A stretch of 64,000 nt of DNA from Maribacter arenosus (GTDB lineage: Bacteria; Bacteroidota; Bacteroidia; Flavobacteriales; Flavobacteriaceae), in NCBI RefSeq assembly GCF_014610845.1, contig NZ_JABTCG010000002.1, forward strand, positions 62,001-126,000, read 5' to 3'. The notes below the pieces were generated by a model that was given only the letters and a program-made list of their open reading frames with translations, did no database searches and was not told the origin of the DNA. Positions 1 through 64,000 of this stretch are shown here, piece after piece. Within the stretch, counting starts at the first letter, position 1. Every line of letters starts with the position of its first letter. A program made the translations under genes and the position numbers.

Positions 1-2
1 CC

Positions 3-377
3 TGGGTAGGAACTATGGACAAGCGTGTACAATTCGGAAGAGGCTCAGGGGCTCAGACCGCACTGCCTATTGTAGCCTCAATATTTAAAAGCTTGAGCAG
101 TTGGAAAAACCCAATGTTGACCAATTTTGAATATGATACTCCCTATTTCAACTGTCCCATGTACTCAGAACTACCGGCAAATGAAGCTTATCCCTTTTAT
201 AAATCAGATACCACTTATATTCAACAAATGAAAATAAGGGATTCATTAAAAAAAATGGAAAATACTAAAATTGATACGCTTTCTACTGAACCCATCAAAG
301 GTATCGATTCATTGCAAATTGATGCTTTTCCTGCTTTGGACAGTCTAGTTCCGAACAACTCTAATCTTCGAACTTAG
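3..377 (+). CDS. Penicillin-binding protein 1A-type, C-terminal fragment (5' end outside window)
   Basis: This is the last 124 codons of a gene that begins before the window. The frame is open to the left edge and reads WVG followed by GRGSGAQTALPI, which matches the closing part of the transpeptidase domain of class A PBPs (typically WVG..., then GQGxxTALPIW). These bifunctional inner-membrane enzymes polymerise and cross-link peptidoglycan. About 70 residues of polar tail follow, ending in a Ser/Asp-rich stretch, which is usual for Bacteroidota PBP1A. The internal ATG at 15 is not the real start, because the conserved WVG lies upstream of it. The gene converges on a serine hydrolase gene 27 bp away. 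The family call rests on a short segment. Confidence 0.8.
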   Translation, partial: WVGTMDKRVQFGRGSGAQTALPIVASIFKSLSSWKNPMLTNFEYDTPYFNCPMYSELPANEAYPFYKSDTTYIQQMKIRDSLKKMENTKIDTLSTEPIKGIDSLQIDAFPALDSLVPNNSNLRT

Positions 378-404
378 TTATACGATTAATAAGTTAACAA
401 GCCT

Positions 405-1664
405 TTACTTTCGAATTATTTTATCGATATTTCCAGCAAGATACATATGGTCGCTTGCTGAATTTTTGCGCAATACATTGGTCATCAACACGACTATGTA
501 TTTACAATTATCTGGATGTTCCACTATAATCACGGAGTTCATGAAATTTGTGACATTGCCCATATACTTACCACAGGCTTCGCCCTTTGAACGATCACAT
601 TTGTAAAGACTTCCCGACTTAAAATAGACCGCAGCTTCTTTAAGAGCCGGTGATTGGGCATAACGTATCCGTCGATCGGTCATGTACATCAATCGTTTCA
701 TTTCAAGACTTGATTGCTCATCAACCACATTGCCTTGTTCCAATTGAATCAGGAATTTCATAAGTCCAACTGGCGTTCCAATGCTTCCTCCTTTATCGCC
801 CACATAGGTGTTAGCTCCTCTGGTAAAGAAACTGCCCAAACGCCACTCGTCCGCTGAAATACCCAAATCCCGTAAGGGTAGGTTTACCACATCGTTCCCT
901 AAATCGGTCAACTCTTTTCTTGGCGTTGTTTTAAAGTACTCCAAGGCTTGTTCTTCTGTAAGTTCTGGATAATTTTGTCCAAAAGCGGCCATCAGTAATA
1001 CTTCACGCCACACAATGCTCGCAGCCCCGTTGTTACTGACCGAAAGCATATGGTCGGTCCATTCATAAAGGGAAAAAACGTCACTTGCTATGACCTGTCT
1101 TTTAACCAAAGTATTCTTTTCGATATTGTAGATGGGAATGGTATGTTCATCAGTCAGACCCCACACTCCCGCTTTTACCGATTTATTGCGTAATAATTCG
1201 GTACGTTTCTCCCAAGAATCTGGATAGATTTTGGCCAGCTGGGTGAACAGTCCGTTTAAAACGGCCAATTTGCCAACGCTTCCGGGTTGATATCCGGCCG
1301 TCTCATTTCTACTTGCATACCGAACACTATACGGATTCGAAATATCAAGCACGGTCAACGAATAACTTTTGTCCAAACCCCTGAATAGAGTGCCTATTTC
1401 TTTTTGAAAATCTTCATCAGGAATCAAGAAAGCGCCCACACTATCAGCTTCGCGACCATTAAGGTTCAATTGAATCTCACTCCATGATTTCATCGCCCCT
1501 TCCGGAATTTTGGCAGCGTCCTTAATCTCCCCATTTTTAATCAGTTCCAATCGTTTCAAACGTTTGATCCCTGTATATTCGTACCCATCTATGGGATAAA
1601 ATGAAATAGTGGCAAACGAAAAACAAAGTAGTATGCAGATAGTAAATAAAATAGGTTTACTCAT
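405..1664 (-). CDS. Beta-lactamase-fold serine hydrolase (DD-peptidase/class A-like), exported
   Basis: The 419-residue protein carries the three catalytic motifs of the serine beta-lactamase/DD-peptidase fold: SVGK (Ser129, Lys132), SNN (210-212) and KSG (349-351). The N-terminus has one hydrophobic segment (about residues 5-22), so it is secreted or anchored and acts in the periplasm. The KSG and SNN motifs differ slightly from the lactamase KTG and SDN, and the insert between motifs is long, so a peptidoglycan or peptide hydrolase is as likely as a beta-lactamase. It is the last gene of a minus-strand operon behind the GNAT-nitrilase gene (31-bp gap). Substrate unknown. Confidence 0.8.
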   Translation of the reverse strand: MSKPILFTICILLCFSFATISFYPIDGYEYTGIKRLKRLELIKNGEIKDAAKIPEGAMKSWSEIQLNLNGREADSVGAFLIPDEDFQKEIGTLFRGLDKSYSLTVLDISNPYSVRYASRNETAGYQPGSVGKLAVLNGLFTQLAKIYPDSWEKRTELLRNKSVKAGVWGLTDEHTIPIYNIEKNTLVKRQVIASDVFSLYEWTDHMLSVSNNGAASIVWREVLLMAAFGQNYPELTEEQALEYFKTTPRKELTDLGNDVVNLPLRDLGISADEWRLGSFFTRGANTYVGDKGGSIGTPVGLMKFLIQLEQGNVVDEQSSLEMKRLMYMTDRRIRYAQSPALKEAAVYFKSGSLYKCDRSKGEACGKYMGNVTNFMNSVIIVEHPDNCKYIVVLMTNVLRKNSASDHMYLAGNIDKIIRK

Positions 1665-1695
1665 ATAGGTTAATCTTAAAAATGTCCTTGTTACT

Positions 1696-3234
1696 TTATG
1701 ATTTATCTATTACCTTTTTTTTAAGTTCAAAAAGGTCTTTTCTTCTATCCTTTAGATTTCTAACACTACCAAATTGGTTCAGTTCGCGCAATAGGGCAAC
1801 ATCGACATCAGCAATCAATATCATTTCGGTGTTTGTTGTGGCTTCAGCCTTGATTCCGTTTACGGGAAAAGGGAAATCACATGGGGTAAACACCATCGAT
1901 TGTGCAAATTGTATATCCATATTATGCACCTTTGGCAAATTACCAACACTCCCTGCGATGGCCACATAACACTCGTTCTCTATGGCCCTTGCCTGTGAGC
2001 AATGCCGTACCCTAGAATATCCGTTTTGCGTATCGGTTAAAAAGGGCACGAATAAAATATCCATACCTTCATCGGCCAAAAGTCGGCTCAATTCAGGAAA
2101 TTCGGAATCATAACAAATGAGTATCCCAATTCTACCGCAGTCGGTATCAAAAGTCTTTATTTCGGTACCGCCTTGCATGCCCCAGACTTTTGCTTCATCG
2201 GGGGTTACGTGTAATTTCACGTATCGTTCCATGGTACCGTCCCGTCTACAGAGATAACCTACATTGTACAACAGGTCGTCCTTGATTTCTGGCATGCTAC
2301 CTGTGATGATATTTATATTATAAGAAATAGCCAACTCTGAAAACTTTTGGACAATTGCAGCCGTATGTTTTGAGAGCTCGCGTATGGCTTCCGATTCTTT
2401 TAGATGGTTGTTTTCTGCCATCAATGGGGCATTGAAAAATTCGGGGAATAATGCAAAATCGGAACGATAACCCGATACAGCGTCCAAAAAATACTCAGCT
2501 TGTTGCATTAATTCATCAAGATTTTTATAGGGCCGCATCTGCCATTGGATCAAACCTAGACGTACGATTGTTTTTTTAACAGCCGCCTTTTTCGGTTTCT
2601 TTTGGTAATAGATATTATCCCATTCCAACAACACCGCATATTCGTTTGATGCTTCATCCCCTTCTAAATATCCCTTCATTATTTTTGAAGGATGAAAATC
2701 GTTCGACATCTGAAAATTTAGGACCGGGTCATGGATTTCCTTTCTTTTAACCCTCTCTAGATATTCTTTTGGGGTGCATGTATCAGAATATTTGTGATAA
2801 TTGGGAATTCTACCTCCAAAAATGATTCCCCTCAAATTCTGGCGTTCACAAAATTCCTTACGGTAATCATAAAGCCTTCTTCCCAAGCGCAATCCACGAA
2901 ATTCCGATTTGATAAAGACATCAATACCATATAACACATCGCCATCGGGCATATGGGTATCAAACGTATAGTTGCCAGTTACCTCATTATAAGTATGTGG
3001 TCTATCGAACTCATCATAATCTACAATTATCGATAAAGCGCAACCTGCCAATTGTCCATTAACCTTGATCACCACCTGCCCTTCAGGGAATTTCTTGATT
3101 AGGGCTTCTATGGTTTCTTCCCCCCAGTAGGAGTTGGGCATGGTTGAATATGCCTCGATCATAGCTGTTTTTAGTTGTTGATAGTCATCAATGGTTAAAA
3201 ATTGGAGCTCAATGTTTTCTATGCTATTAATCAT
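1696..3234 (-). CDS. GNAT acetyltransferase / carbon-nitrogen hydrolase (nitrilase superfamily) fusion
   Basis: A 512-residue two-domain enzyme. Residues 1-215 form a GNAT N-acyltransferase domain with an acetyl-CoA loop around FRGLRLGRRLY. Residues 220-505 form a nitrilase-superfamily amidohydrolase with the Glu-Lys-Cys triad visible as E265 (FPEFF), K340 (YVKLH) and C374 (LICYDSE). Such fusions are known in Bacteroidota, but their substrate is not established. The domain pair suggests one amine is acylated and an amide is hydrolysed on the same or related molecules. There is no signal peptide, so it is cytoplasmic. It starts 1 bp after the stop of the upstream dikinase-like gene, so the two are almost certainly co-transcribed and possibly translationally coupled. 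Confidence 0.88.
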   Translation of the reverse strand: MINSIENIELQFLTIDDYQQLKTAMIEAYSTMPNSYWGEETIEALIKKFPEGQVVIKVNGQLAGCALSIIVDYDEFDRPHTYNEVTGNYTFDTHMPDGDVLYGIDVFIKSEFRGLRLGRRLYDYRKEFCERQNLRGIIFGGRIPNYHKYSDTCTPKEYLERVKRKEIHDPVLNFQMSNDFHPSKIMKGYLEGDEASNEYAVLLEWDNIYYQKKPKKAAVKKTIVRLGLIQWQMRPYKNLDELMQQAEYFLDAVSGYRSDFALFPEFFNAPLMAENNHLKESEAIRELSKHTAAIVQKFSELAISYNINIITGSMPEIKDDLLYNVGYLCRRDGTMERYVKLHVTPDEAKVWGMQGGTEIKTFDTDCGRIGILICYDSEFPELSRLLADEGMDILFVPFLTDTQNGYSRVRHCSQARAIENECYVAIAGSVGNLPKVHNMDIQFAQSMVFTPCDFPFPVNGIKAEATTNTEMILIADVDVALLRELNQFGSVRNLKDRRKDLFELKKKVIDKS

Positions 3235-3235
3235 C

Positions 3236-6157
3236 TTATAAATTTGTGGTAAGTACTATTTCCTTTTTCTTATTGATTTTCGGGGTGATGGATTCTAAAT
3301 AACCTGAACTTAGCGCTTTCTTATTTTCTACAAATGGGCGTATTTGAAACAACCACAATTTATTGTCCTTAAAACCAAGTTCTACATCATAAGCCCCTTC
3401 ATAATCCGATTTTGTGTCCTTCGAGAGTGTTTTTCGAATGGTTTTGGCCAAAGTTCTAATCTCTTGAATATTTTGTCCGTTGAGAACGGCGGTTTCAAAA
3501 GTAGCCAATTTCTTCCCGGTTCCCCCCGTAGTGGGCAATGTATTTTGGTAAGGCTCCCTAGCGGGCGCCAAAAGTTGATGACCCCCTTCATTACGGATCA
3601 GATAAGATTCAGCAGACTGTCCGTCAACTGCACCTCCTGCGCCCCGACTAAAGGCTATAGTCAGGTCTTTTTCATCACCAGAGCTTATGCCTTTGGTAAT
3701 CAAGACCCCAGAATAGTCAACGTCAACACTTGGAATGACCAGAATTGAAGGGAATACATTCTCGGGATTCAACAGGTATTTTTGACGCCATTTAAAACTA
3801 CGTTCGGTATAGGGCGATGCCCATACGTCCTTAATTCCTGCTATGATCTTATCTTTTTCAACGGCATTGAAAATAGTAAGGTTGAGTCCTGCACCAGTAA
3901 AATCCTTTAAATCCTCCATATTGGTATCGCTCCTAAGAAAAACAGGAATTTCCCCTATACTTCTTCCCAGAACATCGTTGAATCCCTTTTCAAGTGCAGT
4001 GATAAATGTGGGTTGCAGCGGCATTTTTTTAATGGCTTCACGTAAGGTTTCCAATTGACGCAATTGATAGTTTTCAACTTCATTTTCAGATATGGATTGC
4101 GCACGCATCTTTTCGGCCTCGGCAAACATATCGTTCAAAAAGGTCCAGTAGGAAACCGTTTGGCCAGGCATGGATTGATCCATGTGGTTTCTGAAAATTC
4201 CAAAGGGAATGACCAAACCTTCAACAACATTATCAGGGAACATTTTTTTCAACTGTCCCAGATTGGCAGCCTTTGGACCACATAGTTTTCCTGAATCACT
4301 TGCATCAACATTGCGAAGATTTAGGATACTAGCCTCATCTAAACGTATGCTTTCTATCGGCACGGCGATCTTCTCCTCTTTTCGTACCTTTTTTGCAAAT
4401 AAGGCCCGTTCGTCGGCCGTCATGGTCGACTCCAGTTTTAAAATGACATTGCCCTTGTTTGACACGGCATAAAATACCCTTTCCCCATTGTATTTTTGTA
4501 AGTTTTGCAAGTTTTCATCGGAGAGTGCGGCATTGGGTATTCCTAAATTACGGGCCAACAATTGTACATGGGAAACCATATTGCCCTCTGCTACCGTAGC
4601 GATACCTGCAATCGGTTTCAAATCCGAGGGTGGATGTTGAAAAACATAAATTTTATCGGATGACACCTCAATATCATCGGGTGACCCCCCGATAACCACC
4701 AATTCTCCAAACGCATAGCCGGGATTCAACCCGCGTACAGCGCTTTGATTCTGAATATCGAGTACCTTATTGCTCAACGAAGATTCTTTTGCAATAAAAT
4801 CTCCAAGTTCCCCAACACTTTTACCTAAATAAAGGGCAATAGATCCCCTTATCTTGTCATCAATAAAACCATAGGCTTTGGGTTCGAAACCCGTATATAG
4901 GTTGACCACTTCCTGATAGTTCGCTTTAACCATACTGGCACTCCACTCAACTTGTCCCCTTGCGGTTTCAAGAACGTTCGTCAGTTCTTCCAAAGTTAAT
5001 TTATCCGTGTCATACGCGTTCAATACCCCTTGAATTTCTTCCCATTCCCAGAGCTCAAGATATCCAGCACCAGTGGTGGCCATGCCCAAATAACAGATTT
5101 TGGTCAGCAATTCTTTGACCGTAGGTGTTTCCCATTGTGGTGCGTTTTTGAAAATGATTTCTTCCATCTTCAGCGAAATATCCAACAGTTGCAATCTGGC
5201 AGCGGGGTCTTTTACCGTAAGCAATGCCTCCCGGATCTTCAACACTAATTCTGCCGTAGCGGGAATGAGTGTTTCGGGAGCAACTTCGCTACTATTGGCT
5301 GTCGCATATTTTTGAATGGCCTCCCCAATTGAGGAATTTTTCAATAATGCCGTTCTGGCTTCAAAAGAAGCTATATCGACGGGCTTATAGTATGCTTTCA
5401 TAGTCGCCAATAAGCCATCTAGCTGCTTGTTGATCGGCGCAGTGAGTTTAGCGGTGTTCTTCTTTTTGAAATCCACAACTTTGTCGATATCCCCAACCTC
5501 TGGTTGCCCGTGGATTTTTACGCGAAGATCCATAAAAGCAGGAAAAATATCCGAAATGACCTTAGATTGACTCCGCATGGCCTGCGCAAGATTATCATCA
5601 CCGTTATGTGGGAGATCCTTTAACGACTGGCGTATCAAGAAATACTTCTGAATTAGGTTTTTGTCATCTTTTAGGAGCCAATTGTAAAAGTCAATGCCCC
5701 AAGCCTCTTCATCTTCGGATTGTACGGCACCTCTATAAAATTGCCCTTTTTGCAGAATCCAACCATTATCAATAGTCCGGAGGTATTTATCGAGTTGATA
5801 CTGTTTTAGTCGGGAGTGGTTGTTTTCCGCATCCCAAAAATCTTTTTTATCGGTGTAGGCGAGAATCTGACCTAAATAAATATGGTTCTCTTTGGCCAAG
5901 GCGACTACCTCGTCCTTATATCGGGCGTGTTGTACCCCGGGCCCAATGTCATCAGGACAAGGATCTTTTGGTTGTCTTATACTTCCATCGGTACAGAACC
6001 AACGTATATCTTTATAAGGCCCCCGAATGTCATTTTTGTAAGCCGTAATCTGCTTTGAAATTTTCTCTTTATCCACTGTAATCTGAGCAGCAACCTGAAG
6101 TACGGAGAAAACCGAGAATAAAAGAAATTGAAAATAATAAAGTTTCTTAATTGTCAT
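3236..6157 (-). CDS. Exported PEP/pyruvate-binding (dikinase-like) protein with glucan-water-dikinase domain order
   Basis: This 973-residue protein starts with a clear type I signal peptide (about residues 1-25, ending VAAQ). After a 450-residue helical N-terminal region of unknown function comes a PEP-utiliser phosphohistidine domain (VSHVQLLARN, His530). A C-terminal PPDK/PEP-synthase ATP-binding domain (about 620-960) follows, with RSDTNMEDL, an FTGAG loop and ending in LFQIRPF. His domain before ATP domain is the order of glucan-water dikinases, not of PEP synthase. Known members transfer the beta-phosphate of ATP through the His. An exported version is unexpected because ATP is scarce outside the cytoplasm. 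First gene of a three-gene operon. Function unknown. Confidence 0.75.
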   Translation of the reverse strand: MTIKKLYYFQFLLFSVFSVLQVAAQITVDKEKISKQITAYKNDIRGPYKDIRWFCTDGSIRQPKDPCPDDIGPGVQHARYKDEVVALAKENHIYLGQILAYTDKKDFWDAENNHSRLKQYQLDKYLRTIDNGWILQKGQFYRGAVQSEDEEAWGIDFYNWLLKDDKNLIQKYFLIRQSLKDLPHNGDDNLAQAMRSQSKVISDIFPAFMDLRVKIHGQPEVGDIDKVVDFKKKNTAKLTAPINKQLDGLLATMKAYYKPVDIASFEARTALLKNSSIGEAIQKYATANSSEVAPETLIPATAELVLKIREALLTVKDPAARLQLLDISLKMEEIIFKNAPQWETPTVKELLTKICYLGMATTGAGYLELWEWEEIQGVLNAYDTDKLTLEELTNVLETARGQVEWSASMVKANYQEVVNLYTGFEPKAYGFIDDKIRGSIALYLGKSVGELGDFIAKESSLSNKVLDIQNQSAVRGLNPGYAFGELVVIGGSPDDIEVSSDKIYVFQHPPSDLKPIAGIATVAEGNMVSHVQLLARNLGIPNAALSDENLQNLQKYNGERVFYAVSNKGNVILKLESTMTADERALFAKKVRKEEKIAVPIESIRLDEASILNLRNVDASDSGKLCGPKAANLGQLKKMFPDNVVEGLVIPFGIFRNHMDQSMPGQTVSYWTFLNDMFAEAEKMRAQSISENEVENYQLRQLETLREAIKKMPLQPTFITALEKGFNDVLGRSIGEIPVFLRSDTNMEDLKDFTGAGLNLTIFNAVEKDKIIAGIKDVWASPYTERSFKWRQKYLLNPENVFPSILVIPSVDVDYSGVLITKGISSGDEKDLTIAFSRGAGGAVDGQSAESYLIRNEGGHQLLAPAREPYQNTLPTTGGTGKKLATFETAVLNGQNIQEIRTLAKTIRKTLSKDTKSDYEGAYDVELGFKDNKLWLFQIRPFVENKKALSSGYLESITPKINKKKEIVLTTNL

Positions 6158-6282
6158 TATAGAATTTTAGTCAAGTATATATTTTTCTTGTTAAAGATAC
6201 TCTTGATCTTCTTACCAAATGGATTTCAAAACCCAAAAAAAATACACAAAAGAGCAAAAATAGTCTATACAATTCTTAACAA

Positions 6283-6300
6283 CTGCTACCTGAGTAGCAG
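6283..6300. promoter_or_regulatory. 18-bp palindrome upstream of SET-domain gene
   Basis: CTGCTAC and GTAGCAG arms of 7 bp flank a 4-bp centre (CTGA). It sits about 50 bp before the SET-gene start, in the divergent region between that gene and the dikinase operon, where an operator would be expected. A close relative, GCTACCTAGGTAGC, lies at 14138-14151. Binding protein unknown. Confidence 0.4.
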
Positions 6301-6349
6301 TGGACAAACGGACTATGATATACTTTTATCGCAATTTACCAATAACAAA

Positions 6350-6940
6350 ATGATCCATCCAGATACCGAAATACAATTTATAAACGACCAAATCGGCTAT
6401 GGGGTGGTCGCAAAAGCCTTTATCCCAAAGGGTACCATAACATGGGCACTTGACAACTTTGACCGTGAGATTACCAAAGAGGAGTATGCCAATATGGGTA
6501 TCGAGTATAAATCAATCCTGGATACTTACGCCTATCGTAACAATCGTGGTAATCTGGTCTTGTGTTGGGACAACGCCCGATTCGTGAACCACAGCTTCAA
6601 CGCAAATTGTTTGACTACGGCCTATAATTTTGAGCTAGCTGTTAGGGATATTCAAATCGGTGAACAATTAACAGATGATTATGGGTACTTGAATATTGAT
6701 GCGCCTTTTGAGGCAATGGAAGAAGGAACAAAAAGAAAAACGGTATACCCTGATGATTTATTGAAATATCATAAAATTTGGGACAAACAGTTATTGGATT
6801 CCTTTCAACATTTTTCAAAGGTAAACCAACCCCTTATGCCATTTATAGACAGAAAGGTTAGGGAACTGGCGATTTTGATAGAGCAGGGGAATTATAAAAT
6901 GGACTCGATTCTGGAAAATTACTATCATCCAGAATCTTAA
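6350..6940 (+). CDS. SET-domain protein (putative protein lysine methyltransferase)
   Basis: A cytoplasmic protein of 196 residues carrying a compact SET fold: the N-terminal strand region with GYGVVAKAFIPKG, the NHS motif in FVNHSFNANC (pseudoknot and SAM contact) and the catalytic-Tyr region ELTxDYGY-like (GEQLTDDYGY). SET proteins methylate lysines of proteins using S-adenosylmethionine; bacterial substrates are mostly unknown. The frame stays open 74 codons upstream, but that extension runs into the divergent gene and is not SET-like. The ATG at 6350, just before the conserved core, is therefore preferred. A palindrome lies 50 bp upstream. Confidence 0.75.
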   Translation: MIHPDTEIQFINDQIGYGVVAKAFIPKGTITWALDNFDREITKEEYANMGIEYKSILDTYAYRNNRGNLVLCWDNARFVNHSFNANCLTTAYNFELAVRDIQIGEQLTDDYGYLNIDAPFEAMEEGTKRKTVYPDDLLKYHKIWDKQLLDSFQHFSKVNQPLMPFIDRKVRELAILIEQGNYKMDSILENYYHPES

Positions 6941-6984
6941 GACATAATCACTTTAAGTGGATATCTTTGGCTTATGGGCCAACT

Positions 6985-7647
6985 TTATTCACTCCGATAC
7001 TTGTCCATTATCACCTTAAAAAGTTCACCTGTACTAGGAGGTGTATATGAAATTGCATTCGCTCCCGCTTCGATACACTTCATAATGGTTTCTTCAGTTT
7101 TACCTCCTGTGGCAAGAATTGCTACATTAGAGTCTATATCCCTAATGAGTTTAACGATATTAGGTGTATTTTCTGCCCCAGAGACATTGAAAATATCGAT
7201 TCCGGCCTTAATTCTACCTTCAAAATCATCTTTATCGGAAACTACGGTAACGACAACAGGAATATCGATTTTGTCTTTTAATCTTGAAATCAGTTCATTC
7301 GGGCTAGGCTTATTGAGTACAACACCCAACGCCCCCTGAAATTCGGCGTGAATTGCAAGCTCTATAGAACGATCTCCTGTGGTTATGCCCCCACCAATAC
7401 CACAAAAAATTGGTTTGTCCGCGGCAAGAATCAAAGATTGTGAAATCAAGGGTTGAGGCGTAAAGGGATATACTGCAATAATCGCATTGGCATTGGTATT
7501 TCTAATAATGGCAACATCGGTAGAAAAAAGGAACGATTTTAAAACTTGCCCAAAAACCCTTATGCCCGAGCATTGATCTATGACTGTAGGCACGGTGACA
7601 ATATTCTTTCGAAGTTTACTGCCAAATGTAGGTGTTTTGTCCAACAT
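6985..7647 (-). CDS. TIM-barrel protein of unknown substrate (phosphate-binding barrel type)
   Basis: A soluble 220-residue protein with the rhythm of a beta/alpha barrel. It has glycine-rich turns at FCGIGGGITTGD and GALGVVLNKPSP, and late strands VVVTVVSD, FNVSGAE and AILATGGKTEETI followed by AGANAISYTPP. The last two resemble the phosphate-binding loops of HisA/ThiE/epimerase-like barrels. Related proteins are often labelled only as hydrolase. It converges with the SET gene (44-bp gap). I cannot name the reaction. It could be an epimerase, synthase or phosphohydrolase-like barrel. Confidence 0.55.
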   Translation of the reverse strand: MLDKTPTFGSKLRKNIVTVPTVIDQCSGIRVFGQVLKSFLFSTDVAIIRNTNANAIIAVYPFTPQPLISQSLILAADKPIFCGIGGGITTGDRSIELAIHAEFQGALGVVLNKPSPNELISRLKDKIDIPVVVTVVSDKDDFEGRIKAGIDIFNVSGAENTPNIVKLIRDIDSNVAILATGGKTEETIMKCIEAGANAISYTPPSTGELFKVIMDKYRSE

Positions 7648-8059
7648 TATTTTTCTACTAATATACGTTGAAAGTTGACTATTTGGCCATGAAACAAGAA
7701 ATCCATTAAATTATAGAAGGAGAAGGTATTAAACATAAGTTCAATGTGATAGTTCAATGTGATAGTTCTATGCCACAGACGTACTTAAAAGATTTCTACC
7801 TAGTATTTTTTTTTTGATGTAGTTCGTCTATCAAAGAAGCAATACCATATGAAGTATATACTGTCCCAATAATAAAAAATATGGTTTTTATCCTCTTTAT
7901 AAATGTACTAAAAGAAGTAAATACATAATTTGCTTCACATGCAATTAAGGCTTAATTTACATATAGCTAATCGCCAAATAATTTTTGATAGAAAATGAAT
8001 TGGCATCCTTAAAATAAACCAGGGCACAAACACCTTTTTACTCCTAATATTACCTTTAA
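7648..8059. other. AT-rich divergent intergenic region with a 13-bp tandem repeat
   Basis: No credible gene in these 412 bp. The 13-mer AGTTCAATGTGAT is repeated head to tail at 7738-7750 and 7751-7763, with a partial third copy to 7772. The region separates divergent genes (TIM-barrel protein and antiporter), so it probably holds both promoters. Confidence 0.6.
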
Positions 8060-9283
8060 ATGAAGATTCTTAGCATAAGTCTTGATCCTACAATTGCATT
8101 TTTATCCATTTTGGCCATATTGATAATATTAGTGGGTTTGTTTCTTAAAAGACTTAAACAACCTTATATTATCGGTTATATTTTGGTTGGGGCCTTGTTA
8201 GGCAAAGATGGCTTGGGATTTATCGAGGACACTGCCACAATCAACCATCTTGGGGAAATCGGCATCATTCTATTACTATTTTTCATAGGCATGGAGATAA
8301 GCCTTCCAGAATTTATAAAACAGTGGAAAGTGGCGGCTGTAGGTACATTTTTACAAGTTGGGGCAAGTGTGCTTATTCTATTGGGCATTGGATTTTTTTT
8401 CGATTGGCAATTTAAGCGATCCATCATTATAGGCTTTATTATCGCCCTGAGTAGTTCTGCTGTCATCATAAAACTTCTTGCAGATAAAAATTTGGTCAAT
8501 ACAAGAATTGGCAAAAACGTTCTGAGTATTCTATTAATGCAGGATATCATCATAGTTCCTCTATTGATCATAACATCATTGCTGGGAGGTAAGGAAGAAC
8601 CTTTAGGAAATCTTCTTCTAATGTTAGTTGGAGGTATTGTGATAATAATTGTACTCATGTATATCTACCAGAAAAAAAACATCGTACTCCCATTTTCCAA
8701 AAACATAGAGAATGATCATGAACTTCAGGTGTTCCTCGCCATATTCTTCTGTTTCGGTGGGGCATTGATTTCTTCATTTTTTGGTCTCTCAGCGGCACTT
8801 GGTGCATTTGTTGGTGGTCTGTTAATGCATGCCTCAAAAGCAACGAAATGGATCTATGATACCCTGGATTCGTTCAGGGTATTGTTTGTTGCCCTCTTTT
8901 TTGTTAGCGTAGGCCTACAACTTGATTTTGATTTTGTTTATCAGAACGCTGCGGCAATATCTGCGGTCATCTTTTCGGTGTACGTGACAAACCACCTGAT
9001 CAATTCGTTAATTTTACGCATATTTTCCTCTCCTTGGAGAGAAGCTGTTTTGGGAGGGGCGTTCTTGGCACAAATAGGTGAATTGAGCTTTTTATTAGGT
9101 TTTTCTGCCTTTAACTTGGGTATTATAGAAGATTACACCTACAAGTTTATGATAAGTTTAATATCACTTACCTTAATAATCAGCCCATTTTGGATAACCT
9201 TAACAGAGCGATTAATAGCATTTCAAAGAATTGAAAAAATAAAACGATTTAAAAAAACAGTTGAAAAAAATATAGCGGAATGA
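8060..9283 (+). CDS. CPA2-family cation:proton antiporter (KefB/NapA-like membrane domain)
   Basis: A 407-residue integral membrane protein with about 12 hydrophobic segments across its whole length. Early signatures of the Na+/H+ exchanger superfamily are present, including LKQPYIIGYILVGALLG and LLLFFIGMEIS. It lacks the C-terminal RCK/TrkA-N domain found in KefB and KefC, so it is a membrane-domain-only antiporter. Expected to exchange Na+ or K+ for protons at the inner membrane. The next gene in the same direction, 101 bp downstream, is a cation-chloride cotransporter homologue, suggesting a joint role in ion or volume control. Confidence 0.85.
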   Translation: MKILSISLDPTIAFLSILAILIILVGLFLKRLKQPYIIGYILVGALLGKDGLGFIEDTATINHLGEIGIILLLFFIGMEISLPEFIKQWKVAAVGTFLQVGASVLILLGIGFFFDWQFKRSIIIGFIIALSSSAVIIKLLADKNLVNTRIGKNVLSILLMQDIIIVPLLIITSLLGGKEEPLGNLLLMLVGGIVIIIVLMYIYQKKNIVLPFSKNIENDHELQVFLAIFFCFGGALISSFFGLSAALGAFVGGLLMHASKATKWIYDTLDSFRVLFVALFFVSVGLQLDFDFVYQNAAAISAVIFSVYVTNHLINSLILRIFSSPWREAVLGGAFLAQIGELSFLLGFSAFNLGIIEDYTYKFMISLISLTLIISPFWITLTERLIAFQRIEKIKRFKKTVEKNIAE

Positions 9284-9384
9284 GTACATAATACTTTGTT
9301 ACTTCAGATTGGCTTATTTTGCACAACCCATGACGTTCATCTGAAGATTAGAAACCTATACGATACCATTTAGAAAACAGACAT

Positions 9385-11619
9385 ATGTCCGACACACTTG
9401 CTTCTACAAAATCGAATTTTGGCACACTGCCTGTATTTTTAACGGCTATTTCAACCATTTTGGGTGCTGTAATGTTCCTGCGTTTCGGTTTTGCCGTTGG
9501 TTCAGTAGGTTTTACCGGGACTTTGCTTATAATACTTATTGGCCATATGGTAACCTTTTCTACTGCCATGGCCTTGGCTGAGATCGCTACCAACCAAAAA
9601 GTTGAGGGAGGAGGGGAGTATTTTATCATTTCCCGTTCTTTTGGAGTCAATATTGGGGCAGCTATAGGTATTACATTATATCTTTCACAGGCCATAAGCG
9701 TGGCATTTTATATTATTGCATTCGCAGAAGCCTTCGAAGCCATTAAGCCTTGGGTTGCATCGGAATTCGGTTATGAATTATATGATAACCGTTTGTTCAG
9801 TATACCCGCACTTTTAATATTGATTTGGTTAATGGTGACCAAAGGGGCTAATTTGGGAATGAAAGCTTTGTATGTAGTAGTTACGATTCTTGCCATATCA
9901 TTGGTCCTTTTTTTTATGGGTTCCACCTCCTATTCCGAAACTTTTGACAGCACACTGCTATTTAAAAATATAACTACGGACAAAGGGTTTTTTTATGTTT
10001 TTGCCATAATCTTCCCCGCTTTTACGGGGATGACCGCTGGTGTAGGATTATCAGGGGACTTAAGGGATCCCAAAAGGTCAATTCCCATTGGTACGCTATC
10101 TGCAACCATTGTAGGAATGATCATCTATGTATTTATCGCTTATAAGTTAGCCTCATCGGCAAGCCCAGCGGATTTGGTCAATAATCAGCTAATTATGGGC
10201 CAGATCGCGTTATGGGGGCCAATAATTCCTATCGGTTTGGCTGCCGCCACCATTTCATCGGCATTGGGTTCATTTATGGTCGCGCCAAGAACTTTGCAAG
10301 CTATTGGAGGCGATAAGGTATTCCCAAACAGATTTATCAATTTTTGGGTGGCCAAGGGAACCAAAGTCAATAATGAACCGAGAAACGCCACGATTCTCAC
10401 CAGTGTTATTGCATTGATTTTTGTACTTATGGGAGATGTAAACGCGGTGGCCGAAATTATTTCGATGTTCTTTATGGTTACCTATGGCTCATTGTGCCTA
10501 ATTTCCTTTATGCAACACTTTGCAGCAGATCCTTCTTATAGGCCTTCGTTCAAGTCTAAATGGTATTTATCGCTTTTCGGGGCTATCATGTGCATCTACT
10601 TGATGTTCAAAATAAATACGGTGTATGCCATGGCTGCCATCTTGGTCATGGTCTTGTTATACTTCTATATTACTTATAGAGGTGATAATAAAAAGGGTAT
10701 GGCCAAAATATTCCAAGGTGTGATGTATCAATTCAGTAGAAAAATGCAGGTATTCCTTCAAAAATCGGAAAAGGAAACAGCCGAAGAATACTGGCGTCCT
10801 GCAGTGATATGTTTATCAAAGGAAAGTTTTGATAGGTACAGTGCTTTGGAAATTATGAAATGGATATCGTATCGTTATGGTTTTGGTACCTATATACATT
10901 TTGTGCAGGGATATTTATCCAACGAAACAAAGGTCAACGCTGAAAAAAAATTGAAGAAGCTAATAAAAATAGCTTCTGCAAGTAAATCAAACGTTTTTTT
11001 GGAAACTATCATATCCCCCTCGAATACTGGCGCCATTGCCCAAGCCATACAGCAACCTGGAATCTCGGGGCAGCCCAATAATACAATGCTATTTGAGTTT
11101 AAAAAAGGAGATCGGGAATGGTTGGGAGCTATCATAGAAAACTATAGTTTGTTAAAAGTTGCAGAATATGATTTATGCATCTTGGCGAGTTCTGATAAAG
11201 GATTTGGGTATAAGAAATATATTCATATATGGATTCGAAGGGAAGATTATGAGAATGCCAGTTTAATGATTCTACTTTCCTATATTATCTTAGGACATCC
11301 GGACTGGAAAAATGGTGAGATAAAAATATTCGCAACATTCCATGAAAAGGATTTAAAACGCGAACAAGAGTATTTAACAGAACTAACCACGAGTGGGCGA
11401 TTACCAATTTCCGCGAATAATATAAGCGTGCTCCCTATAGAAGAGGGAATTAAAAGAAAAGACTTGATAAATGAGTATTCTGCAGATGCGGACCTTACAC
11501 TGATCGGGTTTCATGGCAGTATGATGAAATCGGAAAAGGCGATAGAGCTATTTGAGGGATATGATACTATCGGCAATATTCTTTTCGTAAATACTTTGAC
11601 TTCAAAATTCATCAAATAA
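9385..11619 (+). CDS. SLC12-like cation-chloride cotransporter (APC superfamily)
   Basis: This 744-residue protein has an APC-type membrane domain (about residues 15-440, 12 segments) beginning with TILGAVMFLRFGFAVG, which corresponds to the conserved first helix of cation-chloride cotransporters. A soluble C-terminal domain (about 450-744) with YWRPAVICLS and later DLTLIGFHGS has the USP-like alpha/beta pattern of SLC12 C-termini. Eukaryotic relatives couple Na+ and/or K+ to Cl- uptake; bacterial homologues are often annotated only as amino acid permeases. The presence of the SLC12-type C-terminal domain is why I prefer the cotransporter call. Ion specificity cannot be read from sequence. 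Confidence 0.8.
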   Translation: MSDTLASTKSNFGTLPVFLTAISTILGAVMFLRFGFAVGSVGFTGTLLIILIGHMVTFSTAMALAEIATNQKVEGGGEYFIISRSFGVNIGAAIGITLYLSQAISVAFYIIAFAEAFEAIKPWVASEFGYELYDNRLFSIPALLILIWLMVTKGANLGMKALYVVVTILAISLVLFFMGSTSYSETFDSTLLFKNITTDKGFFYVFAIIFPAFTGMTAGVGLSGDLRDPKRSIPIGTLSATIVGMIIYVFIAYKLASSASPADLVNNQLIMGQIALWGPIIPIGLAAATISSALGSFMVAPRTLQAIGGDKVFPNRFINFWVAKGTKVNNEPRNATILTSVIALIFVLMGDVNAVAEIISMFFMVTYGSLCLISFMQHFAADPSYRPSFKSKWYLSLFGAIMCIYLMFKINTVYAMAAILVMVLLYFYITYRGDNKKGMAKIFQGVMYQFSRKMQVFLQKSEKETAEEYWRPAVICLSKESFDRYSALEIMKWISYRYGFGTYIHFVQGYLSNETKVNAEKKLKKLIKIASASKSNVFLETIISPSNTGAIAQAIQQPGISGQPNNTMLFEFKKGDREWLGAIIENYSLLKVAEYDLCILASSDKGFGYKKYIHIWIRREDYENASLMILLSYIILGHPDWKNGEIKIFATFHEKDLKREQEYLTELTTSGRLPISANNISVLPIEEGIKRKDLINEYSADADLTLIGFHGSMMKSEKAIELFEGYDTIGNILFVNTLTSKFIK

Positions 11620-11662
11620 CCAAATCCCCCATAAATCCAAGCTGTGGTGTTAATCATTAATT

Positions 11663-12352
11663 TTAGGGTACCTCATCGGCATGGGTACTGGCTTCATAAG
11701 CCCCAACATATTTGAAATCCTGAAACCAATAAGAAGATGAAATAATATCAAATAACATTTCATTATCACCGTTTTTCTCGATTTTTAGCTGCCAAATAAT
11801 ATCTTTGGCATCCTTAAACCCTACCCCATCCACTTGCTCTTCGAACAATCTATAGATCAAGGTGTTCTGAGGCATACCCGCTACCAGTAAACGGATCAAG
11901 GGTGCTTCGGGAAAGTCCTTAAAGACCAACATTTCATCTTTTTGTGTTGTGGTTACCTTCACTTGAAATTTTACCGCTTCCGGTTTTGGAAATTTCCCAT
12001 TAAAAGCCACATAAAGTAGTTGGTTAACATTAAAGAAATCTTCGTGCATAGAAAGATCAGCGTATTCTTCCCACATCTTTTCATCGATTATTTCATTGGA
12101 AATGTTTTCAACCTGCCCTTTGGTCAATCGACCTTTAAAAACGTATTCCAATACAATTTTGGCAGCATCTTCCGGTTCATAATCAGTCAATGACATCAAG
12201 CACATTTCTTTCAGCTCGTCAGATGACAGCTCGGATATATCGGTATAATCCATAATACCCAACATATTAATGTAGTCTTGATCCGTCCAAGAATTGGGCA
12301 ATTCGTTGATGGTCATAAAATTCAACCGTACAACTTTAAAAGGTGATTTCAT
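11663..12352 (-). CDS. Conserved hypothetical protein downstream of corA
   Basis: I do not recognise this 229-residue protein. It is acidic and soluble, lacks a signal peptide or membrane segment, and looks helical in its first half (ELSSDELKEM, EPEDAAKIVL) with a mixed second half. It follows corA after only 18 bp and is probably co-transcribed with it. An alternative start at the ATG at 12316 (MTINELPN) would remove 12 residues and may be the real one, since the first residues look unconstrained. No function is proposed. Confidence 0.65.
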   Translation of the reverse strand: MKSPFKVVRLNFMTINELPNSWTDQDYINMLGIMDYTDISELSSDELKEMCLMSLTDYEPEDAAKIVLEYVFKGRLTKGQVENISNEIIDEKMWEEYADLSMHEDFFNVNQLLYVAFNGKFPKPEAVKFQVKVTTTQKDEMLVFKDFPEAPLIRLLVAGMPQNTLIYRLFEEQVDGVGFKDAKDIIWQLKIEKNGDNEMLFDIISSSYWFQDFKYVGAYEASTHADEVP

Positions 12353-12370
12353 ATTTTTCGCAACGTTTTA

Positions 12371-13438
12371 CTAAAACCATTTTTTCTTTTTAAAATAAAT
12401 CAACATGGCCGTGGCCATCACCACCATCACAGCGAGCATAATGAAATAGCTGTATTGAAACTTAAGTTCGGGCAATACCTCGAAATTGGTGCCATAAATA
12501 CCCGCGATAAAGGTCAATGGAATAAAAATGACGGAAAAAATCGTAAGGAATTTCATGATATCGTTCAACTTACTACTTATAGTGGTATGGTAAAGATTTA
12601 ACTGGTCGGTTAAAATTTCCCTATAACTATCCGATGAATCGATAGCCTGGTTCATATTATCCAACAGCTCCTTGTAATGTACATAGGTATTCTCGAAAAT
12701 GAATTCAGATTCCATTTTTGAAAGTGCCAAGATCATTTCCTTGGCCGGTCTGATATTCCTTCTGAGAAAATTCAATTCCCTTTTATAAGCATTGATTTTT
12801 TTTATCACCGAAGCGTCTGGTTGGTTTTGGCCTAAGTGTTCTTCCAATACCTCTATTTTCTCGCCGAGCACGCTAATGATATAGATGTAGTTGTCTATAA
12901 CAATGTCCAAGAGCGCAAAAGCCAGATAATCTGTCCATCCGTTGCGGATTCTTTTCTTCTTTTTTCTGATACGCTCCCTAATCGGCTCGAATACATCACC
13001 CTTTTTTTCTTGAAAGGAAATCAAAATCGATTCTGTCAAAATTAAACTGAGGTTTTCAACCGAAATCATTCCGGAATCCTCATTCAATTGCAACATCTTG
13101 ACGGAGATAAAAATACAGTTGTCAAATTCATGAACTGTTGGCCTGGCCGTCGTATTCATGACATTGGCCATGATTAAATCATCCAAATCAAAGACCATGG
13201 CAATTTCCTGCATTAACCCGGGATTATGAAGACCGTCTATATTGAGCCATGTGACCGTCTTTTTTTCTTGATACTTTAAAACTCCCGTTAATTCATTAAG
13301 TGCATTTTCCTCTAAGTTCTTAGAATCGAAATCAATTACCCTAATAGTAACTTCTTCCGACTTTTTATCGCCTCTGAATAAAAGTTCATCAGGGGGTAGT
13401 CCAATCTCATGCTTCTGTTTTTTTATAAATCGTGCCAT
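12371..13438 (-). CDS. corA: CorA-family divalent metal transporter with GTN signature
   Basis: A 355-residue CorA-type channel: a long cytoplasmic alpha/beta funnel, a charged coiled stalk helix (around EKIEVLEEHL), and two C-terminal membrane helices (about 290-312 and 325-347) followed by a basic tail KKKKWF. CorA proteins conduct Mg2+ and sometimes Co2+ or Ni2+ as pentamers. The selectivity loop after TM1 reads YGTNFE instead of the usual YGMNFE. The family's Gly and Asn are kept while Met is replaced by Thr, so substrate preference could differ from a standard Mg2+ CorA. Co-transcribed with the hypothetical gene behind it. Confidence 0.9.
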   Translation of the reverse strand: MARFIKKQKHEIGLPPDELLFRGDKKSEEVTIRVIDFDSKNLEENALNELTGVLKYQEKKTVTWLNIDGLHNPGLMQEIAMVFDLDDLIMANVMNTTARPTVHEFDNCIFISVKMLQLNEDSGMISVENLSLILTESILISFQEKKGDVFEPIRERIRKKKKRIRNGWTDYLAFALLDIVIDNYIYIISVLGEKIEVLEEHLGQNQPDASVIKKINAYKRELNFLRRNIRPAKEMILALSKMESEFIFENTYVHYKELLDNMNQAIDSSDSYREILTDQLNLYHTTISSKLNDIMKFLTIFSVIFIPLTFIAGIYGTNFEVLPELKFQYSYFIMLAVMVVMATAMLIYFKKKKWF

Positions 13439-13506
13439 ATTATTTTAATTATCACGTTCTTTAATTATACGCTTCAAATCAAAATCAGCGCTTATTACAA
13501 ACCCGA

Positions 13507-13914
13507 TTATAAAATAAATTTCCCTATTATTTCACCTGAGAGATCGTAAAGCAATCTGAATGTGTATCTACCATTATTTAAATTCAGCTCATAAAGACTT
13601 CTATCAGGGGTCTGAACATGATAGATTTGTCGAAGCTCTTCCTTATTGGTTTTTTCATCCAAGGTAAGTTGTAATCGTTCCGGGATTTTATCCAAGGACA
13701 CCAAGGTGACTGTTTCTAACCATTCTCCTTCGCTATTGAACAAAGCCGTGCATTTATTCTTTTTCCATCTAAAATTCACATGCCATTTAAAAACATCGAT
13801 TTGTTGCCAGAAAATATGTGTTGCCTTTGGAAATTTCAGATTAAACGAACGCTGAACCAAAGGATTCACTATGGTTTTTTTGTATTTGAACAAACGCTTT
13901 AATGATATTGACAT
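13507..13914 (-). CDS. PepSY-like small protein
   Basis: A 135-residue protein with the pattern of Bacteroidota PepSY-like/DUF2874-type domains: FNLKFPKATHIFWQQ, a KWHVNF strand, CTALFNSEGEWLET and a C-terminal LYDLSGEIIGK strand. Such domains usually occur in exported proteins, but this one has no signal peptide, only a basic N-terminus. Role unknown. It stands alone, upstream of corA in the same direction (68-bp gap), with a perfect 14-bp palindrome further upstream. The family assignment is by pattern only. Confidence 0.6.
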   Translation of the reverse strand: MSISLKRLFKYKKTIVNPLVQRSFNLKFPKATHIFWQQIDVFKWHVNFRWKKNKCTALFNSEGEWLETVTLVSLDKIPERLQLTLDEKTNKEELRQIYHVQTPDRSLYELNLNNGRYTFRLLYDLSGEIIGKFIL

Positions 13915-14223
13915 AATCTAATAGAATTCTCTTTTCAAGGTTAATATTCGATTTGGTTTTTATGCAACTATTCTAGTATTTCATTTGGTAATTCGGCATA
14001 GGTCGAAGTAAAGCGATGGGCCTTTAATTAAGTTCAAATATGAAACGGATTTATCGCTATTGTTGAATTCTTCCAGGGCGTTGCCGACAATACCTAACTA
14101 AAGGTTATAAAGTTAAGTCATTAGGCCTGTAAGAACAGCTACCTAGGTAGCACATGGATTGAGTCATTTGTTTAGAGAACATGGAATATTGGAGGATTGG
14201 TAAAGGAAGTCCCTGATATGGGT
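13915..14223. other. Intergenic region with a perfect palindrome
   Basis: No gene seen in 309 bp. The notable content is the palindrome at 14138-14151. No clear intrinsic terminator for the crp-type gene that ends at 14224 was found. Confidence 0.5.
14138..14151. promoter_or_regulatory. Perfect 14-bp palindrome GCTACCTAGGTAGC
   Basis: A self-complementary 14-mer, about 220 bp upstream of the PepSY-like gene and 73 bp after the end of the Crp/Fnr gene. It shares GCTACCT..GTAGC with the palindrome at 6283-6300, so both may be bound by the same dimeric regulator. The binding protein is unknown. Confidence 0.4.
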
Positions 14224-14931
14224 TTAAGGAATAAACTTTTCCTCAGCAATAGACAATAGCATCTCTAAATTCTTGACGTTTATCTGTTTGCGACTAACCG
14301 AAATCGCGCCGCAACGTTTAAGCTCCTGAATGTGCCTACTGACCACTGCCCTTGTAGTACCGATGAGTCCCGCGATTTCCTCGTTGGGCAGGTTATTGAT
14401 CAATTCGAGTTTTTGCGTTTCCCCGTTAATGTTCTTTAGCAACAAACTAGAAAGTCTTACCAATGTATTGTGCAGGGTCACGTCCGTGGCAACATCCATA
14501 AGCATCCGCATTCTATTGCCCAAATAGTATAATATTGCCTTATGGGCTATCGGATATTCATTGATCCAATTGCGCATTAGATCAATGGGTATTTTTAAGA
14601 TTTCAGAGTTGTCTAGGGCTTCCCAATAAACATCATGCGGTTTCGTATCCAATAAAGACAGTACATCAAAAACGTCTCCAGCTGACAATACAAAAACCGT
14701 ATGTTCCCTACCCGTATCCGGATTGGATTTGAACACTTTGATCCTACCGGAAACAATGAAGTGGAAAGTTGTGGACACTTCAGGGCTACTTTTATAGCTT
14801 TTAACCTTCCAATGTACGGCAGTCATTAAACCCAAAAGGTCATCGATAGCCTCTACACTTGAGTCTTTAAAAAAACTCGATTGTTGCAAAGTCTTTCGAT
14901 ACTCAGCAAATTGACTATTCTGATTGTCCAT
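14224..14931 (-). CDS. Crp/Fnr-family transcriptional regulator
   Basis: A 235-residue regulator with an N-terminal cyclic-nucleotide-binding-like beta barrel (about residues 15-130, with FIVSGRIKVF and SAGDVFDVLSLL), a dimerisation helix (RMRMLMDVATDV) and a C-terminal winged helix with recognition region IGTTRAVVSRHIQELKRCG. There is no cysteine cluster for an Fe-S centre, so it is not a canonical oxygen-sensing Fnr. The ligand is unknown. It borders a group of stress-type genes (DUF1328, DUF2383, Dps, MscS), which it may control, but no binding site could be matched. Confidence 0.9.
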   Translation of the reverse strand: MDNQNSQFAEYRKTLQQSSFFKDSSVEAIDDLLGLMTAVHWKVKSYKSSPEVSTTFHFIVSGRIKVFKSNPDTGREHTVFVLSAGDVFDVLSLLDTKPHDVYWEALDNSEILKIPIDLMRNWINEYPIAHKAILYYLGNRMRMLMDVATDVTLHNTLVRLSSLLLKNINGETQKLELINNLPNEEIAGLIGTTRAVVSRHIQELKRCGAISVSRKQINVKNLEMLLSIAEEKFIP

Positions 14932-15227
14932 CTAAATCTTAAAATTGATGGGTAAGTTAATGAATAATATAGGCAAATCGAAATCCTCTTGGTGCTTGGG
15001 GTATTGTTGTACAGTAAACAAATGGTTTGTGCAAAAAATATGAAGTATATTAAATACGATCAATTACATACACTGTCAATTGTCATATCGATTCAACTAT
15101 AACCATTTAGATTTAATCTGTGAACATTAATAAAATGTAAACCCTTTGAACTCGATTGCCCCTTAGAATAAAAATGCGGATAAACCCTATAAGTCATCCG
15201 CACATCTTTACATAGTGGCTAACCCTA
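14932..15227. other. Intergenic region without recognised element
   Basis: About 296 AT-rich bases between the regulator gene and the small lipoprotein gene. It must hold the regulator promoter, but I see no convincing gene, hairpin or operator. Confidence 0.4.
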
Positions 15228-15407
15228 CTAATTGTCGTCGGTAGCATCATCGATTTCATCTTCGATTTCTTCCACACCTTCTTCCAAGTCCTCACCGACT
15301 TCTTCGATGCCATCCTCTATTTTTTCCTTTGTTGTTTTCTCCCTACAGCTAGAAGCTGCGAAGATCGTCATTAAAGTCAGTAACAACATATATACGATAT
15401 TTTTCAT
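15228..15407 (-). CDS. Small acidic lipoprotein (59 aa)
   Basis: A short gene readable on the minus strand: MKNIVYMLLL at the start, a hydrophobic signal stretch, and a lipobox-like ASSC with Cys21 as the probable lipidated residue. The mature part is extremely acidic, with repeated EEV/EEG/EEI/DEID patterns and ends in DATDDN. Only about 38 residues remain after processing. It would be anchored in the inner or outer membrane facing the periplasm. It lies among DUF1328 and DUF2383 genes and may belong to the same envelope-stress set. No enzymatic function can be expected; metal or peptidoglycan-charge interaction is speculation. Confidence 0.7.
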   Translation of the reverse strand: MKNIVYMLLLTLMTIFAASSCREKTTKEKIEDGIEEVGEDLEEGVEEIEDEIDDATDDN

Positions 15408-15461
15408 GTTTAAATTTTTAACGATTATTAAAATTCTATTCTGTTTGAAATTTAATAGGTA

Positions 15462-15623
15462 CTAAACTCTTTTTCTTCCAGTAATCAAGGATATTATAAA
15501 TAGTACAATAAAAATGAAGAATAAGATTTTTGCGATACTAGCAGCACCTGCGGCAATGCCTCCGAATCCGAAAATACCTGCAATGATTGCTAAAATGATA
15601 AAAGTGATAGTCCAACGTAACAT
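15462..15623 (-). CDS. DUF1328 (YtjA-like) small membrane protein
   Basis: A 53-residue protein with two membrane helices, matching the DUF1328 pattern: [16 protein letters not shown], a [10 protein letters not shown] turn, then [19 protein letters not shown] and a basic end. The frame extends 15 codons upstream, but family members begin at MLRW, so that ATG is used. These proteins are widespread, typically stress-induced and of unknown function. It sits in an envelope/stress gene group next to the small lipoprotein gene, in the same direction. Confidence 0.85.
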
Positions 15624-15872
15624 ATTGTTTTTTTTAAGGTTAATATTTTTAATAAGGCAAGCTGTCATAACCGCCTCCTAACCAAAGATGGGAAAAAACG
15701 ATATCCCAGCTTGATGCAATCGAAATAATATTTTGCTCTTTTGGTATTTCCGGTATTAGACGTACATCAATTTCGGTATATGCTTTTTAGGGAAATCAAC
15801 AGAAGGAAATTCTTGAAAAATCAGTTTATTTTTTTAGAAATAGGCTATTGCAACTTGTTTATGTTTCACAAA

Positions 15873-15897
15873 AAAAGGAGGCATATTGCCTCCTTTT
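15873..15897. terminator. Bidirectional intrinsic terminator hairpin
   Basis: AAAAGGAGGC and GCCTCCTTTT form a perfect 10-bp stem with a 5-nt loop. It lies 20 bp past the stop of the minus-strand DUF2383 gene, where transcription would end. Confidence 0.8.
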
Positions 15898-15917
15898 AAA
15901 TGGTATGATCTATTTCA

Positions 15918-16367
15918 TTATCTGATATCTTCCAACGTTTTAATATTGTTGAACCCAACTTCGATAGCATTCCGCTGCTTTTTCAATAATAACTCCGTGC
16001 TGGGCGGAAGTACGGATTGATTTATTACCTCTTCATACTCTTCAACCGCTGCTTTTTCTCCTCGAATAGCCTCTTCCAGCATAGCCTCCTCATTATCAGA
16101 AGCGAACATAGCCTTTAAGTCCATCCAAGTACGATGTGCTTTTGAGGCAAGACTATTACCCTTATCCACCTCTTGTCCGAAAGATTTGATTTCAGCTTTT
16201 AATTCATGTCCGAAATTATAGCGCTCCTTTGCCTTTCTTTCAAAGAAACCCTTCAAATAAGTATTTTTTGTCTTTTCCGCCGCCTTTTCGAAGCCTTTCT
16301 CCGCATCATAGGTTTTTTCTAAAAGGTCGTTCAATTTATTTCCAATAGTTTTTGAATATGTACTCAT
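15918..16367 (-). CDS. DUF2383 / PA2169-type four-helix-bundle protein
   Basis: A 149-residue all-helical protein of the PA2169 family: NKLNDLLEKTYDAEKGFEKA, then KGFFERKAKERYNFGHELKAEI, the AHRTWMDLKA turn, and DNEEAMLEEAIRGEKAAVEEYEEV. It is predicted to fold as a ferritin-like bundle, with acidic and His residues that might bind metal, but the function is unproven. Cytoplasmic. It is followed by a strong hairpin terminator and sits upstream of a divergent dps gene. Both are typical stationary-phase or oxidative-stress genes. Confidence 0.88.
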   Translation of the reverse strand: MSTYSKTIGNKLNDLLEKTYDAEKGFEKAAEKTKNTYLKGFFERKAKERYNFGHELKAEIKSFGQEVDKGNSLASKAHRTWMDLKAMFASDNEEAMLEEAIRGEKAAVEEYEEVINQSVLPPSTELLLKKQRNAIEVGFNNIKTLEDIR

Positions 16368-16920
16368 TTTATAAAATATTTAAGTGAACAATGCTCTTCG
16401 TTTTTAGATGCGCACTGCTTTACATCTAAAGCCTTTCTATACTTTCTCTTTATTATATCGTATTGGGAAATCGAATCTCAAACACTGCTTAAAATATACT
16501 TGAGCTGATTTCTCAAGTGATATTATTGGAAAAACTAAGGAAATAGCTTTTAAACTTATTGGTCCAAAGGTAAAGGGAGTTAGGAGCAATGGTTTGTTCG
16601 TTTAACCAAAGTCTTGACTCATTTCATAAAGAATGTGAGGCCTTTAAGTAGATTTAATAGGGGAATCGAACATCAGTAAACGACATAAATTTATAAAAGG
16701 AATTAAAGGCAAAGCTATGATTCCCAAAATTAACAATGCACTAAAAATCTGGCAATATAGAGCTCTATTCCCTTCGAAATAGCCATCTCCACAACTATTC
16801 CGGTAAATGTGTCAACATCGACTGCATATGAGCAAAGCTGACTTCAGCCTTCCCCTTAATTTTAGGAAGTAATGGAAAGAACGTGAAAGTCACGTTTTGA
16901 ATGAACCTTAAAACAACAAC
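16368..16920. other. Long divergent intergenic region before dps
   Basis: 553 bp without a supported gene. Close to dps there is a hairpin-forming inverted repeat (16880-16896, AACGTG..CACGTT). The remainder is AT-rich with only very short open frames. It probably holds the promoters of the DUF2383 gene and dps. Confidence 0.5.
16880..16896 (+). promoter_or_regulatory. Inverted repeat in the dps leader
   Basis: AACGTG and CACGTT arms separated by 5 nt, ending 24 nt before the dps start codon. It could be an operator overlapping the transcription start or a small RNA hairpin controlling translation. Confidence 0.35.
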
Positions 16921-17430
16921 ATGGATTATCTAAATATAAACGACAAAAAATTAGTGCCGGTAATAGCTGAATTGAACCAATTGTTGGCAGAATACAATGT
17001 TTACTATCAGAAGCTAAGAAGTTTTCACTGGAACATCTTAGGAAAAAACTTCTTTGAACTGCATAACAAATTTGAAGAATTATATAATGATGCCAAACTC
17101 AAAATCGACGAAACTGCTGAGCGTATATTAACCCTGCGCTATCATCCGGTAAGTAAGTTTAGTAAGTATCTTAAAATGGCCGAAATACAGGAATCATCGG
17201 CAATGATTTCCGATACGGAAATGGTCGATCATATTCTTAAAGACCATGAAATCATCTTACAACAGATGAAAAGAGTAATCAACAAATCTGAAACTGCACG
17301 GGATGATGGAACTATTGATATGATAGGAGGCTACATAGCCGAGTTGGAAAAGTCTAGTTGGATGTTCGAGGCTTGGAGCAGGGACTCTAAAGACCTGTTT
17401 AAGAAAGCCAATAGGATTAAAGCCTCTTAA
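16921..17430 (+). CDS. dps: Dps-family ferritin-like DNA/iron-binding protein
   Basis: A 169-residue four-helix protein with the Dps ferroxidase signature: FHWNILGKNFFELHNKFEEL followed by DAKLKIDETAERI, supplying the His, Asp and Glu ligands shared between subunits. Dps dodecamers oxidise and store iron, using peroxide, and protect DNA. The C-terminal half is diverged but of normal length. It is followed after 58 bp by an MscS-type channel gene in the same direction. An inverted repeat in the leader may be part of its control. Confidence 0.92.
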   Translation: MDYLNINDKKLVPVIAELNQLLAEYNVYYQKLRSFHWNILGKNFFELHNKFEELYNDAKLKIDETAERILTLRYHPVSKFSKYLKMAEIQESSAMISDTEMVDHILKDHEIILQQMKRVINKSETARDDGTIDMIGGYIAELEKSSWMFEAWSRDSKDLFKKANRIKAS

Positions 17431-17488
17431 ATTGGACTGAAGAAAACTACGTTTAAAAATCAAGTATAAAAATATAAAAGCAAAATAA

Positions 17489-18388
17489 ATGAACGAAAGT
17501 ATACAACAGTCCTTTACCGATATCTATGACAAATTAATAGGGTGGTTGACATCATTCATCAATAGTCTACCCAATCTTCTTGTGGCCGTAATCGTAATGG
17601 TCATCGCTTATTATAGCGCCCGTATTGTTAATAAATGGACGGCACGATTAGCCTCAAAACGTATTGACCAAGACAGTATTTCAAAACTGATAGGAAGGGT
17701 TTCTGCAGTAATCGTTGTCTCCTTAGGCTTAGTTTTAGCCTTAGGCGCATTAGATTTAAGTAAGACCTTGAATACACTTTTAGCTGGTGCAGGAATCTCC
17801 GGTTTGGTCATTGGTTTAGCACTACAAGGAACTTTATCGAATCTTTTATCCGGAATCATACTCTCCTTTCGTAAGAAAATAGAAATCGGTCATTGGATTG
17901 AGACGAACGGGTATTCTGGCGAAGTAGTCGATATTAGCCTTAATAGTCTGATTTTAAAGGAGTTCGATAATAATTTAGTCATCATACCTAATAAGCTCAT
18001 CATTGAAAATCCATTGAAAAACTACTCTATTACTGAAAAAATGCGAATCGCTGTAGATTGTGGAGTAGGTTATGAGTCCGATTTGGATGAAGTAACAAAA
18101 CTCGTAAAAGAAGCTATCTCTGGAGTTTATGAACAACACGATAACACTGAAATCGAGGTATACTTTAAGGAATTCGGCGATAGTTCAATCAATTTCGTTA
18201 CCCGATTCTGGGTCGATGCCACGGCTGCCAAGAACAAGTTGGAAGCCAAGAGTATTGGTATAATGGCTATAAAGAAAAAATTTAAAGCGAACAACATCAA
18301 TATCCCATTCCCCATACGTTCCCTCGAATTTAATAGCAACTTGAATCTTAAAAACATCAACGCTGATAAACGCCTGTTACAGAACTAA
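17489..18388 (+). CDS. MscS-family small-conductance mechanosensitive channel
   Basis: A 299-residue channel subunit. Three membrane helices (about 25-45, 66-86 and 92-125) end in the pore-lining Gly/Ala-rich TM3 (GAGISGLVIGLALQGTLSNLLSG). The cytoplasmic beta domain follows (IEIGHWIETNGYSGEVVDIS, then VIIPNKLIIENPLKNYS) and then the alpha/beta domain. It opens under membrane tension to release solutes during hypo-osmotic shock. Length equals the E. coli MscS core. The small secreted protein gene follows 52 bp downstream, probably in the same transcript. Confidence 0.93.
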   Translation: MNESIQQSFTDIYDKLIGWLTSFINSLPNLLVAVIVMVIAYYSARIVNKWTARLASKRIDQDSISKLIGRVSAVIVVSLGLVLALGALDLSKTLNTLLAGAGISGLVIGLALQGTLSNLLSGIILSFRKKIEIGHWIETNGYSGEVVDISLNSLILKEFDNNLVIIPNKLIIENPLKNYSITEKMRIAVDCGVGYESDLDEVTKLVKEAISGVYEQHDNTEIEVYFKEFGDSSINFVTRFWVDATAAKNKLEAKSIGIMAIKKKFKANNINIPFPIRSLEFNSNLNLKNINADKRLLQN

Positions 18389-18440
18389 AACTATAGTAAG
18401 CCATTCACGATAATTTTAAAAAACTTATATAATTCTAAAA

Positions 18441-18923
18441 ATGAAAAAAATGAAAAATCTAAAACTCATTACAAGTATTCTATTACTATTTGTCTCAACG
18501 TACGTCCAGGCGCAAAACGAACCGACGGGTGTCATGAACGCCACAACTACGAATACGTTCAATTACATGAAAGATGGAGTAAAATTACCCTATACGGTAA
18601 AGGTTCAAGAGAGCCGCGCCTATAACGCCAAATTTAAGGCTGAAGATATGGACAAAATGGATCAAGACAGAGTAAGCACCCCCACTAAAGTGGCAAAGCT
18701 AATTACCATAATAGACACTGCCAATCCTGCCAACAATACGGTTATATTCTTAAAATATGAGAAACAAGCAGCTGATACATTTACATTAGATTCCACAGAT
18801 AATGGTATTGTCGTAAATGTAGATGGCAAAATCATGGAGTATATCATAGGCAAAGGAGTCTATTTTGCAAGTACGGCCGACAAGGATTTTTTTAGTTTAG
18901 ACGAGTTCGACATGGCCAACTAA
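18441..18923 (+). CDS. Secreted hypothetical protein
   Basis: A 160-residue protein with a type I signal peptide (cleavage expected after VQAQ, about residue 25). The mature part is small and polar: a repeated Thr/Asn-rich start (NATTTNTFNYM), a VKVQESRAYNAKF region, and a beta-strand-rich end with IVVNVDGKIMEYIIGKG. No family recognised. Conserved-looking and well expressed in style (a strong terminator follows 27 bp after the stop). An internal ATG at codon 4 is an alternative start. Likely periplasmic. Confidence 0.7.
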   Translation: MKKMKNLKLITSILLLFVSTYVQAQNEPTGVMNATTTNTFNYMKDGVKLPYTVKVQESRAYNAKFKAEDMDKMDQDRVSTPTKVAKLITIIDTANPANNTVIFLKYEKQAADTFTLDSTDNGIVVNVDGKIMEYIIGKGVYFASTADKDFFSLDEFDMAN

Positions 18924-18950
18924 ACCATCTAGATTTCGTTATTTAATGTG

Positions 18951-18973
18951 AACCCCTAGCAATAGGGGTTTTT
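18951..18973 (+). terminator. Intrinsic terminator
   Basis: AACCCCTA and TAGGGGTT pair over a GCAA tetraloop and are followed by a run of T. It closes the dps-mscS-secreted protein stretch. Confidence 0.85.
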
Positions 18974-19140
18974 CTTTAACTTGCTCAAAACCGGAAATCA
19001 TCCATATTTTTCATATAATTGCTTTGTTGAAATATTAACCGATTGACTCTATTTAAATCGTTAGTCTCATTTTGTTAAATTTATATGCAATTCAAAATGT
19101 CTTTGAAGGGTGAAAATTAATCTATAGGTGGTAACTCCGT

Positions 19141-20175
19141 ATGACTGAAATAGTAATCGATGCTAAAAATACAGAAGGAACCGTAAAACAGCTTCGTGTT
19201 GCCCTTAGGGGTACCATAGAAGAACGATGGGGCGAACATACCTTAACCATGGACAATGATTTGGCGAAAGGTACTATTCGCTTTATCACCTTCGATTGGG
19301 GCGTAAGTCTTTTGGAATATGACATTACTTTTTTTGATGATATCTGTCTAGTAATGGATGCATCAGAATTCAACCCTATACATTTTACATATTGTCTTGA
19401 AGGGCATTGTGGCCACCGATTTGGTTATCAACCGGAAGATGACATCAAAACGTTGGAGCAGTTTCAATCTGTAATAATTACCAGTCGTGATGGCGGCTAC
19501 AATCATGCCTACTTTCCTGCAAATAAGAAATTGGAAATTAATGTGATTCAGATAACTAGAAAACACTTCTTAAAAAAACGTTTGAATAATTTAGATGCGC
19601 TGAACAAAAAACTATATGAGGTTTTCTTAGATACAGACCATAACAAAGAATTTGCGTTTTTCGGTGCATACAATTTGAAATTGGCCAACAAAATAGGGGC
19701 ACTAAGGAAAATAAGAACAAAAGGGATGATACGTTTGATGTCGATCGAGGGTATGGTCTATGAAATATTATCGCTGCATATTCTTCAGCACGACAAAACG
19801 ATTAAAGATAAATCCCCTAATACCAGCCTACTTCATTCAGAGTTAAGAATCGTTCGTAAATTAGCCAAGAATATAATCAAGGACGTGTCCAAAGAGTACT
19901 CATTGGAAGGATTGGCCTTAGAATCAGGCCTTTCACAAGCAAAACTCCAAGAAGGGTTTAAGTCACTGTACGCGAGGACAGTCACGGAGTACATAAGACA
20001 TTCCAGACTAGAAGCGGCCCGTGACCTTATTCGAACCACCGATTTAAATATCTCCCAGATTGTTTACTCCATAGGTTTCAGCAGTCGTAGTTATTTTTCA
20101 AAGATCTTTAAGAACAAATACGGTATCAGCCCAAGTGAGTTTCAAAACAATGCTTTGGTCACTGTAAAGGCATAA
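19141..20175 (+). CDS. AraC-family transcriptional regulator
   Basis: A 344-residue regulator. The last 100 residues form an AraC/XylS DNA-binding domain with two helix-turn-helix units: LEGLALESGLSQAKLQEGFK, and later LNISQIVYSIGFSSRSYFSKIFKNKYGISPSEF. The N-terminal 230 residues are an uncharacterised sensor or dimer region with HFTYCLEGHCGHRF and a stretch like those in pyochelin-regulator-type (PchR) proteins. The effector is unknown. Ends in a perfect bidirectional terminator. The gene stands alone, so targets cannot be inferred from an operon. Confidence 0.88.
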   Translation: MTEIVIDAKNTEGTVKQLRVALRGTIEERWGEHTLTMDNDLAKGTIRFITFDWGVSLLEYDITFFDDICLVMDASEFNPIHFTYCLEGHCGHRFGYQPEDDIKTLEQFQSVIITSRDGGYNHAYFPANKKLEINVIQITRKHFLKKRLNNLDALNKKLYEVFLDTDHNKEFAFFGAYNLKLANKIGALRKIRTKGMIRLMSIEGMVYEILSLHILQHDKTIKDKSPNTSLLHSELRIVRKLAKNIIKDVSKEYSLEGLALESGLSQAKLQEGFKSLYARTVTEYIRHSRLEAARDLIRTTDLNISQIVYSIGFSSRSYFSKIFKNKYGISPSEFQNNALVTVKA

Positions 20176-20209
20176 AAAAGGATACTTCTTTAAAGAAGTA
20201 TCCTTTTTT
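20174..20209. terminator. Bidirectional intrinsic terminator
   Basis: A perfect 36-bp inverted repeat, AAAAAAGGATACTTCTTT followed by its exact complement, with A and T runs at either end. It separates the AraC gene from the convergent YtxH operon and serves both. Confidence 0.9.
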
Positions 20210-20234
20210 CCCTGTTGGTCAATTATTTGATCTA

Positions 20235-20435
20235 CTAACGCAGTACTTTTCGAATCAAATAGATAATCCCATATTTTTTTACTTCGGACAAAGCTGTATC
20301 TATCCAGCTGTAAGGGTGCAAATCTTGTTTGACCTTTTGATTCAGACCTTTCATTTCCTCCCAGGCGATTTGCCTTTCAAGGTTCAGTCTCTTGAGGTCT
20401 AAATTAATTTCATTAAGATCTTTATATGTACTCAT
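20235..20435 (-). CDS. DUF6327-like small protein
   Basis: A 66-residue charged protein (NEINLDLKRLNLERQIAWEEMKGL) with a C-terminal basic helix (YGIIYLIRKVLR). It is the last gene of the YtxH-holin-like operon; the start codon lies directly after the stop of the preceding gene. In flavobacteria this trio is regularly found together, and the third member is often labelled DUF6327. Function unknown; probably membrane-associated through the last helix. Confidence 0.6.
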   Translation of the reverse strand: MSTYKDLNEINLDLKRLNLERQIAWEEMKGLNQKVKQDLHPYSWIDTALSEVKKYGIIYLIRKVLR

Positions 20436-20783
20436 TTAATCAAAAAATTGTTTTCCTAATTTCTTTATAACTAGCGAATCTATTGCCGATCTGAACTTAT
20501 AAATCAGCCCTCCTATCAATAGTAATAGTACCCCGATAAGGAGACACGCAAGTATCATGTTCCCAACTAGTTGGCCTAAAGCAAGTGTTCCACTCACCGC
20601 GAAAAACATTAAACCCAAGAACAGGAAACCGCCAATCAAGACTGTTTTACAAAACATGCCAGAACTCGTCACAAGTTGTTGAAAAACTTTGAGTTTGTAA
20701 TACTCTAACGTCTTTTTGGAATAATACTCGCCCAGATCAAGGGCTTTGTCGGAAGTTTGGTTTAAAGATTCGAAAATGCCCAT
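20436..20783 (-). CDS. Holin-X-like small integral membrane protein
   Basis: A 115-residue protein with an amphipathic N-terminal part and two adjacent membrane helices (about 42-65 and 70-92) separated by a short QLVG-type turn, in the style of the phage-holin-superfamily-6/holin-X family. Despite the name it is chromosomal and unrelated to lysis here. Its start overlaps the stop of the YtxH gene by one base, indicating translational coupling. Expected to act with YtxH at the inner membrane under stress. Confidence 0.7.
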   Translation of the reverse strand: MGIFESLNQTSDKALDLGEYYSKKTLEYYKLKVFQQLVTSSGMFCKTVLIGGFLFLGLMFFAVSGTLALGQLVGNMILACLLIGVLLLLIGGLIYKFRSAIDSLVIKKLGKQFFD

Positions 20784-21115
20784 TACGATGTTTTCTGTAA
20801 TTTTTTATTCTTATTCTTTAACTCTGCAAGTTTGCGCTCTAATGTGGTGATAACATCCTCGGTTTTATAACTTACGTCAGAGACTATACCTTCCATTCGT
20901 GTTTCGAGAGTCTCGGATTCGGATGAGATTTTTGAAACTACTCTATCTTTTAGGTCCATGGCATTGTTAGTTATCGCTTCTTTTGAGGCAGCCGCTTGAT
21001 CCGCTATTTTTCTTCGGGTTACTTCGCCCTTATCCGGGGCGAATAAGACTCCCAAGGCCGCTCCGATGGCAGATCCCGCGATGATTGCTAGTAATGTATT
21101 TCCTGTATTGTTCAT
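20783..21115 (-). CDS. YtxH-domain protein
   Basis: A 110-residue protein with an N-terminal glycine-zipper membrane helix (LLAIIAGSAIGAALGVLFAPDKG), the YtxH hallmark, followed by a coiled helix rich in Lys and Glu. YtxH proteins are general-stress genes in Bacillus and are common in Bacteroidota; their molecular role is unknown. It is the first gene of a three-gene operon with one-base overlaps or abutments. The promoter must lie in the 21116-21200 region. Confidence 0.8.
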   Translation of the reverse strand: MNNTGNTLLAIIAGSAIGAALGVLFAPDKGEVTRRKIADQAAASKEAITNNAMDLKDRVVSKISSESETLETRMEGIVSDVSYKTEDVITTLERKLAELKNKNKKLQKTS

Positions 21116-21383
21116 AATATCATGTTTTAAGTTTTATAGCGGCTCTCGCTATTTGTTGGTACAAAGATGATGATTAATTTGAGCTTGGTTTTGCTCAAAT
21201 AATAAAAAGGTTAACGTTAATGCAAGTATCGTATAAATTCAACTTCGATAAACCACAAAGTAAATTGGCTAGATGCCAATCCCTTGACCGACAGGCCTCT
21301 ATTTAGAACTATTGAAGGAATGACTATTTCGTCGCAACACCCAAACAAAAAAGCCCCTCGATCAAGAGAAGCTTTTTAGAATG
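21116..21383. other. Upstream region of the YtxH operon and start of the repeat array
   Basis: No gene seen. Near the right end, AAAAAAGCCCCTCGATCAAGAGAAGCTTTTT (about 21346-21377) is terminator-like and marks the leftmost end of the tRNA-tail repeat array. Confidence 0.4.
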
Positions 21384-21540
21384 TACGGGCGGGGAGGCTC
21401 CCTTCGACTCCGCTCAGGACAAGCTTCTCGTCTCTCACCAACTGAATTAAAGTTTGTCCAATAAAAAAAGCCCATTTGTGTTACCCATGTGTTACCCAGA
21501 ACTAAAAAAGCCGACTCCTAAAAGTCGGCTTTCCCCTTTG
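21384..21540 (-). repeat. Diverged copy of the tRNA-tail repeat
   Basis: It begins with TACGGGCGGGGAGGCTC, which is almost the 3' end of the neighbouring tRNA-Leu, followed by the CTTCGACTCCGCTCAGG core and a terminator-like hairpin (21504-21533, GCCGAC/GTCGGC). Compared with the two perfect copies downstream it is 42 bp longer and contains an 11-bp direct repeat, TGTGTTACCCA twice (21477-21498). Confidence 0.7.
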
Positions 21541-21770
21541 TACGGGCGGAGAGACTCCCTTCGACTTCGCTCAGGACAGGCTTCTCGTCTCTCGCAAGTT
21601 GGTTCAAAAATATTCCAATAAAAAAGCCTCCCATTTTTGAGAAGCTTTTTCAATGTACGGGCGGAGAGACTCCCTTCGACTTCGCTCAGGACAGGCTTCT
21701 CGTCTCTCGCAAGTTGGTTCAAAAATATTCCAATAAAAAAGCCTCCCATTTTTGAGAAGCTTTTTCAATG
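21541..21770 (-). repeat. Two perfect 115-bp tandem repeats carrying a tRNA-Leu 3' end
   Basis: Units 21541-21655 and 21656-21770 are identical in all 115 positions by eye. Each starts with TACGGGCGGAGAGACTC, a one-mismatch copy of the last 17 bases of the adjacent tRNA-Leu. It continues with the dispersed-repeat core CTTCGACTTCGCTCAGGACAGG and ends in the terminator-like AAAAAAGCCTCCC...GAAGCTTTTT. The second unit abuts the tRNA 3' end. Confidence 0.85.
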
Positions 21771-21852
21771 TACGGGCGGGGAGACTCGAACTCCCACACC
21801 TTGCGGCACTAGATCCTAAGTCTAGCGTGTCTACCAATTCCACCACGCCCGC
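21771..21852 (-). tRNA. tRNA-Leu (anticodon UAG)
   Basis: Read on the minus strand, the sequence folds into a class II tRNA with acceptor GCGGGCG paired to CGCCCGT and a G-T first pair. The D arm carries GGTAGAC, the anticodon stem is CTAGA/TCTAG around loop CTTAGGA (anticodon TAG), and there is a short variable arm and a T arm GGGAGTTCGAGTCTCCC. The discriminator is A and CCA is not encoded. Directly downstream (lower coordinates) lies a repeat array built from its own 3' end. Confidence 0.95.
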
Positions 21853-21896
21853 ATGATTTGTTCGAAAATCATTTGCGATTATCGGGATGCAAATAT

Positions 21897-21965
21897 AAAG
21901 CAAATTTTCAATTTTAGATACACTCTCTTTAAAAAGTTCTTTTCGTAAATTTGAACCTACTTCAA
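21897..21965 (+). promoter_or_regulatory. deoC promoter segment, duplicated upstream of the M20 peptidase
   Basis: This 69-bp segment recurs at 22831-22899 with 4 mismatches. It contains TAAATTTG (21946-21953), a fit to the Bacteroidota -7 box TAnnTTTG, 31 bp before the deoC start codon. Confidence 0.65.
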
Positions 21966-21983
21966 TGCCATAAAATACCTAAT

Positions 21984-22694
21984 ATGTTAAAAGAATTAGC
22001 CAAGATGATCGATCATTCCATTTTACATCCTATGTACGGTCAAGAAGATTTGGAAAGGGAGTGTGCAGTGGCAAAAAAGTATGGGGTAGCCTCAGTGTGT
22101 GTAAAACCGTACATGGTTGAAGATGCCAAGTCTCTTCTGAAAGACAGTAATGTAAAAATAGGTAGCGTCATAGGGTTCCCGTCTGGTAATTCTACCATAG
22201 ACACCAAGGTTTTTGAGACCATTTTGGCCTGTAAAACAGGCGCTGAAGAAATTGATATGGTCATCAATATCGGAAAGGCATTGGATGGTAATTGGGAATA
22301 CATCACTGCTGAGATTAAGGCGGTAACCGATGCCGCCCATTCGAATGGCGCTGTAATCAAGGTCATTTTTGAAACCGATTATATTGGGGAAAAGGAGCAT
22401 ATTGTCAAGCTTTGCGAAATATGCACCCAGACTGGGGTTGAGTATGTAAAGACCTCAACAGGTTTCGGATTTGTAAAGAATAATGAGGGCACATATTCTT
22501 ATACTGGGGCTACCATCCCCCATTTAACCTTGATGAAAAATTCCATAGGGCCAAAAGTCAAAATCAAGGCGGCGGGCGGGGTTCGTACCTTGGACCAACT
22601 ATTGGCAGTTCGCGAGGCGGGTTGTTCGCGTTGTGGTGCGACTGCAACAACGACCATATTGGAAGAGGCCAAAGAACGTTGGCCAACCAATTGA
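21984..22694 (+). CDS. deoC: Deoxyribose-phosphate aldolase
   Basis: A 236-residue class I aldolase that cleaves 2-deoxyribose-5-phosphate to glyceraldehyde-3-phosphate and acetaldehyde in deoxynucleoside catabolism. The Schiff-base lysine is Lys156 in YVKTSTGFG, and the phosphate-binding KAAGGVRT motif follows. IDHSILHP at the N-terminus is also typical. The ATG at 21984 (MLKELAKM) is preferred over an ATG 11 codons upstream, because the upstream residues overlap the promoter. Stands alone, with its promoter segment duplicated in front of the next gene. Confidence 0.95.
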   Translation: MLKELAKMIDHSILHPMYGQEDLERECAVAKKYGVASVCVKPYMVEDAKSLLKDSNVKIGSVIGFPSGNSTIDTKVFETILACKTGAEEIDMVINIGKALDGNWEYITAEIKAVTDAAHSNGAVIKVIFETDYIGEKEHIVKLCEICTQTGVEYVKTSTGFGFVKNNEGTYSYTGATIPHLTLMKNSIGPKVKIKAAGGVRTLDQLLAVREAGCSRCGATATTTILEEAKERWPTN

Positions 22695-22830
22695 ATAAAA
22701 AAAACTTAGACTTCCTTTGTGTAAAGGATGTGAAGAACTGAATAAGTTTCCCATTCCCTTCAAATGGTTTCTTGACTTCCTAGCTTTTATTACAGCCACA
22801 AATTGAAATGAATAGCAGAATTACTAAAAG

Positions 22831-22899
22831 AAAGCAAAAATTCAATTTTAGATACACTCTCTTTAAAAAGTTCTTTTCGTAAATTTGAACAGACTTCAA
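22831..22899 (+). promoter_or_regulatory. Second copy of the 69-bp promoter segment
   Basis: Nearly identical to 21897-21965, again with TAAATTTG (22880-22887), here 23 bp before the M20 peptidase start. Confidence 0.65.
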
Positions 22900-22909
22900 A
22901 GATAAATTC

Positions 22910-24301
22910 ATGCAAACAAGCTCAGATTACGTAGCCCAACACAAAGACCGATTTTTAAGCGAACTCATTGAACTTCTTAAGATACCATCTATCAGCGCAG
23001 ATTCGGCTTTTTCACAAGATGTCATCAATACGGCCGAAATGGTAGAAAAAGCATTGAAAGAGGCTGGATGTGATAGCGTTGAAATCTGTGAAACCGAAGG
23101 TTATCCCATAGTGTATGGTGAAAAAATAATCAATCCTGATTTACCCACGGTGCTGGTCTATGGCCATTATGATGTACAACCACCCGATCCCCTAGAGTTG
23201 TGGGACTCCCCTCCTTTTGAGCCTATTATCAAGGAAACGGAAGAACATCCCGAAGGAGCTATTTTTGCACGGGGGGCCAGTGATGATAAAGGCCAGATGT
23301 ACATGCATGTGAAGGCATTGGAGTTTATGGTGAATACGGACCAATTGCCTTGCAACGTTAAATTTATGATCGAGGGGGAAGAAGAAGTAGGCAGTGTAAA
23401 TATTGCAACTTTTGTCGCTAACAATAAAGAGAAATTAAAAAATGATGTAATTCTGATATCCGATACCGGAATGATCAGCAAGGATTACCCTTCAATTACG
23501 ACTGGACTAAGAGGCTTGAGTTATGTTGAAGTTGAGGTAACCGGTCCGAATCGTGATCTGCACTCTGGACTCTATGGAGGAGCCGTTGCCAATCCTATAA
23601 ATATTTTGTCAAAAATGATCGCCTCTTTGCATGATGAAAACAACCATATTACCATTCCTGGATTTTATGACAAGGTAGCGGAGTTGACGCCCAATGAGCG
23701 GGCTGAAATGGCCAAGGCACCCTTTAATCTTGAAGCCTATCAAAATGCCCTAAAAATTGAAAGTGTATATGGGGAAAAAGGGTATACCACCAATGAACGC
23801 AATTCTATTCGACCAACCTTGGATGTCAACGGAATTTGGGGCGGCTATACAGGTGAAGGTGCCAAAACCGTAATTCCGAGTAAGGCATATGCTAAAATAT
23901 CAATGCGTTTGGTACCCCATCAAGATTGGAAAGAGATAACGGAACTTTTCACTTCCCATTTTGAAAATATAGCCCCCAAAGGGGTAAAAGTAAAAGTAAC
24001 CCCACATCATGGTGGTCAAGGGTATGTCACCCCGATAGATACTATCGCCTATAAAGCTGCGGCCAAAGCCTATGAGACGACTTTCGGCAAGACCCCAATT
24101 CCACAACGAAGTGGTGGCAGCATCCCTATTGTTTCACTTTTCGAGAAAGAACTGGGTAGCAAAACCATATTAATGGGTTTTGGCTTGGATAGCAATGCCA
24201 TTCATTCTCCCAATGAACATTTTGGTCTCTGGTTCTATTACAAAGGCATAGAGACCATTCCATATTTTTATAAATACTTTACGGAAATGAGCGTGAAGTA
24301 A
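22910..24301 (+). CDS. M20-family dipeptidase (CNDP/ArgE-like metallopeptidase)
   Basis: A 463-residue zinc peptidase. Metal-site motifs are in order: GHYDVQPP (first His and catalytic Asp), GASDDKGQ (bridging Asp), EGEEEVGS (catalytic and ligand Glu), SDTG and the late His in NAIHSPNE. The lid domain (about residues 205-370) begins with GLRGLSYVEVEV and contains RDLHSGLYGG. Family members hydrolyse dipeptides and acylated amino acids in the cytoplasm. Normal length. Driven by a promoter segment copied from deoC. Substrate not predictable. Confidence 0.93.
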   Translation: MQTSSDYVAQHKDRFLSELIELLKIPSISADSAFSQDVINTAEMVEKALKEAGCDSVEICETEGYPIVYGEKIINPDLPTVLVYGHYDVQPPDPLELWDSPPFEPIIKETEEHPEGAIFARGASDDKGQMYMHVKALEFMVNTDQLPCNVKFMIEGEEEVGSVNIATFVANNKEKLKNDVILISDTGMISKDYPSITTGLRGLSYVEVEVTGPNRDLHSGLYGGAVANPINILSKMIASLHDENNHITIPGFYDKVAELTPNERAEMAKAPFNLEAYQNALKIESVYGEKGYTTNERNSIRPTLDVNGIWGGYTGEGAKTVIPSKAYAKISMRLVPHQDWKEITELFTSHFENIAPKGVKVKVTPHHGGQGYVTPIDTIAYKAAAKAYETTFGKTPIPQRSGGSIPIVSLFEKELGSKTILMGFGLDSNAIHSPNEHFGLWFYYKGIETIPYFYKYFTEMSVK

Positions 24302-24367
24302 GAAACTTGAACACCATGTATTGGCATTAAGACCGTTTGGTCTAAAGAGAATGGCAACTAACAAAAA

Positions 24368-24946
24368 TTAGATTTTCTTCACGTACTTTGTGATGATCAC
24401 TATTTGTTGTGACCCAACTTTTCCTTCTATATATTCACCATTTTCCCTATCCAAAGAAATTCGACGTACCCGTGTCCCTTGCTTGGCCACCATACTGGTG
24501 CCCTTCACCTTCAGGTCTTTGATAAGTACTACATTATCCCCATTTTCTAAAATTACCCCGTTAACATCACGATGGATTATTTGCTCTTCTTCGGCAACAC
24601 CTTCCCCTGTTGCCTTGGCCCATGTTAATAACGCATCGTCTAAATACATCATATCCAATAAAGCTTGTGGCCATCCCTCGGATTTCAATCGTGAAAGCAT
24701 TCGCCAAGCCACTACTTGAACCGCATGGTGTTCGCTCCACATACTATCATTCAAACAACGCCAATGATTGGAATCGGTCATTTCCGGATTTTCGATTTGC
24801 CCGATGCATATTTCGCATCCAAGTAAACTACCATCAACACCACCATTCGAAACAGGGGGTACTTCATATATTTTCAAATTTTCCGTTGCTCCGCACAATT
24901 CACATTTTGAACCGCTTCGAGATTGTAGATCTTGCAATAAACCCAT
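24368..24946 (-). CDS. PhnA/YjdM-family zinc-ribbon protein
   Basis: A 192-residue protein with an N-terminal zinc ribbon (C15-x2-C18 and C44-x2-C47), a middle helical part (SEHHAVQVVAWRML) and a C-terminal SH3-like beta barrel (GDNVVLIKDLKVKGTS). This is the PhnA-domain protein of Bacteroidota. Although named after phosphonate genes, YjdM/PhnA has no proven role in phosphonate breakdown. Cytoplasmic and monocistronic. It converges with the M20 peptidase gene. Confidence 0.88.
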   Translation of the reverse strand: MGLLQDLQSRSGSKCELCGATENLKIYEVPPVSNGGVDGSLLGCEICIGQIENPEMTDSNHWRCLNDSMWSEHHAVQVVAWRMLSRLKSEGWPQALLDMMYLDDALLTWAKATGEGVAEEEQIIHRDVNGVILENGDNVVLIKDLKVKGTSMVAKQGTRVRRISLDRENGEYIEGKVGSQQIVIITKYVKKI

Positions 24947-25024
24947 ATATAATTTTAATTAAGGCGTAAAACTACATTAAATAATATTTCCAGACAGAAA
25001 CGTACGTTAAGACAAAAACATTGC

Positions 25025-25066
25025 TCTACATTTGTAGAATACAAATTTTTATTCTATGTTTGTAGA
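25025..25066 (+). promoter_or_regulatory. Two BlaI-type operators overlapping the promoter
   Basis: TCTACATTTGTAGA (25025-25038, perfect 6-2-6 palindrome) and TCTATGTTTGTAGA (25053-25066, one mismatch) are 28 bp apart. The second contains TATGTTTG, a perfect -7 box TAnnTTTG. The first holds a TTG 20 bp upstream of it, a fit for the -33 element. TACA..TGTA is the BlaI/MecI core. Binding would block both promoter elements of the blaI-type gene that starts 24 bp later. Confidence 0.75.
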
Positions 25067-25089
25067 AGTAATTTCAATAAACAGGGAAT

Positions 25090-25455
25090 ATGCAGCTGTC
25101 AAAATCCGAAGAGGAACTTATGAATATCCTATGGAAGCAACAAAAAGCTTTCCTGAAAGATCTTTTGGATGCTTATCCAGAACCGAGGCCAGCCCCCACT
25201 ACCATAGCTACCTTGTTAAAACGAATGACCGATAAGGGTTTCGTGGCCTATAAAAGTTCGGGTCGCTCAAGGGAATACTATCCAACAGTAAAGAAAAAAG
25301 ACTATTTCTCAAAACATGTAAACGGACTGATAAAAAACTTCTTTAACGACAGTGCCTCACAATTTGCTTCATTTTTTACGCAAGAGGCAGATCTGAGTAA
25401 AACAGAATTGGAGGATCTGAAAAAACTCATAGACCAAGAACTTAAAAAGAAATAA
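25090..25455 (+). CDS. BlaI/MecI/CopY-family repressor
   Basis: A 121-residue winged-helix repressor: QLSKSEEELMNILWK at the start, recognition helix PTTIATLLKRMTDKGFV, wing SGRSREYYPTV and a C-terminal dimerisation helix containing the region where BlaR1 partners cleave. It binds TACA-TGTA operators as a dimer and is inactivated by proteolysis. The stop codon is followed after 2 bp by the M56 peptidase start, so the pair is co-translated. Two operators sit in front of it, implying autoregulation. Confidence 0.93.
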   Translation: MQLSKSEEELMNILWKQQKAFLKDLLDAYPEPRPAPTTIATLLKRMTDKGFVAYKSSGRSREYYPTVKKKDYFSKHVNGLIKNFFNDSASQFASFFTQEADLSKTELEDLKKLIDQELKKK

Positions 25456-25457
25456 GC

Positions 25458-27473
25458 ATGTTATTCTATATTTTAAAATCCACTGCTATTCTTACTATTC
25501 TATTATTGTTCTATAAACTAGTCCTTGAACGTGAGAATATGCACACTTTCAAACGATTTTATCTGTTAGGGGCCCTAGTATTGTCCTATGTAATACCATT
25601 TATTTCGTTCGTAGAATATATAGAAATCCCAGTTGTTGCCCAAACTGCTGAACTAGCCTATAACCCAAAACCAGCGATGCCGGATGCTTATCATGAACAA
25701 GATTTGATGGCATATTTACCGTTAGGTTTATGGAGTGTCTATTTTTTTGGCTTGATGCTTTTTGGCTATAAATTCATTAAAAACCTTGCTGAAATCATTA
25801 CAAGAATCCGAAGGAATCCGAAACTAAGGGTCAACCTAATAACCAATGTGCTTTTAAGTCAAAACGTCGCACCACATACATTTTTTAACTATATTTTCTT
25901 GAACCGGAAAAAGTTCGAGGCCAAACAAATTCCGCATGAAGTTCTATTGCACGAAGAAACCCATGCAATACAAAAACACAGTCTAGATGTGTTGATCATT
26001 GAGTTACTCCAAGTATTTTTTTGGTTCAATCCTTTATTATATTTTATAAAGAAAGACATTAAACTGAATCATGAATACCTAGCAGATAGGGAAGTACTTA
26101 CCAAGGGCGTACCACCCGCTCTGTATCAAAATATCCTATTGAGGTTCTCATCAGACCCGCATAATTCACATTCAGCCGAGATGGCCAACGCCATCAATTA
26201 TTCATCAATCAAAAAACGATTTACAGTCATGAAAACAAAAACATCAAAAAAATCCATTGTACTAAGAAGTATAGCCCTTCTGCCTATACTGGCCCTATTA
26301 TTATTTGGGTTCAGTGAAAGAAAACGTATTGAGGTCGAATCCAGAGTTGAACCAAACATTCCATCTATAGAACAGAACTTACCTGTTGAAAAAATTGATA
26401 TTCGAATAACAAATAATGAAGTGCTTTATCTTCAAAATAAGGATATAGTCACTTTAAATTCTTTAAAATCCCATTTATTGAAACTCAACACACAGCTTTC
26501 CAAAGTACAGCGGTCCCAAAATGTAAGGGCTGAAATTCTCGCGAATCCCGAGGCACCTACAGACCTATTGGAAGCTATAGAAGCTATTTTGGTCGATTAT
26601 GGGGTTGCCCAAGTTAATATCATTGGGCCCGAAGAAAATAAGGATCAAAATTTGGAAACCATAGAACAAAAAGGGGCTACAAATACACAAATTAAAACGT
26701 ACAATTCATTGGCCAAACAGTATAACTCCATTTCTATTGAAGACCGAAAAATCCCCCTGTCCGATTTAAAGATATTGGAGACTGTATATCGAAAAATGAA
26801 TGAAGATCAGAGAGAAAAATCACAACCTTTTCCCGAATGCCCACCTCAAGAAGGTGCCACCAAAAAACAGATTAAAGAATTCAACGCGTTGGCGAAAAAA
26901 TACAATCGTCAATTGAGTGATGCCAAGGAAATTCGAATTCTAAAATCCGATGTTGAAAGGTTGGAACACCTGCATGGATTGATGACTCATGAGCAAAGGG
27001 AAAATGCTGAACCATTTCCCGATTTTCCCGAGCCGCCCGAACCCATTGACGCGCCAATTCCACCAAAGGCACCTCAATCCCCTAGAGTGATAAAAGGGAA
27101 GAAAAGTGAAAATCCGCCTGCCCCTCCCGCTCCTTCAAGTCCATTGCGTCATCAAGAAGTAGAGGTCGTAAATGTTATCGATGAAATCATCGCAAATCAG
27201 GACCCCTACGATGGTTTAAATACCGTACATTCTGTGCCACCACCTTCCAAAAAGAATTCCATTTACCCACCTCCTGTGCCACCAACGCCCGTTTCACCCT
27301 TGGATCATGCCATTGAAATGGCTAAGCAAGGCGCCCTATTCTATTATGGGAAAAAGAAGATTACATCGGATAAGGCAATAGATCTATTAAAAAGAAATAG
27401 CAATCTGAGTATGGATGTCTCAAAGAAAAACAACAATCCGCCTGTGGTCAAAATCAGTCGGTTTTTGGATTAG
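25458..27473 (+). CDS. BlaR1-like M56 zinc-peptidase sensor with ExbD-like domain and proline-rich tail
   Basis: A 671-residue membrane protease. Two N-terminal membrane helices (1-20, 37-56), a third (about 92-112) and an M56 gluzincin core with HEETH (His165, Glu166, His169) and later HEYLADRE are present, followed by a fourth membrane helix (about 269-283). The periplasmic tail then shows a segment like the ExbD/TolR periplasmic domain (about 308-400). Two diverged 70-residue repeats with QIKTYNSLAKQYN / QIKEFNALAKKYN and QREK/QREN follow, then Pro-rich spacers and a C-terminal Lys-rich end. There is no penicillin-binding domain of the BlaR1 type, so the signal is unlikely to be a beta-lactam. 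It would cleave the BlaI-type repressor encoded just upstream. Confidence 0.88.
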   Translation: MLFYILKSTAILTILLLFYKLVLERENMHTFKRFYLLGALVLSYVIPFISFVEYIEIPVVAQTAELAYNPKPAMPDAYHEQDLMAYLPLGLWSVYFFGLMLFGYKFIKNLAEIITRIRRNPKLRVNLITNVLLSQNVAPHTFFNYIFLNRKKFEAKQIPHEVLLHEETHAIQKHSLDVLIIELLQVFFWFNPLLYFIKKDIKLNHEYLADREVLTKGVPPALYQNILLRFSSDPHNSHSAEMANAINYSSIKKRFTVMKTKTSKKSIVLRSIALLPILALLLFGFSERKRIEVESRVEPNIPSIEQNLPVEKIDIRITNNEVLYLQNKDIVTLNSLKSHLLKLNTQLSKVQRSQNVRAEILANPEAPTDLLEAIEAILVDYGVAQVNIIGPEENKDQNLETIEQKGATNTQIKTYNSLAKQYNSISIEDRKIPLSDLKILETVYRKMNEDQREKSQPFPECPPQEGATKKQIKEFNALAKKYNRQLSDAKEIRILKSDVERLEHLHGLMTHEQRENAEPFPDFPEPPEPIDAPIPPKAPQSPRVIKGKKSENPPAPPAPSSPLRHQEVEVVNVIDEIIANQDPYDGLNTVHSVPPPSKKNSIYPPPVPPTPVSPLDHAIEMAKQGALFYYGKKKITSDKAIDLLKRNSNLSMDVSKKNNNPPVVKISRFLD

Positions 27474-27790
27474 TGCATGCATATTTTCCTAAATATTTTG
27501 TAAAAGCCCCGATTTTGGGGCTTTTTTGATTCGGAAAATCAGAGTTGGCTTTCTAATTATCTATGTGTTTCATCAATTTGCCAATAGGACTATAAGTTAA
27601 AAATCGAAACCTTTATTCCAGATTATTTTTGTCCTCTGTTCAGGGGGCCAAGGGATTTAAGAAGCTTTATTGTTTTAACACCCCTCATCTCCTGTTATTT
27701 AGGTATCCCATGGTCCTTTTTGTTCTTTGTCGTATATGCTAAATTGAACCAAAACCTTAAGTACTTTAAAAATTTCAATGATGGCACCCA
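27474..27790. other. Intergenic region with possible DUF4407 5'-end remnant
   Basis: 317 bp without an intact gene. After a terminator, GTTGGCTTTCTAATTATCTA and TTTTTGTCCTCTGTTCAGGGG resemble the segment around the DUF4407 start at 31740-31910 (GTTGGCGTTCTAATTATCTA; TTTTTTATCCTCTGCTCAGGGG). This looks like a decayed copy of that gene's upstream region and first codons. The similarity is short and by eye only. Confidence 0.4.
27502..27527 (+). terminator. Intrinsic terminator of the blaI-blaR1-like operon
   Basis: AAAAGCCCC and GGGGCTTTTTT pair across a 6-nt loop, about 29 bp past the M56 gene's stop. Strong GC stem plus T run. Confidence 0.9.
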
Positions 27791-28795
27791 TTAGTTAACG
27801 ATTTTTTTGGCCTTTTCCTTCATTTTATCCAAAAGGGATTTTTTTGCCTTAGCAGTTACATTAACACTTTCCATTGTCCCAGTTTCTGCAGGAGCATCCT
27901 CTACTTGGGTAGTATTGTTTTCATTTACAGGCGTTGTCGTAGCTATAGCATTTGATTTGGTTTCCTCTTTGGATGCTATGCTTCTATCGGGCATTTTAGT
28001 CTTCACCGAGGCAATGATTTCCCCTTTTAACCATTCATTCGCGAAACTTGTGAAAACATCATTTACATCCTTACCTGCCCTGTAGCATGCCTTCCATTGT
28101 GGGCTTTTTCTTTCATAGTTGGGATTTTCAAATTTTTGGATTTTATAATTATCAGGAGCCGTAAGTTTAGCACTAAAATCGACGGTATTAACCAGTGCGA
28201 GGTATTCCTGCAATCTTTTCTTGACCAAAACTTCAGGGTTCTCAGGATAGGTCTGTTCCCATAATTCCTTATTTGGAAATGGTTTTTTAGACGCCTCCAT
28301 AATATTATCAATGCTGGCTTGGGTTTGCTCTTTTAATTTTTTTTGTTCTGCAACGTAAGCAACATCATTAGGATAATTTTTAATATTCAATTCGAATACT
28401 TTTAGGTTGGATTTCAAAATACCGAGGCTACTTCGATTTGGGTCTTGAGAATCCCACAATGGCAATGCATCATATCTCATCTCGTTGTAGGCGATGATAA
28501 ATTCCTCGCTGTTTATATAATTTTTTATGTAATGACACAACTCTTTGGCAGCGCCGGTTTTATCACCTGCAATAATAGAAGGGAGTAATTTGGCATAAGG
28601 TACCTTAAAGGTATTTTCGCCTACTGGAGATTCCAAAGGACCATTATCAAATCTTCCAATAAAATTGGATCTAATGTTAGATTGGGCATATTGCTCTTCG
28701 ATACCTAATCTTGAAAGAATGTCATCAATAAATTGTGATGCCGAAATTGTAAGAATACCCAATATTGAAATCAGTAATATTTGTTTTGTTTTCAT
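27791..28795 (-). CDS. Exported hypothetical protein
   Basis: A 334-residue protein with a hydrophobic N-terminus (KQILLISILGILTISASQ) that looks like a signal peptide or anchor. The rest is helical and charged: LCHYIKNYINSEEFIIAYNEMRYDALPLW, a central VAEQKKLKEQ coil, WKACYRAGKDVNDVF, a Thr/Asn/Ala-rich linker, and a very basic end (KAKKSLLDKMKEKAKKIVN). No family recognised. The ATG at 28795 is preferred over one 13 codons upstream because the signal peptide begins there. Divergent from the two-component genes. Confidence 0.65.
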   Translation of the reverse strand: MKTKQILLISILGILTISASQFIDDILSRLGIEEQYAQSNIRSNFIGRFDNGPLESPVGENTFKVPYAKLLPSIIAGDKTGAAKELCHYIKNYINSEEFIIAYNEMRYDALPLWDSQDPNRSSLGILKSNLKVFELNIKNYPNDVAYVAEQKKLKEQTQASIDNIMEASKKPFPNKELWEQTYPENPEVLVKKRLQEYLALVNTVDFSAKLTAPDNYKIQKFENPNYERKSPQWKACYRAGKDVNDVFTSFANEWLKGEIIASVKTKMPDRSIASKEETKSNAIATTTPVNENNTTQVEDAPAETGTMESVNVTAKAKKSLLDKMKEKAKKIVN

Positions 28796-29053
28796 TTTGA
28801 TAGCGTATTTATTAAACAATTTTTCTTTTATCAATCCTAAATTTGCAGGTTTTGTTTGATTTAGTAATACAGAACTATTATAACTTCAATCCTTTGATCC
28901 ACAAATCAGGGATGACATGATAAAAGTCGACATATAAGTAGACACACACAATCCCCTAAAAACAGGATTTTTACTATTGTGAAAAAATCATGTTAAAAGG
29001 GGATGGCGGTAATCCCAGCAGGTCTTACCTTTAAGTATCGTTAAATTCGAAAT

Positions 29054-31027
29054 ATGCCACTAAAGGATATAAGGGTAATAAATGGTTGGTGGCCTTTTTT
29101 AATCTGCATCCTCTTCAACCAAGGTCATGCACAATCCTCGAGATTAGATAGCCTTAGGACTGTGATCAAGGAATCAAACGACGACACTATCCGCATCAAC
29201 CTATATTACGAATATGGTAGCAGTATTGAAACCACATTCCCGGATTCGGCCATGTGGTACTATGATTTGGCCAAACAACGCTCCATTTCCTTAAATTATG
29301 CAAAGGGTATGGCCGCCTATGCCAGTCATGCTATAACCCAACTCAACAACAAAGGCGAATTTCGCACTGCCCTGGAAATTTCGGAGGATGCCCTAAAAAT
29401 TTATGAGGAATTAGGCAATCCTAAAGAATTAGCGGTGGCATACCTCAATGTGGGAAGTGAATGGCACTACCTTTCAGATTTCCAACAGGCCGCCGAACAT
29501 TACCTAAAGGCCAAAAAAATTGCCGACGAAATAAATGATAGGCGCCTGCAGCGCATTATCAATAACAACCTTGCTTCTATCTTTATTAATTTAAAGGACT
29601 ATGAAAAAGGGTTGCGTTATGCGGAAGCTTCTTTGGCCATAGCGAAGGAATTAGAAAACGACTATGCAATCTCATCCTCATTGTTCAACATGGCTACAGT
29701 GGCCATTTATTTAAAAGAATATAACAAAGCCTTAGAATACTATGCCAAAATTGAAGAAATAGGTCGTAGGACCAAAGATTTTATTGTAATACTAGATGGT
29801 TGGTTGGGAAGTGCCGATGTATGCAACGCCATGAAAAATAGACAGAAAGCCCTCACCTACTATGAAAAGGTTGTCGATTTTTCAAAAGAGCACGAATTTC
29901 CCGAATATGAAATGTATGCCTATATGGGTTTGTCGGACCTTCATATGGATGCAAAAAAGTATGCCAATGCCAAACTTACCATTCAAAAAGGGATTGCCCT
30001 TGCCGAAAAATTGGGTTCAAAATACGAATTAATGGACCTCTACCAAAAAGCGTCCTCCCTTGAAGAGGCAACTGGACAATTCAAGAAAGCCTTGGAATAT
30101 CGCAAAGAATTTGAAATACTGAAAGATTCGATTGTTGGCGAAAAAAGCAAAACCAATATTGAGCTTTTGGAAGCCAAGTATGATTCCGAAAAACAAGCTT
30201 CAACCATAGAAAAACTGGAATCGGAAAAAAAGATACAAGAACTGACCATTCGACAGAAGAATAACTTGACTTATATACTGGTAGGTACCTCCGTGGCAAT
30301 TTTGATATTAAGTCTCATGTTTTATAGAAATTATATACATCGGCAAAAACTACAACAACAACGTATAGGGGAATTGGAAAAGGAAAAGCAACTTAATGCG
30401 ATCGAAGGGGTCCTAAAGGGAGAAGAACAGGAACGTTCCCGTCTAGCAAAAGACCTACATGACGGTTTAGGAGGAATGCTCTCCGGAATAAAATACTCAT
30501 TGCAACTTATGAAAGGAACCTTAGTGATGACACCCGAGAACCAACAGGCATTTGAACGCAGCATGGATATGTTAGACAGTTCAATAAATGAAATGCGCAG
30601 GGTCGCCCAGAACATGATGCCAGAATCCCTCATAAAGTTTGGGCTTGAAGTGGCACTTAAGGATTTTTGCAACGAAATTAGCGCAAGCGGGGCTTTACAA
30701 ATTAATTACCAGTCAATTAGGCTTTCAGATTTAAAAATTGATCAAACCACTTCCATCTCCATTTTTAGGATTGCCCAAGAACTTATCAATAATACGATGA
30801 AACATTCTGGCGCTAAATCAGCCATCGTGCAATTGACCCAATCGAATAATCTTATAACTTTAACCGTGGAAGATGATGGGAAAGGATTCAAGACAAAAGA
30901 TCTTGAACAAGCCAGCGGCATGGGTTGGACCAATATTCGATACCGGACCGACCTATTAAAAGGAACGATACATATAGATTCAAAATTAGGAAAAGGAACT
31001 TCCGTACACTTGGAAATCAATATATAA
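29054..31027 (+). CDS. TPR-containing sensor histidine kinase (HisKA_3/NarX-type)
   Basis: A 657-residue kinase. A signal peptide-like N-terminus (ending QGHAQ) is followed by about seven TPR units (residues 60-350, e.g. AVAYLNVGSEWHYLSDFQQA), a coil and a single membrane helix (about 404-425). The kinase core begins with AKDLHDGLGGMLSGI, where His469 is the phospho-acceptor of the HisKA_3 type, and ends with an HATPase domain (NTMKHSG, EDDGKGF, GMGWTNIR). The TPRs therefore face the periplasm and probably sense a protein or peptide. Paired with the response regulator 3 bp downstream. Confidence 0.92.
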   Translation: MPLKDIRVINGWWPFLICILFNQGHAQSSRLDSLRTVIKESNDDTIRINLYYEYGSSIETTFPDSAMWYYDLAKQRSISLNYAKGMAAYASHAITQLNNKGEFRTALEISEDALKIYEELGNPKELAVAYLNVGSEWHYLSDFQQAAEHYLKAKKIADEINDRRLQRIINNNLASIFINLKDYEKGLRYAEASLAIAKELENDYAISSSLFNMATVAIYLKEYNKALEYYAKIEEIGRRTKDFIVILDGWLGSADVCNAMKNRQKALTYYEKVVDFSKEHEFPEYEMYAYMGLSDLHMDAKKYANAKLTIQKGIALAEKLGSKYELMDLYQKASSLEEATGQFKKALEYRKEFEILKDSIVGEKSKTNIELLEAKYDSEKQASTIEKLESEKKIQELTIRQKNNLTYILVGTSVAILILSLMFYRNYIHRQKLQQQRIGELEKEKQLNAIEGVLKGEEQERSRLAKDLHDGLGGMLSGIKYSLQLMKGTLVMTPENQQAFERSMDMLDSSINEMRRVAQNMMPESLIKFGLEVALKDFCNEISASGALQINYQSIRLSDLKIDQTTSISIFRIAQELINNTMKHSGAKSAIVQLTQSNNLITLTVEDDGKGFKTKDLEQASGMGWTNIRYRTDLLKGTIHIDSKLGKGTSVHLEINI

Positions 31028-31030
31028 TAG

Positions 31031-31645
31031 ATGATAAGGCTTTTCATTATAGATGATCATTATATGATTGTTGAGGGCATCAGATCCCTTTTACAATCCG
31101 AAAAAAACATTGAATGGCTAGGTCATGCAATGACTGCTGAATCCTGTATGGCATTTTTACAACATGATCTGCCAGACGTATTGCTAATGGATGTAAACCT
31201 TCCAGATCAAAGTGGCATTGATTTATGCAAAGTTGTCAAAACAAAATATCCCAAAATCCATATCATTGGATTAAGCTCTTTCAATCAGCAAAGTTTTATA
31301 GAAAAAATGTTGGAAAACGGTGCCTCTGGGTATGTTCTAAAAAACGCAACAAGCCTGGAGTTAATTGCAGCTATTGAAACGGTAATGGAAGGTGATATTT
31401 ATTTAAGCCATGAGGCAGCCATTGTCGTCGAAAAAAACCAAAATTCAAAAATCCCCATTATTACAAGAAGGGAAAAAGAAGTGCTGCTGCTCATTGCGGA
31501 TGGATTGACCAATAATTCGATTTCAGAAAAATTATTCATAAGCCCTACAACGGTAGATACACATAGAAAAAATCTATTAGCAAAATTTGAGGCCAAAAAT
31601 ACTGCCTCGCTCGTAAAAATGGCTATCATGCATCAACTTATATAG
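31031..31645 (+). CDS. NarL/FixJ-type response regulator
   Basis: A 204-residue regulator. The receiver domain has acidic residues at 8-9 (IIDDH), phospho-acceptor Asp54 (LMDVNLP) and Lys104 region (YVLKNA). The LuxR-type DNA-binding domain occupies residues 140-204, with ITRREKEVLLLIADGLTNNSI and SPTTVDTHRKNLLAKFEAKN. It pairs with the TPR kinase, whose gene ends 3 bp upstream. Targets are unknown; the neighbouring secreted protein gene and DUF4407 gene are candidates. Confidence 0.93.
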   Translation: MIRLFIIDDHYMIVEGIRSLLQSEKNIEWLGHAMTAESCMAFLQHDLPDVLLMDVNLPDQSGIDLCKVVKTKYPKIHIIGLSSFNQQSFIEKMLENGASGYVLKNATSLELIAAIETVMEGDIYLSHEAAIVVEKNQNSKIPIITRREKEVLLLIADGLTNNSISEKLFISPTTVDTHRKNLLAKFEAKNTASLVKMAIMHQLI

Positions 31646-31879
31646 CATTATAACTTATAAGGAAATTAAACAAAACCTTAAATTCTTACTTTAAGCCCCG
31701 ATTTTCAGAGTTTTTGTGTAACAAATCATCGAAGTTGGCGTTCTAATTATCTATATGAAGCCCATAATGGGCATTTGGTAAGTTAGCCGAAAATTGAAAA
31801 TCATAAATTAACCGCAACGTAAACTATCTATGTTGTGTGTTTTTGTATAAATAAATCATCAATCAAAAATCAGAACACT

Positions 31880-32980
31880 ATGTTACAACGCTTTTTTATC
31901 CTCTGCTCAGGGGCAGATTCCGCCATTTTAAAAACGTGCTCCGAAGGTGAGCAAAACAAATATGCCGGTATTGGCGCCACCGTATTCTTTACTGCGGTAA
32001 TGGCCTTTCTAGCCAGTGCTTATGCCCTTTATACCGTATTCGATACCATTTATGCCGCTATCTTTTTTGGACTTATTTGGGGGCTATTGATTTTTAATTT
32101 GGATCGTTTTATTGTTTCCACGATTAAAAAGCGCGATAGTATAAAAAGTGAACTTTTGCAGGCGACGCCTCGGATTTTATTAGCCGTGATCATTGCAGTG
32201 GTTATTTCCAAACCTTTGGAAATGAAGATTTTTGAAAAGGAAATCAATCAGGTGCTTTTGGAACGGAAAAACGAGCTTACTTTGGCTAATAAGGATCAAA
32301 TTGCGTTACAATATACCCCTACAATTGAAAAACTGAATCAGGATATTGCTACTTTAAAAAGCGAAATCGATACGCAGGAAGCAGAAACCAATGCCCTCTA
32401 CGACACGTATATTACTGAAGCCGAAGGTACTGCAGGGACCATGCTTTTGGGAAAAGGCCCAGTGTATGCTGAAAAACGTGAAAAACACGATGCCGCCTTG
32501 GCCGAATTACAACAACTGAAACAAGTCAATGCTGAAAAAATCGTAGGTCTTGAAACACAAATTGATGATTTAAGTATTGAATATGCAAAAACAGTAACCG
32601 ATTCACAACCTATTATTGATGGTTTCGATGGACTTATGGCCCGCATCAATGCCTTGGGCGAATTACCTTGGTTTCCATCGTTCTTTATTTTTCTACTGTT
32701 CCTAGCTATCGAAACTTCACCCATTATCGCCAAACTGCTGGCCCCAAAAGGTGAATATGACATTAAATTGGAAGAAGAGGAGAGTGTGCTGAAAACCTGG
32801 GTTACCCAAAAGGTGAGGCAACGTGAACAAATTTTAGCGACCGATATTTCCTTGAACCATAAAATCTATAGCGAGATAGAGAATGAAGAGGCCGTTTATG
32901 CCCATAAAAAGAAGAAAACCGAGGAACTACTTAAACTTCAAGCCGATGCCTTTCATGATCTACAGGTGAAGAGTCTTTAA
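31880..32980 (+). CDS. DUF4407 membrane protein
   Basis: A 366-residue protein of the DUF4407 family: an N-terminal pair of membrane helices (GIGATVFFTAVMAFLASAYA and IYAAIFFGLIWGLLIFNLD), a third near IIAVVISKPLEMKIFE, a long coiled-coil stretch (about 125-245), and a final membrane helix near WFPSFFIFLLFLAIETSPI followed by an acidic, charged tail. The start MLQRFFIL matches family members, so the upstream 15 codons are not used. The family is widespread in Bacteroidota and of unknown function. It stands alone, 234 bp after the response regulator. Confidence 0.85.
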   Translation: MLQRFFILCSGADSAILKTCSEGEQNKYAGIGATVFFTAVMAFLASAYALYTVFDTIYAAIFFGLIWGLLIFNLDRFIVSTIKKRDSIKSELLQATPRILLAVIIAVVISKPLEMKIFEKEINQVLLERKNELTLANKDQIALQYTPTIEKLNQDIATLKSEIDTQEAETNALYDTYITEAEGTAGTMLLGKGPVYAEKREKHDAALAELQQLKQVNAEKIVGLETQIDDLSIEYAKTVTDSQPIIDGFDGLMARINALGELPWFPSFFIFLLFLAIETSPIIAKLLAPKGEYDIKLEEEESVLKTWVTQKVRQREQILATDISLNHKIYSEIENEEAVYAHKKKKTEELLKLQADAFHDLQVKSL

Positions 32981-33044
32981 TGAAGATCAATTCATCGAAG
33001 TAAACCTTTTTTAAGTTCCCCTCAATGAATTTAACATTGCGGTC

Positions 33045-34820
33045 TTAATCCACAATATGCATCTTCTTCAACAAAAAGGAAGCGTTCATGTTCTGACAAA
33101 CCCCCTTTTTGAATGTATAATCAAAATGAAGTTCATCATTGATGATTTCGGCATCAAAATAGTAATTGTGCACTTGGGGCAGATCATCTGCGGCCTTACA
33201 CAAACTAAGATCATGGGTTGCAATGATTCCGGTTGATTTTGAAGCCACCAGTCTTTCGATAAATTTTCTTGATCCTATTGCCTTGTCCGTACTGTTCGTT
33301 CCTTTCAAAATCTCGTCCAAAACGATGAAGTAATGATCTTTTTTTATTTCATCTACAATAAATTTCAGCCGTTTTAGCTCAGAAAAAAAATAGGACTCAT
33401 CATCGGCCAGTGAATCGACCGTTCGCATGCTGGTAATCAATTTTATTGGAGAATACTCCACACTCGAGGCACAAACGGGCAATCCTACGTTCGCCATCAT
33501 AATTTGAAGGGAAACCGTTCGCAAGAATGTGCTTTTCCCTGCCATGTTGGCCCCGGTTATGATAAAAAATTGTTCGGCAGCTATTTTAAAATCATTTAGT
33601 ATGCTTATTTCCGGATCTAACAAAGGATGTCCCGCGTTGTCCGATTTTAATATAACCTCCCCATTTACGATTTTAGGAAAAGCATAACCGGGATGGTTAA
33701 AGGCAAAGTTTCCCAAACTATTATAGGCATCGAAAAAGGCGATTACATTGAACCATTCTTCAATCTTATTGCCATGGATTTGAAGCCATCTTTCAATTTT
33801 GTAGCATTGATGAATATCCCAAAGTAAAAAGGCATTCCCTAAAAAACCAACAAGCATATTATTTCTTTGATCCAACGCATTCAGGATTTTAGAGAATTCC
33901 TCCAAAACCTTTGAAGCCCTTAATGAATCAAGTAATATGGCAGATTGTTGTTCTATTAATAGCGAAGCATTAAATTCAATTTTCTCCAGTTCCAATATCA
34001 GTAGTTGATATTGTTGAAAGGTGCTTTGTGCTTTTGATGTGTTTTCTGCTAGAATATTTATTTTATTCGAAAATATTCTTGTGATTCCCAAACCCAGAAA
34101 CAACCATAACACCACGCCCCAACCATTGAGATTATCGGTAAAATAAAGGGTCACTATCAAGATGGAAACCAAAGAAAATACAATAGGGAAAAAACGCATA
34201 TACTTGGGTACAAATGCCTGATATGTTTTTATCCAATTGTTGATCACATGATACGGCGTTTTGGTTTTTACCAAAGAAGCAATGGCTGAAAAATTTTGAC
34301 GCCACCTGGGCATTTTACTTAGTTCCTTGATTGCTTCTTGCTTTAATGGTATATTCTCAATGGAATTCTCCAATAGCATAGAGGCAAGGACCTCACTTCC
34401 GTGTTTTAGATCGGTTCTATTCGCATATTGATAAAAAGAACCACGACCAAAGAGATCGATATCCTGGCTAAAGTAATGCCCATCAACCTCGAACTCATTA
34501 CCCATGGGTAAATGATTGAACTTTCTTTGCAGCACTTCCAATTCGGTCGTATTGATCTGAAGTATAGCCTGTATCTTATCGAACTTGTATTGTAAATCGG
34601 TATGCCTGGAAACCAAATAAATGAAAATGACAATGGTGATTGATATAAGACCAATAACCAGTTTGATATTGCCAAAAGTCAAGTATACTCCAAACGCCAT
34701 AAGGCAAAAAACAACTAACCGAATCATGCTTGATGCATGAAGTTGATTCTTTACTCGGGCCAATTGCCCTTCAAAACTGGCAATCTGTTCTTTATAAAAT
34801 AGTTGTGGATTTTGTATCAA
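33045..34820 (-). CDS. Membrane-anchored MutS-like ATPase
   Basis: A 591-residue protein whose C-terminal 180 residues are a MutS-type ABC ATPase: Walker A GANMAGKST (about residues 420-428), SYFFSELKRL, Walker B IVLDEILKGTN and the ATHDLSL switch. Ahead of it are a MutS lever-like helical core and, unlike DNA repair MutS, four membrane helices (about 33-50, 53-70, 213-230, 236-254). There is no mismatch-binding domain. Likely membrane-bound, with unknown substrate. The start is TTG, 37 bp after the stop of the DinB gene. The next in-frame ATG is codon 32. Last gene of a six-gene operon. Confidence 0.85.
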   Translation of the reverse strand: MIQNPQLFYKEQIASFEGQLARVKNQLHASSMIRLVVFCLMAFGVYLTFGNIKLVIGLISITIVIFIYLVSRHTDLQYKFDKIQAILQINTTELEVLQRKFNHLPMGNEFEVDGHYFSQDIDLFGRGSFYQYANRTDLKHGSEVLASMLLENSIENIPLKQEAIKELSKMPRWRQNFSAIASLVKTKTPYHVINNWIKTYQAFVPKYMRFFPIVFSLVSILIVTLYFTDNLNGWGVVLWLFLGLGITRIFSNKINILAENTSKAQSTFQQYQLLILELEKIEFNASLLIEQQSAILLDSLRASKVLEEFSKILNALDQRNNMLVGFLGNAFLLWDIHQCYKIERWLQIHGNKIEEWFNVIAFFDAYNSLGNFAFNHPGYAFPKIVNGEVILKSDNAGHPLLDPEISILNDFKIAAEQFFIITGANMAGKSTFLRTVSLQIMMANVGLPVCASSVEYSPIKLITSMRTVDSLADDESYFFSELKRLKFIVDEIKKDHYFIVLDEILKGTNSTDKAIGSRKFIERLVASKSTGIIATHDLSLCKAADDLPQVHNYYFDAEIINDELHFDYTFKKGVCQNMNASFLLKKMHIVD

Positions 34821-34857
34821 GGAAATCGCATGTTTGATCGATAAAGATACGCAAACA

Positions 34858-35334
34858 TTATGTATTGATACGTCCCGAAGCCAACAGCGCTATTTGCCCT
34901 AGATGGTAAATATCGTGCTGGGCGATGCTAGGCAAAATAGCGCCAAAGGAATATTTTTTTCCTGGTACGTTTTTATCCAGAAGATCTTCAGAGCTATTGG
35001 CTAAAAGGTCCAGGATTTCATTTTGGGTCTGTCGAATCCGCTGTTTTAGCAGTTCCCATTCCTGCTCATTTTGGATCGTGACCTTGCCCCAATCATTTAA
35101 TTCGTCAATAATGATATCATACTGGGTATCTCCCTGTAATTTCTTGATCACAAAAATGCGCCAATTGATGATATGTTGTAATAATACCGCTATCGACTTA
35201 TCACCATAAATTTCATCATTCACCATATGCCAGTCCACAGCATTCAATTTTTTCATAACCGAATCCCCATACCATGGTTTGCCATCAAAACATGTTTTTA
35301 AATCATTGATTATATATTCCAGTTTACCTATCAT
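34858..35334 (-). CDS. DinB-family protein
   Basis: A 158-residue four-helix protein of the DinB/YfiT superfamily. Metal-ligand-type His residues appear in LLQHIINWR and in QHDIYHLGQI, the usual three-His arrangement. Members bind a divalent metal and some transfer thiols such as bacillithiol; the activity here is unknown. Cytoplasmic. It follows the MmcQ gene after only 3 bp in the same direction and precedes the MutS-like gene, so it belongs to the same transcript. Confidence 0.85.
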   Translation of the reverse strand: MIGKLEYIINDLKTCFDGKPWYGDSVMKKLNAVDWHMVNDEIYGDKSIAVLLQHIINWRIFVIKKLQGDTQYDIIIDELNDWGKVTIQNEQEWELLKQRIRQTQNEILDLLANSSEDLLDKNVPGKKYSFGAILPSIAQHDIYHLGQIALLASGRINT

Positions 35335-35337
35335 CGA

Positions 35338-35694
35338 TTACATAGCATCAAAAGCTGCCTTTAATTTTTTGGTGAATTTAGACACCACCAATTCATAGGA
35401 ATGATCGACCAATTCATAGATGAGTTTTGGTGGAACTTGCCCTAACATTATCGTATTCCAATGGATTTTGCTCATGTGATACCCAGAGGTTATGGCACCA
35501 TCATATTCTTCGCGAAGTTCAATGGCCCTTTCAGGATCACATTTTAGATTCACTTGTGAAGGCAAACGCTCCAAAGCAACCAAAGCGAACATCTTGCCCA
35601 TAACCTTGAACACCAAAGTATGCGCATCAAAAGGGAACTCCTCTGTAATTCCCTTTTTGGTCAAACAGTATACCCTGAATTCCTCTATATTCAT
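35338..35694 (-). CDS. MmcQ/YjbR-family protein
   Basis: A 118-residue alpha/beta protein with the family pattern: GITEEFPFDAHTLVFKVMGKMFAL, NLKCDPERAIELREEY, SGYHMSKIHWNTI and LIYELVDHSYELV. The fold resembles a CyaY-like DNA-binding domain; function is unproven. Full-length. It sits between the Dabb-type gene (10 bp upstream) and the DinB gene (3 bp downstream), inside the six-gene operon. Confidence 0.9.
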   Translation of the reverse strand: MNIEEFRVYCLTKKGITEEFPFDAHTLVFKVMGKMFALVALERLPSQVNLKCDPERAIELREEYDGAITSGYHMSKIHWNTIMLGQVPPKLIYELVDHSYELVVSKFTKKLKAAFDAM

Positions 35695-35704
35695 AGCATT
35701 AGCG

Positions 35705-36100
35705 TTAAATTCCGGTAGAATCGTACACGATTACCTTGGTCCATAAATCACTCGATTCCTCAATAAACAATTTATGTGGTGCTTCATCCTGGTATTTCTG
35801 CTGTGCTTCGGCCGATTCAAAAGTAACGATCAATGAATATGTGAACGACCCATCTACCACGTCTCGGCTTGCTCTTGGCGGCGTCCCGATGAACTTGGTT
35901 TTTGCGTACGCTGAGTTATCCAAAAACTTCCTTAATGAATTCTCAAATGCCATACATTCTTCCTGATTGTCCGGATTCTCTAACCAAAAATAAACCGTAT
36001 GTGCAAAATTAGTGTCAAAATCCTTTATTGTTCCTGCTTTTTGGCCATAACTCGAAACGGCAAAAATTAAAAACAGGAATGTGATATAACTCTTTCTCAT
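35705..36100 (-). CDS. Exported Dabb (stress-responsive alpha/beta barrel) protein
   Basis: A 131-residue protein with a signal peptide (RKSYITFLFLIFAVSSYGQ) and one dimeric alpha/beta-barrel (Dabb) domain: DTNFAHTVYFWLENPDN at the start with the conserved His, RDVVDGSFTYSLIVTFESAEA, and a final WTKVIVYDS strand. The start used is the ATG at 36100; the longer reading frame overlaps the upstream gene. That ATG overlaps the stop of the DUF4230 gene (ATGA), so they are translationally coupled. Function unknown; an exported Dabb domain is unusual. Confidence 0.8.
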   Translation of the reverse strand: MRKSYITFLFLIFAVSSYGQKAGTIKDFDTNFAHTVYFWLENPDNQEECMAFENSLRKFLDNSAYAKTKFIGTPPRASRDVVDGSFTYSLIVTFESAEAQQKYQDEAPHKLFIEESSDLWTKVIVYDSTGI

Positions 36101-36720
36101 TTGTTCAATAATTCTTTTTGTTTTTCGTCTATCCGCAAGGCGGAGTAATCCAATTTCCAACCTATTGTCTCCACGATTTTTTCAATTAATAAAACGGCTT
36201 CAATTGCTTCCCTCTTGGCTGTATCCATTAAACCACTTTCCGGTATTTTTTCCATAATATGCTTTTTCGCCTCTTTGTTCAATGACGTTAGATCATTGGG
36301 GGTAAAGGTATTGAAGAGACCGTTTTGAATATCATAGAATTCTAACTCCGGTTCAATGGAGATTACCTGGGGTTCGGGAAAGTTGGTCAAAATGATTTTC
36401 TTTTTATCAATGTCGGCGTGCATCAAAATTTTTTGCAGATCGTACCCAATTTGGGCCTTTGCATTGATTACGATCAAGGCTTTCTTTTTACTGCTAACCA
36501 AGCTGAGAAAACGTTCTTTTGTATTTTCATATTTATAGATTTCGGCAAAATCACCTTCCACGGATATAAGTTTACAAACACTTTTTATTTTTTCGAGAAG
36601 CACGGTCGATTGATGTTCGGTCAGTTCCTTGTTTTTCTTTTTTCCAAATAAGGAAAACATCCAATACATGATTATGGCACCTAAGATCAGCCCTAAAAAC
36701 ACCTCTAAAATATTATCCAT
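36097..36720 (-). CDS. DUF4230 membrane-anchored protein
   Basis: A 207-residue protein with one N-terminal membrane anchor (LEVFLGLILGAIIMYWMFSLF, then KKKNK, giving an outside or periplasmic body) and a DUF4230 domain: STVLLEKIKSVCKLISVEGDFAEIY, KALIVINAKAQIGYDL, KKIILTNFPEPQVIS. Family function is unknown. The coding sequence overlaps the upstream DUF4260 gene by 8 bp and the downstream Dabb gene by 4 bp. Confidence 0.85.
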   Translation of the reverse strand: MDNILEVFLGLILGAIIMYWMFSLFGKKKNKELTEHQSTVLLEKIKSVCKLISVEGDFAEIYKYENTKERFLSLVSSKKKALIVINAKAQIGYDLQKILMHADIDKKKIILTNFPEPQVISIEPELEFYDIQNGLFNTFTPNDLTSLNKEAKKHIMEKIPESGLMDTAKREAIEAVLLIEKIVETIGWKLDYSALRIDEKQKELLNK

Positions 36721-37072
36721 TCTTATTTCCGATTTCCCCTAAATGGGTATACTTGAATCCTTTATTGTACTTTAAACCATAACCTAAAACCCGGTCCATC
36801 GAAGCGTGGGAAAATATTATTATGCCTGCCATTTGAATGATGGGTGCTGAAAAATACATTCCGGTAAAATATAAAATAATGGCCAAACCTTTATGGTGAA
36901 AAAGGTTGTATGTTATTGCCCCGATCTTATTCCCAAATAAATAACCCAACATACCAACATCAGGGACAAGTATCAAAACCAAAAACCACCACCACTCATA
37001 TCCCAACAACCCGAACATGAATAAACCAAGAATGAACATCATGAATTCTTCCAATTTAATCAACGTTTTCAT
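36713..37072 (-). CDS. DUF4260 membrane protein
   Basis: A 119-residue protein, largely hydrophobic, with about four membrane helices, and the family motifs YEWWWFLVLILVPDVGMLGYL and THLG. Other conserved points are NLFHHKG and SHASMDRVLGYGLKY. The His and Asp residues in the membrane region suggest an ion or metal site, but function is unknown. First gene of a six-gene minus-strand operon (DUF4260, DUF4230, Dabb, MmcQ, DinB, MutS-like). Confidence 0.88.
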   Translation of the reverse strand: MKTLIKLEEFMMFILGLFMFGLLGYEWWWFLVLILVPDVGMLGYLFGNKIGAITYNLFHHKGLAIILYFTGMYFSAPIIQMAGIIIFSHASMDRVLGYGLKYNKGFKYTHLGEIGNKNG

Positions 37073-37173
37073 TTTCCAGTATTTTAATTAACTACTTGTC
37101 TAACCTACTCTCGGCTGCCACGCACAAGTCATGATCGAGCAATATAGACCTTTTCAAAAATGGTTCTATTTCC

Positions 37174-37926
37174 TTACTCTTCGATATTCCTATATAATAC
37201 GGGTCTACTCGGCGAGGCGTCGTTCTCAAAGGGAGCAACCTGTAAATTAAGAAAATAGGTGCCATCTTCAATACTGTTGGGCACATAGATCAGCTCTGTA
37301 ATCGTTGCTTGTTTTCTCATTTTACAATTGAAGTTCCAAAAAGCCCTATGGGCAAGTAATTCGCCCCCGTCTTTTTCTTTATCTACCGAGGGCAGATCTA
37401 TCAATAGATGTTCTACCTCTTTATCCACCAAAAACTTGGCCGCCTCTTCAGTGAGATACGGAGGATTTGTATAAGAATACTGCTTCGAAGTTTTATCCTT
37501 AAAATTGGGCAACGTACGAATTATCAATGCATCCCTTTTTTTATTCCCAAAAGCATATTGTAATTGTTTTTTAGAAATCACAAAGTCATTTTTTTGCTTT
37601 TCAGGTGCAAGGGTCACTACTTCGGCATAAAAGAAATATTGGTTTAGGCTCTTATTTATCGAATGAAATTCCTCGGTAAGATGTCCTACACATTCTGTAT
37701 GTGTACCATGTGCATGTGGACTAAACCAAATATGGTTAAAATTGATCGCAGCGCCTTTCGACACTGCTCCAACAAATTCTCCCTCGGTATGTGGTTCTAT
37801 TCGTGAGTGCTCAATATACCAGGCATTCACATCGGAAGCATTACCCTTCATGGGAATTGATATATCCAACGGTTTTGAAAGATCAATCGTATGGTTTCTG
37901 TTATTTACTTTTATAGATGCAAGCAT
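37174..37926 (-). CDS. Cyclase-family (kynurenine formamidase-like) metal hydrolase
   Basis: A 250-residue protein of the cyclase/formamidase fold. The metal-binding signature is HAHGTHTEC (HGTHTE in place of the usual HxGTHxD), with an acidic residue nearby and later HLLIDLPSVDKEKDGG. Relatives hydrolyse N-formylkynurenine or related amides with Zn2+ or Mn2+. Tryptophan genes are absent nearby, so the substrate is open. No signal peptide; cytoplasmic. Separated by 101 bp from the six-gene operon downstream. Confidence 0.85.
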   Translation of the reverse strand: MLASIKVNNRNHTIDLSKPLDISIPMKGNASDVNAWYIEHSRIEPHTEGEFVGAVSKGAAINFNHIWFSPHAHGTHTECVGHLTEEFHSINKSLNQYFFYAEVVTLAPEKQKNDFVISKKQLQYAFGNKKRDALIIRTLPNFKDKTSKQYSYTNPPYLTEEAAKFLVDKEVEHLLIDLPSVDKEKDGGELLAHRAFWNFNCKMRKQATITELIYVPNSIEDGTYFLNLQVAPFENDASPSRPVLYRNIEE

Positions 37927-37940
37927 AGAAAGAAAAGTCC

Positions 37941-38002
37941 CATCGAGCGAAATTGAGACGTTTAAATTCTTAAGTTTTTCTTGACTGCGCTCGAACAGTC
38001 AA
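37941..38002. repeat. Intergenic REP-like repeat with hairpin
   Basis: TCGAGCG (37943-37949) and CGCTCGA (37988-37994) are complementary. The second part, TTGACTGCGCTCGAACAGTCAA, is itself a hairpin with a 7-bp stem (37981-38002). It resembles the CGACTTCGCTCAGG core found in the tRNA-tail repeats, a short dispersed element type common in flavobacterial intergenic DNA. Confidence 0.5.
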
Positions 38003-38080
38003 AAACCAATCAAACATGTATTCCTCACATTGTTTGAATGATATTTTAATTTCAACCTAAATTAATCATAAATCCTGAAT

Positions 38081-39208
38081 CTAGTTCAGAATAAACAAAT
38101 CGCTGGCAATCCCGTCGACCAAAAACTTTCCTTTTTTTGTTGCCACCAATTGGTTTTTAGACAGGGACAGCAATTCCTGTGCTATATATCTCTCCATCTG
38201 CAGGGTTATATAAACATAATATTTTTCGCCAAACCGTTCACGGATCTTGTCTAGCGATATTCCCCAACTTGTTCGTAAACCGGTCATAACATACTCATTG
38301 TACTTATCAGTTAGCGAAAGTAACTCATGGGTTATAGGTAATTGGCCTTCGGCAATGGCTTTTAGATATTTTGGATTATTGCTTATGTTCCAACTTCTTT
38401 TTCCTCCGTCATAGGAATGCGCCGATGGACCAATTCCCATATACTTCTTCCCGAGCCAGTAGGCCGTATTGTTTTTGGAATAATACCCTGGTTTTCCGAA
38501 GTTGGAAACTTCATAGCAATCATACCCTTCAAGGCTCAAAATATCATATAGTATTCGAAAATGCCGCTGCGCCATGGCATCATCAGTAGGCTTTATCAAC
38601 CCTTTTTTAATAAAACTGGCCAGAGCCGTTTTGGGTTCTATGGTTAGGGCATAGGAAGAAATATGGGGTATTTCAAATGAGAGGGCTTTTTCGATATTTT
38701 GTTTCCAACGCTCATCCGTCATTTCCGGAATACCGTAAATCAGGTCTATGGATATATTTTTAAAATAGTTGGCGGCTTCCTTAATACATTGTTCCGCTTC
38801 TTTGGCATTATGGGCCCGGTTCATCAACTTCAAATCCTCTTCAAAAAATGATTGGACACCAATACTTAATCGATTTATGGGACTTTCCGCCAGTTGCCCA
38901 ACCTTTTCCACTGTCAAGTCATCTGGATTAGCCTCTAAGGTAATTTCAGGTTGTTTTACCACATTATAAGTGGAATACACCGTTTGTATCAAGTCATTGA
39001 TTTCACTGGTCCTTAAAACAGATGGCGTTCCCCCACCAAAATAAATAGTCTCAACGGTCTCCTCTTTGAATTCGTCTTTTCGCAGCACCAATTCCTTTTT
39101 CAAGGCCATGATCATTCGATCCTTTTTGGCCAAACTCGTCGAAAAATGAAAGTCACAATAGTGGCACGCTTGTTTACAAAATGGAATATGGATGTAGATT
39201 CCGCTCAT
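38081..39208 (-). CDS. hemW: HemW-type radical SAM heme chaperone
   Basis: A 375-residue radical SAM protein starting at the Fe-S cluster motif C11-x3-C15-x2-C18 (HIPFCKQACHYCDF). It continues with FGGGTPSVL, the family's LEANPDDLT and RLSIGVQSF, and a C-terminal HemN_C-like domain (TGLRTSWGI). These are HemW features. HemW inserts heme into target proteins; it lacks HemN's specific coproporphyrinogen residues. Not part of the cbb3 locus but functionally connected to heme enzymes. It starts 8 bp after the stop of ruvC. Confidence 0.92.
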   Translation of the reverse strand: MSGIYIHIPFCKQACHYCDFHFSTSLAKKDRMIMALKKELVLRKDEFKEETVETIYFGGGTPSVLRTSEINDLIQTVYSTYNVVKQPEITLEANPDDLTVEKVGQLAESPINRLSIGVQSFFEEDLKLMNRAHNAKEAEQCIKEAANYFKNISIDLIYGIPEMTDERWKQNIEKALSFEIPHISSYALTIEPKTALASFIKKGLIKPTDDAMAQRHFRILYDILSLEGYDCYEVSNFGKPGYYSKNNTAYWLGKKYMGIGPSAHSYDGGKRSWNISNNPKYLKAIAEGQLPITHELLSLTDKYNEYVMTGLRTSWGISLDKIRERFGEKYYVYITLQMERYIAQELLSLSKNQLVATKKGKFLVDGIASDLFILN

Positions 39209-39216
39209 TTCGGAAC

Positions 39217-39768
39217 TTAATTAACTTTCTTTGGGTTGTTTTTTACAAATGAAGCCCATCCCGAATAGCTTTTTCCTACCTCAACCTTGCCTTCGTTGTA
39301 AAAATGACAAACCGCAGCTGCAAGTCCATCCGTGCTATCCAAGTTTTTGGGCAAGGATTTCAACCCCAGCGTGCTTTGCAACATTTTTGCAACCTGTTCC
39401 TTACTGGCATTGCCATTCCCTGTAATAGACATCTTTATTTTCTTTGGCAAGTATTCGGTTATGGGTATTTGCCTTGATAAGCCTGCAGCCATAGCCACGC
39501 CTTGGGCACGGCCCAATTTTAGCATAGATTGTACATTTTTACCGTAAAATGGAGCCTCAATAGCGATTTCATCCGGATGATAAGTGTCGATCAGTTCAAT
39601 CGTCCGTTCAAAAATGAGTTTTAGTTTTGTATAAGGATCTTTATACTTTTGAAGCAATAATTCATTCATCTGAATAAATTTCATTTGCTTGTTTACCACT
39701 TTTATGATGCCAAAGCCCATGATGGACGTTCCTGGGTCGATTCCTAATATGATTTTTTCGTTGGACAA
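39217..39768 (-). CDS. ruvC: Holliday junction resolvase RuvC (TTG start)
   Basis: A 183-residue resolvase subunit. Catalytic acidic residues appear in GIDPGTSIMGFG (Asp8), AIEAPFYG (Glu) and STDGLAAAVCH (Asp); RuvC dimers cut crossed DNA strands in recombination. No ATG precedes the essential Asp8, and an in-frame stop occurs 4 codons upstream of the TTG at 39768, so TTG is the start. A tandem heptanucleotide array begins about 8 bp upstream of it. HemW follows in the same direction. Confidence 0.93.
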   Translation of the reverse strand: MSNEKIILGIDPGTSIMGFGIIKVVNKQMKFIQMNELLLQKYKDPYTKLKLIFERTIELIDTYHPDEIAIEAPFYGKNVQSMLKLGRAQGVAMAAGLSRQIPITEYLPKKIKMSITGNGNASKEQVAKMLQSTLGLKSLPKNLDSTDGLAAAVCHFYNEGKVEVGKSYSGWASFVKNNPKKVN

Positions 39769-39775
39769 AACAGAT

Positions 39776-39829
39776 TGTTAGTTGTTAGTTGTTAGTTGTT
39801 AGTTGTTAGTTGTTAGTTGTTAGTTGTTG
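39776..39829. repeat. Heptanucleotide tandem repeat (GTTGTTA)n
   Basis: About seven to eight head-to-tail copies of GTTGTTA, nearly perfect, directly upstream of the ruvC start (minus strand, reading as TAACAAC units). Confidence 0.9.
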
Positions 39830-39895
39830 GCAAACAACGATTTTTGAGATTGGCCTTCTGAAAATACTATGAACTATTTTATACCAAATCAATGG

Positions 39896-40372
39896 CTAAT
39901 TACGGTTCAAAACAATGGGTATCCTAAATTTCACACGTACTGGAATGCCACGTTTCAAAGCAGGTGCCAAAGGCGGTAAATTTCTTAAACTTTGCGAAAT
40001 AATACCATCAAATTCGGGCATAACCTTATCAATTGCCTTGTCTTTCTGTATATGGACAACAGTTAACTTACCCTCTTGATCTATTAAAAAATCCACAAAC
40101 ACTGTCGTATCCATATCGGGGCCTATGACGAATTCGAATTCTTGCAGGGTGGCGGAAAAATGATTTAGCAATTCGGTTTCGAAACATTCCCTTTGGCTCG
40201 TTTTTGAAGTTGATTCATCGCAACTTTCGAATAACGGATAGTTGTCAACATCATTCCAATTAATGGCACGCATTTCCTGGTTGACCAATTCTTGGGTCTT
40301 TTTTTCCTTGGATACGAACAAATCGCAGGAAAAACAACAGCCCAAAATCATGAATGCAATTAACTTTCGCAT
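39896..40372 (-). CDS. Lipoprotein with TonB C-terminal-like domain
   Basis: A 158-residue protein with a lipoprotein signal (MRKLIAFMILGCCFSC; lipidation Cys within about residues 11-16) and a C-terminal domain with the TonB-C strand order: VFVDFLIDQEGKLTVVHIQKD, then PEFDGIISQSLRNLPPLAPAL and VKFRIPIVL. It is often annotated as an energy-transducer-like protein, though it lacks a membrane anchor with the TonB-type linker. The ATG at 40372 is chosen because it starts the signal peptide; the longer reading frame is unlikely. Function unknown. Confidence 0.75.
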   Translation of the reverse strand: MRKLIAFMILGCCFSCDLFVSKEKKTQELVNQEMRAINWNDVDNYPLFESCDESTSKTSQRECFETELLNHFSATLQEFEFVIGPDMDTTVFVDFLIDQEGKLTVVHIQKDKAIDKVMPEFDGIISQSLRNLPPLAPALKRGIPVRVKFRIPIVLNRN

Positions 40373-40498
40373 GAACCCCTTTTCTAAGGTGGAAATTACG
40401 ATTTTTTTGGTGAAACTTATTTTGCGTAATGGGTAATAATCAAATATTGAATGTAACAAATACACACTATCTTCGTCAAACCAACAAAATTACTTTGA

Positions 40499-41014
40499 AT
40501 GGATATCGCTCTGCTTATTTTCGGCTTTATTTTAATGCTGGTTGGTATTATTGGAAGTTTTCTGCCCGTATTACCCGGACCTACCGTGAGCTGGGTTGGT
40601 CTTCTTTTATTATATCTCACGAAAGTCGTACCCGATGATTGGATATTTTTAGGTATTACCTTAGTTATCGCCTTAGTGGTGTTTGCCCTCGATTATATTA
40701 TTCCAGCAGTTGGGACAAAAAAATTTGGAGGAACAAGGGCGGGAATGATCGGTACCACCCTAGGACTACTGGTTGCTCTGTTCGTTCCTGTTTTAGGTCC
40801 GTTGGGAATCATTATTTGGCCCTTTGTTGGGGCGTTGGTAGGTGAATTGATGAATAAGGCTGATAAAAAAACGGCCACCAAGGCCGCATTCGGTTCATTT
40901 ATCGGATTTTTGACCGGGACCTTTCTGAAATTTGTGGTAACCGTTGTCTTTTTAGGGTTATTCATTTCAACGGCATGGGAATATAAGGCCGCATTATTTC
41001 CTTTTTTCAATTAG
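40499..41014 (+). CDS. DUF456 membrane protein
   Basis: A 171-residue, glycine-rich integral membrane protein with four to five helices: LIFGFILMLVGIIGSFLPVLPGP, SWVGLLLLYLT, a GTKKFGGTRAG loop, and a glycine-zipper-like TMGxxLG pattern GLLVALFVPVLGPLGIII. DUF456 proteins are uncharacterised. Ends 17 bp before the convergent nitroreductase gene, with no clear terminator. Confidence 0.9.
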   Translation: MDIALLIFGFILMLVGIIGSFLPVLPGPTVSWVGLLLLYLTKVVPDDWIFLGITLVIALVVFALDYIIPAVGTKKFGGTRAGMIGTTLGLLVALFVPVLGPLGIIIWPFVGALVGELMNKADKKTATKAAFGSFIGFLTGTFLKFVVTVVFLGLFISTAWEYKAALFPFFN

Positions 41015-41031
41015 CATAAAATTCATTGGCC

Positions 41032-41586
41032 TTAGTCTAACCAAACTACCTTATCGGTAATGGGTTTTCTTGTCCCTTCGGGTATTTCCCCTTCAAAATA
41101 TCCCATATACAAAAAACCCAGGCATTTTTCGCCTTTAGCAAAATCAAAAAATTCATCCATATATTTTATTAGTTTGGGAGAACTCCAATAGCAACCGATA
41201 CCCAAATCGGTACAACATAGCCACATATTCTGAACGGCCATAGCTACAGCTGCAATTTCCTCCCATTCGGGAACACTTTCATCTAGATCGCGCTGCATAC
41301 AGATTGCCATAACTACAGCAGATCGCGTCGGATTATTATAAAGCTTATCAATTTTAATTTGTTTTGGTCGCTTTTCTATTTCCTGATACTTTTCCGAAAG
41401 AAATGTGCCTAATTTTTTCTTTGAGTTGCCTTGCATTATTTTAAATCGCCAAGGTTCGGTCTTCTTGTGGGTTGGCGCCCAATTTGCAGCTTCCAAGATC
41501 TTATCCAAATCATTCTTCTTAATAGGCTTGTCAATATATTGCCAGGGAAAAATAGATCGTCTGTTCTTTATGATATCAAAAACCAT
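41032..41586 (-). CDS. Nitroreductase-family flavoprotein
   Basis: A 184-residue FMN-dependent oxidoreductase. Family features: RRSIFPW near the N-terminus, AANWAPTHKKTEPWRF (FMN phosphate and ring contacts), AVAMAVQNMWLCC and the C-terminal LGFLYMGYFEGE. Such enzymes use NAD(P)H to reduce nitro compounds or quinones as dimers. It converges with the DUF456 gene and is divergent from the hut operon, whose promoter region it shares. Confidence 0.9.
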   Translation of the reverse strand: MVFDIIKNRRSIFPWQYIDKPIKKNDLDKILEAANWAPTHKKTEPWRFKIMQGNSKKKLGTFLSEKYQEIEKRPKQIKIDKLYNNPTRSAVVMAICMQRDLDESVPEWEEIAAVAMAVQNMWLCCTDLGIGCYWSSPKLIKYMDEFFDFAKGEKCLGFLYMGYFEGEIPEGTRKPITDKVVWLD

Positions 41587-41669
41587 CGGTATTATTTTAA
41601 TGCTTTAAAGCTACAAAATCAATGCCTATTAAAAAGTAAATCAATATTTTTATAGGTCAAAAAAAAACA

Positions 41670-43250
41670 ATGAACACAGTTCCCAAAACTTTCGAATTAG
41701 GCGAAGATTGGTTAACGGCCAGTACCGCACTCGCCATAGCTTTAGGCGATATAAAAGTCAACCTATCCAAAGCTACTCGATCCAAAATCACTAAAAGTTG
41801 GCGTATTGTTGGGAACATCGTTGAAAAAGGACATCCGGTCTACGGGATTAATACTGGTTTCGGGCCCTTATGCACTACCAAGATATCGAAAGAGGAGACA
41901 AAAATACTGCAAAGCAATATACTTCAAAGCCATAGTGTTGGCGTTGGCAAACCTATTAAGAAGGAAATTGCAAAATTGATGCTTATTCTAAAAGTACATT
42001 CGCTTGCAAAAGGTTTTTCTGGAATTTCAGAATCGACCTTGGATCGTATCCTATGGCACATAGAGAATGATGCAATCCCTATAGTGCCTTCACAAGGTTC
42101 TGTGGGTGCATCCGGTGATTTGGCACCACTCTCCCATTTGTTTCTACCCATTATTGGTTTAGGAAAAGTACAGTATAAAGGTGAAACTATAACAACTTCC
42201 CAACTCTTTGAAAAAACCGGTTTAACATCCATTCAACTAGGTCCCAAAGAAGGTCTTGCGCTTATCAATGGCACGCAGTTTATAGCCGCCCATGCCATAA
42301 AAGTGGTCGAAAAACTGCACAGTTGTCTTTCGCAGGCCGATATTATTGGAGCTATGATGATCGAAGGATTACAAGGCTCTATAAAACCTTTTTACAATGA
42401 ACTACATGCATTAAGACCTTTTAAGGGCAATTTACATGTGGCCAAAAGAATTAAACGCTTATTGAAAGGCTCCCAAATCATGGAGTCACATGCAGATTGC
42501 GAACGGGTGCAAGACCCCTATTCCCTTCGTTGTATTCCGCAAGTACATGGCGCATCGCGCACGGCTTGGCTACATCTGAAAGAGTTGCTTGAAATTGAAC
42601 TCAATTCAGTAACAGACAACCCGATAATCATTGATGAGGAACTGACCATAAGTGGTGGGAATTTTCACGGTCAACCTTTGGCCATGGCCTTGGATTATGC
42701 GTGCTTGGCCGCTTCGGAAATCGGGAACATCTCTGACCGAAGAATTTATCTTGCCTTGGAAGGGAATAGTCCAGGAGTACCCAAACTCTTAATGGATGAT
42801 ACCGGAATAAACTCCGGCTATATGATATTGCAGTATACAACTGCAGCATTGGCGAGTGAGAACAAAGGGTTATGTTTTCCTTCAAGTGCCGATAGTATCC
42901 CGACTTCCTTAGGACAGGAAGACCATGTGAGTATGGGCTCGATAAGTGGTCGAAAAGCCTTACGGGTTATTGGCAATTTGGAGAAAATTTTGGCGATTGA
43001 ACTATTGACCGCAGCCCAGGCATTCGAATACCGTAAACCCATGAAATCGGGCATTTTATTAGACAAGGTGCATAAAGAACTTCGCAAAAGAGTCTCTTTT
43101 GCCAAAAAAGATCGTGTATTTGCCGATGATATAGAAATTGGGATCGACATGATAAAGGAACGGACCATAATGAAGGTTATTGAAAAAACGAAAAAGGAGA
43201 AAAAGATCTCGTTCAAAACACCTTATTTCAACGAATTTGAAGTATTTTGA
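41670..43250 (+). CDS. hutH: Histidine ammonia-lyase
   Basis: A 526-residue MIO-type lyase converting histidine to urocanate and ammonia. The self-cyclising tripeptide is Ala147-Ser148-Gly149 in VGASGDLAPLSHL, and NTGFGPL lies in the N-terminal part, as in all HutH. The typical length is 500-520. First gene of a four-gene plus-strand operon hutH-hutI-hutU-hutG. It starts 83 bp after the divergent nitroreductase start, so the intergenic region is a shared promoter. No regulator gene adjoins. Confidence 0.96.
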   Translation: MNTVPKTFELGEDWLTASTALAIALGDIKVNLSKATRSKITKSWRIVGNIVEKGHPVYGINTGFGPLCTTKISKEETKILQSNILQSHSVGVGKPIKKEIAKLMLILKVHSLAKGFSGISESTLDRILWHIENDAIPIVPSQGSVGASGDLAPLSHLFLPIIGLGKVQYKGETITTSQLFEKTGLTSIQLGPKEGLALINGTQFIAAHAIKVVEKLHSCLSQADIIGAMMIEGLQGSIKPFYNELHALRPFKGNLHVAKRIKRLLKGSQIMESHADCERVQDPYSLRCIPQVHGASRTAWLHLKELLEIELNSVTDNPIIIDEELTISGGNFHGQPLAMALDYACLAASEIGNISDRRIYLALEGNSPGVPKLLMDDTGINSGYMILQYTTAALASENKGLCFPSSADSIPTSLGQEDHVSMGSISGRKALRVIGNLEKILAIELLTAAQAFEYRKPMKSGILLDKVHKELRKRVSFAKKDRVFADDIEIGIDMIKERTIMKVIEKTKKEKKISFKTPYFNEFEVF

Positions 43251-43310
43251 GTGTAGTCTTTCGCCTTTCCCTACTTGGTGGGAAACCAAATCAGAATTAA
43301 ACCAGCGCAC

Positions 43311-44558
43311 ATGAAACTTATAGGTCCATTTAAACAGATCATACCTATGACCGGGCTTACCGTAAAAGGAGCCATCAAAGACGAAGAATTGGTGATTATT
43401 GAAAACGGCGGTATTTTAATTGATGGAGACCGTATTCATACCGTCGGAAAATTTAACGACCTATTTACCAAAGCTAAATCCTCCCACGCAGAAATTCAAG
43501 AACTTTCAAGTGACCATACTTGTCTCCCGGGATTTGTGGACGCCCATACCCATATTTGTTTTGCAGGCTCTAGGGCCAATGATTACGCGCTAAGAAATTC
43601 AGGGAAAACCTATCTTGAAATATCAAAAGCGGGAGGGGGCATTTGGGATACCGTAACCCAAACACGAAAAGCCCCTAAAGAGTTATTGGTCAAGGGGGTT
43701 GTCAAAAGGGCAAAAAGACATTTGGCGAATGGCGTAACCACCATTGAAGTCAAAAGTGGTTACGGACTTTCCATACACGAAGAGCTTAAAATGCTTATTG
43801 CAATAAAAGAGGCAGATTCAATACTGCCCATAGATTTAATTCCTACGTGCTTGGCAGCGCATATGGTTCCCAAGGATTTTGAAGGAACCCCTGCGGGGTA
43901 CCTCGAGGAAATCACCAATGAATTGCTTCCAAAACTATTAAAAGAAAAGCTGACCTCAAGAGTCGATGCATTTATTGAGGAAGGTGCTTTTACCCCATCG
44001 CTTATAGAACCATACTTCAATATGGCCAAGGAACTTGGTTTTGATATTACCGTACATGCCGACCAATTTTCAACGGGAGGTAGCGAAGTCGCCATAAAAC
44101 ACAAGGCCATAAGCGCCGACCATTTAGAAGCAAGTACAACTAAGGAAATAAATCTCCTAGCCAAAAGTGATGTGATTGCAATCGCATTACCTGGAGCTTC
44201 CATAGGGTTGGGGTGTGCTTTTACCCCAGCACGTAAAATCCTGGATGCCGGCGGTTCATTAGCCATTGCGAGTGACCACAATCCAGGTTCTGCCCCAATG
44301 GGTGATTTATTGACCCAAGCCGCCATTTTGGGAACCTTTCAAAAACTATCCAATGCTGAAGTCTTGGCCGGAATTACCCATAGGGCAGCGGCGGCCTTAA
44401 AATTATCGGATAGAGGACAATTGAACGAAGGTTACTTGGCCGACCTCTGCATTTTCCATACCGCGGATTATAAGGAAATCTTATATAACCAAGGGAATTT
44501 TAAACCTTGTATGGTATGGAAAAAGGGGGAGTTGGTTTACGATAAACATAAGCACTAA
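43311..44558 (+). CDS. hutI: Imidazolonepropionase
   Basis: A 415-residue amidohydrolase opening the imidazolone ring to N-formimino-glutamate. The metal-site DAHTH (His79, His81) and a later HADQFS, plus SDHNPGS near the end, give the binuclear-type barrel typical of HutI. The ATG at 43311 is preferred: an upstream ATG (43275) adds 12 residues outside the family alignment and lies closer to hutH. Follows hutH after 60 bp; hutU follows 6 bp after it. Confidence 0.95.
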   Translation: MKLIGPFKQIIPMTGLTVKGAIKDEELVIIENGGILIDGDRIHTVGKFNDLFTKAKSSHAEIQELSSDHTCLPGFVDAHTHICFAGSRANDYALRNSGKTYLEISKAGGGIWDTVTQTRKAPKELLVKGVVKRAKRHLANGVTTIEVKSGYGLSIHEELKMLIAIKEADSILPIDLIPTCLAAHMVPKDFEGTPAGYLEEITNELLPKLLKEKLTSRVDAFIEEGAFTPSLIEPYFNMAKELGFDITVHADQFSTGGSEVAIKHKAISADHLEASTTKEINLLAKSDVIAIALPGASIGLGCAFTPARKILDAGGSLAIASDHNPGSAPMGDLLTQAAILGTFQKLSNAEVLAGITHRAAAALKLSDRGQLNEGYLADLCIFHTADYKEILYNQGNFKPCMVWKKGELVYDKHKH

Positions 44559-44564
44559 TCAATT

Positions 44565-46586
44565 ATGCAAACACGAAGCGTAAAATTGGATTTCAAGGCT
44601 GAAATACTGCAAGGTATCCCAAAAAAATTACCTCAAAAAAAAGAGCGTTCGCATTCGATGAGCCATGCCCCAACGCGAAAACAAATCCTTTCCTCAGAGG
44701 AGAAAAAATTGGCGGTGCGAAATGCATTACGTTATTTCCCCAAGACTTGGCACGCAGAGTTGTCGAAGGAATTTGCCCAAGAATTGAAGGATTATGGTAG
44801 AATCTATATGTACCGTTTCAAACCAACTTATAAAATCTATGCCCGACCCATCGATGCGTATCCGGCGAAAACACCTCAAGCCGCAAGTATAATGCTCATG
44901 ATTCAAAACAATTTGGATCCAGCAGTGGCGCAACATCCCGAAGAGTTGATAACCTATGGTGGTAATGGAGCAGTCTTCCAAAACTGGGCGCAGTACTTAT
45001 TAACGATGCACTACTTGGCCACGATGACCGAGGAACAAACCCTACATATCTACTCGGGCCATCCCATGGGCTTGTTCCCTTCATCCAAGGAAGCCCCACG
45101 CGTTGTAGTGACCAATGGCATGATGATTCCCAATTATTCTAAACCTGACGATTGGGAAAAATACAATGCCCTTGGGGTGACCCAATACGGTCAGATGACA
45201 GCAGGATCGTATATGTATATCGGTCCACAAGGAATCGTTCACGGCACCGCAATAACCGTGATGAATGCCTTTAGAAAAGTATTGCAGAAAGATGGGAAGC
45301 CGGCGGGTAAGCTTTTCTTAACTGCTGGATTGGGAGGAATGAGTGGGGCCCAGCCCAAAGCGGGTAACATAGCCGGGTGTATTACAGTTTGTGCAGAAGT
45401 AAATCCTGAGGCTGCACGCAAAAGATTTGAGCAAGGTTGGGTGGATGAATTGATCGATGATCTAAATGAACTGGTTGTTCGTACGCAAAAAGCCATCGCT
45501 GATAATGAGGTCGTATCCTTGGCTTTTATCGGTAATATAGTTGATGTTTGGGAACGATTCGATACGGAAAAAATCTTCATACATCTAGGTTCCGACCAAA
45601 CATCCCTACACAATCCTTGGGCAGGTGGGTATTATCCCGTAGGTTTGAGCTTTGAGGAATCAAATGTTCTTATGGCCTCAGAACCTGAAACATTCAAGAA
45701 AAAAGTGCAGGAATCCTTACGAAGACAGGTCAATGCGATCAACAAACATACTGCACAGGGCACTTATTTTTTCGACTACGGAAATGCCTTCTTATTGGAA
45801 GCCTCAAGGGCAGGTGCTGATGTCATGGCAGAAAACAATATTGACTTTAGATATCCGTCCTATGTACAGGATATTTTAGGACCTATGTGCTTCGATTATG
45901 GCTTTGGCCCTTTTCGTTGGGTCTGCACTTCAGGTAAACCGGAAGACCTACAAAAAACCGATGCCATCGCCTTAAAAGTCTTAGAGCAAATCAAGACCAC
46001 CGCTCCAAGTGAAATACAGCAACAGATGCAGGATAACATCACTTGGATTCGGGAAGCCGATGAAAACAAATTGGTGGTGGGTTCCCAAGCCCGAATTCTT
46101 TATGCCGATGCCGAGGGTCGTACTAAAATTGCCGAAGCCTTCAATAAAGCGATACATTCAGGAGACATTTCGGCCCCTGTCGTTTTAGGGCGGGACCATC
46201 ATGATGTAAGCGGAACGGACTCCCCTTTCCGCGAAACCAGCAACATAAAGGATGGTAGTAAATTCACGGCAGATATGGCTATACACAATGTAATCGGCGA
46301 TAGTTTTCGGGGTGCAACATGGGTCTCTATACATAACGGTGGGGGGGTCGGTTGGGGCGAGGTCATCAACGGAGGATTCGGAATGGTTCTCGATGGTTCA
46401 AAAGAAGCTTCAAAAAGATTAAAAAATATGTTGTTCTATGATGTGAACAACGGGATCTCGCGTAGAAGCTGGGCAAGAAATGAAGAGGCCTTATTCGCCA
46501 TTAAACGTGAAATGGAACGTACCCCCGAACTAAAGGTAACTTTACCTAACTTAGTGGAAGATTCAATATTGAAGGATTTATTCTAG
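44565..46586 (+). CDS. hutU: Urocanate hydratase (long form)
   Basis: A 673-residue urocanase adding water to urocanate with tightly bound NAD+. The NAD-binding glycine-rich segment LTAGLGGMSGAQPKAGN and the active-site region FDYGFGPFRWVC are intact, as is YSGHPMGLFPS. It is about 110 residues longer than the Pseudomonas and E. coli type enzymes, as usual in Bacteroidota. The start lies 6 bp after hutI, so translation is likely coupled. hutG follows 22 bp later. Confidence 0.96.
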   Translation: MQTRSVKLDFKAEILQGIPKKLPQKKERSHSMSHAPTRKQILSSEEKKLAVRNALRYFPKTWHAELSKEFAQELKDYGRIYMYRFKPTYKIYARPIDAYPAKTPQAASIMLMIQNNLDPAVAQHPEELITYGGNGAVFQNWAQYLLTMHYLATMTEEQTLHIYSGHPMGLFPSSKEAPRVVVTNGMMIPNYSKPDDWEKYNALGVTQYGQMTAGSYMYIGPQGIVHGTAITVMNAFRKVLQKDGKPAGKLFLTAGLGGMSGAQPKAGNIAGCITVCAEVNPEAARKRFEQGWVDELIDDLNELVVRTQKAIADNEVVSLAFIGNIVDVWERFDTEKIFIHLGSDQTSLHNPWAGGYYPVGLSFEESNVLMASEPETFKKKVQESLRRQVNAINKHTAQGTYFFDYGNAFLLEASRAGADVMAENNIDFRYPSYVQDILGPMCFDYGFGPFRWVCTSGKPEDLQKTDAIALKVLEQIKTTAPSEIQQQMQDNITWIREADENKLVVGSQARILYADAEGRTKIAEAFNKAIHSGDISAPVVLGRDHHDVSGTDSPFRETSNIKDGSKFTADMAIHNVIGDSFRGATWVSIHNGGGVGWGEVINGGFGMVLDGSKEASKRLKNMLFYDVNNGISRRSWARNEEALFAIKREMERTPELKVTLPNLVEDSILKDLF

Positions 46587-46608
46587 AGCAATATTTACCC
46601 ATCATCCC

Positions 46609-47562
46609 ATGAATAGATATATGGTTACAAAACCTGGAGTATGGACTGGTCGAATTTCAGGCCAACAACTCTATTTGCATGAAAAAGTAAAGTGTATCAA
46701 TCTTGAAAAGGAAAATAAGGATAAAAAAAAAGCCATTGCTTTCTTGGGCTATGCATGCGATGTGGGTATTAAAAGAAATCAGGGAAGAATCGGGGCAGGA
46801 AAGGGACCGGACGCCATTCGTAATGCCTTAGGTAAATTACCCAATCATTTGGAAAAGAATGTTGATTTTTTGGATGTAGGGACCTTGGAGTGTCAAGATG
46901 GTAAATTAGAAAACATTCAAACGCATTTATCGGAAAAGGTGGCACTTTTATTGGAAAAGGGTACTTTTCCAATTGTAATCGGTGGCGGACATGATATTGC
47001 CTACGGACATTATAACGGCATCAAGAAATATGTAGGACCTAATACATCCATCGGTATTATCAACTTTGATGCCCATTTTGACTTGAGATCCGATTCAAAT
47101 GGTGGCAATTCGGGCACCCCATTTTATCAAATTGCCCAAGATTGCAAAATCGATACATCTACTTTCAACTATCTCTGTTTGGGAATACGCTGGGATGCAA
47201 ACGACAGAACTCTATTCGAAACCGCTACCAAGTTGGGTGTCGATTATATCGAGAACAAGGATTTCACAATGCAAAATACAAGTATTGTGTTCCGAAAATT
47301 ACAAGATTTCATCACTAATGTGGATCATATTTATGTTACCATTGACCTTGATGGGTTTTCATCGGCCTATGCCCCTGGTGTAAGTGCCCCATCACCCATA
47401 GGTTTTAGTCCTAACATTGTTTTGAAATCGTTGGAATCGATTTTAAACTCGAAAAAGTTGATTAGTATCGATATTGCCGAGATGAATCCGAAATACGATA
47501 TTGACAACCATACTGCAAAATTGGCGGCTTCATTGGTGCATTATATAATGCACGCTATTTAA
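46609..47562 (+). CDS. hutG: Formimidoylglutamase
   Basis: A 317-residue arginase-fold enzyme splitting N-formimino-glutamate to glutamate and formamide. The Mn2+-binding motifs are clear: GGGHDIAYGH, NFDAHFD and ITIDLDGF. This is the arginase-type HutG, so histidine is degraded by the formamide-yielding branch (no separate HutF and deformylase seen). The stop codon (TAA) is directly followed by the stop codon of the convergent hmgA. Confidence 0.93.
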   Translation: MNRYMVTKPGVWTGRISGQQLYLHEKVKCINLEKENKDKKKAIAFLGYACDVGIKRNQGRIGAGKGPDAIRNALGKLPNHLEKNVDFLDVGTLECQDGKLENIQTHLSEKVALLLEKGTFPIVIGGGHDIAYGHYNGIKKYVGPNTSIGIINFDAHFDLRSDSNGGNSGTPFYQIAQDCKIDTSTFNYLCLGIRWDANDRTLFETATKLGVDYIENKDFTMQNTSIVFRKLQDFITNVDHIYVTIDLDGFSSAYAPGVSAPSPIGFSPNIVLKSLESILNSKKLISIDIAEMNPKYDIDNHTAKLAASLVHYIMHAI

Positions 47563-48720
47563 TCATTCCAACCAACTCTGATAATAGGTGCCATCATCGA
47601 TATCCAAGGCGGTTTGGGTAAGCTGTAAGGGTTTGAAGGTATCGATCATAACGGCCAGTTCCTCTGTCTTCACTTTACCTATGCTTGCCTCATAGGTGCC
47701 CGGATGTGGTCCGTGGGGTATTCCCGCAGGGTGCAACGAAATATATCCTTTATCAATGTTCTTTCGGCTCATAAAGTCCCCATCCACATAATACAGCACT
47801 TCGTCAGAGTCGATGTTGGAATGGTTGTAAGGTGCCGGAATGGCATTGGGGTGATAATCGTACAATCGCGGCACGAACGAACAAACCACAAAAGCTTTGG
47901 TTTCAAAAGTCTGATGAACCGGCGGTGGTTGATGTACCCTTCCCGTTATAGGTTCAAAATCGTGTATTGAAAATCCGTATGGATAATTATAGCCATCCCA
48001 ACCTACAACATCAAAAGGGTGTGATGCGTACACCAAGTAATGCAATTGCCCTTGTTTCTTTACTTTCATCACGAACTCTCCTCTCTCGTCATGGGTCTGC
48101 AAATTTTTGGGGAGTTTAAAATCGCGTTCACAGAATGGGGAATGCTCCAAATGTTGACCGAACCAGTTGCGATAACGTTTGGGCGTATATATTGGACTGT
48201 ATGATTCGGTGACCAAAAGACGATTGTCCTCCGAATCGAACGTTATTTGATAGATCATACCCCGAGGTATCAATAGATAGTCCCCATATTCAAAGGCAAT
48301 TTCACCCAAGAACGTTTTTAGAATTCCCGACCCCCTATGGATGAACAAGAGTTCATCGGCATCGGCATTTTTATAAAAGTATTCGGTCATTGATTTTTTA
48401 GGAGCGGCCAAAGCTACATTCACATCCGAATTGAAGAGAACTATTTTTCTGCTTTCGAGAAAATCATCTTCAGATCGAACCTGAAAACCTTTTAACAATC
48501 TTGATTTAATATTATATCGCACGGCAGCTTTGGGAGACACATCCACAGTTGCACCTACTTCTTTGACCATTGTGGGTCTATATAAGTGATAAAGCAAAGA
48601 TGACATACCATCAAACCCAATCGTCCCGAACAATTGCTCATAGTGTAACGTACCATCGGCCTTCTTAAAAACCGTGTGTCGTTTTTTGGGAATTTTACCT
48701 AACTTATGATATAATGGCAT
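47563..48720 (-). CDS. hmgA: Homogentisate 1,2-dioxygenase
   Basis: A 385-residue cupin-like Fe(II) dioxygenase of tyrosine and phenylalanine catabolism, opening homogentisate to maleylacetoacetate. The C-terminal metal site can be recognised: PYNHSN, the acidic DSDEV a few residues on, and HPAGIPHGPH. Also GVHQPPPVHQ-like segment (RVHQPPPVHQ) and GWDGYNYPY. The ATG at 48720 is preferred, since the longer frame adds only hydrophobic codons. hpd and fah are not in this window, so it stands alone next to the hut operon. Confidence 0.92.
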   Translation of the reverse strand: MPLYHKLGKIPKKRHTVFKKADGTLHYEQLFGTIGFDGMSSLLYHLYRPTMVKEVGATVDVSPKAAVRYNIKSRLLKGFQVRSEDDFLESRKIVLFNSDVNVALAAPKKSMTEYFYKNADADELLFIHRGSGILKTFLGEIAFEYGDYLLIPRGMIYQITFDSEDNRLLVTESYSPIYTPKRYRNWFGQHLEHSPFCERDFKLPKNLQTHDERGEFVMKVKKQGQLHYLVYASHPFDVVGWDGYNYPYGFSIHDFEPITGRVHQPPPVHQTFETKAFVVCSFVPRLYDYHPNAIPAPYNHSNIDSDEVLYYVDGDFMSRKNIDKGYISLHPAGIPHGPHPGTYEASIGKVKTEELAVMIDTFKPLQLTQTALDIDDGTYYQSWLE

Positions 48721-48841
48721 AATTGTAGTATTAATTTGTCCTCTTAAAAATACGATAATCCCGTATCCGAATAAAATCAATCTCCATTTAAATGGTAAAG
48801 CAAAGAAGTTTCAACGGTTATCGGAGCTGAGAAAACGGCAT

Positions 48842-48925
48842 AAAAAAAGCCTCCCAGTATAGGAAAGCCTTTCATTGGTTCATGCCTAAAGGCATTTTCA
48901 CCATAGCTTCGACCTAAATCGAAGC
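48842..48925 (-). terminator. Three consecutive hairpins behind ndh
   Basis: In 84 bp there are an imperfect terminator-type hairpin (48842-48872, GGCTTTCC/GGGAGGCT plus T run when read on minus), ATGCC/GGCAT (48882-48895) and GCTTCGA/TCGAAGC (48906-48925). Terminator for the NDH-2 gene is the simplest reading; the triple structure may do more. Confidence 0.5.
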
Positions 48926-48993
48926 CCAACACAACATGACAAATATACAAAGGTTTTTCATATCCTTGGCACGGATTCGCACAATTCGTCAAT

Positions 48994-50271
48994 CTACTCC
49001 TTTGGTTTGTATGGCCTAACAATTAAACGGGCCGCCTTGTCAAAATTGATATAATTGTAGGCCCAATTGAAAAATACGATTACCCGGTTTCGAAATCCAA
49101 CCAACGCCATTAAATGAACGAACATCCAAATGTACCATGCAAAAAAACCTCCGAATTTTAATCGCTTCAAGTCAACCACGGCCTTATTTCTACCTATTGT
49201 GGCCATAGTACCCTTATCATTATACCTAAATGGCTTCATTTTCTTACCGTTAAGAAGGTTCCTTAAATTATGGGCTAAAAGCTCCCCTTGCTGTATGGCC
49301 GGTTGAGCGACTTGCGGATGACCATTGGGGTAAGTCTTGGTCTGCATATATGCTATATCGCCAATGGCAAAAATATTCCTAAACCCTTCAACCTGGTTAA
49401 AATGATTTACTTTATATCGGTTAAGTCTATCTACCAAATGCTCCTTGCTAAATCCTTGAATGGCAGCACCGGTAACCCCGGCCGTCCAAATACAATTCTT
49501 GGTTTGTACCGTTTCGCCATTCTTCAAGATCAAGTTTTGCCCATCATAATGTTCTACAAGTGTATTCAAATGTATCTTTACGCCCAATTTTTGAAGAAAC
49601 AACAAGGCTTTTCTCGAGGCTTTTTCACTCATAGGGGATAATACGCGTTCACCCCCCTCAAATAACTGGATCTGCATTTCGGATATATTCAAATGACGGT
49701 AATCTTTAGGAAACACATTGTTTTTGAGTTCTGCAAAAGCACCGGCCAATTCTACCCCTGTCGGACCAGCCCCGATAATACAAAAATTCAGTAAGGCTTT
49801 TCGATTCTCCAAGAAGGGACTATCATCCGCTTTTTCGAAATTCTGGAGCATAAGACTTCGGATATCCAATGCCTGGGGGATATTTTTCATCGGCATGGTA
49901 AATTTTTCAATCTCCTTATTCCCAAAATAATTTGTTATGGTCCCAGTGGCTATTACCAAAATATCATAGGATAAAATTCCTTGGGAGGTTGAAATGTATT
50001 GGTGGTCAGGGTCGATATGCTCAACCGTAGCCCATCTGAAATAGAAATTATGTAGGTTTTTCAATACTTTACGTATTGGATAGGCAATAGAATCGGGTTC
50101 TAAACCACTAGTAGAGACCTGATATAGCAAGGGTTGAAAAGTGTGGTAGTTTTGCTTATCCAGCAATACCAACTGTACATCCAAATCTTTGAGTTTTTTG
50201 GCTAGTGAAATACCGGCAAAACCACCACCGATTATCACCAACCTTTTCTTATCTGTCTTAGGGATATTCAC
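48994..50271 (-). CDS. NADH:quinone oxidoreductase type II (NDH-2)
   Basis: A 425-residue flavoprotein with two Rossmann motifs: IIGGGFAGISLA (FAD) and CIIGAGPTGVELAGA (NADH). AIGD (about residue 300, FAIGDIAY) is the flavin-binding ATG-like motif, and two hydrophobic segments near the C-terminus (WYIWMFVHLMALVG, VIVFFNWAYNYI) are the membrane attachment typical of NDH-2. It oxidises NADH without pumping protons. No ATG lies before the first Rossmann motif; GTG at 50271 is the likely start, with an upstream TTG at 50295 as alternative. Confidence 0.9.
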   Translation of the reverse strand: MNIPKTDKKRLVIIGGGFAGISLAKKLKDLDVQLVLLDKQNYHTFQPLLYQVSTSGLEPDSIAYPIRKVLKNLHNFYFRWATVEHIDPDHQYISTSQGILSYDILVIATGTITNYFGNKEIEKFTMPMKNIPQALDIRSLMLQNFEKADDSPFLENRKALLNFCIIGAGPTGVELAGAFAELKNNVFPKDYRHLNISEMQIQLFEGGERVLSPMSEKASRKALLFLQKLGVKIHLNTLVEHYDGQNLILKNGETVQTKNCIWTAGVTGAAIQGFSKEHLVDRLNRYKVNHFNQVEGFRNIFAIGDIAYMQTKTYPNGHPQVAQPAIQQGELLAHNLRNLLNGKKMKPFRYNDKGTMATIGRNKAVVDLKRLKFGGFFAWYIWMFVHLMALVGFRNRVIVFFNWAYNYINFDKAARLIVRPYKPKE

Positions 50272-50499
50272 ACACTTTTTTTGTAAAATTAGCAATTACT
50301 AAACGGTAAATATCGAAATGGTCGTCTCAATGGATATTTTTAGAGTGAAAGCTGAAGATAGCTTTAAAGGATTGGTTGTTATTCGTGAACAAGCCACGTA
50401 GCCGTAAACCAGCGCCCAAAACAGAAATAGAATGCTTATTTTTTTAGTATTTTTTTAACCTTGAAAAGGTTGCATTTTCGTACTTTGTAAATAAAAAAT

Positions 50500-50724
50500 A
50501 TGAAAAGTACTGCAATGTTCTGGGTGGTAAATACGACCATTACTTTGGTTTTGGTAACGATAATGGCCGCTATGAATTTTTCGTTCAATTGGGTGTTCTA
50601 TGTAACCGTATTGGGTCAATCAATGGTGGTTTACATGGTATATCGCGTTTTAACGGATGATTACAAAACCGATAAGACTTTCAAGGATTTTTATGAGGAC
50701 CATCCCATTGGCCAATCCTCTTAA
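50500..50724 (+). CDS. Small two-helix membrane protein
   Basis: A 74-residue protein with two membrane helices (about 6-24 and 27-47) and a charged C-terminal cytoplasmic tail (TDDYKTDKTFKDFYED). Conserved-looking but of unknown family. It overlaps by 4 bp, tail to tail, with the universal stress protein gene on the other strand. May act with NDH-2 or the respiratory genes nearby, but that is only proximity. Confidence 0.7.
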   Translation: MKSTAMFWVVNTTITLVLVTIMAAMNFSFNWVFYVTVLGQSMVVYMVYRVLTDDYKTDKTFKDFYEDHPIGQSS

Positions 50725-51620
50725 TCAGCCACAGCATTTTTCGAGTCCTGTGACGTTTTCGAAGGCACATTCATTCCTAGTTCAGGTATCACCAATAATG
50801 GTATTTGGGTGTGAAATGCCATTCGTTTCACTACAGGCTCACGGGTCATCCGCTCCATATAGCTATGTTGGTAATTGAGCATTGCCAACAAATGGATGTC
50901 GAGTTCCTTTGTGAAAACTTCCAAGGTCTTAGATACCGAGTTCAACTCTGAAACCGTATGTACGTAATGCTCCACTTCATTTAAATACTTGCGCAACATG
51001 TTAAGATTGAACATTTGAATTTCGCTCAAGGCCTTAATCTCATATTGGACATGCACTATACGGATGGCCGCCTTAAAAGCCTTGGCCAAATCAATTATAG
51101 GCTGAAGCTCTGAAAGTGAATAAAACCTGTTGAAGTCCGTAGCGAAAGCTATTTCCGTAGGGCTGGTATACTTAAAATGCTGCGGAATCGCGAGTACTGG
51201 GCAATTTTTAACGGATTTGATGATGCGCACGGTATTGCTACCCATGAACACCTCATCCAACCCTGATACCCCTTTAGTTCCGGTAATTATAAGGTCTATA
51301 TTGCGCTTTTCTACAATATCTTTTATTTCATCGACCAGAAGACTAAATGATGAAATAGTATTAAAGTTATGTTTGGGATTATTGTATTTCTTTTTGATTT
51401 TGCTTAAAACATCCTCTAAGCCCCTTTCCGAACTGGTGCGCATACTACCCTCCTGCACATTGCCTAGACTGGTGGCCATAAATCTACTACTTGCAATAAC
51501 CGGTGTATAGGTATTAAGTAAATGAAAAAGGCATTTTTCATCCTTGAACAGTTCAATGGCATACTTGGTGGCATTCCAAGCGTTCTCTGAAAAGTCCGTA
51601 GGTAATAATACATTCTTCAT
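50721..51620 (-). CDS. Universal stress protein, tandem Usp domains
   Basis: A 299-residue protein with two UspA domains. Domain 1 (1-145) has LLPTDFSENAWNATKYA and the ATP-binding loop GTKGVSGLDEVFMGSNT, an exact G-x2-G-x9-G-S/T fit. Domain 2 (about 150-290) begins EIAFATDFNRFYS and lacks the complete loop, so probably one ATP site. Cytoplasmic. An Fnr-box-like site lies about 60 bp upstream of the start, which would fit low-oxygen induction, as for many Usp genes. Confidence 0.92.
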   Translation of the reverse strand: MKNVLLPTDFSENAWNATKYAIELFKDEKCLFHLLNTYTPVIASSRFMATSLGNVQEGSMRTSSERGLEDVLSKIKKKYNNPKHNFNTISSFSLLVDEIKDIVEKRNIDLIITGTKGVSGLDEVFMGSNTVRIIKSVKNCPVLAIPQHFKYTSPTEIAFATDFNRFYSLSELQPIIDLAKAFKAAIRIVHVQYEIKALSEIQMFNLNMLRKYLNEVEHYVHTVSELNSVSKTLEVFTKELDIHLLAMLNYQHSYMERMTREPVVKRMAFHTQIPLLVIPELGMNVPSKTSQDSKNAVAD

Positions 51621-51673
51621 TCCAATGAATTTTTTATAATGGGTAAAATTATTGGAAGGTGTTCGGGGAAACT

Positions 51674-51687
51674 ATGATTTATATCAG
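51674..51687 (-). promoter_or_regulatory. Fnr-box-like site upstream of universal stress protein
   Basis: ATGAT-TTAT-ATCAG, eight of ten positions of TTGAT-N4-ATCAA, with an intact TGA-N6-TCA core. It lies 54-67 bp before the Usp start codon and beyond the end of the Fnr-type gene. Confidence 0.55.
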
Positions 51688-51774
51688 TTTTTATAAAAAG
51701 CAGTAAAGCCCTTATAAACTCAAGGTTTTAAGTCGAATAAAAACAATCATGTAAGTGGGGAAGGAAAGAAAATA

Positions 51775-52476
51775 TCAAAATCCTTCAATAAGGTCTTGGA
51801 GCAGTTTTTCGTTCAATACCCCGATTTTTTTGCCAGAAGTCTTGATCATTCCTCTTTTCTTGAATTCGGATATAATACGTATAGCCGATTCTGTTGCCGT
51901 ACCTACGACATTTGCGATATCTTCGCGGGAAAGTGTAAGGTTCAAAAAGCCGTCTCTATCCTCTCCATAATTTTTCTTTAAATAAAGAAAAGCCTCGGCA
52001 ATACGCTGTTTTACCGTTTTTTGGGACATATTCACAATTACATCGTCTGCTTCCTTTAAGTCATGTGCCATATGTCGTAGAACTTCTATGGCAAAATCGG
52101 GATTTCGGCTTAAGGTATGTATAATACTGTCCTTGGGGATAAAGCAAACCTCCATGTCGCTAACGGCGACGGCGCTTAAATTGGTGTATTCTTCGGCAAT
52201 CACCGACCTTTGACCCATCACTTCTCCCTTGCTTGCCAGTTTAACGATTTGATCTTTTCCGTTGGCGCTTAATTTAGAGAGTTTTGAAATTCCTTCCCTA
52301 ACACAGAAAACGCCATCTAACTTATCGCCCTCTTCAAATATGGCTTCCCCCTTTTTAACCTTTCTGGTAATCTTTGAGTCCGAAACCTTTTTCAATTCCT
52401 GCTTGCTCATAGCACGCAAAGAATTAAACTGCCTTATGATACAATTCTCACATCTGCTTTGTTCGGCCTCTTCCAT
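51775..52476 (-). CDS. Fnr-type Crp/Fnr regulator
   Basis: A 233-residue regulator with a Cys cluster near the start (SRCENCIIRQF), the cyclic-nucleotide-like barrel (VKKGEAIFEEGDKLDG, GEVMGQRSVI), a dimer helix and a winged-helix domain LSREDIANVVGTATESAIRIISEFKKRGMI. The recognition helix contains E-SAIR, matching the Fnr type that reads TTGAT half-sites. It is divergent from ccoI, with a TGA-N6-TCA site between. The ATG at 52476 gives family-typical length; the longer frame reaches 52563 and overlaps the site. Confidence 0.9.
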   Translation of the reverse strand: MEEAEQSRCENCIIRQFNSLRAMSKQELKKVSDSKITRKVKKGEAIFEEGDKLDGVFCVREGISKLSKLSANGKDQIVKLASKGEVMGQRSVIAEEYTNLSAVAVSDMEVCFIPKDSIIHTLSRNPDFAIEVLRHMAHDLKEADDVIVNMSQKTVKQRIAEAFLYLKKNYGEDRDGFLNLTLSREDIANVVGTATESAIRIISEFKKRGMIKTSGKKIGVLNEKLLQDLIEGF

Positions 52477-52527
52477 AAAGAAATTTATTAGGACTACTGG
52501 GAAATTGGACGTAAAATTATCGAAAAG

Positions 52528-52541
52528 ATGACAATTATCAT
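52528..52541. promoter_or_regulatory. Fnr-box-like site between fnr-type gene and ccoI
   Basis: ATGAC-AATT-ATCAT has the TGA-N6-TCA core of Crp/Fnr sites. It is 52 bp before the regulator's start on one side and 53 bp before the ccoI ATG on the other, so it could serve either promoter. Confidence 0.5.
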
Positions 52542-52566
52542 ATAATATTTCAGGAAAGTTCAAGAT

Positions 52567-52590
52567 ATTTACTACTAGGTATTAGTAAAT
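52567..52590 (+). promoter_or_regulatory. 24-bp palindrome abutting the ccoI start
   Basis: ATTTACTA and TAGTAAAT arms flank an 8-bp spacer and end 4 nt before the ATG, covering the ribosome-binding position. It could be an operator or an RNA hairpin controlling translation. Confidence 0.4.
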
Positions 52591-52594
52591 GTAA

Positions 52595-54970
52595 ATGGAT
52601 AAGGTCAACTGTTATCATTGTGGTGACGATTGCGGCAAACTTCCTATTGTTCATGATGGGAAGAATTTCTGCTGTAATGGCTGTAAAACGGTGTATGAAA
52701 TATTCTCTTCCAATGATCTTTCTTATTATTATGACCTTCAATCCTCAGCTGGGGCGATACCGAATGTAGTAGAAAGCAAATATGAGTTTCTTACGGAGCC
52801 TAAAATCATTGAAAGGCTCTTAGAGTTCAATGAGGATAAGATCCAAATCGTAAATCTCTACATTCCCCATATCCATTGTAGTTCCTGTATATGGATTTTA
52901 GAAAACCTAAACAAATTAAATCCCTCGATCAGTAGTTCCCAAGTAGATTTTCCCAAAAAAACCGTTCGAATTGTTTTTAATCCCGAAACGCTAAACCTTA
53001 AAGACCTGGCTATTTTATTGGCACGAATAGGATACGAACCTTATATCTCACTCGAGGATTATGATAAGGGCGAGAAAAAAGTCAACCGTGGACTTATTTA
53101 CAAGTTGGGAGTAGCAGGTTTCGCTTTTGGCAATGTAATGTTTCTATCATTCCCTGAGTATTTTGAGGTGAATGAGTTTTGGTTAGATCAATATAAAGGC
53201 CTGTTCCGATGGTTGATGTTCGCTTTTTCCCTACCTGTTGTTTTTTATGCCGGGCAAGATTACCTGATATCAGCCTTTAAGGGACTACGGTCGAAACTGA
53301 TGAATATAGATGTGCCAATTGCCTTGGGGATTCTTGTGCTGTTCTTTCGGAGTACCTTGGAAATTATCTTTGATTGGGGGTCTGGTTTTTTCGACAGCTT
53401 AACAGGTTTGATCTTCTTTCTTTTAGTAGGTAAGTTCTTTCAACAAAAAACATATTCATTCCTTTCCTTCGAGCGTGACTATAAATCATACTTCCCCATT
53501 GCCGTAACGAGGATTTCGAAAAATGATAAGGAAGAAACCGTTCAGATTTATGATATAGAAAGAGGTGACCGATTGCTGATAAGAAACGAAGAGTTGATTC
53601 CTGTCGATGGCATCCTAATCAATGGTAGGGCTCAAATCGATTATAGTTTTGTCACCGGGGAATCCGAACCGGTTTTCAAGGAATCAGGGGATAAAATCTA
53701 CGCAGGGGGAAAACAATTGGAAGGTGCCATTGAGATGGATGTTTTGAAAACGGTCTCACAAAGCTATTTGACCCAATTATGGAGCAGTTCGGTTTTCAGT
53801 GAGGATAAGGAAAGTAAGTTCCAAACACTGACCGACAGTATAGGAAAACGTTTTACCTGGGCCGTTTTAACCATAGCGTTTGTGGCCACCGTTTTTTGGC
53901 TATATCATGACAGCAGTAAGGCAATGAATGTATTTACGGCAGTGCTGATCATTGCCTGTCCTTGCGCCATTGCCTTGGCCGCTCCTTTTACCCTTGGGAA
54001 TATGCTACGGATTTTTGGTCGTAAAAAATTCTATTTAAAAAACACCCAGACCATAGAGCAATTGGCCCAAATCGATACTGCCATTTTTGATAAAACAGGC
54101 ACCATTACCACCACACAAAAGAGCAAGGCTACTTATGAGGGCATGCAATTATCGATTGAAGAAGAAGCCCTTTTAAAAAACACCTTACGGGCTTCGAACC
54201 ATCCTTTAAGCCGTACCTTGTACGATATGTTGGCAGAACATAATATCGTACCCCTGGATGAATATCATGAACATCTAGGCCAAGGAATTGAAGGCCAAAA
54301 GGATGAGAGCCATATCAAAGTTGGATCTGCCGATTTTGTGGGCAATTCAGCCGACTATGATTCAGAAAAAACCTCGGTACACATAAGTTCGAATGATGCC
54401 TACAAAGGACGCTTTGTTTTTCATAACCATTACAGGATAGGTATTTCAAACCTGTTTAAGGCGATGGATGATTATTTGCACCTGGCCATACTGTCTGGGG
54501 ATAATGAAGGGGAAAAAACAAGGCTAGAAAAAATAGTGCCTAAACTTACCCCAATGTACTTTAATCAAAAGCCGAATGATAAATTGAATTTTATAAAAAC
54601 GCTTCAAGAGCAAGGCAAAAAAGTACTGATGGTTGGTGATGGGTTAAATGATGCCGGAGCATTGGCCCAAAGCAACGTGGGCATAGCGATTTCAGAAAAT
54701 GTCAACGTCTTTTCACCAGCATGTGATGGCATTCTCGATGCCACAAAATTCGAACAACTAAATCAATACATACTGGCCTCGAAGAAGGCGATGAAAATTA
54801 TTAAACTAAGTTTTATATTATCCCTTGTTTATAATGTCGTTGGTTTGTATTTTGCGGTGACCGGGCAATTGGAACCTGTCATTGCAGCGATTCTGATGCC
54901 TTTAAGTTCTATTAGTGTGGTGGTTTTCACCACTTTGGCCACAAATTTTATAGGAAAAAATGTTTTGTAA
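52595..54970 (+). CDS. ccoI: Cu+-transporting P-type ATPase for cbb3 oxidase assembly
   Basis: A 791-residue P1B-type ATPase. A Cys-rich N-terminus (CYHCGDDCGK, CCNGC), an HMA domain with CSSC (about residue 93), eight membrane helices, the CPCAIALA copper site in TM6, the FDKTGTITT phosphorylation motif and GDGLNDAGAL hinge are present. CcoI/FixI exports or loads copper into the binuclear centre of cbb3 oxidase. First gene of the oxidase locus; CcoS follows after 72 bp. Probably Fnr-regulated given the site upstream. Confidence 0.93.
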   Translation: MDKVNCYHCGDDCGKLPIVHDGKNFCCNGCKTVYEIFSSNDLSYYYDLQSSAGAIPNVVESKYEFLTEPKIIERLLEFNEDKIQIVNLYIPHIHCSSCIWILENLNKLNPSISSSQVDFPKKTVRIVFNPETLNLKDLAILLARIGYEPYISLEDYDKGEKKVNRGLIYKLGVAGFAFGNVMFLSFPEYFEVNEFWLDQYKGLFRWLMFAFSLPVVFYAGQDYLISAFKGLRSKLMNIDVPIALGILVLFFRSTLEIIFDWGSGFFDSLTGLIFFLLVGKFFQQKTYSFLSFERDYKSYFPIAVTRISKNDKEETVQIYDIERGDRLLIRNEELIPVDGILINGRAQIDYSFVTGESEPVFKESGDKIYAGGKQLEGAIEMDVLKTVSQSYLTQLWSSSVFSEDKESKFQTLTDSIGKRFTWAVLTIAFVATVFWLYHDSSKAMNVFTAVLIIACPCAIALAAPFTLGNMLRIFGRKKFYLKNTQTIEQLAQIDTAIFDKTGTITTTQKSKATYEGMQLSIEEEALLKNTLRASNHPLSRTLYDMLAEHNIVPLDEYHEHLGQGIEGQKDESHIKVGSADFVGNSADYDSEKTSVHISSNDAYKGRFVFHNHYRIGISNLFKAMDDYLHLAILSGDNEGEKTRLEKIVPKLTPMYFNQKPNDKLNFIKTLQEQGKKVLMVGDGLNDAGALAQSNVGIAISENVNVFSPACDGILDATKFEQLNQYILASKKAMKIIKLSFILSLVYNVVGLYFAVTGQLEPVIAAILMPLSSISVVVFTTLATNFIGKNVL

Positions 54971-55042
54971 TTTAAAAACTGACGAAAGTCATATTTTGCC
55001 CATAGGCAGATATTTAGATTTACGTCGAATTTCAGGTAAGGT

Positions 55043-55279
55043 ATGAGTGTAATTTATATGCTATTGACCATTAGCATCTTTGTTGCTATTATTTTTTTCG
55101 CAATTTTTATAATTTCCGTTCGAAGTGGGCAGTATGATGATTCATATACCCCTTCGGTACGTATGCTATTCGAGGATGAACTCGTTAAGCCTACCCTACC
55201 TTCGGGGAAGGATAAGTCCTCTGTAAAAATTGATAACAAGAATGAATCAATCCAACTAAATAAAAGTCAAAAATTGTAA
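55043..55279 (+). CDS. ccoS: cbb3 oxidase assembly protein CcoS
   Basis: A 78-residue protein with one membrane helix (MSVIYMLLTISIFVAIIFFAIFI) followed by WAVRSGQYDD-type motif (SVRSGQYDD) and RMLFEDE, the CcoS signature. It is needed to incorporate heme and copper cofactors into cbb3 oxidase. The tail is longer and polar. Stop codon 2 bp before the ccoNO start. Confidence 0.9.
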   Translation: MSVIYMLLTISIFVAIIFFAIFIISVRSGQYDDSYTPSVRMLFEDELVKPTLPSGKDKSSVKIDNKNESIQLNKSQKL

Positions 55280-55281
55280 TT

Positions 55282-57474
55282 ATGGAAGTACAACAGTTCT
55301 ATTACGATAATAAAATCGTAAAAAATTTCCTCTATGCGACCATTTTATGGGGAGTTGTGGGAATGTCAGTAGGTCTTTTACTGGCCTTTATGTTTCTTTT
55401 CCCCAACGTAACCGATGGCATCTCTTGGTTAAGTTTTGGTCGTTTAAGGCCCTTGCATACCAACGCTGTGATTTTCGCCTTCGTAGGCAATGCCATTTTT
55501 GCTGGTGTTTACTACTCTACCCAGCGGTTATTGAAAGCACGGATGTTCAGTGATTTCTTAAGTAAGTTCAACTTCTGGGGATGGCAGCTTATTATCGTGG
55601 CAGCGGCGATTACCTTACCCTTGGGGTACACCACCTCTAAAGAATATGCAGAATTGGAATGGCCGATAGACATTGCCATTGCATTGGTCTGGGTAGCTTT
55701 TGGAGTAAACCTGATCGGTACCATGATCAAAAGAAGACAACGACATTTATATGTTGCCATCTGGTTCTACGTTGCCACATTCGTAACCGTTGCCGTACTT
55801 CATATTTTCAATAGTTTGGAACTGCCTGTCAGCGCATTAAAAAGTTACTCTGTTTACGCAGGGGTTCAGGATGCTTTGGTACAGTGGTGGTATGGTCATA
55901 ATGCGGTAGCATTTTTCTTGACCACTCCATTTTTGGGACTTATGTATTATTTTGTGCCTAAAGCTGCGAATAGGCCTGTTTATTCATATAGACTATCGAT
56001 AGTTCACTTCTGGTCTTTAATCTTTATTTATATTTGGGCAGGACCTCACCACCTACTTTATTCTGCTTTACCTGACTGGGCACAGAATCTAGGTGTAGCC
56101 TTTTCAGTAATGTTGATCGCTCCTTCTTGGGGAGGTATGATCAACGGCCTATTGACCTTACGCGGAGCTTGGGATAAGGTTCGGGTAGACCCAACCTTAA
56201 AGTTCATGGTCGTTGCGATTACCGGTTATGGAATGGCCACTTTCGAAGGCCCTATGCTATCGCTTAAAAACGTAAACGCCATTGCCCACTTCAGTGACTG
56301 GATCATTGCCCACGTGCATGTTGGAGCCTTAGCTTGGAATGGTTTCTTGACCTTTGGGATGATCTATTGGTTGGTTCCAAAATTGTTTAAAACCAAACTA
56401 TATTCCATTGGCTTGGCCAACTTCCATTTTTGGATTGGCACTTTAGGTATCATACTTTATGCACTACCTATGTATGTTGCTGGGTTTACACAGGCATTGA
56501 TGTGGAAAGACTTCAATCCTGACGGAACATTGGCTTATGGCAATTTCTTGGAAACCGTAAACGAAATCATCCCGATGTACTGGATGCGGGCTATCGGTGG
56601 AAGTTTATTCATTATAGGTATGCTGGTCTTGGTTTATAATATCATTGTAACCATAAGATCGGGAAGCAAAGTTGAAAATGAATTGGCCGAGGCACCTGCC
56701 TTGACACGTGTGTCAAGCAAGAGAACTGCCGGTGAGACCCTTCATACTTGGTTAGAGCGTAAGCCCGTTCAAATGACGATTTTAGCCACTGTAGCCATAT
56801 TGATAGGTGGTTTGATCGAGATAGTGCCAACGATAATGGTAAAATCGAATATACCCACCATTAGCAGTGTCAAACCTTACAGTCCATTAGAGTTAGAAGG
56901 TAGAGATCTCTATATCCGCGAGGGTTGTGTTGGTTGCCATTCTCAAATGGTACGTCCTTTTAGAAGCGAGGTAGAACGCTATGGGGAATATGCCAAAGCC
57001 GGTGAATTTGTGTACGACCACCCGTTCCTATGGGGTAGTAAGCGTACCGGCCCGGATTTATTAAGGGTTGGTGGTAAATATTCGGATAACTGGCATTTTA
57101 ACCATATGTACGACCCACAAAGTACTTCATCAGGATCTATTATGCCAGCGTACCAATGGTTGATATTCAACAAACATGATCGCAGTGCCATTCAGGATAA
57201 GATGCAGACCATGGTCACTCTTGGTGTTCCTTATTCTGAAGAAGAAATTGCCAATGCAGCACAATCGATGGAAGATCAAGCCACAGCAATTGTTGAAAGA
57301 CTTAAGGAAGACCCTGATTTAAAAAGATCTTTTGAAGAAAATGAATCGGCAATTGGAGCGGATTATGTTCCTATGAAAGATCGGGAAATTGTGGCACTCA
57401 TCGCCTACTTGCAACGATTGGGAACCGATATCAAGGTAAAGGAGACCGGAGAACTTTTAACCGAAAATAAGTAA
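55282..57474 (+). CDS. ccoNO: cbb3-type cytochrome c oxidase fused subunits I and II (CcoNO)
   Basis: A 730-residue fusion. CcoN (about 1-470, 12-13 helices) carries the heme and CuB ligands: RPLHTNAV, WWYGHNAV, GPHHLLY and AHVHVGAL. CcoO follows with a membrane anchor (about 495-520) and the c-type heme site C549-VG-C552-H553 (GCVGCHSQMVRPF), then GPDLLRVG. Reduces oxygen to water with high affinity and pumps protons. A single-gene fusion is usual in Bacteroidota, while proteobacteria have two genes. Followed by ccoQ after 4 bp. Confidence 0.96.
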   Translation: MEVQQFYYDNKIVKNFLYATILWGVVGMSVGLLLAFMFLFPNVTDGISWLSFGRLRPLHTNAVIFAFVGNAIFAGVYYSTQRLLKARMFSDFLSKFNFWGWQLIIVAAAITLPLGYTTSKEYAELEWPIDIAIALVWVAFGVNLIGTMIKRRQRHLYVAIWFYVATFVTVAVLHIFNSLELPVSALKSYSVYAGVQDALVQWWYGHNAVAFFLTTPFLGLMYYFVPKAANRPVYSYRLSIVHFWSLIFIYIWAGPHHLLYSALPDWAQNLGVAFSVMLIAPSWGGMINGLLTLRGAWDKVRVDPTLKFMVVAITGYGMATFEGPMLSLKNVNAIAHFSDWIIAHVHVGALAWNGFLTFGMIYWLVPKLFKTKLYSIGLANFHFWIGTLGIILYALPMYVAGFTQALMWKDFNPDGTLAYGNFLETVNEIIPMYWMRAIGGSLFIIGMLVLVYNIIVTIRSGSKVENELAEAPALTRVSSKRTAGETLHTWLERKPVQMTILATVAILIGGLIEIVPTIMVKSNIPTISSVKPYSPLELEGRDLYIREGCVGCHSQMVRPFRSEVERYGEYAKAGEFVYDHPFLWGSKRTGPDLLRVGGKYSDNWHFNHMYDPQSTSSGSIMPAYQWLIFNKHDRSAIQDKMQTMVTLGVPYSEEEIANAAQSMEDQATAIVERLKEDPDLKRSFEENESAIGADYVPMKDREIVALIAYLQRLGTDIKVKETGELLTENK

Positions 57475-57478
57475 AGCC

Positions 57479-57673
57479 ATGTTGAAATTTATAAAAGGAC
57501 ACTTGGAGAACATAGATGGGGTAGCCGCTTACCCCATGATATCACTACTTATATTCTTTGTCTTTTTTGTATTGCTTTTCTGGTGGGTATTCACCGCCCG
57601 TAAAGCTTACATCAAAGAAGTAAGCGAACTCCCATTAGAAGATAACAACCAAAATAATAAACAAGAATTATGA
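57479..57673 (+). CDS. ccoQ: cbb3 oxidase small subunit CcoQ
   Basis: A 64-residue protein with one membrane helix (AAYPMISLLIFFVFFVLLFWWVF) and a charged tail with YIKEVSELPLED. CcoQ stabilises the cbb3 complex. The stop overlaps the ccoP start (ATGA), so the two are translationally coupled. Confidence 0.85.
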   Translation: MLKFIKGHLENIDGVAAYPMISLLIFFVFFVLLFWWVFTARKAYIKEVSELPLEDNNQNNKQEL

Positions 57674-58611
57674 AAAATATGTCACCCTGGTGGATTAGGA
57701 TCCCCGTAATCTTCTTCATCATTTTCGGATTGATGGAGTACTTTATAGACTCTGGAGAAAAACTGGCAATCTTGGAATACCCCATTACGCAATTCTTTAT
57801 GTTAATGGTGTTGTTAATATTGATTGCCATAGAATTGATATTGAAATCTATTGAGAACATTATGTTCCAGACCCTAAGTGAAGAGGCCAAGGACCGTTAT
57901 TTATCTGCAAAAGCCGATCAATGGCAATGGACATGGGGCAAAAAGGTTTGGGACAAATTAACAGGCAACAAACCCATCGAAAAAGAAAGTGAGATTATCC
58001 TAGATCATAATTATGATGGTATTAAGGAGCTGGATAATGAATTACCACCATGGTGGGTCTGGATGTTCTATGCCACCATAATCTTTGGTGTTGTGTATTT
58101 GGTACGATTCCATATATATGGCGACTACGACCAAGCGTTGGAATACGAACAGGAAGTAGCAGCAGCAACGCTAGCCATTGAAGAATACAAGAAAACCGCC
58201 AAGGACTTGGTCGATGTGAATACGGTTGAATTATTGACCGATGCCGCAGACCTTAGTGCTGGTAAGGCCATTTTCGAGACAACTTGCGTGGCTTGCCACA
58301 TGGCAGATGGCGGTGGGGGCATAGGGCCCAACCTTACCGATGATCATTGGATATTAGGTGGAGGCATAAAAAATGTCTTCAATACCATTTCAGAAGGTGG
58401 TCGTGACGGTAAAGGTATGATTGCGTGGAAACAGTCCCTTAAACCGGTCGAAATGGCGCAAGTGGCAAGTTATGTACTTACTTTCCAAGGGACTACCCCA
58501 GCTAATCCAAAATCACCTGAAGGTGATGTTTGGGTAGACGAGAATGCCCCTGCCAAGGAAGTAGCTCCAGAACAAGAAACTGATTCGGTTACGGTAGTGG
58601 TCAACGAATAG
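57670..58611 (+). CDS. ccoP: cbb3 oxidase subunit CcoP, single-heme form
   Basis: A 313-residue subunit with two membrane helices in the N-terminal half (about 9-22 and 40-60, with a further helix at 128-147) and one cytochrome c domain with C206-VA-C209-H210 (TTCVACHMADGG). There is only this one CxxCH, whereas classical CcoP has two hemes. An acidic C-terminal tail follows. It brings electrons from soluble c-type carriers to CcoO. The stop is 46 bp before ccoG, with a trinucleotide repeat between. Confidence 0.92.
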   Translation: MKNMSPWWIRIPVIFFIIFGLMEYFIDSGEKLAILEYPITQFFMLMVLLILIAIELILKSIENIMFQTLSEEAKDRYLSAKADQWQWTWGKKVWDKLTGNKPIEKESEIILDHNYDGIKELDNELPPWWVWMFYATIIFGVVYLVRFHIYGDYDQALEYEQEVAAATLAIEEYKKTAKDLVDVNTVELLTDAADLSAGKAIFETTCVACHMADGGGGIGPNLTDDHWILGGGIKNVFNTISEGGRDGKGMIAWKQSLKPVEMAQVASYVLTFQGTTPANPKSPEGDVWVDENAPAKEVAPEQETDSVTVVVNE

Positions 58612-58626
58612 TATCCCTACTACTTC

Positions 58627-58656
58627 AAGAAGAAGAAGAAGAAGAAGAAGAAGAAG
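58627..58656 (+). repeat. (AAG)10 microsatellite at the ccoG ribosome-binding position
   Basis: Ten perfect AAG units end one base before the ccoG ATG, in the place where a ribosome-binding site would be. Copy-number change would shift spacing by 3 nt per unit. Confidence 0.95.
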
Positions 58657-58657
58657 C

Positions 58658-60079
58658 ATGGCAGAACAAGAAAAGGAAAATTTCAGGGATTCCATTGGCA
58701 CCATCAACGAAGAAGGGAAACGAGCCTGGGTCTTTCCTAAAAAGCCTAGTGGGAGGTTATATAAATATCGAAAGCTAGTAAGCTACCTATTATTGGCATT
58801 TTTAATATTATCGCCTTTTATCAAGGTTAATGGTAACCAGTTTTTAATGTTCAATGTCTTGGAGCGCCGTTTTAACATATTCGGTTTTCCATTTTGGCCA
58901 CAGGATTTTCATCTGTTCGTCATCTCCATGATCATTGGGGTCATTTTTATCGCCCTATTCACTGTTGCTTTCGGTCGTATTTTCTGTGGATGGATCTGTC
59001 CCCAGACCATTTTTATGGAAATGGTATTCAGAAGGATAGAATTTTGGATCGATGGTGACCGTAACGCACAAATGAAGTTGGATCGTCAACCTTGGAATAG
59101 TGCGAAAATAAGAAAAAGGGTTACCAAATGGATTGTCTTCTTTATCATTTCATTCATCATTGCAAATGTATTCTTGGCCTATTTGATTGGTAGCGACAGG
59201 TTGATCCAATACATTACGGATGGACCAATGTCTCATATAAGTACCTTGGTGGCCCTATTGGTATTTACCGCTGTTTTCTACTTTGTTTTTGCTTGGTTTA
59301 GAGAGCAGGTTTGCATTATTGCATGCCCATACGGACGAATGCAAGGGGTATTGTTAGACAATAAATCGATAATCGTTGCTTATGATCATGTCCGGGGTGA
59401 AGGAGAAAACGGAAGAAAGAAATTCCGAAAGAATGAAGATCGAGAGGCATTGGGTCATGGTGACTGTATTGATTGTAAACAATGCGTATATGTTTGCCCT
59501 ACAAATATCGATATTCGAAACGGGACGCAATTGGAATGCGTAAACTGTACCGCTTGTATCGATGAGTGCGATGCTATTATGGAAAAGGTAAATCTTCCCA
59601 AAGGATTGATCCGTTATGCCAGTGAGGATGAAATCACCAAAAAAGAGAAATTCAAGTTTACCCCTAGGCTTAAAGGATACTCGGCTGTACTCGTTATTTT
59701 GACCGGTGTGCTTATAGGTATGTTGTTCTTGCGCAATGATTTGGAAGCCAATATCCTAAGGTTACCAGGTCAGTTATATGAACGCAAAGAAGGGAATATC
59801 ATAAGTAATGTATATACCTTTAAATTGATCAATAAAACCACCAAGGAAATTGCTGATGTAAACTTTAAACTGATTTCTCATGAAGGGACCATTGAGTTGG
59901 TGACCCATGAAAATTTTGCAGTACCCGCACAAGACTTGGCAGAAGGTACCTTATTTATCGAGATTAATAATTCTGCCCTGAACGGGGATAAGGATAAATT
60001 GAAGATTGGCGTCTATAGTGGTGACAAATTGATTGAATCAACTACAGCGCGGTTCTTGGCGCCTAGGAATTATAATTAA
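58658..60079 (+). CDS. ccoG: cbb3 oxidase accessory iron-sulfur membrane protein CcoG
   Basis: A 473-residue protein with four to five membrane helices and two 4Fe-4S ferredoxin-type motifs: CIDCKQCVYVCPTN and CVNCTACIDECD. The Fe-S-type motifs FCGWICPQT and CPYGRMQG lie in the membrane part. The C-terminal 130 residues form an Ig-like domain. CcoG (RdxA) supports copper delivery by reduction and is required for cbb3 assembly. Preceded by an (AAG)10 tract. Confidence 0.93.
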   Translation: MAEQEKENFRDSIGTINEEGKRAWVFPKKPSGRLYKYRKLVSYLLLAFLILSPFIKVNGNQFLMFNVLERRFNIFGFPFWPQDFHLFVISMIIGVIFIALFTVAFGRIFCGWICPQTIFMEMVFRRIEFWIDGDRNAQMKLDRQPWNSAKIRKRVTKWIVFFIISFIIANVFLAYLIGSDRLIQYITDGPMSHISTLVALLVFTAVFYFVFAWFREQVCIIACPYGRMQGVLLDNKSIIVAYDHVRGEGENGRKKFRKNEDREALGHGDCIDCKQCVYVCPTNIDIRNGTQLECVNCTACIDECDAIMEKVNLPKGLIRYASEDEITKKEKFKFTPRLKGYSAVLVILTGVLIGMLFLRNDLEANILRLPGQLYERKEGNIISNVYTFKLINKTTKEIADVNFKLISHEGTIELVTHENFAVPAQDLAEGTLFIEINNSALNGDKDKLKIGVYSGDKLIESTTARFLAPRNYN

Positions 60080-60105
60080 TTAAGTAGTGAAGAAATAAAA
60101 CTAGT

Positions 60106-60552
60106 ATGAAAATAAATTGGGGAACAGGGATTGTATTGGCGTTCATAGGATTTATCGGCTTTATCCTATTTTTTGTGGTGCGCATGAATATGGATGATCG
60201 TGCCAATCATGATCTGGTCACCGAAGAGTATTACAAGGCGGAATTGGGTTATCAAAAAGAGATAGATGCCGAAACAAATGCCAATAACCTATCCTCGAAA
60301 TTGCAAATTCATAAAATCCCTGAGGGAATAATGATTGAATTTCCCGATGAATTGAACCCTGATAAAATAAAAGGCACAGTGTCCCTATACAGGCCATCTA
60401 ATAAACACTTGGATTTTGACTTACCTATAAGTTTATCCAATGCACATTTGCTCATACCTGACAAACGTTTGTTGGATGGTCGCTGGGACATTAAAATAGC
60501 ATGGGACTATCTTGACAAACCCTATTTATTCAAAAAAAGTATTACGTATTAA
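60106..60552 (+). CDS. fixH: FixH-family protein
   Basis: A 148-residue protein with one N-terminal membrane helix (WGTGIVLAFIGFIGFILFFVV), then the FixH-type motif VTEEYYKAELGYQKEID, and a beta-rich C-terminal periplasmic domain. FixH/CcoH is found between ccoG and ccoI-type genes in cbb3 loci and binds the assembling complex. The stop is 3 bp before the next gene's ATG. Confidence 0.9.
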   Translation: MKINWGTGIVLAFIGFIGFILFFVVRMNMDDRANHDLVTEEYYKAELGYQKEIDAETNANNLSSKLQIHKIPEGIMIEFPDELNPDKIKGTVSLYRPSNKHLDFDLPISLSNAHLLIPDKRLLDGRWDIKIAWDYLDKPYLFKKSITY

Positions 60553-60555
60553 AAT

Positions 60556-61260
60556 ATGTTATTATCGGCATTGGTATTAGGTCTTATGGGCAGTCTGCAT
60601 TGTGTAGGTATGTGCGGTCCCATCGCCTTTATGCTCCCTGTTGATAGAAATAATAGCCATAAGAAAATTTTTCAAGTCCTTCTTTACCATTTAGGGCGCC
60701 TCCTAGCCTATGGATTGATGGGCTTGGTTTTCGGACTTCTGGGCAAAGGTCTGTATGTTTTTGGAATGCAACAAAAACTTTCGGTGATCATAGGTATCGT
60801 TATGATCGTTGTCGTCCTTATTCCTTACAGGACCTTTAGCAAGTATAATTTTTCAAAACCTATATTCAGCATCCTATCCAAACTTAAAAGCCGATTAGGG
60901 CAAGAATTAAAGAAAAAATCACCCGATACGTTCTTAACCATAGGTTTTTTGAACGGTTTCTTACCTTGTGGATTAGTATATATGGCTCTTTTTGGCGCCA
61001 TAGCTATGGGTAATGCCGTCCAAGGCAGTCTGTATATGGTATTGTTCGGATTGGGAACCGTACCACTAATGACTACGGCCATTTATATGAGTGGCTTTTT
61101 GCAACGTTCGGCGAAGCGAAGAATACAACAACTCATCCCGGTTTTTGTTGTGGTCATAGGCGTACTTTTCATTTTACGGGGAATGGGTCTGGGTATCCCC
61201 TATATTTCCCCAAAGCCGGTAACGGAAATTGCAACGAGCACTATGGAGTGCCACCCTTGA
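60556..61260 (+). CDS. SafE/TauE-like membrane protein of the cbb3 locus
   Basis: A 234-residue protein with about six membrane helices. HCVGMCGP near the start and FLNGFLPCGLVYMAL in the middle are the paired motifs of the DsbD-gamma/UreH-type permease fold seen in copper or electron transporters of this kind. In cbb3 loci such a gene is commonly the last one and is thought to help copper supply. The gene ends the plus-strand locus; a loose inverted repeat follows but no clear terminator. Confidence 0.85.
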   Translation: MLLSALVLGLMGSLHCVGMCGPIAFMLPVDRNNSHKKIFQVLLYHLGRLLAYGLMGLVFGLLGKGLYVFGMQQKLSVIIGIVMIVVVLIPYRTFSKYNFSKPIFSILSKLKSRLGQELKKKSPDTFLTIGFLNGFLPCGLVYMALFGAIAMGNAVQGSLYMVLFGLGTVPLMTTAIYMSGFLQRSAKRRIQQLIPVFVVVIGVLFILRGMGLGIPYISPKPVTEIATSTMECHP

Positions 61261-61393
61261 TATTCGTTCTTGTTTTTTGGTGTATCAGAAAATATATCCA
61301 AAGCGGATTGTCGAACCTGTTATTCCTATCTTATTAGGTTTACCGCTTTTAAGAGAATGGTGGATTAATAATTTGAATTTATAATAAAATAAA

Positions 61394-62680
61394 ATGGACA
61401 ATTCATTCAATATCGTTTCTTTAGACGAAGCCATCTCAATTGTAAAATCAGGTGATCGTATTTTCGTTCAAGGGGCCGCAATGACCCCTAACACCCTTGT
61501 CAATACACTGTGTGAAAATCGCTATAAAGAACTCGAAAATGTTGAGATCATATCCATCCATACCGATGGGGAAGTAAAATTTGCCATTCCACCCTATAAC
61601 CAAGCCTTTAAAATTAACAGTTGTTTTGTCGGCAGCAATGTCAGAAAGGCCGTAAATACAAATCAAGGGGATTATATTCCCATTTTCCTCAGCGAGATAG
61701 GACTATTGTTCCGAAGGGCTATTCTACCCCTGGATGTCGCTATAGTGCAGGTGTCTCCCCCAGACCGTCATGGTTTCTGTTCCTTAGGCGTATCCGTAGA
61801 TGTTACCCTCGCGGCCATTCAAACGGCCAAAAAGGTAATCGCCCAAGTAAATCCAAACGTTCCAAGAACCCATGGCGATGGCATCATACACGTTAGCCAT
61901 ATCGATTTTGCTATAGCGGTCGATGAACCCATCCATATATACAATCCTACGGTATTAACCGAGACTGACAAACAGGTTGGGAAACATGTGGCTGAACTCA
62001 TCGAGGATGGTGCAACATTGCAATTGGGAATCGGCAATATCCCAAATGCCGTTTTGAACAATCTTCATAACCATAAAAGGTTAGGAGTACATACCGAAAT
62101 GTTTTCAGACGGGCTCTTACCACTTGTTGAAAAAGGCATAGTAACTGGAGAGGAAAAAGTAGTAGACGAGTGGAAAATAGTCACCTGTTTCGCAGCCGGT
62201 TCAAAAAAACTCTATGACTTTATCGATGACAACCCGATGGTGTTGTTCAAAGAAGCAGCTTATACGAATGATACAGCGATAATACGAAGAAACCCAAAAG
62301 TGACCGCGATAAACAGTGCGATTGAGATTGATCTTACCGGACAAATATGTGCGGATAGTATTGGGTATCTACATTTTTCAGGGGTAGGTGGTCAAATGGA
62401 TTTTATAAGGGGTGCCCGACTATCCAATGGCGGTAAACCCATTTTTGCCTTAACTTCCCAAACAGCCAAAGGAGTCTCTAAAATTACTTCCCACTTAAGG
62501 GAAGGTGCTGGTGTTACCACTACACGGGCACACGTTAATTATGTGGTCACCGAATATGGTGTGGTCAGTCTCTTTGGGAAGAACCTGCACCAACGGGCAA
62601 AAGCCCTGATTTCAATTGCCCATCCCGACCACAGGGAGGCGTTGAGCAAAGCAGCTTATGAACGTTTTGAACGGGACTAG
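61394..62680 (+). CDS. Acetyl-CoA hydrolase / CoA-transferase family enzyme
   Basis: A 428-residue family I-type CoA-transferase. Conserved regions are DRIFVQGAAMTP at the start, and VHTEMFSDGLLPL with the catalytic Glu that forms a CoA-thioester. Also seen are GVGGQMDF and VVTEYGVV near the end. Members act as 4-hydroxybutyrate or acetate:succinate CoA transferases or acetyl-CoA hydrolases; which one cannot be read. Full-length. No neighbour indicates the pathway. Confidence 0.92.
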   Translation: MDNSFNIVSLDEAISIVKSGDRIFVQGAAMTPNTLVNTLCENRYKELENVEIISIHTDGEVKFAIPPYNQAFKINSCFVGSNVRKAVNTNQGDYIPIFLSEIGLLFRRAILPLDVAIVQVSPPDRHGFCSLGVSVDVTLAAIQTAKKVIAQVNPNVPRTHGDGIIHVSHIDFAIAVDEPIHIYNPTVLTETDKQVGKHVAELIEDGATLQLGIGNIPNAVLNNLHNHKRLGVHTEMFSDGLLPLVEKGIVTGEEKVVDEWKIVTCFAAGSKKLYDFIDDNPMVLFKEAAYTNDTAIIRRNPKVTAINSAIEIDLTGQICADSIGYLHFSGVGGQMDFIRGARLSNGGKPIFALTSQTAKGVSKITSHLREGAGVTTTRAHVNYVVTEYGVVSLFGKNLHQRAKALISIAHPDHREALSKAAYERFERD

Positions 62681-62767
62681 CCGTAACTTAAACGTCCTTG
62701 ACTTTATCTCTTTCAACATTTAAATAGAAGGAATTTTTCCTATTGAAAACTTTTTTATATATTTACT

Positions 62768-62793
62768 AACCATTTAGTTAAACCATATAGTTA
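62768..62793 (+). promoter_or_regulatory. Tandem 13-bp operators abutting the TetR start
   Basis: AACCATTTAGTTA and AACCATATAGTTA, 13 bp each with one mismatch, lie head to tail and end exactly at the TetR ATG. Each is an imperfect palindrome AAC-N6-GTT. A TetR dimer binding here would cover the leader and shut off its own translation start region. Confidence 0.65.
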
Positions 62794-63396
62794 ATGAAAG
62801 ATTCAAGTACAGAAGAAACTATTTTAAATGCCGCGATAACCATATTCCAAAAAAAAGGTATGGCAGGAGCAAGAATGCAGGAAATTGCCGATGAAGCCAA
62901 CATAAACAAGGCCATGCTGCATTATTATTTTAGGAACAAACAACAGTTGTTTGAAGCCGTTTTTATGCAAGCCTTTCAAAAATTGGCTCCCCAATTGAAC
63001 CTGATTTTTGCTTCAGGGATAGGCGTTAATGAAAAAATTAGGCAATTCACTGCCAGTTATATAGATTTTATACTTGATAACCCCTACTTACCCAATTTTA
63101 TAGTTCAAGAGCTCAACAATAATCCAGAATTCGTCTTGAAATTTATGTCTCACAAAGGAAAACCCGACCCCACCCCCTTCTTAAGGCAAATAGAACAAGA
63201 AATCAATGCTGGGAACATCAAAAAAATACCTCCTAAACAATTGTTGCTCAATCTATTGTCCCTCACGATTTTTCCATTTGTGGGGGAAATAATGATCAAG
63301 GTATTAATGGGTATTTCGGACCTTGAATTTAAGAGGATGATGGAAGAACGAAAAACCTTGATCGCAGAACAGTTCATCAATAGTATAAGTATGTAA
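62794..63396 (+). CDS. TetR/AcrR-family regulator
   Basis: A 200-residue repressor. The N-terminal HTH (residues 6-55: ILNAAITIFQKKGMAGARMQEIADEANINKAMLHYYFRNK, shown in full across several lines of conservation) is typical; a variable ligand domain follows with LLLNLLSLTIFPFVGE. The gene's own leader carries two operator-like repeats. A TolC-type gene begins 22 bp after its stop, so an efflux operon under its control is the obvious reading. Confidence 0.92.
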   Translation: MKDSSTEETILNAAITIFQKKGMAGARMQEIADEANINKAMLHYYFRNKQQLFEAVFMQAFQKLAPQLNLIFASGIGVNEKIRQFTASYIDFILDNPYLPNFIVQELNNNPEFVLKFMSHKGKPDPTPFLRQIEQEINAGNIKKIPPKQLLLNLLSLTIFPFVGEIMIKVLMGISDLEFKRMMEERKTLIAEQFINSISM

Positions 63397-63418
63397 ATGG
63401 CCAATAAAGCATTGCAGA

Positions 63419-64000
63419 ATGAAAAAATTCAAATTCATCGGACTTTTTAAAAGTACTTTCTTGTTCCTTTTGTTTTTGCCTATGACCCTTATGGCACAAC
63501 AATCGATCACTCTAGACGAATGTTTTGATCTCGTTTCTAAAAACTATCCGTTGGCAAGGCAATCCGATTTACTTCAAAATCAATTACAACTTGATATGGA
63601 AGCCCTTGAAAAAGGCAAATTGCCCCAGTTGGATGTCAATGCACAGGCTTCGTATCAATCGGATGTGACCAGTTTGCCCATTCAACTTCCTAATGTTACT
63701 ATTGATCCGCCCAACAAAGATCAGTACCGTGCAACTTTGGATGTAAACCAATTGATCTACAACGGCGGGCAGATAAACGCCTTGGCAAAAGTTACGGAGG
63801 CAAAGGGTAAGGTAGGCCAACAAGAAGTTGTAGTAAATCTCTACCAACTTAAGAACCAAGTCAACCAACTCTATTTGTCCGTGTTGCTCTTGCAGGAAAA
63901 CCGTACCCTTTTGAATGCCAAAGAAAAACAATTGATGACGCGCCTAGATGAAGTTAATTCAGGTGTTAAATTCGGAATGCTGCTGCCATCCTCTGCCGAC
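63419..64000 (+). CDS. TolC-family outer-membrane efflux protein, 5' part (3' end outside window)
   Basis: The first 194 codons of a gene that runs off the right edge. A signal peptide (KKFKFIGLFKSTFLFLLF, cleavage after MAQ) is followed by ITLDECFDLVSKNYPLARQ and a long heptad-type helix, with LDVNAQASYQSDVTS and YRATLDVNQLIYNGGQ, the pattern of TolC/OprM outer-membrane exporters. It probably forms a tripartite pump with genes beyond the window, under the TetR repressor just upstream. Confidence 0.88.
   Translation, partial: MKKFKFIGLFKSTFLFLLFLPMTLMAQQSITLDECFDLVSKNYPLARQSDLLQNQLQLDMEALEKGKLPQLDVNAQASYQSDVTSLPIQLPNVTIDPPNKDQYRATLDVNQLIYNGGQINALAKVTEAKGKVGQQEVVVNLYQLKNQVNQLYLSVLLLQENRTLLNAKEKQLMTRLDEVNSGVKFGMLLPSSAD

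What the first reader, a model, noticed from the sequence alone, without database searches (positions are those of the whole stretch)
21384..21852. tRNA-Leu followed by an array of copies of its own 3' end fused to a dispersed repeat and a terminator
Two perfect 115-bp units and one diverged unit each start with 17 bases matching the tRNA 3' end with one or two mismatches, followed by CTTCGACTTCGCTCAGG and a terminator-like hairpin. Possible origins are scars of repeated element integration at the tRNA end, or expansion of a tRNA-terminator cassette. The perfect identity of the two units suggests recent amplification. The transcript of the tRNA may read through all units.
Basis: partly seen in the sequence, partly recalled or inferred. 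Interest (0 to 1): 0.55.

Follow-up and report, generated by a model that had tools for sequence, protein, structure and literature searches.

The report
tRNA-invading units that replace tRNA ends
Beside a leucine tRNA gene, two copies of a 115-base unit have pushed the gene's original end away and supplied a replacement, and similar units at other tRNA genes carry a small gene for a DNA-cutting enzyme, which suggests a little-noticed family of selfish elements that live in tRNA genes.

Summary
The array is real. tRNA-Leu(TAG) lies on the minus strand (21852-21770); downstream follow two identical 115-bp units and a diverged third.

Relatives show how it formed. In seven same-genus genomes the tRNA is followed directly by a terminator that in the window lies behind the two units. 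Exactly 230 bp (21555-21784) is inserted in the T-loop. It brought a new tRNA 3' end and terminator and displaced the old ones.

Each displaced end is preceded by a conserved "cap", a T-arm with its loop replaced. A database scan gave 89 distinct caps; 66 of 72 comparable ones match their own tRNA's 3' end at 13 or more of 15 bases (nine amino acids).

At tRNA-Asn the start of the same cap follows a small GIY-YIG nuclease gene. Of 13 close homologues of that nuclease, 12 lie 3' of tRNA-Asn(GTT). Nine of 34 tRNA genes of this genome have partial copies beside them.

Best reading: an ORF-less, tandemly amplified form of GIY-YIG homing-like units that invade tRNA genes and restore the gene end. 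Insertion is shown; cutting and mobilisation in trans are inferred. My searches of one open-access library found no description.

The parts
21770..21852 (-). tRNA-Leu(TAG), intact; T-stem GGGAG/CTCCC (GAGAG/CTCTC in the compared same-genus genomes)
21555..21784 (-). Inserted block, 230 bp = two 115-bp units, between T-loop TTCGAG (21790-21785) and the displaced native 3' end
   Evidence: empty-site alignment; coordinates
21670..21784 (-). Unit 1: new tRNA 3' end, terminator-like hairpin (about 21735-21765), spacer, cap
21555..21669 (-). Unit 2: tRNA 3' end copy (CTCTC type), terminator-like hairpin (about 21620-21650), spacer, cap
21664..21708 (-). Cap of unit 1: stem GAGAGAC / 31-nt loop / GTCTCTC (T-arm with its loop replaced)
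21549..21593 (-). Cap joining unit 2 to the displaced native end
21539..21554 (-). Displaced native tRNA-Leu 3' end (TCTCTCCGCCCGTACA)
21503..21532 (-). Displaced native terminator (GCCGACTTTTAGGAGTCGGC plus T-run), which directly follows tRNA-Leu in seven same-genus genomes
21392..21436 (-). Cap of the diverged third unit
21351..21398 (-). Third tRNA 3' end copy (CTCCC type) with an AAGCTTCTC-type terminator-like hairpin; possibly an older layer

Best explanation
The array is a tandem pair of short, ORF-less mobile units that inserted in the T-loop of tRNA-Leu(TAG). Each unit starts with a copy of the tRNA 3' end from nucleotide 60 on plus a terminator, so insertion restores a complete tRNA gene; it ends with a cap, a T-arm whose loop is replaced by a conserved 31-nt sequence, which now precedes the displaced original 3' end. 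The units belong with longer units of the same layout that encode a small GIY-YIG nuclease. I infer homing-like movement: a tRNA-specific nuclease cuts an uninvaded tRNA gene and repair from an invaded allele copies the unit in. ORF-less units are either moved in trans or are deletion derivatives, and multiply by unequal recombination between identical units. Shown: insertion point, replaced and displaced ends, tRNA-specific tails, the start of the same cap behind GIY-YIG genes at tRNA-Asn, and tRNA-specific placement of homologues of that nuclease. Inferred: cutting, copying by repair, mobilisation in trans.
For: Empty site: window flanks joined at the T-loop align, apart from single-base differences, with tRNA-Leu loci of G001, G002, G003, G005, G006, G008 and G010, including the GCCGAC terminator. 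Second empty site: tRNA-Ile of G286 empty, G437 occupied in its four matching operons. Tail specificity: 66 of 72 comparable GTDB elements match their own tRNA tail at 13 or more of 15; the best match to tails of other tRNA types is 12 of 15. Watson-Crick pairing of the arms against arms of other tRNA types: nt 60 69/86 vs 0.55, nt 62 72/86 vs 0.53, nt 63 60/86 vs 0.26. GIY-YIG link: at tRNA-Asn the cap start CTTGGACGAGAA follows the GIY-YIG ORF in L320, L322 and L279 (in L322 CTTGGACGAGAAGTTTATCC); 12 of 13 close homologues of that nuclease lie within about 430 nt 3' of tRNA-Asn(GTT), same strand. ORF-bearing tandem units with T-loop inserts at tRNA-Leu(GAG) in two same-genus genomes. Own genome: 9 of 34 tRNA genes have partial copies (8, Pro).
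Against: No GIY-YIG-bearing unit with this cap was seen at tRNA-Leu(TAG), Thr or Gln; only 2 of the 76 GTDB element stretches hold a GIY-YIG ORF, one of them on the 5' side. The caps fold no better than shuffles. No cutting activity was tested. No match in phage or plasmid collections that could point to a vehicle. Six of 89 elements have no tRNA upstream and are not near the start of the stretch held.
Confidence: 0.62

Rival explanations
1. REP-type repeats moved by a RAYT (Y1 transposase) inserted in T-loops of pre-existing tandem partial tRNA copies; the GIY-YIG genes are bystanders.
For: The core CTGAGCGNAGTCGAAGG also occurs in stretches without a tRNA in relatives; at tRNA-Asn it lies beside the cap, as a separate insert would; weak Y1_Tnp matches exist in this genome (30.5 bits).
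Against: In this genome the pattern CTTCGACTNCGCTCAG occurs only in this array. Y1_Tnp matches were not found in 5 of 12 genus genomes, among them G004 (68% complete), which has a tRNA-Gln unit. The empty-site comparison shows that the replacement tRNA end came with the units.
Confidence: 0.15
2. Scars of a tyrosine-integrase element (phage or island) that uses the T-loop to 3' end of the tRNA as attachment core.
For: The duplicated segment (T-loop to 3' end) is a typical integrase core (recalled). In G035 two tRNA-Leu-type arrays lie 57 kb apart.
Against: ORF-less units are short (67 bp at Ile; about 99-118 bp in the tandem arrays) and carry no integrase; one conserved cap occurs at tRNAs of nine different amino acids, unlike one integrase at one tRNA; no integrase was obvious at the G035 array edges (ORFs read by eye, not searched against families).
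Confidence: 0.1
3. A host regulatory device: the units act as extra terminators, or as decoys resembling tRNA 3' ends for processing enzymes or integrases, kept by selection.
For: The T-stem pairing of the caps is kept above control; a TATTTTTG string, resembling the Bacteroidota -7 motif (recalled), precedes caps in this genome at Leu and Gln (by eye).
Against: Patchy presence: 29 of 397 family genomes have the exact core tested; units at tRNA-Leu(TAG) are present in 1 of the 9 genus genomes whose locus was read; no fold stability beyond shuffles; no promoter found by scan (that scan does not cover Bacteroidota promoters).
Confidence: 0.08

Closest known systems
Mobile endonuclease ORFs (mORFs) that replace gene ends in fungal mitochondria (atp6 of Allomyces, atp6/atp9/cox2/nad3 of Glomus; PMC3630166, passages seen)
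   Same: Order core gene - inserted foreign end - endonuclease ORF - displaced native end; the native end matches relatives without the element.
   Different: Protein genes in mitochondria; no cap at the displaced end in the passages seen (the word hairpin does not occur in the main text). Here tRNA genes in bacteria; the window's form has no ORF.
SegB, GIY-YIG homing endonuclease of T-even phages (PMC13096335, abstract and section 10 read)
   Same: GIY-YIG homing nuclease linked to tRNA genes; drives tandem amplification of a tRNA-bearing segment.
   Different: Phage genomes; amplifies a segment with a full-length tRNA gene; no invasion of the T-loop with capped displaced ends in what I read.
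E. coli tyrT 178-bp repeats with 19 bp of the tRNA-Tyr 3' end (rtT RNA; recalled, no source read)
   Same: Tandem repeats downstream of a tRNA, each with a copy of the tRNA 3' end.
   Different: No sequence relation found: the Rfam scan of the locus gave only tRNA and a chance-level BTnc231 match.
REP elements / RAYT-associated palindromes (PMC3733652, passages seen)
   Same: Short repeat core that also occurs outside tRNAs in relatives.
   Different: Here at one position of tRNA genes, with tRNA-specific flanks; the exact core is not dispersed in this genome.

Membership tests
Homing-endonuclease gene-end replacement element (mORF-like) | Insertion at one site of the target gene with a replacement gene end; native end displaced downstream | tested here: met
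Homing-endonuclease gene-end replacement element (mORF-like) | Replacement end differs from the native end (foreign source) | tested here: met
   window: CTCCC and AAGCTTCTC terminator in front, CTCTC and GCCGAC terminator displaced. For tRNA-Ile the two tails are identical, so there it is not informative.
Homing-endonuclease gene-end replacement element (mORF-like) | Nuclease ORF inside the unit | tested here: not met
   the 115-bp window units have room for none. Present in units at tRNA-Asn whose cap starts the same way, L320 and L322; the L162 protein used as query has a GIY-YIG domain by Pfam. So the window unit is at most a non-autonomous relative.
Homing-endonuclease gene-end replacement element (mORF-like) | Nuclease cuts the uninvaded target | not testable with these tools
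   needs biochemistry
REP/RAYT system | Many dispersed copies in the genome | tested here: not met
   3 exact core copies, all in this array; variants at Gln and Met arrays
REP/RAYT system | RAYT gene present | tested here: inconclusive
   two 30.5-bit Y1_Tnp matches, each with one stop, in this genome; none in 5 of 12 genus genomes
tRNA-integrated island (tyrosine integrase) | Integrase gene inside the inserted DNA | tested here: not met
   insert is 230 bp, two 115-bp units
rtT / tyrT repeat | Match to a described RNA family | tested here: not met
   Rfam scan at E up to 1: tRNA and BTnc231 (18.2 bits, gathering 80.4) only

The most novel reading that the evidence does not exclude
A family of selfish units specialised on tRNA genes is common in Flavobacteriaceae. 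GIY-YIG nucleases with preferences for particular tRNAs invade the T-loop (3' units) or the 5' half around the D-loop (5' units), restore the tRNA with a carried gene end, and cap the displaced piece so that it no longer looks like a target. ORF-less relatives of about 67-118 bp share the cap and spread over tRNAs of many amino acids, replacing tRNA 3' ends and terminators as they go.
Probability: 0.52. Interest if true: 0.82.

Novelty: new variant of a known kind. Interest (0 to 1): 0.72.

Why it matters
It shows a tRNA gene being rebuilt by very small mobile units: the functional tRNA-Leu 3' end and terminator in this genome arrived with an insertion. It would explain partial tRNA copies and arrays beside tRNA genes in this bacterial family, gives a bacterial chromosomal counterpart of gene-end-replacing homing elements, and points to a set of nucleases that may distinguish individual tRNA genes. 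It also makes testable how ORF-less derivatives spread between different tRNAs while keeping a tRNA-matched stem.

Tried and rejected
Rejected: simple tandem duplication of the local tRNA end with its own terminator. The copies in front carry a different terminator from the displaced native one. Rejected: an unusually stable RNA or DNA hairpin inside the cap; folds are no better than shuffles. A GNA-triloop reading of the core was considered by eye only. Considered and left open: each unit as its own small RNA gene (TATTTTTG before the cap at Leu and Gln, by eye); single units inside tRNA and rRNA operons without a terminator in front speak against it.

Led nowhere: phage and plasmid searches (no match); literature searches for the core sequence, GIY-YIG with palindromic and repetitive extragenic, Flavobacter repeat terms, each 0 papers; GIY-YIG with tRNA gene, repeat and Bacteroidetes gave 1 phage paper; the titles and abstract starts listed named no such unit in bacterial tRNA genes. 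The statement that I found no description rests on these searches of one open-access library only, with capped lists. The 57-kb stretch between two arrays in G035 was not explained.

Limits of counts. The GTDB pattern required GGGAGNC, so it can find only T-loops of TTCGAG type; 90 matches, 89 distinct; 75 with a tRNA upstream on the same strand, 72 comparable (3 cut by contig ends); the 6 below 13 of 15 are L116, L129, L143, L161, L173, L185. One search used 86 of 89. census: 28 GIY-YIG rows from the listed hits of six genomes; UvrC-like and 450-490 aa proteins and five fragments at G005:C5 were left out, and the hit list was cut, so 11 of 28 near a tRNA and 8 of 28 between inverted repeats are not exact genome totals; of 34 tRNA genes, 11 rows were printed; I dropped the Glu pair (two whole genes) and Thr(GGT) (a hit to another Thr gene), leaving 8 (Lys, Arg-ACG, Ala-GGC, Ser-TGA, Leu-TAG, Gln, Met, Leu-CAA); Arg-ACG is weak (2 of 16 mismatches there, 4 of 19); Pro(TGG) was added from reading. 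Controls: reversed tail 0, reversed head 0, tail on the wrong side 1, head on the wrong side 2; I did not trace the last three (the Glu pair would give some). tree: 54 rows, few columns, long branches, midpoint root, three labels (L193, L297, L054) set by hand and L280 set to unknown. My first tail-matching script had a wrong window; one search replaced it. Of the 12 tRNA-Asn stretches I read the sequence of 8 at most (one search shows L320-L325 without a gap in part, L328 and L330); the others rest on coordinates.

Full report
What is there. On the minus strand of the window lies tRNA-Leu(TAG), 21852-21770. Downstream follow two identical 115-bp units and, after a gap, a 70% alike third. The genome is probably a Maribacter: G006, of the same genus, has a contig of the same length (900,662) and the same three matches as Maribacter polysaccharolyticus in the named collection; this is an inference.

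How it formed. Eleven other genomes of the genus were searched with the tRNA and its upstream region. Nine stretches from eight of them were compared (G006 gave two; G004, G007 and G011 were not read). In seven genomes the tRNA is followed by CTCTCCGCCCGTACA and a GCCGAC...GTCGGC terminator. In the window this end and terminator lie behind the two units (21554-21503), while the intact tRNA carries CTCCC and another terminator. Joining the window flanks after T-loop TTCGAG (21790-21785) and at 21554 reproduces the empty site apart from single-base differences. The insert is 21784-21555, 230 bp, exactly two units. G009 has another terminator directly after the tRNA, and a second tRNA-Leu(TAG) stretch of G006 yet another. 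The tRNA's T-stem also differs from all nine stretches on its 5' side (GGGAG for GAGAG), as co-conversion or a compensating mutation would give. A second case: in one genus G286 has an empty tRNA-Ile in front of tRNA-Ala, and G437 carries a 67-bp unit in its four matching places, followed by the TATTTT that follows the empty site; the match behind the tail is short.

The third unit. Behind the displaced native terminator comes a third cap and tail, of CTCCC type, with an AAGCTTCTC-type terminator like that in G050 and G016 of other genera. It may be an older layer; I cannot order the events with certainty.

The cap. Across relatives the element reads [stem](A/G)CGAGAAG-nn-T(A/G)(C/T)CCTGAGCGnAGTCGAAGGGAG(T/C)[stem'], then the host tRNA's 3' end; there are variants. 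The 5' arm pairs with nucleotides 59-63 of the host tail. Watson-Crick pairs at nt 60, 62 and 63 are formed in 69, 72 and 60 of 86, against 0.55, 0.53 and 0.26 for arms combined from different tRNA types; nt 59 and 61 are nearly invariant (86/86 and 83/86; control 1.00 and 0.96) and so say little; nt 64 and 65 are only a little above control (30/86 vs 0.26; 20/86 vs 0.14); further out 33, 14, 18 and 11 of 86, without a control. The fold shows no excess stability.

Distribution. The exact core tested was found in 29 of 397 Flavobacteriaceae genomes (the group is the window's family, its name an inference). A scan of the GTDB species collection gave 76 stretches; the record titles name genera that I know as Flavobacteriaceae (recalled) or MAGs so labelled, apart from two labelled Flavobacteriales and one each labelled Bacteroidia, Bacteroidetes and Chlorobiota. 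Of 89 distinct elements, 75 have a tRNA upstream on the same strand; 66 of 72 comparable tails match that tRNA at 13 or more of 15 bases, 58 perfectly; tails of other tRNA types match at most 12 of 15. tRNAs: Thr(TGT) 42, Leu(TAG) 8, Gln 8, Asn 6, Met 4, Trp 3, Lys 2, His 1, Ile 1. Of the 14 without tRNA, 8 start within 250 bases of the edge of the stretch held and 6 do not.

Link to GIY-YIG nucleases. GIY-YIG genes are common here: PF01541 matches in 31 of 31 genomes, own one included (UvrC counted). Two kinds of small ones stood out. One lies between inverted repeats of TCGAGCGnAGTCGAG type (own genome: L088). The other lies at tRNA genes with partial tRNA copies: tRNA-His, Val, Leu(GAG) in two same-genus genomes as 364-bp tandem units, Phe as 378-bp tandem units, and 5' units at Pro and Leu(CAA), two of these in the window's own genome. 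In a 28-row census of six genomes, 11 lie within 700 nt of a tRNA and 8 between inverted repeats, with no overlap; 9 are neither. In a tree of 54 proteins the tRNA-borne and the repeat-flanked labels need one change, and 3'- versus 5'-unit labels two (few columns, long branches).

The closest link is tRNA-Asn. In L162/L279 the tRNA is followed by an ORF-less unit with our cap, then by a GIY-YIG gene and a decayed cap. Searching 397 family genomes with that protein gave matches in 268; of the 13 close ones (E below 1e-38) 12 lie 3' of tRNA-Asn(GTT) within about 430 nt, the exception L327 having no tRNA in the stretch and one stop. In L320 and L322 the GIY-YIG gene is followed by CTTGGACGAGAA..., the start of the same cap, and by its stem partner GTCCAAG, but the middle of the cap is another sequence and a CTGAGCG-type core lies beside it, in the tail. 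In L328 and L323 an ORF-less unit sits between the tRNA and the GIY-YIG gene. Other Asn stretches read show no clear cap behind the ORF (L321, L324, L325, L330). Of the other 17 stretches returned, 7 have a tRNA, six of them Arg with 5' or 3' copies.

Own genome. Of 34 tRNA genes, 3' end copies lie downstream of Lys, Arg(ACG, weak), Ala(GGC), Ser(TGA), Leu(TAG) and Gln, and 5' copies upstream of one Met and Leu(CAA); reversed controls gave none, wrong-side controls 1 and 2. Pro(TGG) has a disrupted copy with a GIY-YIG gene. At Met the 5' copies carry a variant of the same core in the D-loop.

Interpretation. The units behave like the gene-end-replacing mobile ORFs of fungal mitochondria (PMC3630166, passages), on tRNA genes; and SegB shows that a GIY-YIG homing nuclease can be tied to tRNAs and cause tandem amplification (PMC13096335, abstract and one section). 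The window's units fail the ORF criterion and so are filed only as non-autonomous relatives. What is not shown: cutting, copying by repair, and movement in trans. Against a simple local origin by deletion: no GIY-YIG unit with this cap was seen at Leu(TAG), Thr or Gln; GIY-YIG ORFs were found in 2 of the 76 GTDB stretches.

Noticed in passing
L064 1-427 (G000:C12:1-427): Second array in the same genome: four 111-bp-spaced units, the last cut by the contig end, behind tRNA-Gln(TTG), with the tRNA-Gln tail and matching stem.
   Followed up: partly
L213 (G000:C2, upstream of tRNA-Met(CAT)): Mirror-image case: two 106-bp-spaced copies of the upstream region and 5' end of tRNA-Met, each with an insert holding CTTCGACTAAGCTCAGGA at the D-loop.
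   Followed up: partly
L193 and L194 (G000:C20:178799-179011; G000:C12:261393-261590): GIY-YIG genes between a broken and an intact copy of tRNA-Pro(TGG) and tRNA-Leu(CAA); the second reads YVRMS where others read YVGQT or YIGQT, so it may be inactive.
   Followed up: partly
L088 1452-1840 (G000:C12:306525 region): GIY-YIG gene flanked on both sides, in inverted orientation, by TGTCCGGTCGAGCGCAGTCGAGACC; similar arrangement at 8 of 28 small GIY-YIG rows in six genomes. Looks like a mobile element of its own.
   Followed up: partly
G437:C1:1658383-1659783 and others listed: Tandem GIY-YIG genes at even spacing (four at 387 bp; elsewhere about 310-380 bp). Not read for tRNA copies.
   Followed up: no
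L350 and L351 (G035:C2:426500-485000): Two tRNA-Leu-type arrays 57 kb apart, only the first with the tRNA; no integrase seen by eye among the ORFs near the edges.
   Followed up: partly
window 21478-21500: Short tandem repeat GGGTAACACAT behind the displaced native terminator; similar tandem pairs (GGTACAACAT, GGTCAAACAA) at the same place in G006, G002 and G003 (by eye).
   Followed up: no
window 39775-39828 and 58627-58656: Perfect short-period arrays: TTGTTAG x 7.7 and AAG x 10.
   Followed up: no
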